Source: Alicyclobacillus sp. (lineage in GTDB: Bacteria; Bacillota; Bacilli; Alicyclobacillales; Alicyclobacillaceae). Taken from it: a DNA stretch of 58,468 nt. The position numbers and the translations under genes are program-made. Below the pieces are notes generated by a model. That model had not been told where the DNA came from. It did no database searches and saw only the letters and a list, made by a program, of their open reading frames with translations. The stretch is taken from NCBI RefSeq assembly GCF_023511815.1, contig NZ_JAIMAV010000007.1, positions 1 to 58,468 on the forward strand, read 5' to 3'. This document shows, in pieces, positions 1 to 58,468 of this stretch (within the stretch, counting starts at the first letter, position 1; every line of letters begins with the position of its first letter).

Positions 1-221
1 CTGAAGAACGTCATCAAACCGAGGGCGAGCAGGATGGCCGGGAACGCTTCGACGAAGGCGAGACCAATCATGGCGCTGCCGAGCAGCGTGCCGCGCGCTT
101 CCGGCTGACGGGAGACCCCTTCGACGAACTTGCTGAACAAAACGCCGTTACCCACACCGGAACCGACGGTGGCGAATCCGAGCAGCAGCGCAGCAGCAAT
201 CAGGTGCAGTTGTTGTTCCAT
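1..221 (-). CDS. atpE: ATP synthase subunit c, cut by the left edge
   Basis: Proteolipid subunit of the membrane Fo ring, which carries the ion through ATP synthase. The visible part starts MEQQLHLIAAALLLGF and shows the first glycine-rich helix (GSGVGNG), the polar loop SRQPEARG and the second helix with the ion-binding glutamate in FVEAFP. Only the last few residues lie outside the window. The ATG has an excellent GAAGGAGG ribosome binding site. It follows atpB on the same strand, as in the usual atp order; the F1 genes should lie beyond base 1. Confidence 0.95.
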   Translation of the reverse strand, partial: MEQQLHLIAAALLLGFATVGSGVGNGVLFSKFVEGVSRQPEARGTLLGSAMIGLAFVEAFPAILLALGLMTFF

Positions 222-348
222 GGAATGACGAACCTCCTTCGTAAACTCGCAGAAGTGATTCCGCACGCCTCAGCCGGCCTTCCGTTCCGAGGACTTGTCC
301 CCTCTCCAGCCCGAACGCGTGAGCGCCGGACGACGGGCCGGTCGCGGC

Positions 349-1086
349 TCAGTGGTGCGCGACGCTGAAATCCTTGTGCCCGATGTAGAGCGTCAACAGC
401 AGGGCGAAGATGTACGCCTGGATGGTGCTCACGAACATACTGTAGAGCAGCCAGATGATGAGCAGCGGCAGCCCGGTGGGAACCCACCCGAACAACATCG
501 GCATCTTGAGGATGGCCTCAATCAGCACCTCGCCAGCCAGGATGTTGCCGAACAATCGCATGCCGTGCGTCAACGGGTTGGTGACCTCGTCGATGATGGC
601 CATCGGGTTTTTGTACTGCTTCAACCACCGCAGCGGGTGGCGCAGACCGTAACCGTGGCTCACCAACCACACCAGGATGGCCAGGCCGAGCGTCATGTTC
701 ATGTTCTCGGTGGGCGAGTTGTTCAGGGAGTACTTGACGTGCTCCAGCATGCCCAGGGCCGGGATGTCGCGGCCCGGCTCGAACTCGATGGTGACGATGA
801 GGCCCAGCCAGTTGGCGACGAACAGGTACACCAGGGTCACGAACGCGAACGGGAGGACGAAGTTGACGCCCCGCTCGGAGGGCATCGTGTCGCGCGACAT
901 GCTGCGCGTGAACTCAATGCCCCACTCCATGACGTTCTGAAGCCCGCGCGGACTGCGCATGTCGAGCCGGCGCGCCACCACGCCCAGCACAATCGCCACC
1001 AGGGCTCCGACCACCAGCGTCCAGAACACCGTGACCAGGTCAATCCGGTACCAGTGGTCCGCGAACAGCATCGGGTGTTTCGGCAC
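349..1086 (-). CDS. atpB: ATP synthase subunit a
   Basis: Membrane subunit a of Fo, forming the two ion half-channels beside the c-ring. Several hydrophobic helices are visible, and the C-terminal part has the expected conserved stretches (LTHGMRLFGNILAGE with the essential arginine, then FALLLTLYIGHKD). The frame is open upstream, but the extra residues resemble nothing in the family and would run into atpI. I chose the GTG at 1086 (VPKHPMLFADHW), behind AGGTGAG; the ATG at 1071 is the alternative. About 245 residues is normal for Bacillales. It lies between atpI and atpE. Confidence 0.93.
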   Translation of the reverse strand: MPKHPMLFADHWYRIDLVTVFWTLVVGALVAIVLGVVARRLDMRSPRGLQNVMEWGIEFTRSMSRDTMPSERGVNFVLPFAFVTLVYLFVANWLGLIVTIEFEPGRDIPALGMLEHVKYSLNNSPTENMNMTLGLAILVWLVSHGYGLRHPLRWLKQYKNPMAIIDEVTNPLTHGMRLFGNILAGEVLIEAILKMPMLFGWVPTGLPLLIIWLLYSMFVSTIQAYIFALLLTLYIGHKDFSVAHH

Positions 1087-1126
1087 CTTCTCACCTACTT
1101 TCCTTGCGAAATCGCCCCGCCCGGCT

Positions 1127-1516
1127 TCAGCGGCCGCCGGCCGTGCCCTCGAAGCGGTACAGTCCGGCGACAATCAGCGCGAACCCGAGCAAATATCCCA
1201 CGAGCGCTGCCAGCACATGGACGTGCGGAAGCTTGATGGCGACCACGATGACGGCAATCAACAACACCATGCGGATGAAGTAGCCGACGATGCCGGAGAC
1301 CATCAGCGCGGCGCCCGCGCGTTGATCGCGCAGATGCCCCTGCCGAATCATGCTCCACACCGCACCGGCCCCGCCCGCCTCTCCAATCAGCAACCCGTTG
1401 GTCACGTCGTGCCAAGGCAACACAAAACGCGCGATCACGGTCAACGCCATGATCGCCAAACCAGCCCAGGTGATGGCGCGCAACCGCGCCTCCAGACGCT
1501 GCACGTCGTCTTTCAC
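1127..1516 (-). CDS. atpI: ATP synthase protein I (AtpI)
   Basis: Small membrane protein coded at the head of atp operons and thought to help assemble the c-ring or take up Mg2+. The 129 residues contain four hydrophobic segments (about 12-32, 35-50, 70-95 and 97-120), the AtpI pattern. It starts with GTG three bases after the stop of the upstream AtpZ-like frame, so the two are probably translationally coupled. Identity rests on position and topology; the sequence itself is poorly conserved in this family. Confidence 0.85.
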   Translation of the reverse strand: MKDDVQRLEARLRAITWAGLAIMALTVIARFVLPWHDVTNGLLIGEAGGAGAVWSMIRQGHLRDQRAGAALMVSGIVGYFIRMVLLIAVIVVAIKLPHVHVLAALVGYLLGFALIVAGLYRFEGTAGGR

Positions 1517-1519
1517 GGC

Positions 1520-1696
1520 TCATCTCCTCAGCAGATGATTCGCCAGGAACGCGAACCCGGACATGCCCACGCCGAGGCCCGCGAGGATCCCGACGAGCGT
1601 GAGAAACGGGTGATGCCATTTTTGCGCCAGCAGGTGGCCGATGTACCCGAACACAACGGTACAGGTGGCCAATTGCAACATCAGGGACAACAGCAC
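1520..1696 (-). CDS. AtpZ-like small membrane protein, start uncertain
   Basis: The frame ending at 1520 encodes two hydrophobic helices separated by a short polar turn (HLLAQKWHHPFL, then VGILAGLGVGMSGFAF). This is the AtpZ pattern found just before atpI, where it assists Fo assembly or divalent cation transport. The frame is open up to about 1762, but no ATG, GTG or TTG with a good ribosome site precedes the first helix. The only in-frame candidate there is the GTG at 1696, which would cut into that helix. A non-standard start or a sequence error near the 5' end is possible. The helices themselves are clear. Confidence 0.6.
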   Translation of the reverse strand: MLLSLMLQLATCTVVFGYIGHLLAQKWHHPFLTLVGILAGLGVGMSGFAFLANHLLRR

Positions 1697-1961
1697 TGCA
1701 TACGTTTTCAGCGCACTCTGTGACCCTGAGCCCTTGGGCTCCTTCTCGTTGTCCTCTATCCGAGTTCACCCGCCTGGCAGAAGATTGGAGGGATTCTGGC
1801 TGACCGATGAGGTGCTGGTATCCCGGCCGGACGCCGGCCGCGGACACCGAGGCGGCATGCGCTCCACGACGCATCGCCCAGCTGCCGCTCCGCCCGTCTC
1901 GCGCCGCCAGAAGCGCTCTGTATCACGGGCCAGGATCGGCGACAAGCCGCAACCCTCGCCT

Positions 1962-1991
1962 ATAGTACCCTAAGTGAAAATTTATTGTCAA
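1962..1991 (-). promoter_or_regulatory. Sigma-A promoter of the atp operon
   Basis: TTGACA at 1986-1991, an 18-base spacer and TACTAT at 1962-1967, reading leftwards into atpZ-atpI-atpB-atpE. The local sequence is much more AT-rich than its surroundings. Transcription should begin near 1955. Confidence 0.75.
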
Positions 1992-2129
1992 TGAACGGCA
2001 GCCCCGTCACGGGCGCCATCCGGCCCCCTCGGCGGGACGTTCATAATTTGCTCTACACTTTACCGTGTTAATCATTCGGTTCGCTATTCAATGTAGAAGG
2101 TCGGAACAGGATGACGAGGGCGGGAGACG

Positions 2130-2167
2130 GACGGCCGACACCCGCGGGAAGCCCCGCGCCGGCCGTC
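2130..2167 (-). terminator. Stem-loop after the thiolase gene
   Basis: GACGGCCG and CGGCCGTC form an 8-bp outer stem around an inner GCGGG/CCCGC pairing, about 40 bases after the thiolase stop. There is no T-run, so it may only stabilise the 3' end or assist Rho-dependent termination. Confidence 0.4.
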
Positions 2168-2205
2168 GCGACCCCCGGAATGCGAGGAATGAACGCAGAC
2201 GAAGA

Positions 2206-3390
<1,185 letters not shown>

Positions 3391-3409
3391 CGGTACTCCC
3401 CCTCCCAAC

Positions 3410-4588
3410 TCATCGCGGCCGAGCCGCCGGCCTGCGCACCGGCTCGTACACGAACGGCGACGGCCTCGGCCCGCGGCCAAAATGATGGAGAATCGCCTGC
3501 ACGATGCGCTCCGACGCGTGCCCGTCCCCGTACGGGTTGTTGCGCCGGGCCATGTCCTCATACGCCTCCGGCTCCGACAGGAGCCTCGCCGCCTCCTTGG
3601 CGATGGCCGCCTGATCCGTGCCGACCAGGCGCAGCGTCCCCGCCTCGATGCCCTCCGGCCGCTCCGTCGTATCCCGCATCACCAGCACCGGGACGCCGAG
3701 GGACGGCGCCTCTTCCTGGATGCCGCCGGAGTCCGTGAGGATGAGGGTCGCCCGCGCCATGAAGTTGTGATTGTCGACGACCCCCAGCGGATCGATCAGA
3801 TGGATCCGCGGGTGCCCGCCGAGCACCCGGAACACCGTCTCGCGCACGCGCGGATTGAGGTGAACGGGGTACACCAGGTGCACATCCGTGAATTCCTCCA
3901 CCACCTGGCGAGCCGCCCGGCAGATGTTCTCCAGGGGGTCCCCCAGGTTCTCGCGGCGGTGGGACGTCATGTACACCATCCGCGATCCCGCCGGAAGGCC
4001 GTCGAGCACCTCGTGTCGGTAACCCCGGCGCACCGTCGTCGCCATCGCGTCGACCACGGTGTTTCCGGTCACATACACGCGATCCGCGGGTTTTCCCTCC
4101 CGCAGCAGATTCCCGGCCGCCCAGTCGGTGGGCGCGAAAAACAAATCGCACAGCACGTCCGCGAGCTGGCGGTTCATCTCCTCCGGGAAGGGGCTGTATT
4201 TGTCGTAGGTGCGCAGCCCCGCCTCGACGTGGCCGATGGCCACCTGGTGATAGAACGCCGCCAGGGCCGCCGCGAAGGTGGTGGTGGTGTCCCCGTGGAC
4301 GAGAACGATGTCCGGCCGCCGCCGGTCGATGACCTCCTCCAGTCCCCGGAGCGCCTTGCGCGTGATGGTGCCGAGCGTCTGGCTGGGCTCCATGATGTCC
4401 AGGTCGTCGTCCGGTCGGATGGAGAAGACCTCGAGAACCTGATCCAGCATCTCGCGATGCTGCGCGGTCACGCACACCAGCGACTCCACGCCCGGCGTGC
4501 GCTCCAGCGCTTTGACCAACGGCGCCATCTTCACCGCCTCCGGCCGCGTCCCGAAGACGGTCATCACCCGAATCGAAGCGTCCACCTG
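3410..4588 (-). CDS. mnaA: UDP-N-acetylglucosamine 2-epimerase
   Basis: Cytosolic enzyme (WecB/MnaA family) that interconverts UDP-GlcNAc and UDP-ManNAc, giving ManNAc for teichoic acid linkage units or other wall polymers. The N-terminus has the family hallmark [15 protein letters not shown], and the C-terminal half has [20 protein letters not shown]. The length of 392 residues is normal. I chose the GTG at 4588 because AGGAGG lies 7 bases before it. It follows upp by 18 bases, the same pair as in B. subtilis. Confidence 0.95.
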
Positions 4589-4606
4589 TGTACCTCCTCG
4601 CATGCG

Positions 4607-5236
4607 TCAGCGCGTGCCGAACAGCCGGTCCCCGGCGTCGCCCAGGCCCGGGACGATGTAACCGTGATCGTTCAATCCCTCGTCGACGGCGGCCACGTAG
4701 ATGTCCACATCCGGATGGGCCGATTGGACGCGCTCAACCCCGGCCGGCGCGGCCACCAGACACATCAGCTTGATGGCCGACGCCCCTCGTTCCTTGACCG
4801 CGTCGATGGCCGCCACCGCCGAACCGCCCGTGGCGAGCATCGGATCGATCACGATGACGTCCCGCTCCTCCACATTGGGCGGGAGCTTGCAGTAGTACTC
4901 CACCGGCTGCAGCGTCTGCGGGTCCCGGTACAGGCCGATGTGCCCGACCTTGGCATTTGGGATCATGGCGAGAATGCCGTCCACCATCCCGAGGCCCGCC
5001 CGCAGGACGGGCACGAGGGCCAGGGTCTTGCCCTCGATGACCCGGCAGTGCGCCGTCCCGACCGGCGTCTCGACGGTGGTGTCGGTCAGCGGCAGGTCAC
5101 GGGTGATCTCGTACGCCATCAGCATGGCGACCTCCTGCACGAGCTGGCGGAACTCCTTCGTGCCCGTGTCCTTCGAGCGAATGTAGGTCAGCTTGTGTTG
5201 AATCAACGGGTGGTCCAGGACGTGCAGTCGGCCCAC
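4607..5236 (-). CDS. upp: Uracil phosphoribosyltransferase
   Basis: Pyrimidine salvage enzyme making UMP from uracil and PRPP. The 209 residues contain the PRPP-binding loop [10 protein letters not shown] and the C-terminal uracil-binding stretch [13 protein letters not shown]. It starts with GTG ([17 protein letters not shown]). Gene order upp-mnaA-atp matches Bacillales, though glyA is separated from upp here by some 12 kb of other genes. Confidence 0.97.
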
Positions 5237-5271
5237 GGCGTCACGCTCCCATCTCCATCATTCGTGTCTCC

Positions 5272-5277
5272 AGTATA
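5272..5277 (-). promoter_or_regulatory. Extended -10 promoter of upp
   Basis: TGGTATACT is an extended -10 element 36 bases before the upp start; no good -35 box is seen. A perfect inverted repeat GGCGCCGA-5-TCGGCGCC (5285-5305) lies directly upstream, between this promoter and the divergent one at 5333. Confidence 0.55.
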
Positions 5278-5310
5278 CCAGAACGGCGCCGAACCGGTCG
5301 GCGCCAGCGG

Positions 5311-5338
5311 AATGACCGGGCGTCCCCTATGGTATAAT
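5311..5338 (+). promoter_or_regulatory. Extended -10 promoter of the glycosyltransferase gene
   Basis: TGGTATAAT (TATAAT at 5333-5338) with a weak AATGAC at 5311-5316, reading right towards the gene at 5476. The leader is about 130 bases. Confidence 0.6.
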
Positions 5339-5475
5339 GTGGACGTTCCCCGCCCCATCCGCTCCTAGGATGAAATCCTGGATGCGTGAGTATGTATGGG
5401 AGGGGTGTCCGGCACCGCCCGGGCGCGCCGCGTGCGCCGGGAAGGTGCCGATCCCGACGGAAGGGGTGCTCCAGC

Positions 5476-6639
5476 GTGTCCCGGTTCGACAGACTGCTCA
5501 TCCTCTCGGCGACATACGGCGAGGGCCACCAGCAAGCCGCGTACGCCGTGCGGGACGCCCTGGCCGAGCTGAGCCCGAACACCGAGGTCAAGGTCGTGGA
5601 CTACATCAAGTCCATCCATCCCGTCCTCGACACGGTGGTGCGGTACTGCTACCTGAAGAGTGTCCGATTCGCGCCCGCCCTGTACGGGTGGTTTTATAAA
5701 GGAACGAGCCAGATCCCGCCCTCGTCGCGCCTGCAACGCCAACTGAACTCGCTCGGGCTGGAGGAGATGGAGGAGACGCTCAACGCCTTTCGGCCCGACG
5801 TGGTCCTCTCGACGTTCCCGACGCCGGCGGGCGTGGTGTCACACCTCAAGCAGAAGGGACGCACCCACGTGCCCACGGCCATCGCCATCACCGACCACGC
5901 CATCCACAGCCAGTGGATTCATCCGCTGACGGACATGTACTACGTCGGGTCGGAACACGTCCGGCGGGGCCTTCTCGCCCGCGGCATCCCAGGAGAATCG
6001 GTGTTGGTGACGGGCATCCCCATCCGCCCGGCCTTTCGCCGGACCTTTGACCGCGCCCAGCTTCGGGCCAAGTACGGCATTGAACCGGACATCCCGGTCC
6101 TCTTGATCATGGGCGGCGCGTACGGGGTCATGGGCGATCTGTACCACGTGTGCGAACAGCTCTTTCAGTGGCATCACCGCATTCAGGTGATCATTGTCAC
6201 CGGTCGCAACCGGCGCCTGAAGACCAGCCTCGAGGAGATCCTCCCGAAGGCGGCCAACCCCGTTCAGGTGTACGGATTCGTCCAGGAGATCTGGGAGCTG
6301 ATGTCCATCGCCGACCTGATGCTGACCAAGGCCGGCGGGCTGACCATCTCCGAGGCGCTGGCGCTGCAGGTGCCGATGCTGCTGTACCGACCCATCCCCG
6401 GCCAGGAGGTGCAGAACGCCAAGTTCCTGGTGCGCTCGGGCGTCGCGGTGCTGGCCCGCAACCGGCGGGAGGTGTTCGAACACATCCACGACCTCCTGCT
6501 CGCGCACCCGGAGAAGCGGCGGCGGATGCAGGAGCGCGCCCTCGGCGTGCGCCAGCTGCACGCGGCCGAGCGGATTGCCGAAAACCTGATTGAACTCGCA
6601 AATCGCGACCGAACCCGGGCAAACTATTCCTACCAGTGA
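5476..6639 (+). CDS. UgtP/MGDG synthase-like glycosyltransferase
   Basis: GT28-family enzyme of the processive diacylglycerol glucosyltransferase type, which moves a sugar from a UDP-sugar onto diacylglycerol at the inner membrane face. The N-terminal domain has LILSATYGEGHQQAA (the family SAxxGxGH-type loop) and the C-terminal domain has LMLTKAGGLTISEALA and a QEVQNAKFL region for nucleotide-sugar binding. Length is 387 residues. The GTG at 5476 follows GGAAGGGG; the upstream frame is low-complexity. A transporter gene follows on the same strand after 35 bases. The exact sugar and lipid cannot be read from the sequence. Confidence 0.85.
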   Translation: MSRFDRLLILSATYGEGHQQAAYAVRDALAELSPNTEVKVVDYIKSIHPVLDTVVRYCYLKSVRFAPALYGWFYKGTSQIPPSSRLQRQLNSLGLEEMEETLNAFRPDVVLSTFPTPAGVVSHLKQKGRTHVPTAIAITDHAIHSQWIHPLTDMYYVGSEHVRRGLLARGIPGESVLVTGIPIRPAFRRTFDRAQLRAKYGIEPDIPVLLIMGGAYGVMGDLYHVCEQLFQWHHRIQVIIVTGRNRRLKTSLEEILPKAANPVQVYGFVQEIWELMSIADLMLTKAGGLTISEALALQVPMLLYRPIPGQEVQNAKFLVRSGVAVLARNRREVFEHIHDLLLAHPEKRRRMQERALGVRQLHAAERIAENLIELANRDRTRANYSYQ

Positions 6640-6674
6640 CCGGCGGGCCCCGTCCCGCCGACGGGAGGGATTGG

Positions 6675-8120
6675 GTGGCCACGTGGATCAACCGGGCGGT
6701 CGACCGCCTCAAGGGATGGCTGGAACCGGAGCTGTTTCAGCCTTTTCTGTTGGGCGTGTACATCTCACTGTCCCTGTCGGAGTTCGCCCGCGGCGCGCTC
6801 GCCTTCTCGCTGCTGCCGACGTGGGGCCGGACGGTGCTCGGCTTCGCGGTGGAATGGACCGCGCTGGCCCTGTCCGTCCACTACCTCGTCGACAACGTGC
6901 TGCGGGCGCCGGCCGGTTGGGTGATCGATCACGCCGGACCCCGCCCCGCCATCCTGGCGGGGTTCACCATCTCCTTCGGCGCGTTGATGGCGCTGCCGCA
7001 CGTGCGCTCGGTGGGCGCCCTCATCGCGTGCATGGCCGTCTACGGGATGGGCGCGACCCCCATGTGGCCGTCGGTGGTCTCGGCCATCGGGATGGCGACA
7101 CCGGCGGAAAAACGCGCCAGCTTCATGAGTTACATGTACATGTTCTGGCTCGCCGGGGCGGGATTGGGCCCGGTGATCATCAACCTCCTGATGGGCCGGC
7201 GCGATCCGCTGGCGTTCTTCATCCTGGCGGGCGTGGCCGCGGCGGGTGGGCTGGTCGCGTTTGCGCTCGTCCGCAGACCGGCGGCCGTACGGGCGGAGCC
7301 CGGCACCGCCTTGATGAGCCCCCGCGCGGGCGGCCCGAGCGGCGACGACGCCCGCCGGGACGCCGCCGGGAACGCCGGGGCGGTCGCGCCGAGCCGCTGG
7401 CGCACCGCGATGGACCGGGCGTACTGGCGCGCGCTGTGGCGCAACGTCCGCGAGGTGGCGTTCCTGTTTCCGGGCATGTTTGTGCAGACGTTCGCCGTGG
7501 CCTCGCTCGTCCCCATCCTGTCGGTGTACGCGCGCGTCGTCCTTCACATCAGCGGTGCGCGGTACAGCTCCATCCTCGTGGCGGGCGGGGCGCTGACCGT
7601 GGCGCTCCTGATCCCGGCCGGGCGGCTGGTGGATCGGTTCGGCCCGCGCCGCTTTCTCGTCGGCGGATTTCTCGTCGCGGGCGCGTTGCTCACCATCTAT
7701 CCGTGGTTTCACACCCTGCCCCTGACCTACGCCACCGTGGCGCTGCTCGGGATGTGTTACGCATTCATCCTGCCGGCGTGGAATTCGGTGCTCGACAAAA
7801 GCATCGATCCCGACAAAAAAGGCGCCCTCTGGGGCGTCTTCATGACCGTCGAAGGACTCGGCTCCGCGGCCGGCCCGTACGTGGGCGGCTTGGTGTGGGA
7901 TGTGTTCTCCCCCAACGCGCCATTCGTGGTCAGCGGCGGCGTCATCCTGCTGATGGGCCTGCTGTACCTGTTTCTCCCCATCACGGCCGCGGCCGCCCGG
8001 CGTCAGCCGGCGCTTTGGTCCCGTGCCGGAGCACCCCCTCATGCCGAGGACCGCGGCCCTCGCACAGGGTGGCCGGAGCCCCGCGGGCTCGGACGGCGCC
8101 CGGGCCGCCCGCGGCCCTGA
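6675..8120 (+). CDS. MFS transporter
   Basis: Major facilitator superfamily protein of 481 residues with about 12 hydrophobic segments in two halves, separated by a charged, low-complexity loop (about residues 205-255). RPAGWVIDHAGPRPA (about 88-102) and GRLVDRFGPRRFLVGG (about 318-333) are the loop 2-3 and loop 8-9 signatures. GTG at 6675 follows GGGAGG. It shares the transcript of the glycosyltransferase, so lipid or glycolipid export is possible, but the substrate is unknown. The last 45 residues are arginine- and proline-rich. Confidence 0.85.
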   Translation: MATWINRAVDRLKGWLEPELFQPFLLGVYISLSLSEFARGALAFSLLPTWGRTVLGFAVEWTALALSVHYLVDNVLRAPAGWVIDHAGPRPAILAGFTISFGALMALPHVRSVGALIACMAVYGMGATPMWPSVVSAIGMATPAEKRASFMSYMYMFWLAGAGLGPVIINLLMGRRDPLAFFILAGVAAAGGLVAFALVRRPAAVRAEPGTALMSPRAGGPSGDDARRDAAGNAGAVAPSRWRTAMDRAYWRALWRNVREVAFLFPGMFVQTFAVASLVPILSVYARVVLHISGARYSSILVAGGALTVALLIPAGRLVDRFGPRRFLVGGFLVAGALLTIYPWFHTLPLTYATVALLGMCYAFILPAWNSVLDKSIDPDKKGALWGVFMTVEGLGSAAGPYVGGLVWDVFSPNAPFVVSGGVILLMGLLYLFLPITAAAARRQPALWSRAGAPPHAEDRGPRTGWPEPRGLGRRPGRPRP

Positions 8121-8145
8121 AGCCCACGGGCCTGGACCCCTCCCG

Positions 8146-9048
8146 TCAGTCGAGCGGTTGGCCCACATCCAGATTTCCCGGGGCAAGATGTCCCGGGGCC
8201 TCGTGGCCCTCGGACGAATCAGCGGCGCCCTGCACCCGCCACGGGTGGGTGTAGACGTGAAACCCGCCGCGGCGGGCGAAGCCGATGGCCGTCACCCCGG
8301 TCTCCTGCGCGATGTCGAGCGCCAGCGCCGTCGGCGCCGACTTGGCGATCACCATCCCCACGCCGATCTTGGCGACCTTCAGGAGCACCTCCGAGGACAG
8401 CCGGCCGCTGAACGCAATCAGGTGGCCGGAGACGTCCAGACCGTTTCGCAGCACGTGCCCGTACAGCTTGTCGAGGGCGTTGTGCCGGCCGATGTCCGTG
8501 CGCGCAAGCACCGTCCCCTCCGGGGTGCACAGGCTCGCCATGTGCACACCCCCTGTCTCCCGCCACAGATGCGCGCCCGCCTCCAGTTCCGCCATGCGCG
8601 CCAGGACGTCGTCCGGGCGGATGCGGACGGGATCGTCGATGCGGCGGACCAGCTGTGCGTCGTTGTAGTAGTAGAACATCTGCCGGCCCTTGCCGCAGCA
8701 CGAGCCGATGTAGCGTTTGTTGTAGAACGCCTGGTTGAACGTGACCTGCGTGGTGGTCTTGACCCGAGCGATCCCGCGGGCGCGCACCACCGTGAGATCC
8801 ACCAGCTGATCCGGGCGGCGAATGACGCCTTCGGAGGCGAGAAATCCGACGACCAAATCCTCCAGGTGGTCGGGCGTGCACACGACCGTCGCCATCTCCT
8901 GGTCCCCCACGAAAATGGTCAGGGCGTACTCGGAGGCGACCACGTCGTCCACCCGCTCAAAGCGGCCGTCCCGGTACACGACGAGCGACCGCGGTTGCCG
9001 GACGGGGAGCCACTCCGGCTCCCCGCATGACGCTGGATGTGCACCCAT
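8146..9048 (-). CDS. fdhD: Formate dehydrogenase accessory sulfurtransferase
   Basis: FdhD passes sulfur from a cysteine desulfurase to the molybdenum cofactor of formate dehydrogenase. The 300-residue protein has the conserved region SEGVIRRPDQL, a cysteine pair in GSCCGKGRQ that fits the sulfur-carrying loop, TGGVHMASLC, DIGRHNALDKL and the C-terminal GRLSSEVLLK. The ATG at 9048 has GAGGG nine bases upstream; an ATG at 9057 overlaps the stop of the preceding gene (ATGA) and is the alternative. It is the last gene of the formate operon. Confidence 0.93.
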   Translation of the reverse strand: MGAHPASCGEPEWLPVRQPRSLVVYRDGRFERVDDVVASEYALTIFVGDQEMATVVCTPDHLEDLVVGFLASEGVIRRPDQLVDLTVVRARGIARVKTTTQVTFNQAFYNKRYIGSCCGKGRQMFYYYNDAQLVRRIDDPVRIRPDDVLARMAELEAGAHLWRETGGVHMASLCTPEGTVLARTDIGRHNALDKLYGHVLRNGLDVSGHLIAFSGRLSSEVLLKVAKIGVGMVIAKSAPTALALDIAQETGVTAIGFARRGGFHVYTHPWRVQGAADSSEGHEAPGHLAPGNLDVGQPLD

Positions 9049-9053
9049 GTCTC

Positions 9054-9560
9054 TCATCCCTCTTCGCGGCCCGCCGCACGGCCCGCTTCGTCCATCGCCC
9101 GGCCGAGGCCCCTGAGCGTCCCGAACAGCGCGTGAAGGGCGCGGCTGACGTCGGGATCGGACAACCATTTCAACAGGCCGAACAGACCCATCGCCCCCTT
9201 CGGCGGATGGGCCAGCGCCTCCTCGGCTCCGGCCCGGGCGCCTTCCAACAGCGTTCCCAGTTTCTCCAGGTCCCACGCGGCACCGAGTTTCCCGAGCGCG
9301 ACGGCGTTGTTGACGAGGCGCAGGGCACCCGGTTGGCTGACCTGGGACACGAGGAGGCGCAGGAGGTCATCCCCCTTCTCCAGCGCGGCGGCGGCCAGCT
9401 CCAACAGGCCGCGGTCGTACAGGCCCGAAACCACCCGCAGCGCCTGCTCGAGGGCCTCCTCGTCCCGGGCGACGGCCGTCCGTAAACGCTCAAGGGCGGC
9501 GTCCTCCACAGCCTCGGGCGACGGCGCCCGGACTTCCAACCTGGGAATGGGCTTCGCCAT
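9054..9560 (-). CDS. DUF1641 protein of the formate dehydrogenase operon
   Basis: A 168-residue, mostly helical, leucine- and alanine-rich protein whose C-terminal GLFGLLKWLSDPDVSRAL is the DUF1641 hallmark. Relatives such as B. subtilis YrhD sit beside YrhE-type formate dehydrogenases and probably act as a partner subunit, but the role is not established as far as I know. It begins 3 bases after fdhA and overlaps fdhD, so the three are translationally linked. No cysteine or cofactor motif is seen. Confidence 0.85.
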   Translation of the reverse strand: MAKPIPRLEVRAPSPEAVEDAALERLRTAVARDEEALEQALRVVSGLYDRGLLELAAAALEKGDDLLRLLVSQVSQPGALRLVNNAVALGKLGAAWDLEKLGTLLEGARAGAEEALAHPPKGAMGLFGLLKWLSDPDVSRALHALFGTLRGLGRAMDEAGRAAGREEG

Positions 9561-9563
9561 GGT

Positions 9564-12500
9564 TCACACCTCCTTCACCAGATCGGACGCACGGCCGACG
9601 AGCGGCTGGTAATCCGCCCGCGCCCACTTTTTCTCCACCTGCACGCCCGGCTGCGGATTTGGATGGCCGAGGCGGAAGTTGCCCTTGACCAATACCGGTT
9701 GGGTCTGGAAATCCAACACCTCGAGGCGGACGTTCATCTCCTTGTACGCCGGCGTGTGCGTGGCCGTGTCCGACTCACTGCTGGTCAAAAGGTTGACCGC
9801 CTCCTCGTCCTTCGGCGAGTTCATCGGGACGTACAGCTCCCGGCCGCGCACGCGATCCGTCACCACCGCCCGCATCTTCACCGCGCCGAAGGGCGAGACG
9901 AGCCGGACCAGCATCCCGTCCTCGATGCCCCTCTCCCGTGCCAGTTCGGGAGAGATTTCGACGAACGTGTGCGGGGTCTTCTGCCGAATCCCCGGGACCC
10001 GGTAGGTCAGGTTCCCCTCGTGGAAGTGTTCGAGCAATCGGCCGTTGTTCAGATGCAGATCGTACACCTCGGGGGTCCTCACGGGCGGCGTCCAATCCAC
10101 CGGCACCAGCCGCGCCCGGCCGCCCGGCAGAGGAAACCCGTCCGCGTACAGCAGCGGAGAGTCCGTGCCGTCCGGCAACACCGGCCACTGAAGACTCCGG
10201 TACCCCTCCAGCCGGTCGTAGGTGGCCCCCTTCATCAATTCGGTGATGCCGCAGGCCTCCTCAAAGATCTCCCGCGGCGAAGCGTAGTGCCAGTTGGCCC
10301 CCAGGCGGTTCGCGACCAATTGGATGATCTCCCAGTCCGGTTTGGATTCTCCGAGCGGCTGAAGCACCCGGTACAGACGCTGGATCCGCCGCTCCGTGTT
10401 GGTGAAGGTCCCCTCCTTCTCCAGACTCGGCGCGGCCGGCAGGATGACATCGGCGAACTGCGCCGTCTTGGAGAAGAACACGTCCTGCACGACGAGAAAG
10501 TCCAGCTTCTCGAACGCCGCCTGCACGTAGTTGGCGTTGGCGTCCACGATGGCCATGTCCTCTCCCACCAGGTACATCGCGCGCACCTGGCCGGCGTGGA
10601 TGGCGTCGACCATCTGGTGGTTGTCCAGCCCGGGGTTCACCGGCAATGTGACGCCCCAAGCCCGCTCCCACTTCGCCCGCACCTCGGGATTGTCCACGCG
10701 CTCGTAGCCCGGCAGCATCGCCGGTGCGCATCCGAAGTCCCCCGCCCCCTGGACGTTGTTGTGCCCGCGCAGCGGGTACGCGCCGGTGCCGGGCCGGCCG
10801 ATGTTGCCCGTCACCAGAAGCAGGTTGCAGATGGCGGTGCTGGTGTCGGTGCCGCCCCTGTGCTGCGTCACGCCCATCGCCCAGCAGATGGCCACCGATC
10901 CCGCCGAGGCGATCATGTCCGCCACCTGCCGCAGCTGCGCCTGGGGAATCCCGGTCATGCGCTCGGCGTACTCGAGGGTGAAGGCATCCAGCGATTGCAC
11001 GTATTCGTCAAATCCCTCGACCCTCTCGGCGACGAACGTCCTGTCGTAACGGCCGGTGTCAATCAGGTGCCGCGTGACAGCCGACAGCCAGATGAGGTCG
11101 GTGCCCGGGCGCGGATGCAGGTGCACGTCCGCCCGCTGGGCCAGGTCGTTCTTGCGCAGGTCGGCCACGATGAGCTTTTGCCCGAATTTCTTCTTCGCCC
11201 TGCGGATGCGCGTCGCCAGCACCGGATGGGACTCGGCGGTGTTGGCCCCGACGATGATCACCAACTCGGCCTTGGCGATGTCCGCGATGGAGCCCGAGTC
11301 TCCGCCGTATCCGAGGGTGCGCCGCATCGCCTCGGTGGCCGGTGCCTGGCAGTAACGCGAACAGTTGTCGATGTTGTTGGTGTGCAGCACCGCCCGGGCC
11401 AGTTTTTGCATCAGGTAGTTCTCCTCGTTCGTCGTCTTCGACGATGAGATGAGCGCGATGCTGTCGTCGCCATACTGCCGGCGGATGGCCGTCAGCCGTT
11501 GTTCGATCACATCCAGGGCTTCATCCCAGGTGGCGGGTTCGAAGGCGTCGCCGCGGCGGATCAGAGGCTGAAGAATTCGATCCGGGCTGTTGACGAAATC
11601 CCACCCGAACTTCCCCTTGACGCAGGTGGAGATCTGGTTGACCGGCGCCTCCATCCGCGGTTCCACCTTGAGGATCTTGCGGCCCTTGGTCCAGACATCA
11701 AAGCTGCATCCGACACCGCAGTAGGTGCAAACCGTCTTCGTCTTCTGGATCCGGGCCTCCCGCAGGGCCGCCTCCGCCTCGGACACGGCGAAGATCTGCC
11801 GGTAGCCGGGTTCCACCCGCTTGGTGACGTCAATCAGGCCGCGCAGGGTGTCCGGTTCCATCCCGGTGAGAAAGCCCGCCTCGCCCACCATCGATTTCTC
11901 CATGAGGGCGTTGCATGGGCAGACGGTGACGCAGTGCCCGCACGAGACGCAGGAGGACTCGTGGATGGGCACATCATCGTCCCAGATCACGCGCGGGCGC
12001 TCCCGCGACCAGTCGATGGACAGCACCTCGCTGACCTGCAGATTCTGACAGGCCTCCACGCAGCGGCCGCAGAGAATGCATTGGTCGGGATCGTACCGGT
12101 AGAACGGGCCGCTGGCGTCGACCTCGTACGGCTTCGGTTCAAATGGATAGGCCTGATGGTCGATTTCCATCGCCATCGCGGTGTTGTGCACCACACAGTT
12201 GCCGTTGTTGTTGTCGCACACCGTGCAGTACAGCTCGTGGTTCCGAAGGATCCGATCCATCGCCTCCTTGCGCGCCCAGCGCGCCGCGACGGACTTGGTC
12301 CGCACCATCATCCCGTCGCGCACCGGGGTGCTGCAGGCGCGCACCAGCTCCCCGTCCACCTCGGCGATGCAGGTGTCGCACGTCTCAATCGGCCCCAGCG
12401 CCGGGTGATAGCAGACATGTGGAAACCGTTCGTCGCGCCCGGTGATGGCGTCCAAAAGCGTCGCCCCCGCGGGCACCGACACCGGTGCACCGTCGATGTA

Positions 12501-12710
12501 TACGGTGACGGGCATCGACCCTTCCGTGGCGGACGCGTGCGGCATCGGGATGGATCCGCGCGTCGTCCAGCGCGTCCCCCCCGTTTGAACGGACTCCGCG
12601 TCCCGCCCGGCATCCCCGGCGCCGCTTCGCGCGGCACCGCGGCGCGCCGCACCGCCGACGGCCGTGGCCGCGTGTTCGGACACCGCCTCGCGTCGCAGGT
12701 CCAAATCCAT
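9564..12710 (-). CDS. Formate dehydrogenase alpha subunit (YrhE type)
   Basis: Large cytosolic molybdo- or tungstoenzyme oxidising formate to CO2. After a non-conserved N-terminal stretch of about 70 residues come a [2Fe-2S] domain (CYHPALGPIETCDTC), a His-Cys cluster motif (HELYCTVCDNNNGNC), a two-[4Fe-4S] ferredoxin domain (CILCGRCVEAC, CVSCGHCVTVCPC), the bis-MGD domain with its own cluster (CTYCGVGCSF) and a C-terminal molybdopterin-binding domain. The metal ligand is cysteine (NCSRYCQAPA), not selenocysteine. The ATG at 12710 has GGGGGCG upstream; a later ATG (MPVTVYIDG) starts exactly at the conserved domain and is also possible. No separate NAD-binding subunit gene is present nearby. 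Confidence 0.93.
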   Translation of the reverse strand: MDLDLRREAVSEHAATAVGGAARRGAARSGAGDAGRDAESVQTGGTRWTTRGSIPMPHASATEGSMPVTVYIDGAPVSVPAGATLLDAITGRDERFPHVCYHPALGPIETCDTCIAEVDGELVRACSTPVRDGMMVRTKSVAARWARKEAMDRILRNHELYCTVCDNNNGNCVVHNTAMAMEIDHQAYPFEPKPYEVDASGPFYRYDPDQCILCGRCVEACQNLQVSEVLSIDWSRERPRVIWDDDVPIHESSCVSCGHCVTVCPCNALMEKSMVGEAGFLTGMEPDTLRGLIDVTKRVEPGYRQIFAVSEAEAALREARIQKTKTVCTYCGVGCSFDVWTKGRKILKVEPRMEAPVNQISTCVKGKFGWDFVNSPDRILQPLIRRGDAFEPATWDEALDVIEQRLTAIRRQYGDDSIALISSSKTTNEENYLMQKLARAVLHTNNIDNCSRYCQAPATEAMRRTLGYGGDSGSIADIAKAELVIIVGANTAESHPVLATRIRRAKKKFGQKLIVADLRKNDLAQRADVHLHPRPGTDLIWLSAVTRHLIDTGRYDRTFVAERVEGFDEYVQSLDAFTLEYAERMTGIPQAQLRQVADMIASAGSVAICWAMGVTQHRGGTDTSTAICNLLLVTGNIGRPGTGAYPLRGHNNVQGAGDFGCAPAMLPGYERVDNPEVRAKWERAWGVTLPVNPGLDNHQMVDAIHAGQVRAMYLVGEDMAIVDANANYVQAAFEKLDFLVVQDVFFSKTAQFADVILPAAPSLEKEGTFTNTERRIQRLYRVLQPLGESKPDWEIIQLVANRLGANWHYASPREIFEEACGITELMKGATYDRLEGYRSLQWPVLPDGTDSPLLYADGFPLPGGRARLVPVDWTPPVRTPEVYDLHLNNGRLLEHFHEGNLTYRVPGIRQKTPHTFVEISPELARERGIEDGMLVRLVSPFGAVKMRAVVTDRVRGRELYVPMNSPKDEEAVNLLTSSESDTATHTPAYKEMNVRLEVLDFQTQPVLVKGNFRLGHPNPQPGVQVEKKWARADYQPLVGRASDLVKEV

Positions 12711-12734
12711 GTCATCGCCCCCTGTGCTCTTGAT

Positions 12735-13565
12735 TCAGACGTCCTGACCGGCCACCCGTCCGGCGGCGGCCGATGCGGCCTGCGCCGTCTCCTGTCCGCG
12801 CAGATAGCTGTACCAGTACACGCTGGCGACGAACAGCCAGCCACCGATGGTGTTGCCGATGAAGGCCCCAATCCACTCTACGACAATCTGCCCCCAGGTC
12901 ATGTGCGCACCGGCGAACAACCCGGCGGGCAGGAAGAACATGTTGGCCACCACGTGCTGAAATCCGATGGCGACAAACCCCATGATGGGGAACCAGATGG
13001 CGAAGATCTTCCCGACAATGTCCTTGGCCCCCATCGCCATCCACACGGCCAGGCAGACCAGCCAGTTGCACCCGATGGCCGACAGGATGGTCGGCACGAA
13101 TGGCAGCGCGGCCTTCGACATGGCGATGGAGATGGCCGCCTTGTCGTAGGGCGCCGTGGTGACCATGCGCGCACCGACGCCGAACACCCAGGCGACGAAC
13201 AGCGATCCCACGAGGTTCCCGATGGTCACGTAGAACCAGTTTCGCGCCAACCCGCCCAGGGTGGCCCGTTTGGCGTGTACGGCGATGGGTAGCGTCATCA
13301 TGTTGCCTGTGAGCAGTTCACCGCCCGCAATGACGACAAACATGAGGCCAATCGGAAAGACCGCGCCGCCCACAAGCGCTTTCAGTGTCCCGGCGCTGTC
13401 CGGCATCCCGGCGGTCACCCGGATGTCGAACAGGGCACCCAGGGCGATGAACGCTCCCGCCAAGAACCCGAGCACCAGCAGTTTCCCGGCCCCCGCGCGG
13501 GCCTTCTCCTCCCCCGCCTGCACCGCCGCTTCCGCGATCTCAGCCGGCTTTAAGAAATTGCTCAT
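12735..13565 (-). CDS. focA: Formate/nitrite transporter
   Basis: FNT-family pentameric channel, here most likely for formate. The 276 residues include six hydrophobic segments and the family motifs GGELLTGNMM, GCNWLVCLAVW and GFQHVVANMFF. The ATG at 13565 follows GGGAGG. It is the first gene of the operon, 24 bases before fdhA, which argues for formate rather than nitrite. A long leader with a terminator precedes it (13566-13762). Confidence 0.93.
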   Translation of the reverse strand: MSNFLKPAEIAEAAVQAGEEKARAGAGKLLVLGFLAGAFIALGALFDIRVTAGMPDSAGTLKALVGGAVFPIGLMFVVIAGGELLTGNMMTLPIAVHAKRATLGGLARNWFYVTIGNLVGSLFVAWVFGVGARMVTTAPYDKAAISIAMSKAALPFVPTILSAIGCNWLVCLAVWMAMGAKDIVGKIFAIWFPIMGFVAIGFQHVVANMFFLPAGLFAGAHMTWGQIVVEWIGAFIGNTIGGWLFVASVYWYSYLRGQETAQAASAAAGRVAGQDV

Positions 13566-13762
13566 CCAACTCCCTCCCCACGCTTTGCGTCGCTGGGGCC
13601 CGCGCGAAGATCCGCGGAAAACAAAAAGCGGCACAGAGAGATGACCGCAGTCATCCCCTGCGCCGCTTCGCTCACCCGCAGAATCCCTGCCGGCGGGCCA
13701 GTCAGCGTTGGTGTACGCGTAGCGGGCCCACGGATCCCATGCGTCCGCCACAGAACAACCCC
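13566..13762 (-). promoter_or_regulatory. focA leader with possible terminator/antiterminator switch
   Basis: About 190 transcribed bases separate the promoter from focA. They contain an intrinsic terminator (13619-13666). CCGCTACGC (revcomp of 13717-13725), earlier in the leader, can pair with GCGAAGCGG (revcomp of 13663-13671) at the 5' side of the terminator stem, with one A-A mismatch. That pairing would exclude the terminator. A 12-codon open frame (MGSVGPLRVHQR) covers the antiterminator strand but has only a weak ribosome site. I do not recognise a known riboswitch class. Confidence 0.55.
13619..13666 (-). terminator. Intrinsic terminator inside the focA leader
   Basis: Stem GCGGCGCAG/CTGTGCCGC with an inner GATGAC/GTCATC helix, then TTTTTGTTTT. 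It lies between the promoter and the focA start, about 60 bases before the ATG, so it must be passed or avoided for expression of the formate operon. Confidence 0.8.
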
Positions 13763-13792
13763 ATTATAGTCCGGACGGACCAGATCTGTGAA
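13763..13792 (-). promoter_or_regulatory. Sigma-A promoter of the formate operon
   Basis: TTCACA at 13787-13792, 18-base spacer, TATAAT at 13763-13768, reading towards focA. It begins only a few bases after the stop codon of the DUF2294 gene. Confidence 0.7.
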
Positions 13793-13798
13793 GTCCTT

Positions 13799-14176
13799 TT
13801 ATGATTCAGATGGACCATGTCCGTGGTCCGATAGGATGGGTTTCTCGAAGATGAACACGGAGACCCCCATGTCCTCCTCGACCTTGAAGTCGGAGAACAG
13901 GTACAGCAATCGGGAGCCGATCAGCTCCTCCATCCCCTCCGGCACCTTCTCCGCGTAGCGCTGTTGAATCATCTTCGTCCGCGCCGACCGGACCATCTCG
14001 GCCCCTTCCGGCGTGCGGCTGATGAACTTCTCGGTGGGGGTGAGGTTCCCGTGCAACACCGTCACCGCCATGTTGTGCACAAAATACGTGTGGATGCGCT
14101 CCGGGCCCTTGCCGAAGCACTCCCGGCGCACCCGCCGGACAATCTCGTTGAAGGCTTCCTCTTTGCTCCTCGGCAT
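13799..14176 (-). CDS. DUF2294 family protein
   Basis: A 125-residue soluble protein with the DUF2294 pattern: FGKGPERIHTYFVHNMAVTVLHGNLTPTE followed by a helical middle and a C-terminal strand pair (residues named in two parts here: FGKGPERIHTYF at about 21-32, MAVTVLHGNLTPTE at about 36-49). Function of the family is unknown. ATG at 14176 follows AGAAGGTG. It is the second gene after the PDO-like protein and shares its regulated promoter, so a role in thiol, sulfur or metal stress is a reasonable guess. Confidence 0.75.
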   Translation of the reverse strand: MPRSKEEAFNEIVRRVRRECFGKGPERIHTYFVHNMAVTVLHGNLTPTEKFISRTPEGAEMVRSARTKMIQQRYAEKVPEGMEELIGSRLLYLFSDFKVEEDMGVSVFIFEKPILSDHGHGPSES

Positions 14177-14245
14177 GCGACACCTTCTCCCGAAGGCGCA
14201 AACGGGCTGACGATGGAAGGGCGCGTCGCGCCCCAACCAGGACGT

Positions 14246-14896
14246 CTACATCCTTTGCGCCTGCATCACCTGTTCGAGCAACATGGATTCTGGAGCCGCC
14301 CCTTCCAACGAGAGCGCTTCGTCGTCGTTGATCACCGTCTTGGGCACCCCGTAAACATTGAACCGGTTCGCCCAATCCGGAAATTCGGTCGCCTCCACCA
14401 TGCTGGCGGTCACCAACGGAGACGCCATGGCAAACTGGTGAGCCAACCGGACGGCTGCCGGGCAGTATGGGCAGGTGGGCGTGACGAACACCTTGAGATC
14501 CACCGGTTGTTTGAGTTCCGCCAATCGCGCGCTCGTCTCGGGGGACAACCCGGATTCCCCTTCGGCAATCATCCGGATGTCCTCCAACAGGGTCGCGAAT
14601 TCATATCCGGTCGGAGCTCCGAAAAATCGGATGCCGTACGACTCGCCCTGCTCATCCGTCAACACGATGGCCGGCGCACGGTCGATTCCGTAGCGCTGTG
14701 CCATCTGTTCATCCGTGTACAGATTGTACACCTCAAGCGTGAGGAACTCACTGAGTTTCTCCAAGCTTTGCAATAGATGTCGAATGTCCGGACAGGTGGG
14801 ACAATCGAGGCTCGTCTCAAAAAATTTGATCACGACCGGATGATGAACGTCCTTCAACCGGGTTCGAATGGCTTCCTCCTGGCTGTTGGTGAACAT
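14246..14896 (-). CDS. PDO-like double thioredoxin/glutaredoxin protein
   Basis: A 216-residue protein with two thioredoxin folds. The first half has CPTC at about residues 33-36 and a cis-proline region RAPAIVL; the second has CPYC at about 138-141 and YGVPKTVIND. This is the layout of protein disulfide oxidoreductases (PDO) of thermophiles and of AhpF-type N-terminal domains, which reduce or exchange cytosolic disulfides. No flavin domain follows. The ATG at 14896 follows GGGAGG. The promoter carries a CsoR/CstR-like palindrome, suggesting induction by copper or reactive sulfur. Confidence 0.85.
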   Translation of the reverse strand: MFTNSQEEAIRTRLKDVHHPVVIKFFETSLDCPTCPDIRHLLQSLEKLSEFLTLEVYNLYTDEQMAQRYGIDRAPAIVLTDEQGESYGIRFFGAPTGYEFATLLEDIRMIAEGESGLSPETSARLAELKQPVDLKVFVTPTCPYCPAAVRLAHQFAMASPLVTASMVEATEFPDWANRFNVYGVPKTVINDDEALSLEGAAPESMLLEQVMQAQRM

Positions 14897-14972
14897 GCAC
14901 TCATCCTCCCTTCCGTGGTGTACGACAAAAGCGCGGCGATGAACGAAACCGACAACCCGCCTGTACGCGCTT

Positions 14973-15002
14973 ATCATACCCCTTAGGGTATATAACCGTC
15001 AA
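14973..15002 (-). promoter_or_regulatory. Promoter with CsoR/CstR-like operator in its spacer
   Basis: TTGACG at 14997-15002, 18-base spacer, TATGAT at 14973-14978, reading towards the PDO-like gene. The spacer and -10 overlap the palindrome ATACCC-CTTA-GGGTAT at 14976-14991. CsoR and CstR repressors (copper, sulfane sulfur) bind sites of the form ATACCC-N4-GGGTAT. No csoR-like gene is present in the window. Confidence 0.65.
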
Positions 15003-15067
15003 GGTTCGTTCCCGGTTGTCTGATATAGTAAAATATCTGGCGAAAGACAGAGAAGGAGGCCCCGCCC

Positions 15068-16453
15068 ATGCCCACGACATCCACGGCTGCAAAGGCCACC
15101 GCTGTCAGCGCGCTCCCCGTATGGCTGTGGGTGATCCTCGTTCTCTTGACGCTGTACATCCTGTACGCGCCGTTGGCGGAACTGGTCTGCAAGCTCCTCG
15201 GCGCCGGCACCCTCAAACGCAGCGCACCGACGGAGCGGGTGATTGCGCTCACCTTCGACGATGGGCCCGACCCGCGCTACACGCCGAAGGTGCTCGACAT
15301 CCTGGCCCAGCACGACGCGCGCGCCACGTTCTTCGTGGTCGGCGAACGGGCCGTCCAACATCCCGATCTCATCCGGCGCATGGTCGCCGAAGGCCACCAG
15401 GTGGCGCCCCACGCGCAGCGCCACGTCCACGCCTGGCTCACCGGGCCGGTGCGCTCGTGGAGGAATGTCGCGGAAGCCAAACGGACCGTGGAATCCCTCA
15501 CGGACCGCCGGGTGACCCAGTTTCGTCCGCCCTGGGGCGGCTTCAACTGGGTGCAGCGCTTCGCGCTGGCGCGCCTGGGAATGACGCCGGTATTGTGGTC
15601 GGTTCGCGCCATCGACTGGCATGCGGGCGATCACGCCGCCGCCATCGCACGCCGCGTCACCGATGGCGCCCACCCGGGTGCCATCGTGCTGTGCCACGAC
15701 GCGGGCGGCGCGGAGGGGGCGCCTCTCAACACCATCCGCGCGCTGCCGGAGATCCTGGCGCATCTCACGCGGCTCAACTACACCTTCGTCACCGTGGAGG
15801 AGGCGGCGCAGATCCGGCGCCGCCGCAAAGAGCAGGCCCGCTCCATCCGCGCCGGTTACCCGTGGGGGCGGCGTCTGCTGATCCATCTGTGGAGCGGGAT
15901 TGAATACCTGTTCACCACGGTTCACCACGTGCGCGACGTCAATTCGGTGTTCCGGTTTGGCCTGGTGCGCTGGTGGCTCGGTGAACGGCGGGATCAAGAC
16001 GGGCGGTTGCTCGTGCGGGACGGCGCGATGGCGCTCGACATCCACTTTCAGAACGACAGCGTGATCTCCTTTGCGACGGAGAATCCGCGCGTGCTGTTGC
16101 GCGGATTGCGGGAGGCCCGGGAAGGGTTCCACGACATCGCCCTCACGCTGATGCACGACCCCCGCTGCCGGGACGTCGACGTGGTGTTCGCCATCACCCT
16201 GATCAACAAAGGCATGGACATGCTCGGGTTCCATGTGGAGGACCTTCCGCCGACGTTCACCAACCGGTTTCTCAAGGCGTACATGAGCTTCCTACTCGGG
16301 ATGCACCATCCGGACGGATTCGCGCGCCTGCGCCGGGGGGCCCAACCCATCGACATGAAACTGATGTGGATGACGCGGGAGGAGCTGTTCGAGCGATACG
16401 GCACCCTCACCCCGCGCCGGCGAGGGGCCGAGGCCGCGGGGCCCAAGGGATGA
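15068..16453 (+). CDS. Polysaccharide deacetylase with YkoP-like C-terminal domain
   Basis: A signal-anchor helix (about 14-36) leads into an extracytoplasmic NodB deacetylase domain (about 55-260). It has TFDDGPD, the metal histidines in HAQRH, the RPPWGG motif and IVLCHDA, which fits removal of acetyl groups from peptidoglycan or another GlcNAc polymer. HAQRH carries Ala where most relatives have Ser or Thr, but both histidines are kept. About 190 further residues resemble the YkoP domain of Bacillus (GAMALDIHFQND, VEDLPPTFTNRFLKAYM). ATG at 15068 follows AGAAGGAGG. It is a single plus-strand gene between minus-strand units. Confidence 0.85.
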   Translation: MPTTSTAAKATAVSALPVWLWVILVLLTLYILYAPLAELVCKLLGAGTLKRSAPTERVIALTFDDGPDPRYTPKVLDILAQHDARATFFVVGERAVQHPDLIRRMVAEGHQVAPHAQRHVHAWLTGPVRSWRNVAEAKRTVESLTDRRVTQFRPPWGGFNWVQRFALARLGMTPVLWSVRAIDWHAGDHAAAIARRVTDGAHPGAIVLCHDAGGAEGAPLNTIRALPEILAHLTRLNYTFVTVEEAAQIRRRRKEQARSIRAGYPWGRRLLIHLWSGIEYLFTTVHHVRDVNSVFRFGLVRWWLGERRDQDGRLLVRDGAMALDIHFQNDSVISFATENPRVLLRGLREAREGFHDIALTLMHDPRCRDVDVVFAITLINKGMDMLGFHVEDLPPTFTNRFLKAYMSFLLGMHHPDGFARLRRGAQPIDMKLMWMTREELFERYGTLTPRRRGAEAAGPKG

Positions 16454-16468
16454 GGGCCCCCGCCCTGG

Positions 16469-17413
16469 TCAGTAGTGCGCGTCCAGATCCACCAGGGTCG
16501 GCATCCGCTCCCCCGCCCGGTACGCTCGATGATTGGCGAGAAAGATCTCGAGAAAGCGGTCGTCGTGAAGCGGCGTCCAGCCGCCGTTGTGAGGCGAGAT
16601 CAACACGTTCTCCATGTCCCACAGCGGGCTGTCCGCGGGCAGGGGCTCCTCGTGGAACACGTCGAGCCCCGCGCCGCGGATGCGGCCTTCGCGCAGAGCC
16701 TGGATCAGCGCCGCCTCGTCGATCACGTCGCCGCGCGCGAAATTGATGAGAAACGCCGACGGCTTCATCCGCGCCAACCGGGCCGCTCCCACCAGGTGGT
16801 GCGTCTGCGGTGTCAGCGGCGTCAGAATGACCAGGAAATCGGCCTCCGGCAGGACGTCGTCCAGCGATTCCATCCCCACGACCGCGTCGAAATTCGGCAT
16901 CGGTGCCGGGTTGCGCCGGACGCCGGTGACGCGCATGTCGAACGCCTTCGCCTTGCGCGCGACCTCGCGCCCGATGCTGCCCGCCCCGAGGATCACCAGG
17001 TGGCGGCCCGACAGCTCCCCGAGCCGGTAGCCGCGGTCCCAGCGGTGCTCCATCTGCCGGCGCACGTTGTGATGCAGGCCGCGTGTGAACGAGATCATCA
17101 TCCCGAGGATCTGCTCCGCCATCTGCTTGCCGTGCGCGCCGCGCGCGTTGGTCAACAGCAGACCGCGAGCGCGGATGAGATGAAACGGAACGGACTCCAC
17201 CCCGGCGGAGACCGAGTGCAGCCACCGCACCTTCGGGCAGGCGCCAAGGACCTCCTCGGTCAGGGCGGAGCCCACCGCCACCAGTATCTCCGCCTCCCGC
17301 AGGCGGGGATCCGCGGGATCCGGCCGTTCGGCCAGCTCTATCCGCTCATTGGGCAGCGCCAGCCGAAGCGCCTCCACCACCCGCGGTTTCAACCGATGCG
17401 CAATCAGAATCAC
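16469..17413 (-). CDS. D-isomer specific 2-hydroxyacid dehydrogenase
   Basis: NAD(P)-dependent enzyme of the glyoxylate/hydroxypyruvate reductase, phosphoglycerate dehydrogenase or DpkA-like group. The 314 residues include the dinucleotide-binding motif ILGAGSIGREVA (about 140-151), the catalytic arginine in NFARGDVIDE, the glutamate in GLDVFHEEPLP and the histidine in SPHNGGWTP. The GTG at 17413 has a GGGGGAGGGGG ribosome site. It follows glyA by 30 bases, which fits a role in serine/glycine/glyoxylate metabolism, but the substrate is not determined by sequence. Confidence 0.9.
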   Translation of the reverse strand: MILIAHRLKPRVVEALRLALPNERIELAERPDPADPRLREAEILVAVGSALTEEVLGACPKVRWLHSVSAGVESVPFHLIRARGLLLTNARGAHGKQMAEQILGMMISFTRGLHHNVRRQMEHRWDRGYRLGELSGRHLVILGAGSIGREVARKAKAFDMRVTGVRRNPAPMPNFDAVVGMESLDDVLPEADFLVILTPLTPQTHHLVGAARLARMKPSAFLINFARGDVIDEAALIQALREGRIRGAGLDVFHEEPLPADSPLWDMENVLISPHNGGWTPLHDDRFLEIFLANHRAYRAGERMPTLVDLDAHY

Positions 17414-17443
17414 GCCCGTTCCCCCTCCCCCCGGCGCCAACCG

Positions 17444-18697
17444 TCAACCGGTGTACGTCAACCCCTCGTACAGCGGGAACCGCTCTGTCAGCGCCTTGAC
17501 CTTCCGTCTCGCCGCCTCGGCGTCCGCGTCGGTGAAGGACGACGCCAACGTCAGGTGGAACACCTCCGCGATCTCCTCCATCGCGCGCTCGTCCATCCCG
17601 CGCGTCGTCACCGCCGGCGTGCCAACCCGGATGCCGCTGGTGACCATGGGGGACTGCGGATCGAACGGAATCGCGTTCTTGTTCACCGTGATGCCGACTT
17701 CATCGAGGCGGCGCTCCGCCTCCTTGCCGGTCAGCCCGAAGTTGCGCACGTCGATGAGGATCAGGTGGTTGTCCGTGCCCCCCGACACCAACCGGAACCC
17801 ACGCGCCGTCAGCGCGTCGGCCAACGCCTTCGCGTTTTTCACGATGCGCGCCGAGTACTCCCTGAACTCGGGGCGGAGCGCCTCGCCGAACGCCACCGCC
17901 TTCGCCGCGATGACGTGCATCAGCGGCCCGCCCTGGATGCCCGGGAAGATGGATTTGTCAATCGCCTTGGCGTGCTCCTGCGTCGTCAGAATCAGCCCGC
18001 CGCGCGGACCGCGCAGGGTCTTGTGCGTGGTGCTGGTGACGAACTGGGCGTGCGGAATGGGCGACGGGTGGTGACCGGTGGCCACCAGGCCGGCGATGTG
18101 CGCCATGTCGACCATCAGCTGCGCGCCCACCTCGTCGGCGATGGCCCGCATGCGCGCGAAATCGATCACGCGGGGGTAGGCGCTGGCTCCGGCGACCACC
18201 AGCTTCGGCCGCACCTCCTTGGCGATGCGGGCGACCTCGTCATAGTCGATGGTCTCCGTCTCCGGGTTCACGCCGTACGCCGCGAACCGGTACAGTTGCC
18301 CGGAGAAGTTCACCGGGCTGCCGTGCGTCAGATGCCCGCCGTGCGCCAGGTTCATCCCGAGGACCGTGTCCCCCGGCTGGAGCGCCGCGAAGTACACGGC
18401 CATGTTCGCCTGCGCCCCGGAATGCGGTTGGACGTTGGCGTGCTCCGCCCCGAACAGCCGCTTGACGCGGTCGCGGGCCAGATTCTCCACGATGTCGACG
18501 TACTCGCAACCGCCGTAGTAACGCCGGCCCGGGTACCCCTCCGCGTACTTGTTGGTCAGGACGCTGCCCATCGCCTCCATGACCGCGCGGCTGACAAAGT
18601 TTTCCGAAGCGATCAACTCAATCTTGGCCCGTTGACGCCCGAGCTCCTGTTCCATCGCCCGCGCGACCTCAGGGTCCCACGTGTGCAGAGTGGTCAT
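17444..18697 (-). CDS. glyA: Serine hydroxymethyltransferase
   Basis: PLP enzyme that interconverts serine and glycine with transfer of the one-carbon unit to tetrahydrofolate. The 417 residues have ASENFVS near the N-terminus, [17 protein letters not shown], the PLP lysine in [15 protein letters not shown] and [15 protein letters not shown]. The ATG at 18697 follows AGGAGG. Its start overlaps the stop of the ywlG-like gene, continuing the B. subtilis order ywlE-rpiB-ywlG-glyA. Confidence 0.98.
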
Positions 18698-19320
18698 CCC
18701 ATATCCTCCTCGCCCATTGACATCCGCCCGCCGTCGAAGAGGCGCCGGCGTGCCTCCAAAGGATCGTACACCGCGCGCGATCCGCCCACCAGCGGCGGCC
18801 TCGTCCGCGCCATCACCACGTGCGCCTCGCCGATGCGGTTGCGCCGTCCGCGCACGGGCACCGCGACCCGCCGCAGGTGCATCCCAATCAGCGTGTCACC
18901 GATGTCCACGCCGGCGTCCGCCTCCACCCGCTCCACGAGGCAGGCGTCCGGCCAGGTGAAATACGCCCACGCCGCCACCGATCCCCCGGCTCCCGGCACG
19001 GGCACCGCCGAGACCTCCGTGTACCCGCGCGCCGCGGCGACGCCCCGCCGCACGACCAGCGCCCGGTTGAGGTGTTCGCAGCATTGAAAGGCCAGATCAC
19101 ACCCGTTGCCATCGGCGAAGTCCATCAAGGTCTCCACCAGCGCCCGGCCGACCGCCACCGAGGTGTGTGACCCGATTCGATGCCCGCACACCTCGCTCGT
19201 CGACGCGCCGACCACCAGGAGACGCCCCTTACCGAGATCGGCCGCCGCCGCGAGGTCCTCCAGGCACTCGAGAAGCTCACGCCGGATCTCCGCGAGCCAC
19301 GCCGAGTCCTGTTCCCTCAT
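18694..19320 (-). CDS. ywlG: TIGR01440/UPF0340 family protein (YwlG)
   Basis: A 208-residue protein of the UPF0340 family, conserved between rpiB and glyA in Bacillales. Recognisable family stretches are [29 protein letters not shown] and [17 protein letters not shown]. Its biochemical function is not known. The ATG overlaps the rpiB stop (ATGA) and its own stop overlaps the glyA start, so translation of the three is coupled. Confidence 0.9.
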
Positions 19321-19769
19321 GGCCGGTGATACTCCCGTTCGACCTGGCGCATCTTCTCCACGCGGCCCGCGTGGCGGCCCCCCTCGAACTCCGTGGTCAG
19401 CCACGCCTTGAGGACCTCCGCCGCCAGACCGGGTCCGATCACGCGTTCCCCCATGGTGAGCACGTTGGCGTCGTTGTGCGCGCGCGACATCCGCGCGGAG
19501 AACACGTCGTGCGCCGTCACCGCGCGCACCCCCGGCACCTTGTTCGCGGTGATGCACATGCCAAGGCCTGTCCCGCAGATGAGCACGCCCCGGTCGTACC
19601 GTCCCGCCGCCACACCCTCGGCGACCTTCCTCGCGTAGTCCGGGTAATCCACCGAATGTTCGTCGTACGTCCCCAGGTCCTCGTAGTCCACCGCCAACTC
19701 GTCGAGCGTCTGTTTGAGCGCTTCTTTCAGGCGAAATCCAGCGTGATCGCTGGCGATCGCGATGTTCAC
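19317..19769 (-). CDS. rpiB: Ribose-5-phosphate isomerase B
   Basis: Pentose phosphate pathway enzyme exchanging ribose 5-phosphate and ribulose 5-phosphate. The 150 residues show IASDHAGF at the N-terminus, the active-site cysteine loop GVLICGTGLGMCITANK and ARMSRAHNDANVLTMG. GTG at 19769 follows GGGGGAG and overlaps the ywlE stop (GTGA). Confidence 0.96.
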   Translation of the reverse strand: MNIAIASDHAGFRLKEALKQTLDELAVDYEDLGTYDEHSVDYPDYARKVAEGVAAGRYDRGVLICGTGLGMCITANKVPGVRAVTAHDVFSARMSRAHNDANVLTMGERVIGPGLAAEVLKAWLTTEFEGGRHAGRVEKMRQVEREYHRP

Positions 19770-20284
19770 GGCCTCGTCTCCCCCAACAGGTGGTTGACGA
19801 GCCCCTCGACGCTGCGCGCGATCTGATCCGCGCACGCCTCGTAGTGCTCGTCCGATCCTCCGAACGGATCTACAATATCACACCCGCGCGTGGATGGGGC
19901 ACGGTCCGCCGTTGAATCGGGAAGCGCCTCGGCGGCCTCCTTCGCAGTCCCGCCCGCGAACGACCCCAACAGGTGCACCTTCCCCTTTGCCTGCGGGAAA
20001 CGCGCCACGAGATCCTCCAGCTGGCCGCGGGTCATCACCAGGATGATGTCCGCCCGCGCCACCAGGTCATCGGTCAAGGGTTGCGACTGATGCGGTGCCA
20101 GGGGCACCCGACGCCTTGTCAGGGCATCCGCCGCCGCGGGCGTCATCGGCATCCCGCCCGCCGCGTGCAGCCCGGCCGATTCGACCGTCCACGGCAGTTG
20201 CCTCTCCTGAATCTGTGCGCGCGCAAAAAAAGCCGCCATCGGACTGCGGCAGGTGTTCCCGGTACAGACGAACAACAGGTGCAA
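19766..20284 (-). CDS. ywlE: Protein arginine phosphatase (YwlE family)
   Basis: Low-molecular-weight phosphatase fold. The P-loop is FVCTGNTCRSPMA, with threonine in the position that gives YwlE its preference for phospho-arginine, and the general acid is the aspartate in DIVDPFGG. YwlE reverses McsB-type protein arginine phosphorylation in the stress response. The TTG at 20284 is chosen because AGGAGG lies 8 bases before it and it gives the usual N-terminus; a GTG three codons earlier has no spacing from that site. First gene of the ywlE-rpiB-ywlG-glyA operon. Confidence 0.92.
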   Translation of the reverse strand: MHLLFVCTGNTCRSPMAAFFARAQIQERQLPWTVESAGLHAAGGMPMTPAAADALTRRRVPLAPHQSQPLTDDLVARADIILVMTRGQLEDLVARFPQAKGKVHLLGSFAGGTAKEAAEALPDSTADRAPSTRGCDIVDPFGGSDEHYEACADQIARSVEGLVNHLLGETRP

Positions 20285-20343
20285 GGATGACACCTCCTCT
20301 CCCGCCGGCCTGCGGTTTTCCGGGGTTGGATGGGATTGCCTTC

Positions 20344-20373
20344 AGTATATCCCGCCAAAAAACCGGCATGCAA
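20344..20373 (-). promoter_or_regulatory. Promoter of the ywlE operon
   Basis: TTGCAT at 20368-20373, 18-base spacer, TATACT at 20344-20349, about 60 bases before the TTG start of ywlE. Confidence 0.6.
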
Positions 20374-20377
20374 CGCA

Positions 20378-20410
20378 CCGGGCGGTCGGGAGAAGCTCCC
20401 GGCCGCCCGG
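20378..20410 (-). terminator. Stem-loop ending the fixABCX operon
   Basis: CCGGGCGG/CCGCCCGG with an inner CGGGA/TCCCG helix and a GCTTC loop, directly after the stop of the small gene at 20414. No T-run follows at once, so termination may be Rho-assisted. Confidence 0.55.
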
Positions 20411-20413
20411 CGT

Positions 20414-20791
20414 TCACTCGGCCTCCAACACGAATCTGCCCCGCCGCACGTCCAGCCCCTGCGCCTGCATCTGGTTCCGCACCGCCTCCATCCGTTGCCT
20501 GGGGCCGAGCGGTTCAGGCGCGGCCTCCGGCGGATCGGCGGTGATGGTCGTGGCGGCCGGCTCCTCGTACTCGTACACGGTGGCGGTGCCCGGGTCCCAG
20601 GCGGTGACGCACACCATCCAGGTGACGTGGTGGACGAACGACAATTCGCTCGATCTCGCCGTCCGAAACAAATCCAGCCTCGCATAGCGCACGCCGACCT
20701 GCCGCAGTTCCTCCAGCAGGCTGTCGAGGTCGGCGAAGACGACCTTGATCGGGGGCGGGTCCGAGCCGAACATGTGGCGGCGGTCCATCAT
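20414..20791 (-). CDS. Uncharacterised protein at the end of the fixABCX operon
   Basis: I do not recognise this 125-residue protein. The first half is a mixed alpha/beta sequence (IKVVFADLDSLLEELRQVG, then HHVTWMVCVTAW), followed by a proline- and alanine-rich linker (about 75-95) and a short helical end. It has one cysteine and no signal peptide or membrane segment. The ribosome site GGCGGAGG precedes two adjacent ATG codons; the first is used here. It begins 21 bases after fixX and is followed by a stem-loop, so it is the fifth gene of the fix operon. A helper or regulator of the Fix complex is possible. Confidence 0.65.
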   Translation of the reverse strand: MMDRRHMFGSDPPPIKVVFADLDSLLEELRQVGVRYARLDLFRTARSSELSFVHHVTWMVCVTAWDPGTATVYEYEEPAATTITADPPEAAPEPLGPRQRMEAVRNQMQAQGLDVRRGRFVLEAE

Positions 20792-20812
20792 CTTGCATCC
20801 TCCGCCTTTCCA

Positions 20813-21097
20813 TCATCCGTATTTGTACGTCACCCCGTAGCCGCCCTTCGGATACACCCACTCAATGTTGTAGGTCGGACACGCAATCCGGCAGGTCCCG
20901 CACTCGATGCAGTTCTCGTACGCCACGGAGGTCATGCGCTCCGCCTCGTGCCACAGATAGACGTCCGACGGGCAGAACCAGTTGCACTCCTTGGTCGGGC
21001 AGGCGAGGCACACCTCCTGGTCTTTGATGATGAGATGCGACACGCGGTCGGCCTTGTAGCGGATGGTGAACAACCGCTCCTCGATGCTCGCGCTCAT
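20813..21097 (-). CDS. fixX: Ferredoxin-like protein FixX
   Basis: Small iron-sulfur subunit of the EtfABCX complex that passes electrons between the FixC flavin/quinone site and the membrane. The 94 residues include CLACPTKECNWFCP and the [4Fe-4S] motif CIECGTCRIACP, with GGYGVTYKYG at the end, typical of FixX. The ATG overlaps the fixC stop (ATGA). Confidence 0.93.
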   Translation of the reverse strand: MSASIEERLFTIRYKADRVSHLIIKDQEVCLACPTKECNWFCPSDVYLWHEAERMTSVAYENCIECGTCRIACPTYNIEWVYPKGGYGVTYKYG

Positions 21098-22401
21098 CCG
21101 TTCATCGCCCTCCACCCTTTCAACCCGAGGCGGATCAGGTCCATGTATGCGCCGCCCGCCGCCTCCTTCAGGCGCCGGATCGCCTTGCGCTGCTTGTCGC
21201 GCTTCGGCACGCCGTCGACCAACAGCATCTCGTAGGCCGCCTCGTTGAGCGCCCGGGGCAACGCGTCGAACAGCTGCTGTGTGTCCTCGTTTGCCAACAG
21301 ACTGTGCACATGACGGTACTTCTTCAGGTCCTTGTAGATGAACGAGGCGCGGATGGCGTCGTCGTACGCCGCCAGGGTGCGCGCCGAGAAATCACCCACC
21401 TGATGCGCCTGGATGGCGGCCTCGCCGGCCAGGCGGCCGGAGGTGATGGCGAGATTCGTCCCCTCCCGATGCACCGCGTTGACCAGCTGGGCGGCATCCC
21501 CGCAGATCATCCAGCCGTCCCCGCAAAGGGCCGGAATGGAGTTGAATCCGCCCTCCGGAATGAGGTGGCCGGAGTACTCCTTGACCTCCCCGCCCTGAAT
21601 GAGGCGCGCGATCATCGGGTGCCGCTTCAGGGCGTCGAGGACCTCGTACGGTTTGATCCGCTTCTTTTTGAGGTCGCTGACCATCACCCCCACCCCGATG
21701 GAGAGGGTGTCCGTGTTGGTGTACAGAAACCCGAGTCCCGCCATCCCGCAGGTGTTCCCGATGATCTCAATCGTGCATCCCTCGTCGCCCTCCAGGTTGA
21801 ATCGGTCCTGGATGGTCTGCCTGGGCAGTTGGATGATCTCCTTGACGGCCAGCGACACCTCGTCCGGACGCCATTCGCGGTGCACCATGAGCTGTTTCCC
21901 GAGCAGCGAGTTCACGCCGTCGGCGATGATGGTGACGTTCGCCTCGAGCTCGCCGTCGTCGCGATCCGTGATCACCCCGCGCACCCGTTCGCCCGCCCGC
22001 AACAGGCCGGTGACGACCGTCTCGTAGATGGGCACCGCGCCCGCCTGTTCCGCCTTGCCGGCGAACCACGGGTCGAATTTCACCCGCAGTCCCGTCCAGC
22101 AATTCGGCGGATCCTCATAGCGTTGGTTGCGATGCCCGAAGGTCACCGCGCTGTCCTCCGCCAGGACCCACAGGCGCTGTTCGACAATCTTGCGCTCCAG
22201 CGGCGCCTCCTTCCACCACCCGGGGATCAGGTCCTCCAGCTGCTTGCGGTATAATACGCCACCGAAGATGTTTTTCGCACCGGGGAACTCGCCGCGCTCA
22301 ATCAGCGCGACCTTCAACCCCGCCCTGGCCATCGTGTAGGCGGCCGCCGTACCGGCCGGCCCCGCGCCGACGACGATGGCGTCAAACCGTTCATCCGCCA
22401 C
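21094..22401 (-). CDS. fixC: FAD-dependent quinone oxidoreductase FixC
   Basis: ETF:quinone oxidoreductase-like subunit that gives electrons from the Fix ETF to (mena)quinone. The N-terminus has the FAD-binding motif VVGAGPAGTAAAY; further conserved blocks are TIIADGVNSLLGK and ICGDAAQLVNAVHREGTNLA. Length is 435 residues. The GTG at 22401 follows GAGGAGGG; the fixB stop lies 13 bases upstream. Third gene of fixABCX. Confidence 0.94.
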   Translation of the reverse strand: MADERFDAIVVGAGPAGTAAAYTMARAGLKVALIERGEFPGAKNIFGGVLYRKQLEDLIPGWWKEAPLERKIVEQRLWVLAEDSAVTFGHRNQRYEDPPNCWTGLRVKFDPWFAGKAEQAGAVPIYETVVTGLLRAGERVRGVITDRDDGELEANVTIIADGVNSLLGKQLMVHREWRPDEVSLAVKEIIQLPRQTIQDRFNLEGDEGCTIEIIGNTCGMAGLGFLYTNTDTLSIGVGVMVSDLKKKRIKPYEVLDALKRHPMIARLIQGGEVKEYSGHLIPEGGFNSIPALCGDGWMICGDAAQLVNAVHREGTNLAITSGRLAGEAAIQAHQVGDFSARTLAAYDDAIRASFIYKDLKKYRHVHSLLANEDTQQLFDALPRALNEAAYEMLLVDGVPKRDKQRKAIRRLKEAAGGAYMDLIRLGLKGWRAMNG

Positions 22402-22414
22402 GTCCCATCCCTCC

Positions 22415-23602
22415 TCACTCGCCGCCGGTGATGGAGCGGCCCGGCCCGGGTCCGGCACCGGTGGCCGTCAGCGGCAACCCCTGGCCACCGGCGTCCCGCC
22501 CCCCGTTTTGCAGGCCCGCGGCTGCGCCCGCCGCCTTCCTCGCGCGAACCGCCGCCGTGATAGCCGGGACAATCTGAAACAGGTCTCCGACGACGCCGTA
22601 GTGCGCAATCTGAAAGATGGGCGCCGCGGGGTCTTTGTTGATGGCGATGATGCATTCGGCGTTTTGCATCCCGACCACGTGTTGAACCGCCCCGGAGATC
22701 CCGATGGCGAAATACAGCTTCGGCCGCACCGTGGTGCCGGTCTGGCCGACCTGGTGGCGGTGATCAATCCAACCGAGATCCACGGCCGCGCGCGATGCGC
22801 CGACCACCCCACCCAGCTCGTCGGCCAGCTCCTGAAGCAGGGAGAAGGCCGCCGGCCCGCCGAGGCCCCGCCCGCCCGCGACAATCACCTCCGCCTCCGC
22901 CAGGTTGACGCGATCGTTGGCCGCGATGAACTCCAGCACCTCGGTCGCGATGTCCTCCGGCGGGATCTGCGGCGGCACCACGACGATCTCGCCGCTGCGC
23001 GAGGGGTCCCGGGGCAGGGCCTCGAAGACGCCGGCGCGCGCGGTGGCCATCTGCGGCTTGAACTGTTTGCACAGGATGGTCGCGAGCATCTTCTCGGAAA
23101 ACGCCGGCCGGCTCGCCAACAACAGGCGATCCTCGTCCACGTCGAGCATGGTCGAGTCGGCCGTCAGCCCCGTCGGCAGGTGGGTGGCGATGGCCCCGGC
23201 GAGATCGCGCCCGGTGTAGGTCGCGCCCATCAGGACGATCTCCGGCTTGAACGTCCGGATGACATGCAGACACACGCGGCTGTAGGGCCGCGTGCGGTAA
23301 TCGCGGAGCTCGGGAGAATCGCACAGGTACACCCGGTCGGCGCCGTGCCAGATGGCTTCGCGCGCCAAATGCTCCACGTCATGCCCCATGACGAGCGCCA
23401 TCAGCGGAGCGTTGAGTTTGTCGGCCAGCCGCCGGCCCTCGCCGAGCAGCTGCCACGACACCGGTTTGGCGGCCCCGGCCCGCTGCTCCACCACCACCAG
23501 CACGCCGCGGTACGCGGACCAATCCACGTCCCCTTCCGGCTGCAGGCCGACCATCGGTTTGCGCCGCTTGGCGGGTTCTTTCTTCACGCTGTCGGCACTC
23601 AT
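22415..23602 (-). CDS. fixB: Electron transfer flavoprotein alpha subunit FixB
   Basis: Large ETF subunit of the EtfABCX type, holding the FAD that passes electrons to FixC. The C-terminal FAD domain has VVGASRAAVDLGW, QVGQTGTTVRPKLYFAIG and ISGAVQHVVGMQ. The 395 residues include a lysine-rich N-terminal extension of about 28 residues and a glycine-rich tail. The ATG overlaps the fixA stop (ATGA). Confidence 0.94.
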   Translation of the reverse strand: MSADSVKKEPAKRRKPMVGLQPEGDVDWSAYRGVLVVVEQRAGAAKPVSWQLLGEGRRLADKLNAPLMALVMGHDVEHLAREAIWHGADRVYLCDSPELRDYRTRPYSRVCLHVIRTFKPEIVLMGATYTGRDLAGAIATHLPTGLTADSTMLDVDEDRLLLASRPAFSEKMLATILCKQFKPQMATARAGVFEALPRDPSRSGEIVVVPPQIPPEDIATEVLEFIAANDRVNLAEAEVIVAGGRGLGGPAAFSLLQELADELGGVVGASRAAVDLGWIDHRHQVGQTGTTVRPKLYFAIGISGAVQHVVGMQNAECIIAINKDPAAPIFQIAHYGVVGDLFQIVPAITAAVRARKAAGAAAGLQNGGRDAGGQGLPLTATGAGPGPGRSITGGE

Positions 23603-24447
23603 GACCGCACCCCCTGCACCCAACCCAGTTTCTCGGCCAACGGGCTCTCGAACAGCCGGTCCACCAACGCCTCGGCCGCCGCCTGCAGGGTGTCCCCCGA
23701 GATGTACTCGGTCGTGATGGCGCGCGGTTCAGGCACCCACGTCTTGGAGACGATGGTCGGCGAACCACGCAGCCCGATCTTGCTGCGGTCGAGATCCGGA
23801 AAATCGTTGGTCGTCCACACGATGGGCCGGTACCGCGCCGCACGCAGAACCCCGGGCAGACTGGCCCGGCGCGGTTCGTTCAGTTCCGCCAGCGCGGTGA
23901 TGAGCACCGGCAACCTCGCCCGCACCCGTTCCACCCCGTCCTCCAGATGCCGGTGCACGATGATCTCCCGGCGCTCCAGGTTGAGGGACTCGACCTTCTC
24001 CACGTAGGTCAGCTGCTCGAGGTCCAGACGGCACGCCACGCCCGGCCCGACCTGCCCCGTGTCGCCGTCGAGCGTCTGCTTGCCGCAGAACACGATGTCG
24101 ACCGGCCCCCACAGCTCCTCCGCCTTGCGGATGGTCATGGCCACCACATACGACGTGGCCAGCGTGTCCGCGCCCGCGAACGCCCGATCGCTGACCAACA
24201 CCCCCTCGTCCGCCCCCATCGAGATGCACTGTTTGAGCGCCTTGTCCGCGGACGGCGGCCCCATCGTCACCACCGTGACGCGCGCCCCGAACCGATCCTT
24301 GATGCGAAGCGCCTCCTCGAGTCCGTGCAGATCGTAGTAGTTGACGATGGCCGGCACCCCTTGCCGGATGAGTGTGTTGGTTTTCGGATCGATGCGGATC
24401 TCGCGGCTGTCCGGCACCTGTTTGATGCACACCACCAGGTGCAGCAT
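23599..24447 (-). CDS. fixA: Electron transfer flavoprotein beta subunit FixA
   Basis: Small ETF subunit of the bifurcating EtfABCX group. It would accept hydride from NADH and split electrons between a low-potential acceptor (ferredoxin or flavodoxin) and quinone. The 282 residues include CIKQVPDS at the start, VNYYDLHGLEEALR, the ETF-beta signature with TLDGDTGQVGPGVA and a C-terminal ISGDTLQAAAEALVD. ATG at 24447 follows GGGAGG. It is the first gene of the operon. No nif genes are in the window, so nitrogen fixation is not implied. Confidence 0.94.
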   Translation of the reverse strand: MLHLVVCIKQVPDSREIRIDPKTNTLIRQGVPAIVNYYDLHGLEEALRIKDRFGARVTVVTMGPPSADKALKQCISMGADEGVLVSDRAFAGADTLATSYVVAMTIRKAEELWGPVDIVFCGKQTLDGDTGQVGPGVACRLDLEQLTYVEKVESLNLERREIIVHRHLEDGVERVRARLPVLITALAELNEPRRASLPGVLRAARYRPIVWTTNDFPDLDRSKIGLRGSPTIVSKTWVPEPRAITTEYISGDTLQAAAEALVDRLFESPLAEKLGWVQGVRS

Positions 24448-24622
24448 TCGACTCCTCCCCTCCTCGGCCCCATCGGAGTCCCGATGCGGATCCGCCTCTG
24501 TGGCGATTCCAGTGTATGCACGCAAGTCCTCGGGCAGAATATTGATATTTTTCAGATACAAAACATTTCGAGGGCCGAGTCCCCGGTGTCCGGGCCCCGT
24601 CCCCCGCTCAAACCGCCTCCCA

Positions 24623-25180
24623 TCACCCGGCCAACAGGTGGATGCCGTACATCACCAGGATCATCGCGCCGGCCAGCTCCCCGATGCGACCAATCCGCAC
24701 GCCCGCCTTGCGGCCGATGTACAGCCCGGCCAGACACAGCGCACCGCCCGCCAGCCCGAACGCGGCGGCCGATACCAATCCGTACGCGGTGCTGCGCAAC
24801 CCCAGACTGAACCCGACGGACAAGGCGTCGATGGACACGCTCGCCGAAAACGCGATGAGCGCGAGTCCTCCGGTCCCGGACATGACCACCTGCTCGGGCG
24901 CGAACAGGCAGGTGTAGAGCATGTGCACCCCGAGCCCGCACAGCAGGAACGCGCCGAACCAGTGCGCCACCGCGCCGAGGACCTCCTGCATCGCCAGTCC
25001 CAGGTACAGGCCGGTGAGGGTCATGACCGCGTGAAACAGGCCAATCACGCCCGCCATGCGCAGCGCCGTCTGCCTCCTGATTCCGTGCAGGCCGAGCCCG
25101 ATGGACAGTGAGAAGGCGTCCATCCCGAGTGCCAGCGCCATCATGAGGATCTCCATCAGGTCGTGGATGTGGTCTTCCAC
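24623..25180 (-). CDS. mntP: Manganese efflux pump MntP
   Basis: Inner-membrane Mn2+ exporter of the former DUF204 family. The 185 residues hold six hydrophobic segments and the repeated acidic motif, GMDAFSLSIGLG in the first half and SIDALSVGFSLG in the second. The GTG at 25180 follows GGGGGAGG. No yybP-ykoY manganese riboswitch is visible upstream. Position after sua5 and before ywlE matches the B. subtilis ywl cluster, apart from inserted genes. Confidence 0.92.
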   Translation of the reverse strand: MEDHIHDLMEILMMALALGMDAFSLSIGLGLHGIRRQTALRMAGVIGLFHAVMTLTGLYLGLAMQEVLGAVAHWFGAFLLCGLGVHMLYTCLFAPEQVVMSGTGGLALIAFSASVSIDALSVGFSLGLRSTAYGLVSAAAFGLAGGALCLAGLYIGRKAGVRIGRIGELAGAMILVMYGIHLLAG

Positions 25181-25378
25181 CCGCCTCCCCCTTCCGTCCC
25201 TCCCTGAATCTATGCGCCTGTCCGCCGGGACATGATGGCCACGCCATCCGCCACGGGCCCGCCGTGACCCTCCGCCGTGTCGAAGACCCGGGCGGCACGC
25301 GGGGAACGCTTGCCGAGCCGAGGGCGGGCCGGTACCATGAGGGCAGACGAACCTGTCTGTGAAAGAGGGGGCGATCCG

Positions 25379-26416
25379 GTGGCATCCGGTCGAGACCGTC
25401 GGTGGGTCGGCGCCCTGTGCGCGCTCGCCCTGTTGGTGACCCTGTTGACCATTCCCGCGGCCCCCGCCGCCGCGGACACCCGCCGTCCCTCCGGAGCGCT
25501 TTTGCCCGGCCAGCGCCTGGTGGCATTGGGGGATTCCATCCCGTTCGGCTATGGCCTGCCCGGCGCCGTCGCGCCCGTCACCGCGCGGTCGCTGTCCGAG
25601 TTGCGTCCGGCCCCCGCCGCCTATCCGCTGCTCGTGGCCCGCGACAACCAAGCCCGGGCGGTCGATCTCGCCGTCCCCGGCTGGACCTCCTCCGATCTCC
25701 TCGGCGCCCTGGGGACGGCGCCATTTGCACATGCGCTTCGGCAGGCGAATGTGGTGACCATCGAGATCGGCAGCAACGACCTTCTGCGGGCCGCCCCCGA
25801 ACGCACAGCGGCGCAGACGGGCGGTGCGGTTCGCGTCGACCCGGCCCGGGTGCAGGCGGCCATCTCGCAACTGGGCAAAAACCTGCCGCTCATCCTGGCG
25901 GCCGTCAGGAAGCAAACCGCGGCGCCCATCGTCCTGTTCAATCTGTACAACCCCTACCCCGCCGCGTCATCCCTGCACACTGCGGCCGAGTCCGCCGTTT
26001 CGGCGGCCAATCAGGTGATTGCCGCCACCGCTGCGCAAAACGCCATCCCCGTGGTGGATGCGCACGCGGTGATGGACGGCCACCAGACCCTTCTCATCCG
26101 CGTCGCGGAGGGGGACATCCACCCGAACGCCGCCGGCCAACGGGCCCTCGCCGACGCGCTGGAGGAGGTGCTCAGGCGCCCGCTGTGGCACACGCCGGCC
26201 TATTTCGCCACCGCCAAAAGCGGCACGCTGGTCTACAGTCGGCCCGCGCCCGGGCCGTACGCCATCCGTTGGCTCGATGCGAAGGGGAGTGTGTTGGTGA
26301 CCGGGATGGAGGACGAGTGGCTCAAGGTCGTCACCCCCGACGGCCAGACCGGCTACGTGCGCCGAAACCAGGTGTCGGTGGCGCTGCGGTGGCCCGACAA
26401 CACCGTCGCGCCGTGA
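25379..26416 (+). CDS. Secreted SGNH/GDSL hydrolase with SH3-like tail
   Basis: Probable exported esterase or lipase. An arginine-rich start and a hydrophobic stretch ending PAAPAAA form a signal peptide (about 1-31). The SGNH blocks follow: VALGDSIPFGYGL (catalytic serine), glycine in VDLAVPGW, GSNDLL and the DIHPNAAGQ catalytic pair. The last 75 residues (SGTLVYSRPAPG to GYVRRNQVSV) look like a bacterial SH3 domain that could bind the cell wall. The GTG at 25379 follows AGAGGGGG. This gene and the next are plus-strand insertions between mntP and sua5. Confidence 0.85.
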   Translation: MASGRDRRWVGALCALALLVTLLTIPAAPAAADTRRPSGALLPGQRLVALGDSIPFGYGLPGAVAPVTARSLSELRPAPAAYPLLVARDNQARAVDLAVPGWTSSDLLGALGTAPFAHALRQANVVTIEIGSNDLLRAAPERTAAQTGGAVRVDPARVQAAISQLGKNLPLILAAVRKQTAAPIVLFNLYNPYPAASSLHTAAESAVSAANQVIAATAAQNAIPVVDAHAVMDGHQTLLIRVAEGDIHPNAAGQRALADALEEVLRRPLWHTPAYFATAKSGTLVYSRPAPGPYAIRWLDAKGSVLVTGMEDEWLKVVTPDGQTGYVRRNQVSVALRWPDNTVAP

Positions 26417-26440
26417 CGTTTCGTGTGGTAGATTGAGGCT

Positions 26441-27829
26441 ATGGAACCTTCCCTCACCGATACGGCAACCCCCGAGGCGGGCAGCGTCCTGTACAACCGG
26501 GACTTTCTCAAGCTGTGGGGCGGGCAGGCGCTGTCCCAGATCGGATCGAGGCTGACGCGCGAGGGGCTTCCGCTCGGAGCGGTCCTCATCCTCGATGCGA
26601 GCCCGGTGGCCATGGGCTGGTTGGAGGTCGTCGGGACCCTGCCCGTGACCCTCCTCGGTCTGATCACCGGCTTGCTGTTGGACCGTCTGCCGCGGCGCCC
26701 GTTTCTCATCGCGACCGACCTTTTGCGATTTGTCATCCTCATGTCCATTCCGCTGACGGCCCTGTGGGGCCACCTCTCGCTGTGGCTTCTGTTCGTCGTC
26801 AAGCCGCTGGTCGACATCCTGTCGCTCGTGTTCAACACCGCCTGCCAATCCTATCTGCCGCGCCTGGTCGGCCGTGGCATGGTCCTCGACGCCAACGCCA
26901 AGCTGAATCTGACCCGGTCGTTCGCCGAGATGACGGGGCCCGGCCTGGCGGGCGTGTTGATACAGACCGTGTCGATGCCGTTCGCCGTCTTCCTGGATGC
27001 CCTCTCGTACCTGGTCTCCGCCCTGTCGGTGCTGTGGATTCGCCGCGCCGAGCGGCACGGGGCATCCTCGAGGGACATCGGGGACCGCCCGGGCGCGTCG
27101 AAAGGGACCGAAATCGACTCGCCGCTGCGCACGAACGGCCCGGCTTCCCCGCCCGGCGACGGAGCAACCGTCCCCACGGCCCGATGGGACACCCGCGCCA
27201 TGGCCGAGGAGATCCGAGACGGTCTTAGGCTGGTCTTCCACGATCCCATCCTGCGCGCGCTGGCCGTGACCATCGCCATGTCCGGCCTGTTTCAGGGGAT
27301 CCTGTACTCCATGGACGTGCTGTTCGCCATGCGGGTCCTTGAGCTGAGTCCCGGGATATTCGGGTTGACGGTGTGCTTTGGCGGACTCGGGGCGATGCTC
27401 GGCGCGGCCGTGGTTCGGCGGCTCGGTGAACGCCACGGCTTCGGCCGGTGGTTGATCCTCTCCCGCGTCGGGTTCGGGCTGTTCAACCTCCTCCAGCCGC
27501 TCGCCCACGGACCGGTCTGGATGGCCGCCCTGTTTCTCATCGGTGCGCAGGTGCTCGGGGATGGCTGCGGCGTGATGGCCGAGACGCTGGAGACCAGCCT
27601 GCGCCAGTGGACCGCCCGCGATGATGCGCTGGGCCGGGTCAATTCGGTCTGCAACCTGCTCGAGAACATCCTTTCGTCCGTGGGCGCGGTCGTCGGCGGC
27701 TACATCGCGGCCGGCCTCGGCCTGCGCGCCGCCATGCTGGTGGCCGCCATCGGCGTCACGCTGTCGGCGCTGTGGCTGTTCACGGCGCCCATCTGGCGAC
27801 TGACCTCGGCCGATCTCAACACCCCATGA
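26441..27829 (+). CDS. MFS transporter (EntS/MFS_3-like)
   Basis: A 462-residue membrane protein with about 12 hydrophobic segments. It begins NRDFLKLWGGQALSQIGS, the usual start of the MFS_3 drug or siderophore exporter group, and has LLLDRLPRRPFLIATD in loop 2-3. A hydrophilic loop of about 50 residues (200-250) separates the halves. ATG at 26441 has only a weak GAGG close by. It lies 24 bases after the hydrolase gene on the same strand. Substrate unknown. Confidence 0.82.
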   Translation: MEPSLTDTATPEAGSVLYNRDFLKLWGGQALSQIGSRLTREGLPLGAVLILDASPVAMGWLEVVGTLPVTLLGLITGLLLDRLPRRPFLIATDLLRFVILMSIPLTALWGHLSLWLLFVVKPLVDILSLVFNTACQSYLPRLVGRGMVLDANAKLNLTRSFAEMTGPGLAGVLIQTVSMPFAVFLDALSYLVSALSVLWIRRAERHGASSRDIGDRPGASKGTEIDSPLRTNGPASPPGDGATVPTARWDTRAMAEEIRDGLRLVFHDPILRALAVTIAMSGLFQGILYSMDVLFAMRVLELSPGIFGLTVCFGGLGAMLGAAVVRRLGERHGFGRWLILSRVGFGLFNLLQPLAHGPVWMAALFLIGAQVLGDGCGVMAETLETSLRQWTARDDALGRVNSVCNLLENILSSVGAVVGGYIAAGLGLRAAMLVAAIGVTLSALWLFTAPIWRLTSADLNTP

Positions 27830-27837
27830 AACAGAAG

Positions 27838-27857
27838 ACGGACCCATCCGGGTCCGT
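27838..27857. terminator. Hairpin between convergent MFS and sua5 genes
   Basis: ACGGACCC-ATCC-GGGTCCGT, an 8-bp perfect stem ending at the sua5 stop codon. A pyrimidine-rich CTTCTGTTTC follows on the minus strand, so it may serve sua5 mainly and both strands weakly. Confidence 0.5.
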
Positions 27858-29204
27858 TCACACCCGCCGCACACGCCCCTCCGCGGCCTTCGCCAGCCGG
27901 TTCATCACCGCGAGGCCCAATCCCTCGGGTCGCACCCCTTCGACGAGAATCACGTCCGCCCCCTGGCGGTCGAACGCGCGCAGCAACCGGTACAGATGGC
28001 GGCTCAGCGCCTGGGCGTAATCGCCGTCGTCCAGCACCGATTCGGGGGCCGCCGGCACCCATACCCAGGCCGGGTCCCATCCCCGGGGCACCGTCTGCGG
28101 CCTGGCGATGAGGGCGATCCGCATCTCCCCCGCAACTTCGGAACCGGGCGCCGACCCCCGCTCCGTTTGCGCCGCGCCCGCGGGCTGTCCCTTCGCCGAT
28201 GCGGACTTCGCATCCTCCGCCCCGGCCATCGTTCGATGGGCGCCCGCGCGCGCCGCCACCGCGAAGTCGGCCATCGCCTCGCGGACCCGACCCGCGTCGC
28301 CCCACCACACGTGAACCGGCGCGCGCGGCGCGTAGTGGCGGTACTTCATGCCCGGCGACCGGATGGGGCCGGACACCTCCTCCCCATCCCCCGCGTGCGC
28401 CCCGGGCCGCCCCTGGATGCCGCCCGTCCCGGCCCTCGCGTCGCGCTCCCGTCCGGCGTTAGCGCCAGCCTCACCGGACTCACCGGATGCATCGGCTCCG
28501 GATGCGCCGATGGCATCCACCCCTTCGGCGCCCGCCACGCCGGGCGCAAGACGGACCGGAAGGCCGGTGACCTTGGCCAACTGTTCCGGCGTCACCCCGC
28601 CCGGCCGGTACACCACCACCCCATCCTCGCCGATCCAGGCCACCGTCGACTCCACGCCGATGCCGCACGGTCCTCCGTCGACCAGGCCATCAATCCGCCC
28701 GGACAAATCCTCCGCCACGTCCTCGGCGGACGTGGGACTCGGACGGCCTGAACGGTTGGCGCTGGGGGCCGCCACGGGACACCCCGCCGCCCGGATGAGC
28801 GCCTGAGCCACCGGATGCGCCGGCATCCTCACCCCGACGGTCTCCATCCCCGGCCGCACCGCCGGCGCGATGCGCCCGCCGGCGGGCAGGATCAGCGTCA
28901 GGGGCCCCGGCCAGAAAACGTCCATCGCCCGCCGCACGGCATCGGACAGGGCCTGCGGATGGTCAATCACACCCGCCAGTTCCGCCCGGTCCGCGATGTG
29001 GACGATGAGCGGGTTGTCCGCCGGCCGTCCCTTGGCCGCGAAGACCCGCCGCGCCGCTGCCTCCGACCAGGCGTTGGCGCCGAGTCCGTACACCGTCTCC
29101 GTCGGGAACGCGACGAGGCCGCCGTCCCGCAGGACGGCCCCCGCCTCCGCCAACGCGCGCCGCAGCGTGTTCGCATCGGCGCCTTCCACGCGCCACCACT
29201 TCAT
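27858..29204 (-). CDS. sua5: L-threonylcarbamoyladenylate synthase
   Basis: Makes threonylcarbamoyl-AMP from threonine, bicarbonate and ATP for the t6A modification of tRNA. The YrdC domain fills residues 12-200 (PTETVYGLGANAWS, KGRPADNPLIVHI, SANRSGRPSPT), and the C-terminal Sua5 domain starts near GMKYRHYAPRAPVHVW. At 448 residues it is about 100 longer than usual. The extra length is two Gly/Ala/Glu-rich low-complexity segments, one in the linker (about 235-290) and one inside the Sua5 domain. The ATG overlaps the spoIIR stop (ATGA). Confidence 0.94.
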   Translation of the reverse strand: MKWWRVEGADANTLRRALAEAGAVLRDGGLVAFPTETVYGLGANAWSEAAARRVFAAKGRPADNPLIVHIADRAELAGVIDHPQALSDAVRRAMDVFWPGPLTLILPAGGRIAPAVRPGMETVGVRMPAHPVAQALIRAAGCPVAAPSANRSGRPSPTSAEDVAEDLSGRIDGLVDGGPCGIGVESTVAWIGEDGVVVYRPGGVTPEQLAKVTGLPVRLAPGVAGAEGVDAIGASGADASGESGEAGANAGRERDARAGTGGIQGRPGAHAGDGEEVSGPIRSPGMKYRHYAPRAPVHVWWGDAGRVREAMADFAVAARAGAHRTMAGAEDAKSASAKGQPAGAAQTERGSAPGSEVAGEMRIALIARPQTVPRGWDPAWVWVPAAPESVLDDGDYAQALSRHLYRLLRAFDRQGADVILVEGVRPEGLGLAVMNRLAKAAEGRVRRV

Positions 29205-29938
29205 CCTTCGCTCACCCCGTGAATCCGGTCGTTCACCCAGCGCCACAACTCCTCGCCGTAATCGAGGGAGGCCATCCGCACCTGCACCTTGGCCGTTCCG
29301 CCATCCATCGTCGGCATGTCAATCACCTCAATCGGGGGCAGGTCCGGAAACGCCCCGGTGTTGGGAACCGCGTCCCCGTCCGCGATGTCGACGAAGCACA
29401 GCGGCGGAAACAGGACGCACCACCAGTTCTGTCCCTGCCCCGCGCCGAGCGTGATGCGAAGCGCCTCGTAATCGCCCGCCGGGTACACCTGATTTCCGTA
29501 CAGCTTGGTCGGAAACGGCACCACCCCGACATCCGCCTTCACCGGGTACGTGTACCCATGATCCTGCGTTACGGTCCGCGCCGTCCGTTCAATCTCGGGC
29601 AGCGCCGCCATCACTCGGTTGCGCGCCTCCGCCGCGTCCTTGGATCCGGCGACCAACCGCGCCACCTGTACGACGACGGCGTCCCGAACCTCCAGCTTCA
29701 AAGCCTGGTCCTGCGGACTGTCGCTGTTCGCGATGATGCGCAGGCGCAGCGCGTCCTCCGGGATGGGCGCCGCGTGCGGCTCCGCCGGGTTGTACAGCGT
29801 CTGCCCGACCACATCGGCGGCGGTCACCGCCGCGGATCCGGGGGCCGCCGTGGGGGAGACCCGCTCGTCCAACACCCCCCGCCCGACACACACGACCACC
29901 GCCGCCACCGCGAGAAATCCCAACATCCGCTTAACCAC
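29201..29938 (-). CDS. spoIIR: Stage II sporulation protein R
   Basis: Secreted forespore signalling protein that triggers SpoIIGA to process pro-sigma-E in the mother cell. An N-terminal signal/anchor helix (LGFLAVAAVVVCVG) is followed by the conserved RLRIIANSDSPQDQALKL and the block YPAGDYEALRITLGAGQGQN with WWCVLFPPLCF. The GTG at 29938 follows GGGAGGGG; an internal ATG at 29926 is the alternative. A sigma-F type promoter lies 54-82 bases upstream. Confidence 0.95.
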   Translation of the reverse strand: MVKRMLGFLAVAAVVVCVGRGVLDERVSPTAAPGSAAVTAADVVGQTLYNPAEPHAAPIPEDALRLRIIANSDSPQDQALKLEVRDAVVVQVARLVAGSKDAAEARNRVMAALPEIERTARTVTQDHGYTYPVKADVGVVPFPTKLYGNQVYPAGDYEALRITLGAGQGQNWWCVLFPPLCFVDIADGDAVPNTGAFPDLPPIEVIDMPTMDGGTAKVQVRMASLDYGEELWRWVNDRIHGVSEG

Positions 29939-29991
29939 CGGTTGCCCCTCCCTGCCGCGCACCCCGCGGGTGCTCTAGCATGACTAGCAAC

Positions 29992-30020
29992 AGTGTGGCC
30001 CGGGATCGATAGAATTAAAC
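29992..30020 (-). promoter_or_regulatory. Sigma-F (forespore) promoter of spoIIR
   Basis: GTTTA at 30016-30020, 15-base spacer, GGCCACACT at 29992-30000, matching the sigma-F pattern GYWTA-N15-GGNNANANT. spoIIR is a known sigma-F target in B. subtilis. An 11-bp tandem repeat (CGCGAGGTTTA twice, revcomp of 30016-30037) duplicates the -35 box. Confidence 0.75.
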
Positions 30021-30137
30021 CTCGCGTAAACCTCGCGGCCGCGTCTTCGGCGGGCGGCCAGGCTCATGCCTCGGGGCATCCACCGCAGGCCCGCCGGCAC
30101 CGTGCCCGGCTCGGCTTGCCCGGCGGTCCCATCGGGG

Positions 30138-31061
30138 TCATTCAGGCTTCACCCGCTCGCCCCACACCACGCGCGGCACCCCGCGCAGATCCTCCTCCAC
30201 CCGAAAACTCCAATCACGCCATCCGGTCTCCCCGGTGAATAGCCCCATCACCGCCTCCGCCTGCCCCTGGCCGACCTCGAGAAAGATGGCATTGGGCCCA
30301 TCCGTCCGAAACGCAACGGGGCCCAGTGCGGCGAGCGCCCCGTAAAACCCCAGGCCGTCCGGACCCCCGTCGAGCGCGAGTCGAGGTTCCCACGTCCGCA
30401 CCTCCGGGGCCAATCGGTCGATGTCCTCGCTCGGGATGTAGGGTGGATTGGCGATGATAACCTGCAACCGGGGCGCCTCGTCCCGCAACCAGGTCAGCGC
30501 GTCCGCCCGCACGAACCGCACGCGCGCGCCGTGGCGGCGGGCGTTCTCGCGGGCGATGGCGAGCGCATCGTCCGAGACGTCCACCGCCCACACGTCCGCA
30601 TCCGGGCGTTCCAGCGCCAGCGTGATCGCGATGGCGCCGCTGCCCGTCCCCACGTCGCACACGGTTCCGAAGCCGCCCTGGGATTGACCCCACGACAGGC
30701 ATACCTCCACCAAACGCTCCGTCTCCGGCCGCGGGATGAGGCATCCCGGTCTCACGGCGAAGAGGCGTCCGTAAAACGGCGCCTCCCCCGTGATGTACTG
30801 CAACGGCTCCCCGGCGATCCGCCGGCCCGCCGCCTCCCGCAGCGCCTCGCGCACGTCCTTTGGCAGCGGGTCCGCGAGCCCGGTCAACAGCCCGAGCCGC
30901 GTCCGGCCGCTCACCCAGCGCACCAGTGTCTCCGCCTCCGCCCTGGCCGCGGCGCGCCGTTCGTCCTCCGGGAGGCGGTGCCAGGAGAGCGTCTCGGCAT
31001 GAGCGAGCAAAAAGGAGGACGCCCAGCGCAGGGCGTCCCCGTACGTCCGCGGATCGGTCAT
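30138..31061 (-). CDS. prmC: Release factor glutamine methyltransferase
   Basis: Methylates the glutamine of the GGQ motif in release factors using S-adenosylmethionine. The 307 residues have an N-terminal helical domain, [10 protein letters not shown], the SAM-binding [17 protein letters not shown] and the catalytic [10 protein letters not shown]. The ATG overlaps the prfA stop (ATGA), so the enzyme is made together with its substrate. The neighbouring 199 bases to spoIIR hold only the spoIIR promoter. Confidence 0.97.
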
Positions 31062-32140
31062 GCCTGGGATGCCTCCAGCATCTGCGCGCGCTCGGCCACA
31101 ATCAGGGCCTGGATGATCTCATCCAGGTCCCCGTCGAGCACCGCCTCCAATCGATGCAGCGTCAGGCCAATCCGGTGATCCGTCACCCGGCTCTGCGGAA
31201 AGTTGTATGTGCGAATGCGCTCGCTGCGGTCGCCCGTTCCCACCTGGCTGCGCCGATTGGCGGCCAGCTCGGCCTGCTGCTCCTGCTGATACTTCTCGTA
31301 CAGGCGCGCGCGCAGGACCTTCATGGCCTTCTCGCGGTTTTTCAGCTGCGACTTCTCGTCCTGGCACGAAACCACGATGCCCGTCGGCAGGTGGGTGATG
31401 CGCACCGCCGACTGGGTGGTGTTCACGCTCTGACCACCCGGGCCGGTCGAGCAGAACGTGTCAATGCGCAGGTCCTTCTCGTGGATCGCCACCTGCACGT
31501 CCTCCACCTCGGGGAGCACCGCCACCGTCGCGGTGGAGGTGTGAATCCGACCGCCCGATTCCGTAACGGGGACCCGTTGCACGCGGTGCGTCCCGCTCTC
31601 AAACTTGAGCTGGCTGTACGCGCCGCGCCCCACGATGGACAGGACCGCCTGGCGGAAACCGCCGATGTCCGTGTAGTTCGCGTCCATCAGCTCGACTTTC
31701 CACCCGTGGCGCTCGGCGAACCTCGTGTACATGCGGACCAGGTCGGCCGCGAACAGCGCCGCCTCCTCTCCGCCCGCCGCCGCGCGCACCTCGAGGAAGA
31801 CGTTCTTGTCGTCGTTGGGGTCCTTGGGCAACAGGAGCACCTGCAGGCGCTGCTGCAACTCGGCGAGCTCGCGGGTCCGCTCTTCGATCTCGCTTCTCAC
31901 CAACTCCCGCATCTCGTCGTCCAGCCGCTCCTGCAACATGTCCTTCGCGTCCTGCAACTGCTGCCGAACCCGTTTGTACGCCCGGTAGGTTTCAACGGTC
32001 TCCTGGATGTCCGCCTGTTCCTTGCTGTAGACCCTCAGTTTGTCCGGGTCCTGCACGACCTCCGGCTCGCAGAGCAAGGCCTCCAACTGCCGGTGGCGCG
32101 CCTCTATCGCATCGAGTTTATCGAACATGGAATCCAACAT
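31058..32140 (-). CDS. prfA: Peptide chain release factor 1
   Basis: Class I release factor for UAA and UAG. The 360 residues include the catalytic GGQ in [16 protein letters not shown] and the stop-codon recognition region REKAMKVL and [11 protein letters not shown]. The ATG at 32140 gives [10 protein letters not shown]; a second ATG at 32128 is possible. Promoter at 32165-32195. Confidence 0.97.
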
Positions 32141-32164
32141 GTGTACGCACGCCCCTGTCACCCC

Positions 32165-32195
32165 AGTATACACCGACAGGGGCGCGGTTTGTCAG
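32165..32195 (-). promoter_or_regulatory. Promoter of prfA
   Basis: CTGACA (32190-32195) or TGACAA (32189-32194) with a 19- or 18-base spacer to TATACT at 32165-32170, 25 bases before the prfA ATG. The -35 overlaps the end of the lipoprotein gene. Confidence 0.65.
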
Positions 32196-32809
32196 CTCCA
32201 TGGCACGGGCTGCATCTGGCGCATCAACGCCGCCATCCGATCCCGGTACGCGGAGAGCGGCTGCCCGCTTCTCAGCCCGTCGGCGATCCGGTTGATCTCC
32301 CGCACCTGCGCCGGATCGCGCGTCACGTAAACATAACGAAACTCGGGCGCCTGCGTCAGCACACGCCGGCGGATCTCCCGCTGGATGTGGTTGAAATCCG
32401 GCCCGCCGCCCTCGGCCATCGCGGCGGCCCGCGCGAGATCCACGCCAATCAGGATCACGCGCCCGGCGGCCACCGCGGCCGCGGACCGGACGTGCGGAAT
32501 GTTGAGAGCCAGTTGGGCCACCCGATCCGCCTCGGCGTTGCCGGCGTATCGCCCGTGCGTCAACGTGGTCCCGGCGCCGTGGGCGGGCGAGACGCTGCGC
32601 GGGTCCGGCTGCGGATTGTTCGTGTCGTTGTACCCCGACAGTTTCGCCCGATCCCCGTCTCCGTCGACATCCACCTCCCGGCGGTCGAACTGCTGCTCGA
32701 CGCTGCCGCCGGCCTGGTTCATCTGCAACGGCGGATGCTCGCGGCACCCCGCCAGACTGAGCACACCCAACACGGCCAGCGCACCCAGCCACCCCGTTCG
32801 CGTCCGCAT
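32192..32809 (-). CDS. YhcN/YlaJ family sporulation lipoprotein
   Basis: A 205-residue lipoprotein: signal peptide with lipobox LSLAGC (cysteine at about 22), an acidic linker, then the YhcN/YlaJ domain (RVAQLALNIPHVRSAAAVA, VILIGVDL, RVLTQAPEFRYVYVTRDP). B. subtilis members are found in the forespore and inner spore membrane and affect germination. ATG at 32809 with an AGGAGG site. It lies between rpmE and prfA, and a weak forespore-type promoter is upstream. Confidence 0.88.
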   Translation of the reverse strand: MRTRTGWLGALAVLGVLSLAGCREHPPLQMNQAGGSVEQQFDRREVDVDGDGDRAKLSGYNDTNNPQPDPRSVSPAHGAGTTLTHGRYAGNAEADRVAQLALNIPHVRSAAAVAAGRVILIGVDLARAAAMAEGGGPDFNHIQREIRRRVLTQAPEFRYVYVTRDPAQVREINRIADGLRSGQPLSAYRDRMAALMRQMQPVPWS

Positions 32810-32828
32810 GGGTCCACCTCCTGAAGGT

Positions 32829-32856
32829 AGGTTCACCAACGTCCGCAGGGGTATGT
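32829..32856 (-). promoter_or_regulatory. Weak forespore-type promoter of the lipoprotein gene
   Basis: ACATA at 32852-32856, 14 bases, GGTGAACCT at 32829-32837. It differs from the sigma-F/sigma-G pattern at two positions, so this is tentative. Confidence 0.35.
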
Positions 32857-32957
32857 GCCAAATCTCGGCGCGCACAGGCGGGTCCCGGCCCCATCGGCGG
32901 GGGCGGTGTCCTCCGCCCGGCGGGCATCGGACCCCCCGCGCGGCCGGATGCCCGCGC

Positions 32958-32984
32958 GGCCCGAGAGGCCCGAGAGGCCCGAGA
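32958..32984. repeat. Three tandem copies of a 9-bp unit
   Basis: GGCCCGAGA is repeated three times head to tail, immediately beyond the rpmE terminator. Nothing suggests a function; slippage is the likely origin. Confidence 0.8.
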
Positions 32985-32986
32985 GA

Positions 32987-33021
32987 TAAAAAAACCGCGC
33001 CCGCCCCTTGGGCGGACGCGG
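32987..33021 (-). terminator. Intrinsic terminator of rpmE
   Basis: CCGCGTCCGCCC-AAGG-GGCGGGCGCGG followed by TTTTTTT, directly after the rpmE stop. One mismatch in a 12-bp stem. Confidence 0.9.
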
Positions 33022-33036
33022 TGCTGCGTCTTTGGA

Positions 33037-33249
33037 TCACTCTTGAGCCGGTTTGAGACCGTACTTCTTGTTGAACTTCTCCACACGCCCACCGGCGTCC
33101 ACCAGCTTCTGCTTGCCGGTGAAGAACGGATGGCACTTGGAGCAGATTTCAACGCGCAGATTCGCCTTGGTCGAACCGGTTTCAAACGTTTCTCCGCAGG
33201 CGCAGGTGACGGTTGTCACATGGTACTCCGGATGAATCGCGGTCTTCAT
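33037..33249 (-). CDS. rpmE: 50S ribosomal protein L31
   Basis: Zinc-type L31 of 70 residues, [10 protein letters not shown] at the start, cysteines in CACGETF and EICSKCHPF forming the zinc site, and [16 protein letters not shown] at the end. ATG at 33249 with GAGGTG. The C+ form is the housekeeping version. Own promoter and terminator. Confidence 0.97.
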
Positions 33250-33304
33250 GTGGTTCACCTCGCTTTGCGTCGGTGCTGTGCACCCTGTTTCGACACTGTC
33301 GTTC

Positions 33305-33333
33305 AGTATATCACAGAATCCGCCGTCTGTCAC
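33305..33333 (-). promoter_or_regulatory. Promoter of rpmE
   Basis: GTGACA at 33328-33333, 17-base spacer, extended -10 TGATATACT (TATACT at 33305-33310). Confidence 0.75.
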
Positions 33334-33370
33334 AGCGGGATCGACAAATCCCACAATCTGCATACGGCGA

Positions 33371-34282
33371 CTACGGGGTGTGCATGCGCAGCCCGCGCGG
33401 GCCCGGCCGCTTCGGTGCCGGCCGGCGATTGACCAGCCAGATGCTGCAGATGATCAGCAACAGCCCCGCGACGAGCGACGGATTGAACGGCTCGTGCAAA
33501 AACACCACCCCGCAGGTGACCGCGATGAGCGGCACCAGGAAGGTGATGGCCACCACGCGGCTCGCCTCGCCCGACTGGACCAAGCGGAACCAGACGATCC
33601 ACGACAGCGAGACCCCGAACACCGAACCGTACAGCAGGCCCGCCCAATAGGCCGGCGTCCAGTGAATGTCCGTCCAGCGCTCCGTGAGAAGCCCGGTCCC
33701 TGTCAGGAACAGGCCTCCGAGCGTGAACTGGATGGCGACCAACCAGAGCAGATCCACCCTGCCCTCGATGCGCTTGAGGTACACGGTGCCCACCGCCCAT
33801 CCGGCCGCGGTGACGATGGCCAACAGGATGCCCAACCCGGACGCGCCCGCCCGCAGGTTCCCGGCACTGGCGGCCGCCACCCCGAGGAAGCCCAGCATAA
33901 GGCCGATCATCTTCCCGGCCGAAATCGCCTCGTGCAGCCATAACCACGCCAACAGACCGACCAGCACCGGCTCCAGGTACACGAGCACGGAGAACAGCCC
34001 TTCGGGCAGATAGGTCAGGCCCACCGTCTGCAGGCCGAAAAACAGGATCACGTTGAACACGCAGGAGATGGCGTACATCCGCCAGCATTCGCGCCACCGG
34101 ATCAGCCGCCAACGCGGCAGCATCGCCACCACCAGGAGGAGCCCGCCCAACAGCGTCCGCATCCCGGCGAACAGGATGGGCGGTGTGTCGTGCAGAGCCA
34201 GCTTATACACCGGCCAGGTCGTCCCCCAGACCAACACCAAAAAGGCGATGAGGGCCACCGATCCCATCGGGCGTCTCGCCAT
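33371..34282 (-). CDS. EamA/DMT family transporter
   Basis: Drug/metabolite transporter family permease with ten hydrophobic segments in two EamA repeats. It begins [22 protein letters not shown], typical of the family (shown here up to about residue 30), and the second repeat includes [13 protein letters not shown]. About 303 residues from the ATG at 34282, which has GAGGAGG upstream; a TTG at 34309 is less likely. Substrate unknown; relatives export amino acids or metabolites. It lies between rpmE and the divergent small-peptide gene. Confidence 0.85.
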
Positions 34283-34336
34283 GCCATCATTCGCCTCCTC
34301 AGTTTGCAAAGATGATAGATTTTTGACTAGAAATCA

Positions 34337-34365
34337 TTGCCGATTCCGGAACCCGGACCTAGAAT
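34337..34365 (+). promoter_or_regulatory. Promoter of the small secreted peptide gene
   Basis: TTGCCG at 34337-34342, 17-base spacer, TAGAAT at 34360-34365, 43 bases before the ATG at 34408. The region is clearly more AT-rich than its surroundings. Confidence 0.6.
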
Positions 34366-34407
34366 GACATTGTAATCCAAATCACCATCCATGGGGAGGG
34401 GTTCTCG

Positions 34408-34542
34408 ATGAAAAAGATGCTGTCCACTCTCGTCGCGCTCGTCACCCTGTTTCTCGGGACACAGGCCGCCTTCGCCGATACCCAGCCGCAGTACGTGGAA
34501 TGGCCCGATTGGTTGGTGACGCAGGCCCCCGCGGACATCTGA
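34408..34542 (+). CDS. Small secreted peptide, 44 residues, unknown
   Basis: A short gene with every sign of expression: a promoter 43 bases upstream, a strong GGGAGGGG site 6 bases before ATG, and a clear Sec signal peptide. The product starts MKKMLSTLVALVTLFLG, has a likely cleavage site AFA-DT near residue 23 and leaves a 21-residue acidic, aromatic mature part with the segment YVEWPDWLV. Size and layout recall Phr signalling pro-peptides, but no rap gene is in the window. A radical SAM gene lies convergent to it 174 bases away, so a modified peptide is another idea. The function is not known to me. Confidence 0.7.
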   Translation: MKKMLSTLVALVTLFLGTQAAFADTQPQYVEWPDWLVTQAPADI

Positions 34543-34716
34543 CCGGTTCGCCCGCCGTCGGCCCGCGTGCCACGGATCCGCTCCCGCGGGCCCCACGCCC
34601 GCCACACACCACACGCAGCATACCGCAAGCCGGGCGGTGTCCCGAAAACCGGTTTGGATTCCGCGAGACCCGCGACAAACCGAGCGCCGAGTGCGGCGGC
34701 GGGCCTTGGGCCGCCG

Positions 34717-35997
34717 TCACGCCCGGCGCTTCCAGTTCTCGGGTGGCACGTGAGAGTACGAGCCGATCTCAATGCCCGGGATCTCCTCCCGGAAGATGTC
34801 CATCACGGTGCGCATCCCGTACAGCTCCCCCCGCTGCGGCGGGATGCGCTCCAGGTAATACTCCGGATCAATGTTGAGGTTCCGCATCTGCACCAGGCGC
34901 ACGCCCGTCCTGCGCAGGAAATCGACCATCGCCTCGATTTCTTCCTCGCGGTCGGTGACCCCCGGAAAGACCAGGTAGTTGATGGACGTGTACACCCCCT
35001 GGTCCGCCGCGTACCGCAGGGTCGCGGCGACATCCTTCAGCGTGTACCCGCGAGGCCGGTAGTACGCATTGTAGTGGTCCTCCAGCGCGCTGATGATGCT
35101 CACGCGCATCAGATCGAGGCCGGCGTCCACCACCGCCTGCAGAGGCTTGGTGAGCCCCCCGTTGGTGTTGACGTTGATATATCCGTCGGCCGTCCGTTCC
35201 CGGACGGCGCGGATGGCGCGGACCATGTCCATCCAGCGGGTGGACGGCTCCCCCTCGCAGCCCTGGCCAAAGCTGACAATGCCGCGGGGATTTCGGCGAA
35301 TGTGCGTCAACATGACGTCCACCAGCTCGTCGACGCTCGGCCGAAAGTCGAGCCGCACCTGTGGTGAAGGAAAGGGCGCATCCTCCGGCTGCTCCGAGAT
35401 GCAACCCACGCATCCGGCGTTGCAGGCCGAGGACACGGGCAACGCGGCCTCCTGGCGGCCGAGGAACGTGTTCTTCGCCGTCATGCAGCCGTAGGTCAGG
35501 GCGCAGTGCGACAGGTGTTCGAACAGCCGGTTGTCCGGGTGCGCCCGGAGCGTCTCCCGCACCGCCTGCTCCACATCCGCCTCCGGGACGGCGGAGGGGT
35601 CCCACAGGGCCGGGTCGTCCGTGGCGTCGGCCGCCACATAGAACCGGTCCTCGTACCACCCGACCGCCGTGTATCCGAACAGCGGCAGCGGTTCCGCGCC
35701 GGGGCGCTTGACGTACCCCGGGAGCAACAGCCGGGTGAAGCCCTGCGGCAACAGGGCGCCGACCGCGTACGCCTGCGGCCCGGCATCGGTGATCTCGCCC
35801 GTTTCGGGATGGACGCCCACCGCGCGCGTGCCCGGCAGCCACACCAAACTCGCGCCGTCCGGCAGCGGAATCCACTCCTGCGGACGAATGTCGGTGAGGT
35901 AGGCGCCGGTCCGGCCGGCCGGCAGAAGATGCGGATGGTTCATGACCTGTCCCCGGTGATCCGCGAAGACCAAGAGAGGTTGAATGTCGGTGTTCAA
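34717..35997 (-). CDS. Orphan radical SAM protein after rho
   Basis: A 426-residue radical SAM enzyme. The first 180 residues are a non-standard N-terminal domain (LLVFADHRGQVMNHPHLL, PLFGYTAVGWYEDRFYVA). The cluster motif is CNAGCVGC (CxxxCxxC) near residue 210, followed by SFGQGCEGEPS, VNTNGGL and the barrel region to LNIDPEYYLERIPPQRG. No C-terminal SPASM cysteine cluster is seen. TTG at 35997 begins 2 bases after the rho stop, with GAAGG inside the end of rho; an ATG at 35943 is less likely because LLVFADHRG precedes it. Substrate unknown. Confidence 0.85.
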   Translation of the reverse strand: MNTDIQPLLVFADHRGQVMNHPHLLPAGRTGAYLTDIRPQEWIPLPDGASLVWLPGTRAVGVHPETGEITDAGPQAYAVGALLPQGFTRLLLPGYVKRPGAEPLPLFGYTAVGWYEDRFYVAADATDDPALWDPSAVPEADVEQAVRETLRAHPDNRLFEHLSHCALTYGCMTAKNTFLGRQEAALPVSSACNAGCVGCISEQPEDAPFPSPQVRLDFRPSVDELVDVMLTHIRRNPRGIVSFGQGCEGEPSTRWMDMVRAIRAVRERTADGYINVNTNGGLTKPLQAVVDAGLDLMRVSIISALEDHYNAYYRPRGYTLKDVAATLRYAADQGVYTSINYLVFPGVTDREEEIEAMVDFLRRTGVRLVQMRNLNIDPEYYLERIPPQRGELYGMRTVMDIFREEIPGIEIGSYSHVPPENWKRRA

Positions 35998-35999
35998 AC

Positions 36000-37253
36000 T
36001 TACGCCTTCTTCTCCTTGTGCAACTCCAGGCTGTCGAGGAACTCCTGGTTCGTCTTGTAGTGCTTGAATTTGCGGATGAACAACTCGGTGAAGTCCTGGT
36101 TGTCCCCCATCGACTTGCGGATGGCCCACACCTTTTCAAGGGTTTCACGCGGAAGCAGAAGCTCCTCGCGGCGCGTTCCCGAGCGGCGGATGTCGAGCGC
36201 CGGAAACACACGCTTCTCGGCAAGCCGCCGGTCGAGGTGCAGTTCCAGGTTGCCCGTGCCCTTAAATTCTTCGTAAATCACGTCGTCCATGCGCGATCCG
36301 GTGTCAATCAGGGCCGTCGCCAGGATGGTCAGGCTCCCGCCCTCCTCCACCTTGCGGGCCGCCCCGAAGAATCGTTTCGGGCGGTGGAACGCAGCGGGAT
36401 CGATCCCGCCGGACAACGTCCGCCCGCTCGGCGGCACGACCAGGTTGTAGGCGCGCGCCAGGCGCGTGATGCTGTCGAGCAGGATGACGACGTTTCGCTT
36501 GTGTTCGACCAACCGCAACGCCCGTTCCAGCACCAGCTCGGCGACCTTGATGTGGTTCTCCGGCACCTCGTCGAACGTGGAGGCGATGACCTCGCCGCGG
36601 ACCGACCGCTGCATGTCCGTCACCTCTTCCGGACGTTCGTCAATCAACAGCACCATCAGCGTGGCTTCCGGGTAATTGGTCGCAATGCTGTGGGCGATCT
36701 CCTTCAGCAACACGGTCTTGCCAGCCTTCGGCGGCGCCACAATCAGGCCGCGCTGCCCGAACCCGATGGGGGCGAACAGGTCAATCAGGCGGGTTGCGAT
36801 TTTTTCAGGAGTCGTCTCAAGAACGATGTGCTGTTGAGGAAACAATGGAGTGAGTGCTGGGAAATGCAGGCGTTCCGCGGCTTCCTCGGGGCTGACGCCG
36901 TTGACGGCCTCAACGTGCAGCAATCCGAAGTACCGTTCGTTCTCCTTTGGCGGCCTGACCTTGCCGGAGACCAGGTCGCCGGTCCGAAGGTCGAATCTTC
37001 GTATCTGGGACGCCGCCACGTAGATGTCCTCCGCGCTCGGCAGATAACCGACCGGTCTGAGGAATCCGTAACCATCGGGCATGATTTCAAGAACGCCTTC
37101 AGCAAACATGAGTCCGTCGCGCTCGGCCTGCGCTTTGAGAATGGCGAAGATCAGCTCGCGTTTTTTCATCGTCCCGTAGGACGGGATCTGGAACTCACGG
37201 GCGTATTTGTAAAGCTCCGTGAGTTTCTTCGACTCCAATTCACGGATGTCCAA
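36000..37253 (-). CDS. rho: Transcription termination factor Rho
   Basis: Hexameric RNA helicase that ends transcription. The 417 residues hold the N-terminal RNA-binding domain ([18 protein letters not shown]), Walker [13 protein letters not shown], Walker B region [18 protein letters not shown] and the Q/R loops near [17 protein letters not shown]. The start is TTG ([18 protein letters not shown]) at 37253 after GGGGG. It is followed by the radical SAM gene. It sits in the glpX-rho-rpmE order of Bacillales. Confidence 0.97.
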
Positions 37254-37400
37254 TAGGCGTCCCCCACATTCTTCTATGCCCCGCTCCCGTGAGCGCGGCC
37301 CGGGCCGATCCGCCGGCCCGGGCGGCGCCAAGGCCCGTCCCGAACCGCCCGCGGCGCGGTCCAGCCGGGCCAAACCGTCCGCGAGCGGTTTGCCTTGGCC

Positions 37401-37429
37401 ATTATAACATGTTTACCCGCCGGATCGTA
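37401..37429 (-). promoter_or_regulatory. Promoter of rho
   Basis: Extended -10 TGTTATAAT (TATAAT at 37401-37406), 17-base spacer and weak -35 TACGAT at 37424-37429. The leader of about 140 bases contains a hairpin, AAACCG/CGGTTT around CTCGCGGA, and other GC-rich inverted repeats. Confidence 0.7.
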
Positions 37430-37431
37430 TC

Positions 37432-38424
37432 CTATGCCAATGACGGAGTGGAGGTCACCTCGGGCAGGTGCTTGCGCGACAGGTCGTGCACGGCTTCGAT
37501 GAAGCGAATCGTCCCCGTCTTGGCGCGCATCACGATGGAGTGCGTCTTCGCTCGCGACTTTCCAATGAAACGCACACCGCGCAACAGTTCGCCATCCGTC
37601 ACGCCGGTGGCGGCGAAGATGGCGTCGTCTCCCTTGACCAGGTCATCCATCGTCAGCACCTTGCGCACGTCGGCGATGCCCATCTGGCGGCAGCGTTCCA
37701 ACTGCGCGTCATCCTCGGGCATCAGGCGGCCCTGCAGTTCACCGCCCAGGCACTTGAGCGCGGCGGCCGCGAGCACGCCCTCCGGAGCCCCTCCCTGGCC
37801 AAACAGAATGTCGACACCGGTCTCCTCGAAGGCGGTGTTCAGCGCCGCGGCCACGTCACCGTCCGATATCAGTTTGATCCGCGCGCCGGCGGCCCGAACC
37901 TGCTCGATGATCTGCCGGTGCCGCGGCCGGTCGAGGATGACGGCGACCACGTCGGAGATGTCCTTGTCGAGCGCGTCCGCAACCGCCCTCAGGTTCTCCT
38001 CGACCGAGGCGTCCAGATGCACCCGCCCCCTGGCCCTGGGCCCGACGGCGATCTTGTCCATGTACATGTCCGGGGCGTGCAACAGGGATCCCTTGGGGGC
38101 CACCGCGACGACCGCCATCGCGTTCCACAGTCCCTTGGCGAGGATGTTCGTGCCCTCCAGCGGATCGACCGCGACGTCCACCGCGGGCGGCGCTCCCGTG
38201 CCCAGCCGCTCCCCGATGAACAGCATCGGGGCCTCGTCCATCTCACCCTCGCCGATCACGACGGTGCCGTCCATCTGCACGGTGTCAAACATGGCGCGCA
38301 TGGCCGACGTGGCCGCCTCGTCCGCCTCGTTCTTCTTGCCCCGTCCCATCCACCGCGCGCAGCTGAGCGCCGCCATCTCGGTGACGCGGACGATCTCCAA
38401 TGCGAGTTCCCGATCCAAACGCAT
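37432..38424 (-). CDS. glpX: Fructose-1,6-bisphosphatase class II
   Basis: Gluconeogenic enzyme removing phosphate from fructose 1,6-bisphosphate. The 330 residues show [29 protein letters not shown], the metal site DPLEGTNI and [17 protein letters not shown]. Start at ATG 38424 ([14 protein letters not shown]); a GTG two codons earlier is possible. A TATACT box lies at 38469-38474 upstream without a clear -35. Part of the B. subtilis-like fsa-glpX-rho order. Confidence 0.95.
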
Positions 38425-38619
38425 CCCCACCCCAGCGTCAAAGTCGATTCCCTGCCACGGTCCTCTTCAGTATAGCACGATGCCGAAATTGCGTTATACC
38501 AATTGACCTGCCCCGGCCGCACGATGCCGGATTTACTTCATCCCGCGGATTGCTTACGCTAGAGTTGGCCTCGCCCGCCGCCCCGGAACGAGACGGGCAG
38601 GAGAAAGGTGGGAACCCAG

Positions 38620-39786
38620 GTGGAGCACCTTTTGAATCCACGCGTGAAAAACATTCAGATCTCCGGCATCCGCCGGTTTTACAATCTGGTGAGCCAGTAC
38701 CCCGGCGCCATTTCGCTGACCATCGGCCAACCCGACTTCCCGACCCCGGATCACGTCAAGGAGGCCGGCATCGCCGCCATCCGGGCGGATCAGACGAGCT
38801 ACACCCCCAACGCCGGCATCCCTGCCCTGCGACGGGCCGCGGCCCGATTCGTCGAAGAGCGATACCACCTGCACTACGACCCCGAGGACGAGGTGCTGGT
38901 CACCGTCGGGGCCAGCCACGCCATTGACATCGCGCTGCGCACGCTCCTGACGGAAGGCGCCGAGGTGGTTCTGCCCGGGCCCGTCTATCCCGGGTACGAT
39001 CCGGTGGCGCGCATCTGCGGCGGCAAGGTCCTGTTCGCCGACACCACACGTAACGGTTTCAAACTGACAGCACGACTGCTCGAACCGTACCTCACCCCGC
39101 GGACGCGATGCGTGATCCTGCCGTATCCGTCCAACCCGACCGGCTGTGTGCTCACCCGCGACGAGTTGGGGGAACTGGCCGAACTCCTGCGACCGCGCGA
39201 CCTGTTCGTCCTCTCGGACGAGATCTACAGCGAGCTGGTCTTCGACGGGCAGCACGTCTCCATCGCCGAGTTCCCCGGCATGCGGGAGAAGACCATCGTC
39301 GTGAACGGCCTCTCCAAGTCCCACTCCATGACCGGTTGGCGCATCGGACTGTTGTTCGCCCCGGCCAACATCACGCGCCACATGGTCAAGGTCCTGCAGT
39401 ACAGCGCCATGTGCGCCACCTCCGTCAGCCAGCACGCGGCGGTTGAGGCGCTGACGCAAGGGGCCGACGACGCCCTCCCGATGCGCGAGGAGTACCGGTG
39501 GCGGCGCGACTACGTGTACGACCGCCTCGCCGCCATGGGACTGGAGGTCACGCGGCCCCAGGGGGCCTTCTACATCTTCCCGTCGATCCGCCGGTTCGGT
39601 CTGTCCTCACTGGAGTTCGCGACGCGGCTGTTGGAGGAGCAGCGGGTCGCGGTCGTCCCGGGGGACGCCTTCTCTCGCTTCGGCGAAGGGTATGTGCGCA
39701 TCTCGTACGCGTGCAGCCGGGAGGACCTGAGGGAAGGCTTGGACCGACTGGAGCGGTTCGTTCACACGCTGGAGGGGCGTGGGTGA
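38620..39786 (+). CDS. patA: Aminotransferase PatA (N-acetyl-LL-DAP aminotransferase)
   Basis: Class I/II PLP aminotransferase closely matching B. subtilis PatA (EHLLNPRVKNIQISGIR, SLTIGQPDFPTP, SYTPNAGIPALR). The PLP lysine is in NGLSKSHSMTGWRIG. It makes N-acetyl-LL-diaminopimelate in the acetylase branch of lysine and cell wall synthesis. I chose the GTG at 38620 because it gives the family N-terminus; a GTG at 38608 has AGGAG upstream and remains possible. It is convergent with dapH-dapL, which code the other two steps of the same branch. Confidence 0.94.
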   Translation: MEHLLNPRVKNIQISGIRRFYNLVSQYPGAISLTIGQPDFPTPDHVKEAGIAAIRADQTSYTPNAGIPALRRAAARFVEERYHLHYDPEDEVLVTVGASHAIDIALRTLLTEGAEVVLPGPVYPGYDPVARICGGKVLFADTTRNGFKLTARLLEPYLTPRTRCVILPYPSNPTGCVLTRDELGELAELLRPRDLFVLSDEIYSELVFDGQHVSIAEFPGMREKTIVVNGLSKSHSMTGWRIGLLFAPANITRHMVKVLQYSAMCATSVSQHAAVEALTQGADDALPMREEYRWRRDYVYDRLAAMGLEVTRPQGAFYIFPSIRRFGLSSLEFATRLLEEQRVAVVPGDAFSRFGEGYVRISYACSREDLREGLDRLERFVHTLEGRG

Positions 39787-39823
39787 GCGAGGGGAGGATC
39801 GCCTCCGAAAGGGAACTTCGTCA

Positions 39824-39864
39824 CAAAAACCCACCGGTTGTCCCGTACCGGGCGAACCGGTGGG
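39824..39864 (-). terminator. Intrinsic terminator of dapH-dapL
   Basis: CCCACCGGTT and AACCGGTGGG form a perfect 10-bp stem with a 15-base loop, followed on the minus strand by TTTTTGTG. On the plus strand it can serve as a hairpin after patA but has no T-run. Confidence 0.8.
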
Positions 39865-39937
39865 CCTTGGGACTTCACCTGAGGACGGACACCCCGGCGC
39901 CAGGCGAGCGGAATCCCGTTCGGATCTGTCGTCGCGG

Positions 39938-41077
39938 TTATTGCGCCGCCTTCCACGTGATGTACTCCGTCACCACGCGCACGGCGACGCCGATGGCGTC
40001 TTCGTTCGGCTCCAGCTTGGCGTGGTGCAACCCGTAGGGCGCGTCGACACCCAGCCAAAACATGAAGCCGGGGATCTCGGCGAGAAAATCGCCGAAGTCC
40101 TCGCCCGTCATCGCCTCGCGGCACTCCACCAGCTCGGCCGCCTGCCGCTCGCCCACGAAGGCCATGAACTCCCGCGTCAAAGCCTCGTGATTGTACACCT
40201 GGGTGTAGTTGGCCCCGTAGTCAATCTCCGCGCGGCACGCAAAACCTTCCTCAATTCCGCGCACCAACGCCTCGATGCGCGCCTTCACGCGCCGCATCGA
40301 CTCGCGCGACAGGGTGCGGATGGTCCCCTCGAGGCGCGCCCGCTCGGCGATGATGTTCTGCTTGGTGCCGCCCGTCAGCCTGCCGATGGTGACGACGGCG
40401 CTGTCGAGCGGATCGACATTGCGCGCGACGATGCTCTGCAGCTGCGTCACCAGGTGCGCGCCGGCCACCACCATGTCGTTGGCCCGGTGCGGATAGGCGG
40501 CGTGGCCCCCTTGGCCGATGAGATCGATGAACAGCTCGGACGTGTTCGCGAAGAGGATGCCGGGCCGGGTGGCGATGGTGCCGACCGGGTACTCGGGCGC
40601 GATGTGCAACGCCAGCATCAGGTCGGGCCGCCAGCGGCGAAATTCCTCGCTCTCGAGCATCGGCCGCGCCCCGCCCGGTCCCTCCTCCGCCGGCTGGAAC
40701 ACCACCACCACGTCGCACGCCGCCGGCCTTCGCGCGAAGTGATCCAGCACCGCCAACGCGATGGTCATGTGCAGGTCGTGGCCGCAGGCGTGCATGTAGC
40801 CCGGGTGGCGGGATCGAAACGGGTACGACGTCTCCTCCTCAATCGGCAGTCCGTCCATGTCGGCCCGATACCCGATGACACGCGGCCCCTTGCCCGATGT
40901 CCCGGTCCCCCGTACGCGAGCGAGGATCCCGGTGCGCCATGTGGCGACCTCCAGCCGGTCCTGCGGCATCCGGGCAATCTGGTCCAGCAGGTACCGCTGC
41001 GTCTTGACCTCTTCAAATCCCGGCTCCGGGATTTGGTGCAGCGCCCGCCGGACCTCCACCCACCGCGCGTCCGTCAC
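39938..41077 (-). CDS. dapL: N-acetyldiaminopimelate deacetylase
   Basis: M20-family metallopeptidase removing the acetyl group from N-acetyl-LL-diaminopimelate. The 379 residues have [23 protein letters not shown], the catalytic glutamate pair [11 protein letters not shown] and the C-terminal histidine in [14 protein letters not shown]. The GTG start overlaps the dapH stop (GTGA). Paired with dapH and facing patA, it completes the acetylase pathway. Confidence 0.94.
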
Positions 41078-41775
41078 AGCTGGCGCAGCTCCTGCTTGAT
41101 CTCGACCTTTGCCCGCGTCCCTTCGTCCATCTGCTTGATCACCCGCGCCGGCACACCGGCCACCACCACGTTCTCCGGCACGTCCTCGATGACGACCGCG
41201 CCCGCCGCGACGACCGAGCCGCGTCCGACCCGCACGCCCTCCAGGATGACCGCGTTGGCGCCGACCAGGACGTTGTCCTCAATGACCACCGGCTTTGCCG
41301 ACGGAGGTTCGACGACGCCGGCGATCACGGCGCCCGCCCCGATGTGACAGTTCTTCCCGATGATCCCGCGCCCGCCGACCACCGCGTTCATGTCTATCAT
41401 GGTGCCCTCGCCGATGACCGCGCCGATGTTGATCACCGCGCCCATCATGATCACCGCGTTGTCCCCGATCTCCACCTGGTCGCGGATGATGGCCCCCGGC
41501 TCGATGCGCGCGCGCAGGTTTTTCGTGTCGAGAAGCGGGATGGCCGAGTTTCTCCGGTCGCTCTCGACGACGACATCCTGAATCCGGTCCGCATGCCGCT
41601 CGAGCACCGGTTGAATTTCCTTCCATTCACCGAACACCACGCCGACGCCCCCCGTGGCGAACACCTTCGCCGACGGGCCGAAGTCGATGCCGTCCAAGTC
41701 GCCTTTCAGATACACCTTCACCGGCGTTTTCTTTTCACTGGTGCGGATGAATTCAATGATCTGGTACGCGTCCAT
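41074..41775 (-). CDS. dapH: Tetrahydrodipicolinate N-acetyltransferase
   Basis: Left-handed beta-helix acetyltransferase that acetylates tetrahydrodipicolinate. The 233 residues have an N-terminal alpha/beta part ([19 protein letters not shown]) and hexapeptide repeats ([38 protein letters not shown]), ending [16 protein letters not shown] at 41775 follows AGGTGA. First gene of dapH-dapL, 61 bases after fsa. Confidence 0.96.
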
Positions 41776-41836
41776 GATGTCACCTGACTTCTGGGATAGT
41801 GTGAGATGCCGCAACGCGAAACGGGCTCGCGCCCGG

Positions 41837-42484
41837 TTACTTCTTCGTGACCGTGCTCCAGTCCGCCAGGAACCGTTCGATGCCCTGGTCGGTGAGCGGA
41901 TGCTTGATCATGCGGTCGATTACGTTGTACGGACAGGTCGCGATGTGAGCGCCCGCCTTGGCCGCCTCCGTGACGTGGATGGGATGCCGGATGCTCGCCG
42001 CGATGATCTCCGCCTCGATGGCGTGGAGATCGAAGATCTCCGCGATGTCCCGGATGAGCGTCAGCCCGTCGAAGCTGATGTCGTCCAGGCGGCCGATGAA
42101 CGGGCTGACGAAAGACGCCCCCGCGCGCGCCGCCAGAAGCGCCTGGTTCGCGCTGAACACCAGGGTGACGTTGGTGCGCACACCCCTTTTGGCGAACCGG
42201 TGTACCGCCTTGAGCCCCTCGGCCGTCATCGGGACCTTGATCACGATGTTCGGATGGATGTCCGCCAGCCGCAGGCCTTCCTCGACCATCCCGTCCGCGT
42301 CGAGGCTGACCACCTCGGCGCTGATGGGACCGTCGACGATGGCCGTGATCTCCTTCAGGACCTCGATGAAATCCCGCCCCTCCTTCGCCACCAGGGACGG
42401 GTTCGTCGTCACGCCGCTGAGAATGCCCATCTCCGCCGCGTTTCGGATCTCCGCGACGTTGGCCGTATCGATGAATATCTTCAA
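41837..42484 (-). CDS. fsa: Transaldolase / fructose-6-phosphate aldolase type
   Basis: Small transaldolase of 215 residues (TAL-C/FSA subfamily). It has [24 protein letters not shown], the Schiff-base lysine in [14 protein letters not shown] and [10 protein letters not shown]. It may act as transaldolase in the pentose phosphate pathway or as fructose 6-phosphate aldolase. TTG at 42484 follows GGGGGAGG. An extended -10 TGGTATGAT (42536-42541) overlapping the kce stop could give it its own promoter. Homologous position to B. subtilis ywjH. Confidence 0.94.
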
Positions 42485-42536
42485 GGATGTCCGCCTCCCC
42501 CGAGATTGCTTTGGCCCGAAGCTCGCTTCGGGTCCA

Positions 42537-43367
42537 TCATACCACGCCGGAAGGGCGCGGGATCCCAAGCATGCGCCGCGCCTCCTCCGGCGTCGCCACC
42601 GGCCGGTCCAATTCGCGCGCGATGCGCGCCACGCGGGCGACCAGCTGCGCATTGCTCTGGGCGAGCTCCCCTTTGCGATAGTGGATATTATCCTCAAATC
42701 CGACCCGGGCATGTCCGCCGAGCACCACCGCCAGTGCGGCCATCGGCAACTGATGTCGACCGACGCCCGCCACCGACCAGGTCGATCCCGGCGGCAACAG
42801 CTCGCTCAAAAACAGCAGGTTCTTGGGCGTGGCCGGCATCCCGCCCGGCACCCCGAGGACGAAGTCAAAGTGAAACGGGGGCTCCACCAGGCCCTTGCGC
42901 CAGAGGCGAAGCGCGTTCTCAATCATCCCCGCCTCGAAGATCTCGAACTCCGGCCGCACCCCGTTGACCTTCAGCGCCTTCGCGAACCGCTCCAGGTCCC
43001 CCGGCGGATTGAGAAAGACCCCGTCCCCGAAGTTGACGGTGCCGCACGTCAGGGTCGCCATCTCCGGACGCAACGCCACCGGTTGCAATCGCTCCTCCGC
43101 CGTCATCCCGACCGCGCCGCCGGTGGAGACCTGAATGATGATGTCGCACCGCTTCCGGATGGCCTCGATGGTCTCGCGAAACCGCTCCCGGTCCTGCGTC
43201 GGCGTCCCGTCGTCCCAGCGCACGTGCAGATGGCAGATGCTCGCCCCCGCCTCCCGGCACGCCTGCGCCGCCTCGGCGATCTCCTCCGGGGTGATGGGCA
43301 GATTCGGCTGTTGCTCCCGCGTCGTCTCCGCGCCGACCATCGCAGCGGTGATGATCAGCTTTTCCAT
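42537..43367 (-). CDS. kce: 3-keto-5-aminohexanoate cleavage enzyme (BKACE family)
   Basis: Zinc-dependent enzyme that combines 3-keto-5-aminohexanoate with acetyl-CoA to give acetoacetate and 3-aminobutyryl-CoA. The 276 residues show the N-terminus [18 protein letters not shown], the metal histidines in [10 protein letters not shown], and [23 protein letters not shown]-like C-terminal block (RHQLPMA, then [11 protein letters not shown]). The overlap of 13 bases with kal, the next enzyme of lysine fermentation, makes the Kce assignment better than other BKACE activities. It is downstream of spo0F and kal on one strand. Confidence 0.88.
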
Positions 43368-43765
43368 GATGCGTCGCCCCCCGCCGTGCGTTGGCGCTCC
43401 TTCGGCACCACGCACGTGCCCGTGGCCTCGCACACCAACACCGGCGGATTGAGCACCCGGGCCCCGGACGGATCCGCCGGGTCCCGGCTCGCGGCAATCA
43501 CCTTGTACGCCGCGAATTCCATCTGCCGCGACGTGTTCCCGACCTTTGTGATCCGTCCGCGCGCCTCGATGAAATCCCCCGCGTACACGGGGGCGCGAAA
43601 CGCCACCGACGCGTACCCGGCGAACAGGCCCTCATCTCCATCCAACCGGATGCACAGTTCCGTCGCCACGTCCCCGAAGAGAGCCAGCATGCGGGCACCG
43701 TCCACCAGATCCCCGCCGTAGTGCGCGTCGTGCTGGCTCATCCGCACGCGGATGATGGCCTCCAT
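43355..43765 (-). CDS. kal: 3-aminobutyryl-CoA ammonia lyase
   Basis: Hotdog-fold enzyme eliminating ammonia from 3-aminobutyryl-CoA to give crotonyl-CoA. The 136 residues match the family closely by eye: [52 protein letters not shown] and [16 protein letters not shown] at 43765 follows GGAGGG. It overlaps kce and lies 13 bases after spo0F, so all three are probably one transcript. Confidence 0.88.
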
Positions 43766-43778
43766 CTTGATCCCTCCG

Positions 43779-44138
43779 TCACATCAGGTGCGCGTTGACC
43801 GCCTGGCGGAGTTCGTCGATGTCGAACGGTTTCGTGAAATGCGCCAAGGCGCCCATCTCCATGGCTTCCTGGATGAGGTCGAGCTCACCGTAGGCGGTCA
43901 TCATGATCACCTTGGTGGATGCCCCCATCTTACGCAGATTCCGCAGGATTTCCAATCCGTCCATACCGGGGATCTTCATGTCGAGAAGGATCAGATCCGG
44001 TGCTTCCTGTCTGACAATCTCCAGCGCGGCGGGGCCGTTTGCCGCTTGGAACACCTGGTATCCTTCCTGGAGGAGCACTTCTTGAAGGAGGACGCGAATG
44101 CCGAATTGGTCGTCGACGATGAGGACTTTCTTTGACAA
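43779..44138 (-). CDS. spo0F: Sporulation response regulator Spo0F
   Basis: Single-domain receiver of the sporulation phosphorelay, moving phosphate from kinases to Spo0B. The 119 residues have the acidic pair LIVDDQ, the phosphoacceptor aspartate in [13 protein letters not shown], threonine in MMTAYGE and the lysine in [10 protein letters not shown]. No output domain follows. TTG at 44138 follows GGAGGGGG. It lies next to pyrG as in B. subtilis, and a sigma-H promoter precedes it. Confidence 0.95.
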
Positions 44139-44161
44139 ACTGGAACCCCCTCCGGCCGGAC

Positions 44162-44183
44162 CGCCCCGGCGAACGCCGGGGCG
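44162..44183 (-). promoter_or_regulatory. Perfect hairpin in the spo0F leader
   Basis: CGCCCCGGCG-TT-CGCCGGGGCG, a 10-bp perfect inverted repeat about 15 bases before the spo0F ribosome binding site. It could protect the 5' end or affect translation; there is no T-run. Confidence 0.6.
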
Positions 44184-44223
44184 ATGACCCGCCGCTGTCC
44201 GATCACACCTGGTGCCAGACAAG

Positions 44224-44252
44224 GGATTCGCCGCAAAAAAGAAAAATCCTGC
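44224..44252 (-). promoter_or_regulatory. Sigma-H promoter of spo0F
   Basis: GCAGGATTT at 44244-44252, 11-base spacer, GGCGAATCC at 44224-44232. This matches the sigma-H pattern RNAGGAWWW-N11/12-RNNGAATWW except for the last two bases. B. subtilis spo0F is also read from a sigma-H promoter. Confidence 0.7.
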
Positions 44253-44256
44253 CGAT

Positions 44257-45932
<1,676 letters not shown>

Positions 45933-45950
45933 AGGCCGCGGATAACGGAC

Positions 45951-46502
45951 TCAGTATTCGTCCTCTTCGTCCGTCTCCTCCGACTCCTCTTCCACCAGCT
46001 CGTCGCCGAGCAGTTCCTCGGACTCCTCCTCGTCGACGAACGGCAACTCCTCCTCGTCCTCGCCGACCTCGCCGTCGAACTCGTCGTCCGGCTTGGCGCC
46101 CTCGTCGAGGTCCTCGTCCACCATCTCGTCGAAGGCTTCCTCGTCGACCTCTTCCTCGTATTCGTCCAGGTCGTCGTCGTCGGAGAAGGCGTCTCCGCTG
46201 GCCCGGACGAACCGCTTGCCGGACTGCCCGCGGTCTTCGGTCCGTTCGGTGCTGTACCAGCGTTTCAATCCCCAGACGTTGCGGCCGATGCAGACGAAGC
46301 GCCCATCGATGTTGATCTCGGTGTACAGCCGGGCGATGACGTCCATCACTTCTTCGTCCGACATCCCCCGCAGCTCCTGGATCTCCTTCATGAGGTCCCG
46401 GAAATAATACGGCTCCCGGGTGGTGCGCAGGATCTCCCACGCCAGCTCCACCAGGGGCAGCTCGCGGATCTCCTCCGGCGTCTTTACAATGGTGACCGCC
46501 AT
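45951..46502 (-). CDS. rpoE: RNA polymerase delta subunit
   Basis: Accessory RNA polymerase subunit of Firmicutes. The first 95 residues are the folded HARE-HTH domain (LVELAWEILRTTREPYYFRD, GRFVCIGRNVWGLKRW), and the last 75 are almost all Asp and Glu, the disordered acidic tail. ATG at 46502 with AGGAGG about 12 bases upstream. Located before pyrG as in B. subtilis. Confidence 0.95.
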   Translation of the reverse strand: MAVTIVKTPEEIRELPLVELAWEILRTTREPYYFRDLMKEIQELRGMSDEEVMDVIARLYTEINIDGRFVCIGRNVWGLKRWYSTERTEDRGQSGKRFVRASGDAFSDDDDLDEYEEEVDEEAFDEMVDEDLDEGAKPDDEFDGEVGEDEEELPFVDEEESEELLGDELVEEESEETDEEDEY

Positions 46503-46598
46503 CTGGCGAGATTCCTCCTTCGACCGGCACACTGCCCCGCCCCGGCCCCCGAGGCGACCAACGGGCCTCCGAGCCCTCGGCGCGGCTCAAATACGTGG

Positions 46599-46627
46599 AT
46601 TATAGCACAGATTTATTCGGGAGTCAC
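46599..46627 (-). promoter_or_regulatory. Promoter of rpoE
   Basis: GTGACT at 46622-46627, 17-base spacer and extended -10 TGCTATAAT (TATAAT at 46599-46604). The -35 lies in the last codons of meaB. Confidence 0.75.
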
Positions 46628-47572
46628 ATCATCCAACCGGGGCAGACCGGCCAGGAGGCGCTCCGCCGCCTGATACGGGTCCAACCCGCGGTGATCCGAT
46701 AAGACCGCGCGCCATGCCGGGTCTCGTTCGGCTCGGCGCGCCAGCTGCGCGCACACGGCCGCCTCCAGCAGACGAAGCGTCTCCCGCTCGTGGCGCCGCC
46801 TGCGGCGCGCCTCCCAATGGCCGTTGCGCAAAAGGTGGTCCCGATGCGCGGTCACCGCGTCCCAGATGTCGGCCAATCCCTCGCCGCGCGCCGCGCTCGC
46901 CTTGACCACGGGCGGGCGCCAGTCCTCCCGGAACTGCCGGCGATCGCGCAGCATCATCCAGATCTCCCGCACAATCAGGTCCGCGCCGGGGAGATCGCTC
47001 TTGTTGACGACGAACACATCGGCAATCTCCATGATGCCTGCCTTCGCGGTCTGCACCTGGTCCCCGGCACCCGGTGTGAGGACCAGAACGACCGTGTCGG
47101 CCACCGACATCACGTCGAGCTCCGCCTGGCCCACGCCAACGGTCTCTAATAATACCACATCGCAACCGTACGCCTCCAGCGCGTACAGCATCTCCCCGGT
47201 GGACTTGGCGAGGCCGCCGAGACTGCCGCGGCTGCCCATGCTGCGGATGTAAACGCCCGAATCGCCGCTGTGGCGCAGCATCCGCACGCGGTCTCCGAGC
47301 AGCGCCCCGCCCGAAAACGGGCTGGACGGGTCCACCGCGAGGACGCCGACCGTAAGTCCGCGCTCCCGCAGATGGCCAATCACCCGGTCCACCAGCGTGC
47401 TCTTTCCGGCTCCCGGCGCCCCGGTGAACCCGACGACGTGCGCCCGGCCCGCGTACGGGTACAGGCTCTTGAGCAGGCCGCGTTTGCCCTCCAGGTCATT
47501 CTCGAGGATGGTCAGGGCGCGGGCCAGCGCCCGGGTGTCGCCGCGGACCAGCCGTTCCGCCAACGGATGCAC
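46613..47572 (-). CDS. meaB: MeaB-type GTPase for B12-dependent mutases
   Basis: G-protein chaperone (ArgK/MeaB) that protects and reloads adenosylcobalamin mutases such as methylmalonyl-CoA mutase. The 319 residues contain Walker A GFTGAPGAGKSTLVDRV, the metal and switch residues VDPSSPFSGGALLGDRVRM, ETVGVGQAE and the guanine-specific NKSD. GTG at 47572 follows AGAGGGGG. It ends the acyl-CoA operon. No mutase of the methylmalonyl type is in the window; its partner could be elsewhere. Confidence 0.93.
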   Translation of the reverse strand: MHPLAERLVRGDTRALARALTILENDLEGKRGLLKSLYPYAGRAHVVGFTGAPGAGKSTLVDRVIGHLRERGLTVGVLAVDPSSPFSGGALLGDRVRMLRHSGDSGVYIRSMGSRGSLGGLAKSTGEMLYALEAYGCDVVLLETVGVGQAELDVMSVADTVVLVLTPGAGDQVQTAKAGIMEIADVFVVNKSDLPGADLIVREIWMMLRDRRQFREDWRPPVVKASAARGEGLADIWDAVTAHRDHLLRNGHWEARRRRRHERETLRLLEAAVCAQLARRAERDPAWRAVLSDHRGLDPYQAAERLLAGLPRLDDVTPE

Positions 47573-47613
47573 ACGCGTCCCCCTCTGTCCTGGCCCGGTG
47601 TTCGCCCGCGGGA

Positions 47614-48762
47614 TCAGCGTTGCCCCTGCAGAATGCCACGGGCGATCACCAGCCGTTGAATTTCGTTCGTCCCCTCGTAGATCTGGGTGATCTTCGCGTC
47701 GCGCATATAGCGCTCCACCGGATACTCACGGATGTATCCGTATCCGCCGAAGACCTGCACCGCTTCCGTGGTCACCCGCATCGCGGTGTCGGAGGCGAAC
47801 ACCTTGCTCATCGCCGACGCCTGGCCGTACGGCAGCCCGTTGGACTCCAACCACGCCGCCTGGTAGGTCAACAGACGCGCCGCCTCAATCTGCGTCGCCA
47901 TGTCCGCCAGCTTGAACTGGATGGCCTGCAGGTCCGCGATGGGGCGTCCGAACTGGTGGCGCGAGAGGGCGTAGTCGCGGGCGTGATCGAACGCGCCCTG
48001 GGCAATGCCCACCGCCTGCGCCGCAATGCCGTTGCGGCCGCCGTCGAGGGTCATCATCGCAATTTTAAACCCGAATCCCTCCTCGCCCAAGCGGTTTTCC
48101 ACCGGGACCGGGCAATCTTCGAAAATCAGCTCCACCGTGGTGGAGGCGCGAATGCCCATCTTCTTCTCCTTTTTCCCAATCCGGAAGCCGGGCATCCCCT
48201 TCTCGACGATGAAGGCCGTCACGCCCCGGGCGCGCTTGTCCGGATCCGTCAGGGCGAACACCACGTACACCTCGGCCGGGCCCCCATTGGTGATGAACAC
48301 CTTGCTGCCGTTGAGGATGTAGTGATCCCCCTCCCGCCGGGCCGTGGTCCGCATCCCGGCCGCGTCCGACCCGGAGCCGGGTTCGGTCAGACCGTACGCC
48401 CCGAGCCAACGGCCCTCCGCCATCGGACGCAGGTACTTCTGCTTCTGGGCCTCCGTGCCGAACCTGTAGATGGGCCACCCGGCCAGGCTGGTGTGCGCGG
48501 ACAGGCACACGCCCATCGACGCGTCGACGCGCGAGATCTCCTCCACGGCAATCACGTAGGCGAGATAATCCATCCCCGCCCCGCCGTACTCCTCCGGCCA
48601 CGGAATGCCCGTCAGGCCGAGCTCGCCCATCTTGTCGAACAGCGCCCGGTCGAAGTGTTCCGCCTCGTCCCGCTCCGCGGCACCCGGCGCGAGCTCCCGT
48701 TGCGCGAATTCGCGGACCAGCTCCCGCAGCTGCTGATGCTCCTTGTCCAGCACAAAATCCAT
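47614..48762 (-). CDS. Acyl-CoA dehydrogenase (short-chain type)
   Basis: FAD enzyme introducing the alpha-beta double bond in acyl-CoA, with electrons passing to ETF. The 382 residues have [16 protein letters not shown] and [15 protein letters not shown] for FAD binding, and the catalytic glutamate in [14 protein letters not shown]. It resembles butyryl-CoA dehydrogenase. ATG at 48762 follows AAAGGAGG. Synteny with fadF and rpoE suggests the B. subtilis AcdA counterpart. A paralogue of similar length lies directly upstream. Confidence 0.93.
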
Positions 48763-48799
48763 GATGTCTCCTCCTTTGAGTCCGCCTGTCCGTCCGCCG

Positions 48800-49945
48800 T
48801 CAGCCCCGCTCCCGGAGGTGCCGCGCGATGACGATCCGCTGGATCTGATTCGTCCCTTCGTAGATCTGCGTGACCTTGGCGTCGCGCATATAGCGCTCCA
48901 CCGGATACTCCTTCACGTACCCGTAGCCGCCGAACAGCTGCACCGCGTCGGTGGTCACCTGCATCGCGGTGTCGGTGGCGAACAGCTTCGCCATCGACGC
49001 CTCCCTCGTGCACGCCTGCCCCTCCTGGCGCATCTGCGCCGCGTGGTACACCAACCAACGCGACGCCTCGATTCTCGTCGCCATGTCGGCCAGCATGAAC
49101 TGCACGCCCTGGAACTTGAAGACCTCCTGACCGAACTGCCGGCGGCCGCGCACATACTGATTGGCCGCGTCAAACGCCGCGCGGGCGATGCCAAGAGCCT
49201 GCGCCGCGATGCCAATCCGCCCGCCGTCGAGCAGCCGCATCGCGATGGAGAAGCCCTCTCCCTCCTGGCCGAGCCGGTTCTCGATGGGAACGCGCATGTC
49301 CTCGAAGGTCAGCTCACAGGTCCCGGACCCGTTGAGCCCCATCTTTTCCAGCTTCCTGCCCACCCTGAGCCCCGGCGTCCCGCGCTCGACCAGAAACGCC
49401 GTCATGCCACGGCTGCCACGGCGGGGATCGGTGACGGCGAAGACGCAGAACAGGTCCGCGTCGCTGGCGTTGGTGATGAACACCTTGCTGCCGTTCACCA
49501 CGTACGCGTCCCCGTCACGAACCGCGCGCGTGCGGATGGCGGACGCATCCGAGCCGGCGTCCGGCTCCGTCAGGGCGAAGGCGGCCACCCACTCGCCGCT
49601 GGTCAGCTTCGGCAGGTATTTCTCCCGCTGCGCCTCATTCCCAAAGTACAGAATGGGGAACGTCCCGACGGAGGTGTGCACGGCGAGGATCACGCCGACC
49701 GCCGCCGATGCGTACGAGATCTCCTCAATGGCCAGGATGTACGACAGGTAATCCGCCCCGACTCCGCCGTACACCTCCGGGACGGGAAGGCCCATCAGGC
49801 CCAGTTCGCCCATCTGCCGGATGAGATCCCGAGGGAATCGGTCCGTCCGGTCTATCTCCGCGGCCACGGGCGCAATCACGTCACGGGCGAACGTGCGGAC
49901 CAACTGCCGCATCTGCGACTGCTCCGGCGTCAGTTTGAAGTCCAT
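48800..49945 (-). CDS. Acyl-CoA dehydrogenase (second copy)
   Basis: Paralogue of the preceding entry, 381 residues, with [32 protein letters not shown] and catalytic [14 protein letters not shown]. The two differ through much of their length, so they probably have different chain-length preference rather than being a recent duplication. ATG at 49945 follows GGGAGG at an 11-base spacing. The order thiolase, hydroxyacyl-CoA dehydrogenase, two dehydrogenases forms a compact oxidation operon for short acyl-CoAs. Confidence 0.93.
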
Positions 49946-49970
49946 CTCGCCACCGTCCTCCCTGCGCGCT

Positions 49971-50822
49971 TCACGCGTAGGTGTAGAATCCCCGGCCGGT
50001 CTTTTTCCCGAGCCACCCGGCCTGCACGTACTGACGCAACAGAGGGCAGGGGCGGTACTTCGGATCGCCAAAGCCCTCATGGAGCACCTCGAGGATGGCG
50101 AGACACGTGTCGAGGCCGATGAAATCCGCCAGGGTCAACGGGCCCATCGGATGGTTCATGCCGAGCTTCATCACCTGGTCCACGTCCTCCACCGACGCGA
50201 TTCCCTCGTACACGCAGTAGATGGCCTCGTTGATCATCGGCATCAGGACGCGGTTGGACACAAACCCTGGAAAATCGCGCACCTCCACCGTGGTCTTGCC
50301 CATCCGCTCCGCGAGCGTCCGCACCGCCTCGTACACCCTGTCGGCCGTCGCCAACCCGCGGATGACCTCCACCAGCTTCATCACCGGCACCGGATTCATG
50401 AAGTGCATGCCGATGACCTGCTCCGGGCGCTTCGTGACCGCCGCCAACCGCGTGATGGGCAGCGACGAGGTGTTGCTGGCGAGAATGGCGCGGTCGGGCA
50501 AGATCTCGTCCAACCGGCGAAACAGGTCGAGTTTCACGTCCAGATTCTCGGTGACCGCCTCAATGGCGATGTCCGCGTCGCCGGCCTCCCGAAGATCGGT
50601 CGTGGGATGAACGCGCCCCAGCACCTCGTCCATCTCCGTCTGGGTCATGCGCCCCTTCTCCACGCCGCGCGCCAGGTTCCGGCGAATCACCCCCAGGCCG
50701 CGCTCCGTGTACGCGTCCGCCACGTCGTAGAGGACGACGTCCAATCCCGCCTGCGCGGCCACCTGCGCAATCCCGCTGCCCATCTGCCCCGCACCGGCCA
50801 CCAACACCCTGCGAATGTCCAT
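49971..50822 (-). CDS. 3-hydroxybutyryl-CoA dehydrogenase
   Basis: NAD(P)-dependent oxidation of 3-hydroxyacyl-CoA, soluble. The 283 residues have [18 protein letters not shown], the SNTSSLPIT motif, the catalytic histidine in [15 protein letters not shown] and [14 protein letters not shown] at 50822 follows AGGAGG. A matching enoyl-CoA hydratase is not in the window. Confidence 0.94.
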
Positions 50823-50926
50823 GTCCGTATCTCCTCCTGTTGCTGGTCGCTGTTCGGTATTCGGGTTGCCGGCCCCCGGCTGGTCACCGTCCGTTGGGCA
50901 CATCTCGCGGGCGCACCCGGAGACGG

Positions 50927-52108
50927 TCAACCCGGCACCTCAATCAGCACGGCGTCCCCCTGTGCCGCGCCGCTGCAGATGGCGGCGATGCCCCGCCCGC
51001 CACCGCGGCGGCGCAGCTCGTGAATCAGCGTCGTCAGGATGCGCGCGCCGCTGGCCCCGATGGGATGACCGAGGGCGATGGCCCCGCCGTTGACATTGAC
51101 CTTCTCCTCGTCCCACCCGACCATCTGGCCGGAGGTCAGGACGACAGCGGCGAACGCCTCGTTGACCTCAAACAGGTCGATGTCCTTCAAGCGGTACCCG
51201 GTCTTGGCGAGCAGCTTCTGAATCGCGAGGCCCGGCGTGGTCGCGATGTACGCCGCCTCCGCCGCGACCTCCGCGTATCCGAGCACGTACGCCAGGGGCG
51301 TACGCCCTGTCTCGCGGGCGTACTCTTCCGACATCACCACCAGCGCCGCCGCCCCGTCGTTGACCCCCGGGGCGTTGCCGGCGGTGATGGTGCCAACGGG
51401 ATCGAACACCGGCGGCAGCGCCGCCAACTTCTCCAAAGACGTGTCGGGTCTTGGCGCCTCGTCCTCGGCGACCACGCGCGTCCCCTTTCTCTCCTGCACC
51501 GTCACGGGCACAATCTCCTCGGCCAACCGTCCTTCGCGCATCGCGGCGAGGGCCCGCTGATGGCTGCGAAGCGCCCAGGCGTCCTGCGCCTCCCGCGAGA
51601 TGCCGTACTCCTTCGCCACGCGGCTGCCGAGGGCCGCCATGTGCACATGGTGAAAGGCGCAGGTCAGCCCGTCGTGGGTCATGAGGTCGATGACCGCCCC
51701 ATCGCCCATTCGCAGCCCCGACCTCGCCCCGGGAACGGCATAGGGAGCGTTTGACATGCTCTCCATGCCCCCCGCGACCGCCACCCGCAAATCGCCCGCC
51801 CGGATCAGCGCGTCGGCCAGCGTCACCGCGCGCAGGCCGGAGGCGCACACCTTGTTCACCGTGATCGACGGCGTCTCCCAGGGCAGCCCCGCGAGGCGCG
51901 CCGCCTGCCGCGAGGGGATCTGGCCCGCGCCGCCCTGCAGGACCATGCCCATCAGGACGTGCTCAACCTCACCGGCATCCACCCCGGCCCGCTCCATCGC
52001 GGCCCGGATGACGATCCCGCCGAGATCCACCGCCCTCATCGGCGCCAGCGCCCCCTGAAACCGGCCGAACGGCGTTCGGATAGCGCTTACAATGACCGAC
52101 CTCGTCAT
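50927..52108 (-). CDS. Thiolase (acetyl-CoA acyltransferase type)
   Basis: Second thiolase of the window, 393 residues. Nucleophilic cysteine in [34 protein letters not shown] and the distal cysteine in [12 protein letters not shown]. The last motif differs from the CIGGGQG of the thiolase at 2206. ATG at 52108 is chosen because GGAGG is 7 bases away; a GTG two codons earlier lies inside that site. It would split acetoacetyl- or 3-ketoacyl-CoA. Confidence 0.93.
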
Positions 52109-52118
52109 CGTCACTCCT

Positions 52119-52135
52119 CCTCCCCAAGGGGGAGG
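52119..52135 (-). promoter_or_regulatory. Hairpin covering the thiolase ribosome binding site
   Basis: CCTCCCC-CTT-GGGGAGG, a 7-bp perfect stem whose 3' arm is the Shine-Dalgarno of the thiolase at 52108. It could lower initiation unless coupled to translation of the upstream gene, which ends about 50 bases away. Confidence 0.5.
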
Positions 52136-52181
52136 GCGAGGCCAAAGCCCCGCCCGCCAAACTCAGCGCCGCATCCGCGGC

Positions 52182-54170
52182 TCAGACCGCCAACGACTCC
52201 GCCAACAACTCCAGCACATCGAAGGTCTGCATCCGATCCTCGGCTCCGTTGGCCTTCGTCCCGTCAATCAACATCGTCATGCAGTACGGGCAGGCGGTGC
52301 CGACGATGTCCGCACCGGTGTCGAGGGCCTGCTTCGCGCGCATGACATTGATGCGCGTGCCCGTCTCCTCCTTGAACATCCCGCCGCCGCCCGCGCCGCA
52401 GCACATGGCCTTGTTGCGGTTACGCTCCATCTCCACCAGCTTGACGCCGGGGATGGACTGCAGGATATACCGCGGCGCGTCGTAGATCCCGTTGTAGCGC
52501 CCGAGGTAGCACGAATCGTGGTACGTGATGGTCTTGTCAATGCGCTTGACGGGTTTGATCCGACCTTCCTCCAACAGCTTCGCGACAAACTCGGTGGCGT
52601 GGTAGACCTCCGCCTCAAAGCCGAAATCCGGGTACTCGTTTTTGAACGTGTTGTACGCGTGGGGGTCGGTGGTGATGATCTTTTTCACACCGTACGCCTT
52701 GAAGATCTCGATGTTGCGCTGGACGAACTCCTGGTACAGAAACTCGTTGCCCAAGCGGCGGGCGGAGTCGCCGTCGCTCTCCTCCTCCTGGCCGAGGATG
52801 GCGAAATCCACGCCGGCGGCGAGCAGGATCTTCGCGAACGCCTGGGCGATCTTCTGGTTGCGCTGATCGAACGAAGCGGCGGTGCCGACGAAGTACAGAT
52901 ACTCGGCCTGACCATCCACTTCGGCCATGGTCTTGACCGGAAGGTCCTTCGCCCAGGCGGCGCGCTCCTTGCGGTTGATGCCCCACTCGTTGGACTGGCG
53001 CTCCAGGTTGGCGAACACCTTGTTGACCTCGGGCGACGCCTTGCCCTCGGTGAGGACCAGGTACCGCCGCATGTCGACGATGGCCTGCACGTGCTCGTTG
53101 GCGACGGGGCACGCCTCCTCGCAGGCGCGGCAGGTGGTGCACGCCCAGATCTCCTCTTCGCTGAAGGTGTTCACGAAGAGCGACTCCGACGTCAGATTCT
53201 CCGCGCCGGCGGCCATCTGCGCCAGCATGCCCGGTCCCTGTGCGACCAACGATTCTTTCATCTTGATGATGAGGTACTTGGGCGACAGCGGCTTGCCGGA
53301 CAGGGTGGCCGGGCACGAGACGTGGCAGCGGCCGCACTCGGTGCAGGCGTACCCGTCGAGCAACTGCTTCCAGGTGAATTGTTCAATTCGCCCGACGCCA
53401 AACTCCTCGACGCTCTCGTCCTCCAGGTCGAGCTTGCGCAGTTTCCCCGGCGGATCGAGCTTACGGTAGTACCAGTTGGCCATGGCGCCAATCATGTGCA
53501 GGTGCTTCGACCGCGGGATGAAATACAGGAACGTCGAGATGCACAGGATGTGGATCCAGAATGCCACCTCGGCGATGGCGAGCAGCGCACCGTGCGACAG
53601 CCCGGTGAATCCCCCCGCGATGGCGTTGACCACCGGCGACCACCAGCCGGGCACGACGCCATCCATGACCAGGTCGGCCGCGGTCGCGACGTAATACGTG
53701 ATCACGATGGTGCCGATGAGCCCGAGGATGAGCCCCGCTTCAAACGAGGACTCGACGCGCATCGGGCGCATCACGTACCGGCGGACGAGCCCGAGTACGA
53801 CCGCGACCAGCACGAACGCGGAGAACATCTCCTGGATGAACAGGTACACGGGCGAGGTGGCCCACGGCAGATGCCAGCGGGTCAGGTGAAAGATGATGAA
53901 GTCCAGGTCCCCGAAAACCAGGACGAGAAAGCCCCAAAAGATGAAGAAGTGCGCGATGCCCGACGGTTCCGCCAACACCTTCCGCTGGGCGAGCACGTAT
54001 TCCAGGAAGCCGACAAACCGGCGCCCGGGCTCGTTGGTGCGCGCCTCCTCCTTCGCACCCAACTTCAAAAACCGGTAGCGATCCCAGATCGCCTTGCCGA
54101 ACAGATACAGAGCCGTACCGAACACCAGGATGAACAGCACGCCCTGCACGATATACCCAGTGGTGGACAC
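52182..54170 (-). CDS. fadF: FadF-type membrane iron-sulfur ETF:menaquinone oxidoreductase
   Basis: Moves electrons from acyl-CoA dehydrogenases, via ETF, to the menaquinone pool. The first 250 residues carry about six membrane helices (NarI-like), then come a ferredoxin domain (CTECGRCHVSCPA, CTTCRACEEACP) and a C-terminal Hdr-like CCG region (HDSCYLGRYNG, CCGAGGGGMF, TACPYCMTML). Where Hdr proteins have the first CCG, this one has ESDGDSARRLGNE, without cysteine. The 662 residues start at GTG 54170 behind GGGAGGGGAG. It heads the fadF-thiolase-dehydrogenase operon; B. subtilis fadF also adjoins an acyl-CoA dehydrogenase and rpoE. Confidence 0.9.
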   Translation of the reverse strand: MSTTGYIVQGVLFILVFGTALYLFGKAIWDRYRFLKLGAKEEARTNEPGRRFVGFLEYVLAQRKVLAEPSGIAHFFIFWGFLVLVFGDLDFIIFHLTRWHLPWATSPVYLFIQEMFSAFVLVAVVLGLVRRYVMRPMRVESSFEAGLILGLIGTIVITYYVATAADLVMDGVVPGWWSPVVNAIAGGFTGLSHGALLAIAEVAFWIHILCISTFLYFIPRSKHLHMIGAMANWYYRKLDPPGKLRKLDLEDESVEEFGVGRIEQFTWKQLLDGYACTECGRCHVSCPATLSGKPLSPKYLIIKMKESLVAQGPGMLAQMAAGAENLTSESLFVNTFSEEEIWACTTCRACEEACPVANEHVQAIVDMRRYLVLTEGKASPEVNKVFANLERQSNEWGINRKERAAWAKDLPVKTMAEVDGQAEYLYFVGTAASFDQRNQKIAQAFAKILLAAGVDFAILGQEEESDGDSARRLGNEFLYQEFVQRNIEIFKAYGVKKIITTDPHAYNTFKNEYPDFGFEAEVYHATEFVAKLLEEGRIKPVKRIDKTITYHDSCYLGRYNGIYDAPRYILQSIPGVKLVEMERNRNKAMCCGAGGGGMFKEETGTRINVMRAKQALDTGADIVGTACPYCMTMLIDGTKANGAEDRMQTFDVLELLAESLAV

Positions 54171-54356
54171 CTCGGTCTCCCCTCCCACATCACCGACTCC
54201 CGGACGCCTTCGGCCGAGGGCCGCTCGATCACGCACCTCGACGAGAACCCGATCCCTCGCTGGAACGGCGCTTGGTCAGGCGGCTCACAGGGCGGCTCGC
54301 ACGCTCGCACCCACATTGCATCGACGAGCCACGGAGCCTCCCGCCAGAAGACCGCC

Positions 54357-54372
54357 TACCGACTGGTCGGTA
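54357..54372. promoter_or_regulatory. Perfect palindrome, possible TetR-family operator
   Basis: TACCGAC-TG-GTCGGTA: 7-base arms around a 2-base centre. Sites of this size and symmetry are typical for TetR-type repressors such as FadR, which control fatty acid degradation. It lies about 70-85 bases downstream of the putative fadF -10, a possible roadblock position. No tetR-like gene is in the window. Confidence 0.5.
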
Positions 54373-54440
54373 CATCAAACTTCACGACCGTACCCCGGTC
54401 CGCCCCGACGAGCGAGAATTCGGCGTCCTGTGACGTTTTC

Positions 54441-54446
54441 ATTCTA
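54441..54446 (-). promoter_or_regulatory. Extended -10 promoter of the fadF operon
   Basis: TGGTAGAAT, an extended -10 element reading towards fadF. No convincing -35 box is found 16-18 bases upstream. Confidence 0.45.
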
Positions 54447-54586
54447 CCATGCCCTGGCGCGGTGGACCACATTTCTTGGAGCAAGGCCATTGGCGACCTG
54501 TTTCCAGATTTCATGCGGATTTTTTGGATTGCGCGACACCCCCGGGTTATTCGCGTCGCTTCCGGTTCGCCCGCGCGGTGACATCA

Positions 54587-54617
54587 CAAAGGCTCCGGTT
54601 CTCACTTGACCGGAGCC
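54587..54617 (-). terminator. Stem-loop at the end of the 54602 gene
   Basis: GGCTCCGGT/ACCGGAGCC, 9-bp perfect stem with the gene's TGA stop in the loop, followed by TTTGTG. It looks like an intrinsic terminator with a short T-run. Confidence 0.6.
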
Positions 54618-54970
54618 TCCACCGCCTCTTCAATCTTCTTCAGGAACTTCAACACCTCGTGTTTCTCTTCTCCGCGAGGAAGGCCCGTGACGTGGATCGT
54701 ACCCCGCAACCGGGTATCCACCATCGCGGCAATCTGCAGGTCCGCCAGCCGGACACCCGGTTTGCAGACGCATGCGGCGACCTGAGGAGCAAGGCGGGGG
54801 TGGGTTTCCAGCGTGATCGAAACCACCGGCTCATATTGGCGTTCCGTCTGCCTGCTGACGACTCGAGTCTGCCCCGTCCAAGCGAAACGTGGGCCTTCTT
54901 GGGTGAAAGGTTCGGGATGATCGCGAAGCGCTCGTTCAATGATGGCCTTGAGAACATCCAGACGAAGCAC
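54602..54970 (-). CDS. Uncharacterised 122-residue protein
   Basis: I do not recognise this protein. It begins VLRLDVLKAIIERALRDH, has two cysteines in AACVCKPG, a hydrophobic centre and a helical, lysine- and glutamate-rich end (GEEKHEVLKFLKKIEEA). No signal peptide or membrane segment. The GTG at 54970 has only a weak site; a perfect AAAGGAGG lies 33 bases upstream with no start codon in reach. It has its own promoter and a terminator, so it seems to be a single-gene unit between the lysine and fatty acid operons. Confidence 0.55.
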   Translation of the reverse strand: MLRLDVLKAIIERALRDHPEPFTQEGPRFAWTGQTRVVSRQTERQYEPVVSITLETHPRLAPQVAACVCKPGVRLADLQIAAMVDTRLRGTIHVTGLPRGEEKHEVLKFLKKIEEAVEAPVK

Positions 54971-55055
54971 GTGTACGGGGTCCTGGCGGAAGCCGGCCCC
55001 TTCCTCCTTTGTGGAAGTCTGTGTTCACCGGGTTGCCGGAGACACGCGCCGTCTT

Positions 55056-55086
55056 ATTGTAGCAGGTGCGGTGGCGGTTCATCCAA
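55056..55086 (-). promoter_or_regulatory. Promoter of the 54602 gene
   Basis: TTGGAT at 55081-55086, 19-base spacer and extended -10 TGCTACAAT (TACAAT at 55056-55061). Confidence 0.5.
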
Positions 55087-55149
55087 CGGTGGCGGCGGGG
55101 CTTGCGCCGGGTCCACCGCGTACCGGCCGGCGACCCCCAAAACCATCTC

Positions 55150-55920
55150 CTAGGCCAGACCCCGCCGGACCATCTCGTGCACGATGAACGACGCGACATC
55201 CGGCGCCACCGTCCCCGGGCCGAATCCCGCGTCGTACCCGAGTTCCAGCGCCAGCTCGTGCGTGATGCGCGGCCCGCCGCAGACCAGCACCACCCGCTCC
55301 CGCAGCCCCTCGGCCTCGAGCAGATCCACCAGCGCGGCCAGGTTGTGAATGTGCACGTCCTTCTGCGTCACCACCTGCGACACCAGAATGGCATCCGCCT
55401 CCAGCTCGATGGCCGCCTTCAACAATTCCTCGTTCTCGACCTGGCTCCCGAGGTTGAACGCCCGGATCTCCGGGTACCGCTCCAACCCGTACTCTCCGTG
55501 GTACCCCTTCATGTTCATGATGGCGTCAATCCCGACCGTGTGCGCGTCCGTCCCCGTGCAGGCGCCGACGACGGTGATCTTCCGCCCAATCCGCTCCCGG
55601 ATGAAACGGTTGATCTCGTCGAACCCCATCCGCGGCGCGTCGACCTTCGGCACCTGAATGTGCGCGTAGTCGACGGAGTGCGTGCACCGGCCGTACAGGA
55701 TAAGGAACGTAAAGCCTTCGCCGATGTCCTCGTGGTGCACGACCACCGGCTCCGCCAGCCCCATCTTGGCGGCGAGCTGCCGGGCCGCCTCCACCGCCTC
55801 CGGCCCGTCCGGCACCGGCAGCGAGAAGCTGAGTTGCACCTTCCCGTCGTCCATCGTGTCCCCGTAGGGCCGCACCCGCGTCAAATCCACCTTCGCGATC
55901 TCGTTCCGCCAGTTCGCCAT
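55150..55920 (-). CDS. kamE: Lysine 5,6-aminomutase beta subunit
   Basis: Small subunit of the B12- and PLP-dependent mutase acting on D-lysine and L-beta-lysine, giving 2,5- and 3,5-diaminohexanoate. The 256 residues have an N-terminal dimer domain (DLTRVRPYGDTMDDGKVQLS) and a Rossmann cobalamin-binding domain with the cobalt-ligand motif GTDAHTVGID (DxHxxG) and a C-terminal VVLVCGGPRIT. I did not assign the PLP lysine. The ATG overlaps the kamD stop by one base (TGATG). Confidence 0.95.
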   Translation of the reverse strand: MANWRNEIAKVDLTRVRPYGDTMDDGKVQLSFSLPVPDGPEAVEAARQLAAKMGLAEPVVVHHEDIGEGFTFLILYGRCTHSVDYAHIQVPKVDAPRMGFDEINRFIRERIGRKITVVGACTGTDAHTVGIDAIMNMKGYHGEYGLERYPEIRAFNLGSQVENEELLKAAIELEADAILVSQVVTQKDVHIHNLAALVDLLEAEGLRERVVLVCGGPRITHELALELGYDAGFGPGTVAPDVASFIVHEMVRRGLA

Positions 55921-57695
55921 CACGCGCTCACCCCCGCCCCGGGGTCGGTGCCGCCCGCGGCCCCAAGCGCCCCACTCGACCCGCCGCGCACCGCCTCCGC
56001 CGCCGCCCTGGCAGTCCCGCGCCCGCCGGCCGGCCCCAATCCCAGTCGATCCCGCAGCAGCTCCTCAAACGGGTTGAAATACGCCGGCCCGCGCATCAGC
56101 ACGCCCGAGAGCCCGCGGCCCCCCGCCGGCGTACGCCGCACGTCCGCGAACACCCCTTCCGCCAGGGCCTCCAAAAACCCCATCCGCTCGATTCGCTCCA
56201 GCAGTTCGACCGCCTCCCGGAGCACCGTCTGCGCGCGCCGGGCAATCCGGCCGTCCGGCCGAAACACCACCTCGTCCCCCAGGTGCCGCGCGTTGCGGAA
56301 GATGTACCTCGCCGCCTCCAGGGACAGGTGCCGGTCCGACAACAGCGGTGTGTGGATCTGCTCCGTCATCATGCCGAGCAATTGAATCCCCTGCTGCGTG
56401 AGAATACCAGCCAGGTTGAACATCGCGTCCTGCACGTGGCCGCGGAAGATGTTGCCCGTCATGTGCTTGGTCGGCGGCATGTACTTGAGCGGCGCCCGCG
56501 GGAAGATCTCGCGCGCCATCTGCGCCTGGGCCACCTCCAGGAGGAAGCCGTCTTCGAGCATCGGGTCCATCTCGAAGGCATGCCCCAACCCCATCTGCTC
56601 CTCTCGAAGCCCCGCGCGCAGCGCGAACTGCTCGTTGATGAACTGCGACGCCAGCACCGTGTGCGCGGCCTGCACCGCGTCCGCGGTCGTGAGATAGTTG
56701 TCCTCTCCGGTGTTGATGATCACCCCCGCGTAGGCATTGATCATGCGGGAGAACATCTGATCGATGAGCGTCCGCTGCGGGTTGATGTCCCGGAACAAAA
56801 TCCCGTACAGGGCGTCGTTGAGCATCACATCGAGGCGCTCCAAGGCCCCCATCGCCGCGATCTCCGGCATGCACAGCCCTGAACAGTAGTTGCACAATCG
56901 GACGTATCGCCCGACCTCTTCGCTGACCTCGTCGAGCGCCTCCCGCATGATGCGAAAATTCTCCTGTGTCGCGTAGGTCCCGCCGTACCCCTCCGTCGTC
57001 GCCCCGTACGGCACGTAATCGAGCAGGCTCTGCCCGGTGCTGCGGATGACGGCGATGATGTCGGCACCCTGCCGGGCCGCCGCCCGCGCCTGGACCACGT
57101 CCTCGTAAATGTTGCCGGTCGCCACGATCACGTACAGCAACGGCGCCGGGCCCTCGCCGAGCCGCGCCAGGAGCTCCTCCCGCCGGCGGCGGTTTTTGTC
57201 AATCCGCGCCAAGCCCTCCTCCGCCAACCGCAACGCCGCCTGCCGCACCGCCGCCTCGCCCATGTCGGGCAACTCCTCCAGCCGCAGGCCTCCCTCCGCC
57301 ACCGCCTCGGCCAGCGCCTGTGCCGACAGCCCCGTCGCCAGCATCCCGTTGACAAACGGCCGGGCGATCCCGTCGGCCAACCCGCCTCCCCGGCCACCCG
57401 ACCCCGGGCCGGCGCCCGCGTTTCCACGCGCGTCCGCGGACACACCGCCCATCCCCTGGCCGCACCCCGCCGGGATCGCACCTCCCACCGCGCCCTGCAC
57501 CGCGTCCACCACCGCGTTGGGCAGCGGGACGCCCTGCGCGTTCACCCCGTCGACACCGAGCAGGCGCAGGACCGTCCGCTCCACCGCAACCGTCGTCCGC
57601 GCTTGCGTGAACGCCTCCATCCAATCCGCAATCCGGCCCGCCGCCGCCCGCCCGCGCGCGATCCAGGCCTCGTCCAGGTGCAACTTCGGGGTCAT
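55920..57695 (-). CDS. kamD: Lysine 5,6-aminomutase alpha subunit
   Basis: Large TIM-barrel subunit of the lysine 5,6-aminomutase. Recognisable regions include VIVATGNIYEDVVQARAAA, AVIRSTGQSLLDYVPYGAT, RLCNYCSGLCMPEIA and MPPTKHMTGNIFRGHVQDAM. At 591 residues it is longer than the roughly 520 I know for the family; the extra parts are a Gly/Ala-rich insertion at about residues 78-108 and a Gly/Ala tail after about 560. ATG at 57695 follows GGAGGAGGG and overlaps the stop of the reactivase gene. Confidence 0.95.
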   Translation of the reverse strand: MTPKLHLDEAWIARGRAAAGRIADWMEAFTQARTTVAVERTVLRLLGVDGVNAQGVPLPNAVVDAVQGAVGGAIPAGCGQGMGGVSADARGNAGAGPGSGGRGGGLADGIARPFVNGMLATGLSAQALAEAVAEGGLRLEELPDMGEAAVRQAALRLAEEGLARIDKNRRRREELLARLGEGPAPLLYVIVATGNIYEDVVQARAAARQGADIIAVIRSTGQSLLDYVPYGATTEGYGGTYATQENFRIMREALDEVSEEVGRYVRLCNYCSGLCMPEIAAMGALERLDVMLNDALYGILFRDINPQRTLIDQMFSRMINAYAGVIINTGEDNYLTTADAVQAAHTVLASQFINEQFALRAGLREEQMGLGHAFEMDPMLEDGFLLEVAQAQMAREIFPRAPLKYMPPTKHMTGNIFRGHVQDAMFNLAGILTQQGIQLLGMMTEQIHTPLLSDRHLSLEAARYIFRNARHLGDEVVFRPDGRIARRAQTVLREAVELLERIERMGFLEALAEGVFADVRRTPAGGRGLSGVLMRGPAYFNPFEELLRDRLGLGPAGGRGTARAAAEAVRGGSSGALGAAGGTDPGAGVSA

Positions 57696-58468
57696 TGGTC
57701 TCCCTCCTCCACATTGCCTCGCCCAGTCCCCCGACCGCACGGACCGTCCGGGCGAGTTTCGTCAGCCGCGCGTCCCGTGCCGCACTCGCCCCCCCGCCCT
57801 GCGCCGGCCGCCCCGGCCGCGGGCTCGGTGCCGCACTCTCCCCCCTGGTCCACGCCGGCCCCATCCTCCGCCCTGCGCAAGACCGCCCGCGCCGCCGCCA
57901 CCACCTCGTCCGGCGCGCCCAGCCACGTGGCGACCGCGATGCCTTCCTCCGGGACGTCGGCCGCATCGCACCGTTCAATCCGGTAGTCCACGGCCCCCCG
58001 TAATCGCCTCACTCGATCCCCCGGTTCCTCGTCCTCCCGCAACCTCCCCGGATCCACGCCGCGGATGCGGTGAATGGACATCCCCGGGATGGACATCACG
58101 CGCCCAAAGTGCGTCGCCACGACGCCTGTCACCCGCGCCCTTCCACGCCTGTGAAAGGCCTCCACCCACGCGACGGCCAGCGCCTCGCCCTCGCGCGGAT
58201 TGGTGGTCCGCCCCGGCTCGTCCATGAAGACGAGCGCGGGCTCGGCCGCCGCGGTCTCCCGCCAGATGGCGCACAACCGCGCCACCTCCCGGCCGAACGC
58301 GCTCAGGCCGTCGATCTCCGGGCCGTCGGGCCCCGGCCCCCATCGCACACACCCAAACAGGCGTGTGCAAAACCGCTCCGCCGGCACCGGCAGGGCGTGT
58401 TGCGCCAACACCTGGCACAATCCGAGCAGCTGCATCGCCGCCGTCTTGCCGCCCATGTTCATGCCGAC
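57692..58468 (-). CDS. kamC: MutS-like ATPase, probable lysine 5,6-aminomutase reactivase, cut by the right edge
   Basis: C-terminal part of a MutS-related ATPase. The window edge cuts just before the Walker A motif GMNMGGKT; Walker B is ALVFMDEPGRTTNPREG and the switch histidine is in GVVATHFG. MutS-like proteins next to kamD/kamE are annotated as the ATPase (KamC) that reactivates the mutase by exchanging damaged cobalamin. The N-terminal half and start codon lie outside. The last 45 residues are low-complexity with two copies of GGECGT. Overlap with kamD (ATGA) supports a joint role. Confidence 0.75.
   Translation of the reverse strand, partial: VGMNMGGKTAAMQLLGLCQVLAQHALPVPAERFCTRLFGCVRWGPGPDGPEIDGLSAFGREVARLCAIWRETAAAEPALVFMDEPGRTTNPREGEALAVAWVEAFHRRGRARVTGVVATHFGRVMSIPGMSIHRIRGVDPGRLREDEEPGDRVRRLRGAVDYRIERCDAADVPEEGIAVATWLGAPDEVVAAARAVLRRAEDGAGVDQGGECGTEPAAGAAGAGRGGECGTGRAADETRPDGPCGRGTGRGNVEEGDQ

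Follow-up and report, generated by a model that had tools for sequence, protein, structure and literature searches.

The focA-like gene of the window (the whole stretch of 58,468 nucleotides analysed here) is preceded by a promoter, a leader of about 130 nt between promoter and terminator hairpin, and the hairpin itself. This raises the question of whether the leader is an RNA that decides if the operon is transcribed and, if so, to what signal it responds. The whole arrangement is carried by the minus strand, in the order promoter, leader, hairpin with a T run, focA, fdhA, a DUF1641 gene and fdhD. The first gene (12735-13565, with its ATG at 13565) encodes a formate/nitrite transporter (PF01226, E 8.8e-80) whose product scores above the cut-off of TIGR00790 and below that of TIGR04060, the focA equivalog. 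Behind it lie fdhA, for the formate dehydrogenase alpha subunit (9564-12710; TIGR01591, 839 bits, cut-off 666; start codon uncertain), the DUF1641 gene (9054-9560; PF07849, 39.8 bits, cut-off 21) and fdhD (8146-9276; TIGR00129, 218 bits, cut-off 141), whose true start probably lies downstream of that of the open reading frame. Directly upstream of the promoter, on the same strand, is a gene of the MpsC family (13799-14236, PF10057), preceded by a protein disulfide oxidoreductase gene (14246-14977; TIGR02187, 269 bits, cut-off 185).

The promoter-like sequence TTCACA-18-TATAAT (13763-13792, minus strand) agrees with the consensus at 11 of 12 positions, and the 3.5 kb scanned hold three promoter-like sites of any kind, against 0.6 ± 0.7 in shuffles. 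Folded from 13756 to 13596, the leader reaches -96.1 kcal/mol, compared with -69.0 ± 4.1 kcal/mol for 200 dinucleotide shuffles (z -6.6), none of which was as stable. The predicted fold includes the terminator hairpin (13623-13668, minus strand), with a stem formed by 13668-13650 and 13645-13626 and T's at 13627-13623; a simple terminator scan reported no sites, probably because the stem contains a bulge. Both the good promoter and the structured leader with a strong terminator that the original prediction had placed ahead of focA are thus present. A promoter, a structured leader and a terminator before the first gene are the features by which a transcription attenuator with an intrinsic terminator would be recognized in sequence, and the leader RNA is most likely such an attenuator.

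Conservation of the structure upstream of focA in relatives had been set beforehand as a check, and it was found in 18 focA leaders. Ahead of focA, the two other genomes of the window's genus carry leader DNA with 75% identity to that of the window. FocA is encoded by 24 of the 41 genomes of the family, and the same leader architecture lies upstream of 18 of these genes; the stretch upstream of focA lacks such a leader in five of the 24 (G018, G019, G024, G025 and G030), and in G034 (L023) the contig ends 98 bases upstream of focA, so that presence of the leader there is not readable. The conserved RNA consists, in this order, of a hairpin P1, a long hairpin P2 and the terminator. P1 is also long, with GUGG...CUAC at its base and CAU...GUG in its upper part; in the window (13719-13751, minus strand) GTGGCGG at 13751-13745 pairs with CCGCTAC at 13725-13719, the inner CAT at 13741-13739 pairs with a GTG within 13733-13728, and the hairpin shows covariation. 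On the 3' side of P1 follow a linker of variable length, a UGG, P2 in the form GCC-UGUA...UGCA-GGC, and the GGC(A/G)CA that opens the terminator. The P2 core of the window (GCCGGCAG / CTGCGGGT, 13674-13694, minus strand) is imperfect, with a G-G mismatch, and its lower stem (13666-13700, minus strand), made of TGGC 5' of the core and GC and AA 3' of it, has one G-A mismatch.

Fitted to a model, and hence leaning towards the structure of that model, an alignment of P1, P2 and terminator from 26 sequences (A5) has standard pairs in 94.8% of its cells and changes on both sides in 19 of 33 pairs; no shuffle among 500 attained any of five measures, and pairing fell to 25-59% when the 3' partners were slid. 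A second alignment fitted in the same manner, and leaning the same way, covers P1 and an extended P2 in 27 matches, 26 of them distinct (A10), and shows two-sided changes in 13 of 28 pairs, again unmatched by any of 500 shuffles. In the lower part of P2, for example, its columns 68-120 hold A-U nine times, U-A eight times, C-G four times and U-G once, and columns 72-114 hold UA 18 times, CG five times and UG once. An alignment made by MAFFT alone, with no model fit (A2), gives compensatory changes at 11 of 29 RNAalifold pairs. Covarying structure in the leaders of functionally linked genes is what would be expected of a riboswitch, and these leaders possess it. Conservation takes the form of patches inside helices, and the loops, the linker and an inner loop are variable.

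The same alignments bear on the idea that the element acts as DNA or through a peptide. P1 is an inverted repeat right after the promoter, as an operator might be, and an open reading frame (12735-13751) runs through the leader of the window in frame with focA, as a leader peptide might. However, P1 keeps a G-U wobble in 23 of 26 sequences and a U-G in 25 of 26, which would be mismatches in a DNA symmetry, and reading frames are not conserved, so that an operator or a leader peptide is very improbable indeed. The original prediction had also considered translation-coupled control through a 12-codon frame. This frame does exist in the window (13740-13702, MGSVGPLRVHQR followed by a stop), but it is not conserved among relatives: in both congeners the frame that starts at this ATG has no stop at codon 13 (in L002 it runs to 105 codons, 1559-1876), and in other genera the leader lacks an ATG at that position, which makes translation coupling through that frame unlikely. 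Leader-peptide attenuation was rejected, the short frame being lost already in the congeners.

How far the RNA extends beyond focA was examined with successive models. The first (R1) was built from 13 of the 18 focA leaders, with L027, L028, L029, L036 and L039 omitted for poor MAFFT alignment (A3); seven low-scoring reverse-strand matches (A4) were not used. The second (R2, from A6) took 17 of 26 sequences, without the near-duplicates L049, L050, L051, L053, L054, L055, L058 and L070 and the shortened L078, and the third (R3, from A11) took 15 of 26, none from the window's genus, omitting L057 and L059 as well. The search with R1 found the RNA at 26 places in 23 of the 41 family genomes, every one of them at a formate locus: 18 ahead of focA, three ahead of fdhA and five ahead of a SatP-like transporter gene, one of the five with a transposase gene in between. 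Half of these places (13 of 26) were outside the R1 training set, and eight of the 13 were new with this search, G030, G031 and G032 contributing a pair each and G020 and G022 a single one; each of the eight is again at a formate locus. In 22 of the 26 places the leader is preceded, at a distance of 9-16 nt, by a -10-like box, and a T run (at least five T in eight) is present at 25. Applied to the whole 58-kb window, R3 gave a single match at E<=10, which is the leader itself (13753-13657, 55.9 bits, E 9.8e-11), and a laxer scan of 12 genomes found no second site at E < 0.9.

The places without focA are informative as to what the RNA follows. In G030, G031 and G032 two divergent copies of the RNA flank the MpsC gene, one heading fdhA (above the TIGR01591 cut-off in G032, with the same domain set in G030 and G031) and the other heading a gene for a small membrane protein. 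The copy in G020 heads the same SatP-like protein, and in G022 the transposase gene (L078:5757-7355) lies between the RNA and the SatP-like gene, with fdhD behind, divergent. In this G022 copy, P2 is shortened. The five SatP-like genes are at L077:4795-5388, L078:7487-8080, L074:6922-7512, L075:6441-7031 and L076:4413-5003. Their product, of about 197 aa, belongs to a membrane protein family that replaces FocA at some formate loci; among the five genomes in which the RNA heads this gene only G030 has a FocA, which is distant (50%) and encoded elsewhere. Among curated families its best match is PF01184 (GPR1/FUN34/YaaH), with E 0.0013 and below cut-off; NF038013 (AceTr) gives 16.9 bits against a cut-off of 50, and sequence searches of the PDB returned nothing. 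An AlphaFold model from five sequences (pLDDT 50.6) was left unused, whereas one from 17 sequences (pLDDT 80.5) had SatP chains as all six of its best PDB matches (TM 0.67-0.73, probability 1.00); on this model the protein is predicted to have the fold of SatP, an acetate/succinate permease. Since genes for small-acid transporters of two unrelated families, as well as for formate dehydrogenase, stand behind this RNA, their common denominator is formate.

An order-wide search with R2 (E<=0.1) found the RNA in 24 of the 59 genomes, and the sole genome outside the family is G054, whose leader (L119:5424-5530; 26 bits, E 0.078) lies exactly between MpsC and focA. In this variant P1 is almost perfect and P2 largely missing, a pattern that would fit P1 being the most ancient or the most indispensable element of the RNA. 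Samples of the class and the phylum, with 10 candidates scored per genome, gave 18 of 398 and 1 of 398 genomes, all in the window's own family, in searches that may miss distant or weak members (G020, G022 and G032, for instance, are absent from the class list). The conserved structure, the terminator and the restriction to formate loci are computational observations.

No entry of Rfam 15 matched anywhere in the window at its gathering score, in line with the original prediction that the leader belongs to no known riboswitch class. With the threshold relaxed to E<=10, a segment of 601 bases gave only implausible weak matches (animal microRNAs, snoRNAs); eight related loci at E<=5 gave two weak matches, neither at the leader; and the leader matches none of the Rfam families, ZTP, THF, Moco and T-box included. 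Nothing that we recognised as this leader RNA came up in the open-access literature on riboswitches or attenuation at formate genes or in Alicyclobacillus. It is a real structured leader RNA of a formate regulon, previously uncatalogued in Rfam 15. One published parallel is the fhsA motif (WRC-63-1), found at genes for formate-tetrahydrofolate ligase and described as a weak candidate for a riboswitch, with 52 representatives from Leptotrichia and environmental DNA (PMC11109978). As far as that description goes, it resembles the formate leader in its formate-linked gene and in combining a hairpin with a terminator, but the gene and the organisms are others, and the comparison that sets the two apart is one of descriptions. 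The Moco RNA motif is described from genes for molybdenum-cofactor enzymes (PMC2408646), whereas the formate leader has no Rfam match and none of its 26 sites is at cofactor or molybdate genes. With terminator-type riboswitches in general the leader shares a structured RNA near the transcription start, a terminator as expression platform and a single metabolic regulon; unlike them, it has no obvious conserved unpaired pocket, and its ligand is putative. From all this we would put at about three in four the probability that the leader belongs to a new class of cis-acting RNA gating transcription of the genes for formate transport and oxidation.

From sequence and predicted folds we infer conditional termination, a direction of switching, an anti-terminator pairing and formate as signal. 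Transcription would start just ahead of P1, and P1 and P2 would then fold. For the window, the calculation gives -77.1 kcal/mol for the terminated fold and -64.8 for a forced anti-terminator; as the terminated form is about 12 kcal/mol better, the default should be off, the strong hairpin ending transcription upstream of focA, and something must hold the other form. When import, export or oxidation of formate is needed, P1 and P2 would be held in a form that occupies the 5' arm of the terminator, and the polymerase would read into focA-fdhA-fdhD. The much greater stability of the terminated fold would also suit a plain hairpin with terminator, that is, the end of an upstream transcript or a small RNA with constant partial read-through. 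But P1 and P2 covary and stay at the formate locus even when the transporter family differs, and the gap from T run to focA is only 54-72 nt in the window's genus and G035, and such a plain terminator is quite unlikely.

As to which bases would form the anti-terminator, the original prediction had paired CCGCTACGC (13725-13717), in the 3' arm of P1, with GCGAAGCGG (13671-13663) of the terminator stem. The two can pair in the window (-11.7 kcal/mol), but the pairing is not conserved: in raw energies, the best duplex between these arms reaches -16.2 kcal/mol in the window, -11.5 in the two congeners and -16.1 in G035, and lies between -1.5 and -8.9 kcal/mol in the other 23 rows. Strong only in those four, this anti-terminator was set aside. 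The likeliest route for the proposed attenuator would be a downward extension of P2, in which a conserved GC(U) before the UGG base-pairs with the GGC at the start of the terminator. The pairing comes from folds of leaders cut before the terminator 3' arm, and in the window it would join CGCTG (13703-13707, minus strand), as 5' arm, to CGGCG (13661-13665, minus strand), which is common to the proposed anti-terminator and the terminator. In 14 of 26 leaders all three bases pair with p>=0.5, where shuffling of the 12 nt before UGG would give 6.7, and at least one of the three does so in 22 of 26, where shuffling would give 17.5; the remaining four leaders (L055, the fdhA-side copies of G031 and G032, and G020) do not show it, and the three proposed pairs have no two-sided changes in A10. 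Because of this shuffling control, the P2 extension has moderate support as a candidate anti-terminator, and the formate riboswitch considered below is held at somewhat less than even odds.

What would hold the read-through form is the remaining part of the question. A protein-independent riboswitch with formate as its ligand, shifted by formate towards read-through, is not far short of an even chance. It would explain why all 26 places are at formate loci and why one RNA is common to two unrelated transporter folds and fdhA; the lack of a second site in the laxer scan points the same way, as does the lack of a common regulator, the best-known anti-terminator proteins, ANTAR and CAT_RBD, being absent from most RNA-bearing genomes. 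Against it, there is no strongly conserved unpaired pocket, and the conserved letters lie in helices, which would also suit a protein. Moreover, the phrase 'formate riboswitch' was not found in the open-access literature, and formate does not appear in the main text of a review of riboswitch ligands (PMC9971707).

A formate-responsive RNA-binding protein that grips P1 and P2, causing anti-termination or termination, is a possibility that we hold at odds distinctly under even. In addition to the P1 wobbles, P2 keeps a G-U wobble in 22 of 26 sequences; along P1 the 5' patches GUGG and CAU keep a spacing of 6 nt in 26 of 27 rows, and about one helical turn separates the wobbles, as for contacts on one face. 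The length of the P1-P2 linker is variable. ANTAR- and BglG/CAT-type anti-termination uses hairpins that overlap the 5' arm of a terminator. The formate leader likewise has hairpins overlapping the terminator 5' arm; in contrast to those systems, neither the length nor the sequence of its P1 and P2 loops is constant. An ANTAR-dependent attenuator was rejected, an ANTAR protein being encoded in just 3 of the 23 RNA-bearing genomes, as was anti-termination of the BglG/SacY (CAT_RBD) type, with a CAT_RBD protein in 7 of 23; these counts weigh against the protein reading, and none of the loci inspected contained a gene that we recognised as a regulator.

MpsC, the constant neighbour, is not a good candidate for the protein either. 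Its gene adjoins the RNA in 21 of the 23 RNA-bearing family genomes, and also in G054, but is absent beside it in G020 and G022. The same subfamily stands beside formate dehydrogenase or fdhD genes in loci of Peribacillus, Pseudogracilibacillus, Fictibacillus and Sporosarcina (including L123-L125, L133 and L137), and R2 did not find the RNA in the 23 loci of these other Bacilli (L123-L145). A role as partner of the RNA is weakened by both observations, and since the subfamily adjoins formate dehydrogenase and fdhD genes that lack the RNA, MpsC is better read as a probable component of formate metabolism. The link of MpsC to formate metabolism is strong and unexplained.

Instead of formate, the signal could be low internal pH or weak-acid stress, or the supply of molybdenum or tungsten cofactor. 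FocA and SatP are carriers of small acids, Alicyclobacillus-type bacteria are acidophiles, and FdhA requires a molybdenum/tungsten cofactor. A cofactor signal would, however, lead one to expect sites at cofactor or molybdate genes, where none of the 26 was found, and a Moco match is missing in Rfam. Against an acid signal, paralogous SatP-like genes elsewhere in the family have no P1 in a pattern search, one that also missed three of the five RNA-bearing copies, and model searches likewise gave no RNA at these paralogues. We regard acid or cofactor as unlikely signals. Formate is reported to have a minimal inhibitory concentration of 0.31 mM at pH 3.5 for two Alicyclobacillus isolates (PMC10562698), and this toxicity at acid pH means that a tight switch makes sense.

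The RNA is compact and well bounded (98 model positions) and serves a single regulon, and a small set of candidates should therefore suffice to test its signal. If formate is what binds, the RNA would represent a separate ligand class and could serve directly as a formate sensor; that it is the first natural RNA to sense formate directly, opening formate dehydrogenase as well as formate transport in acidophilic members of the Bacillota, is a tentative proposal that falls well short of even odds, and on that equally tentative proposal two rigid hairpins with conserved wobble patches would replace the classical pocket. If a protein binds it, the leader would reveal an anti-termination system beyond the ANTAR and CAT_RBD families. 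The finding also presents a SatP-like and an FNT transporter as interchangeable within a single formate system, and it ties the MpsC proteins to formate dehydrogenase.
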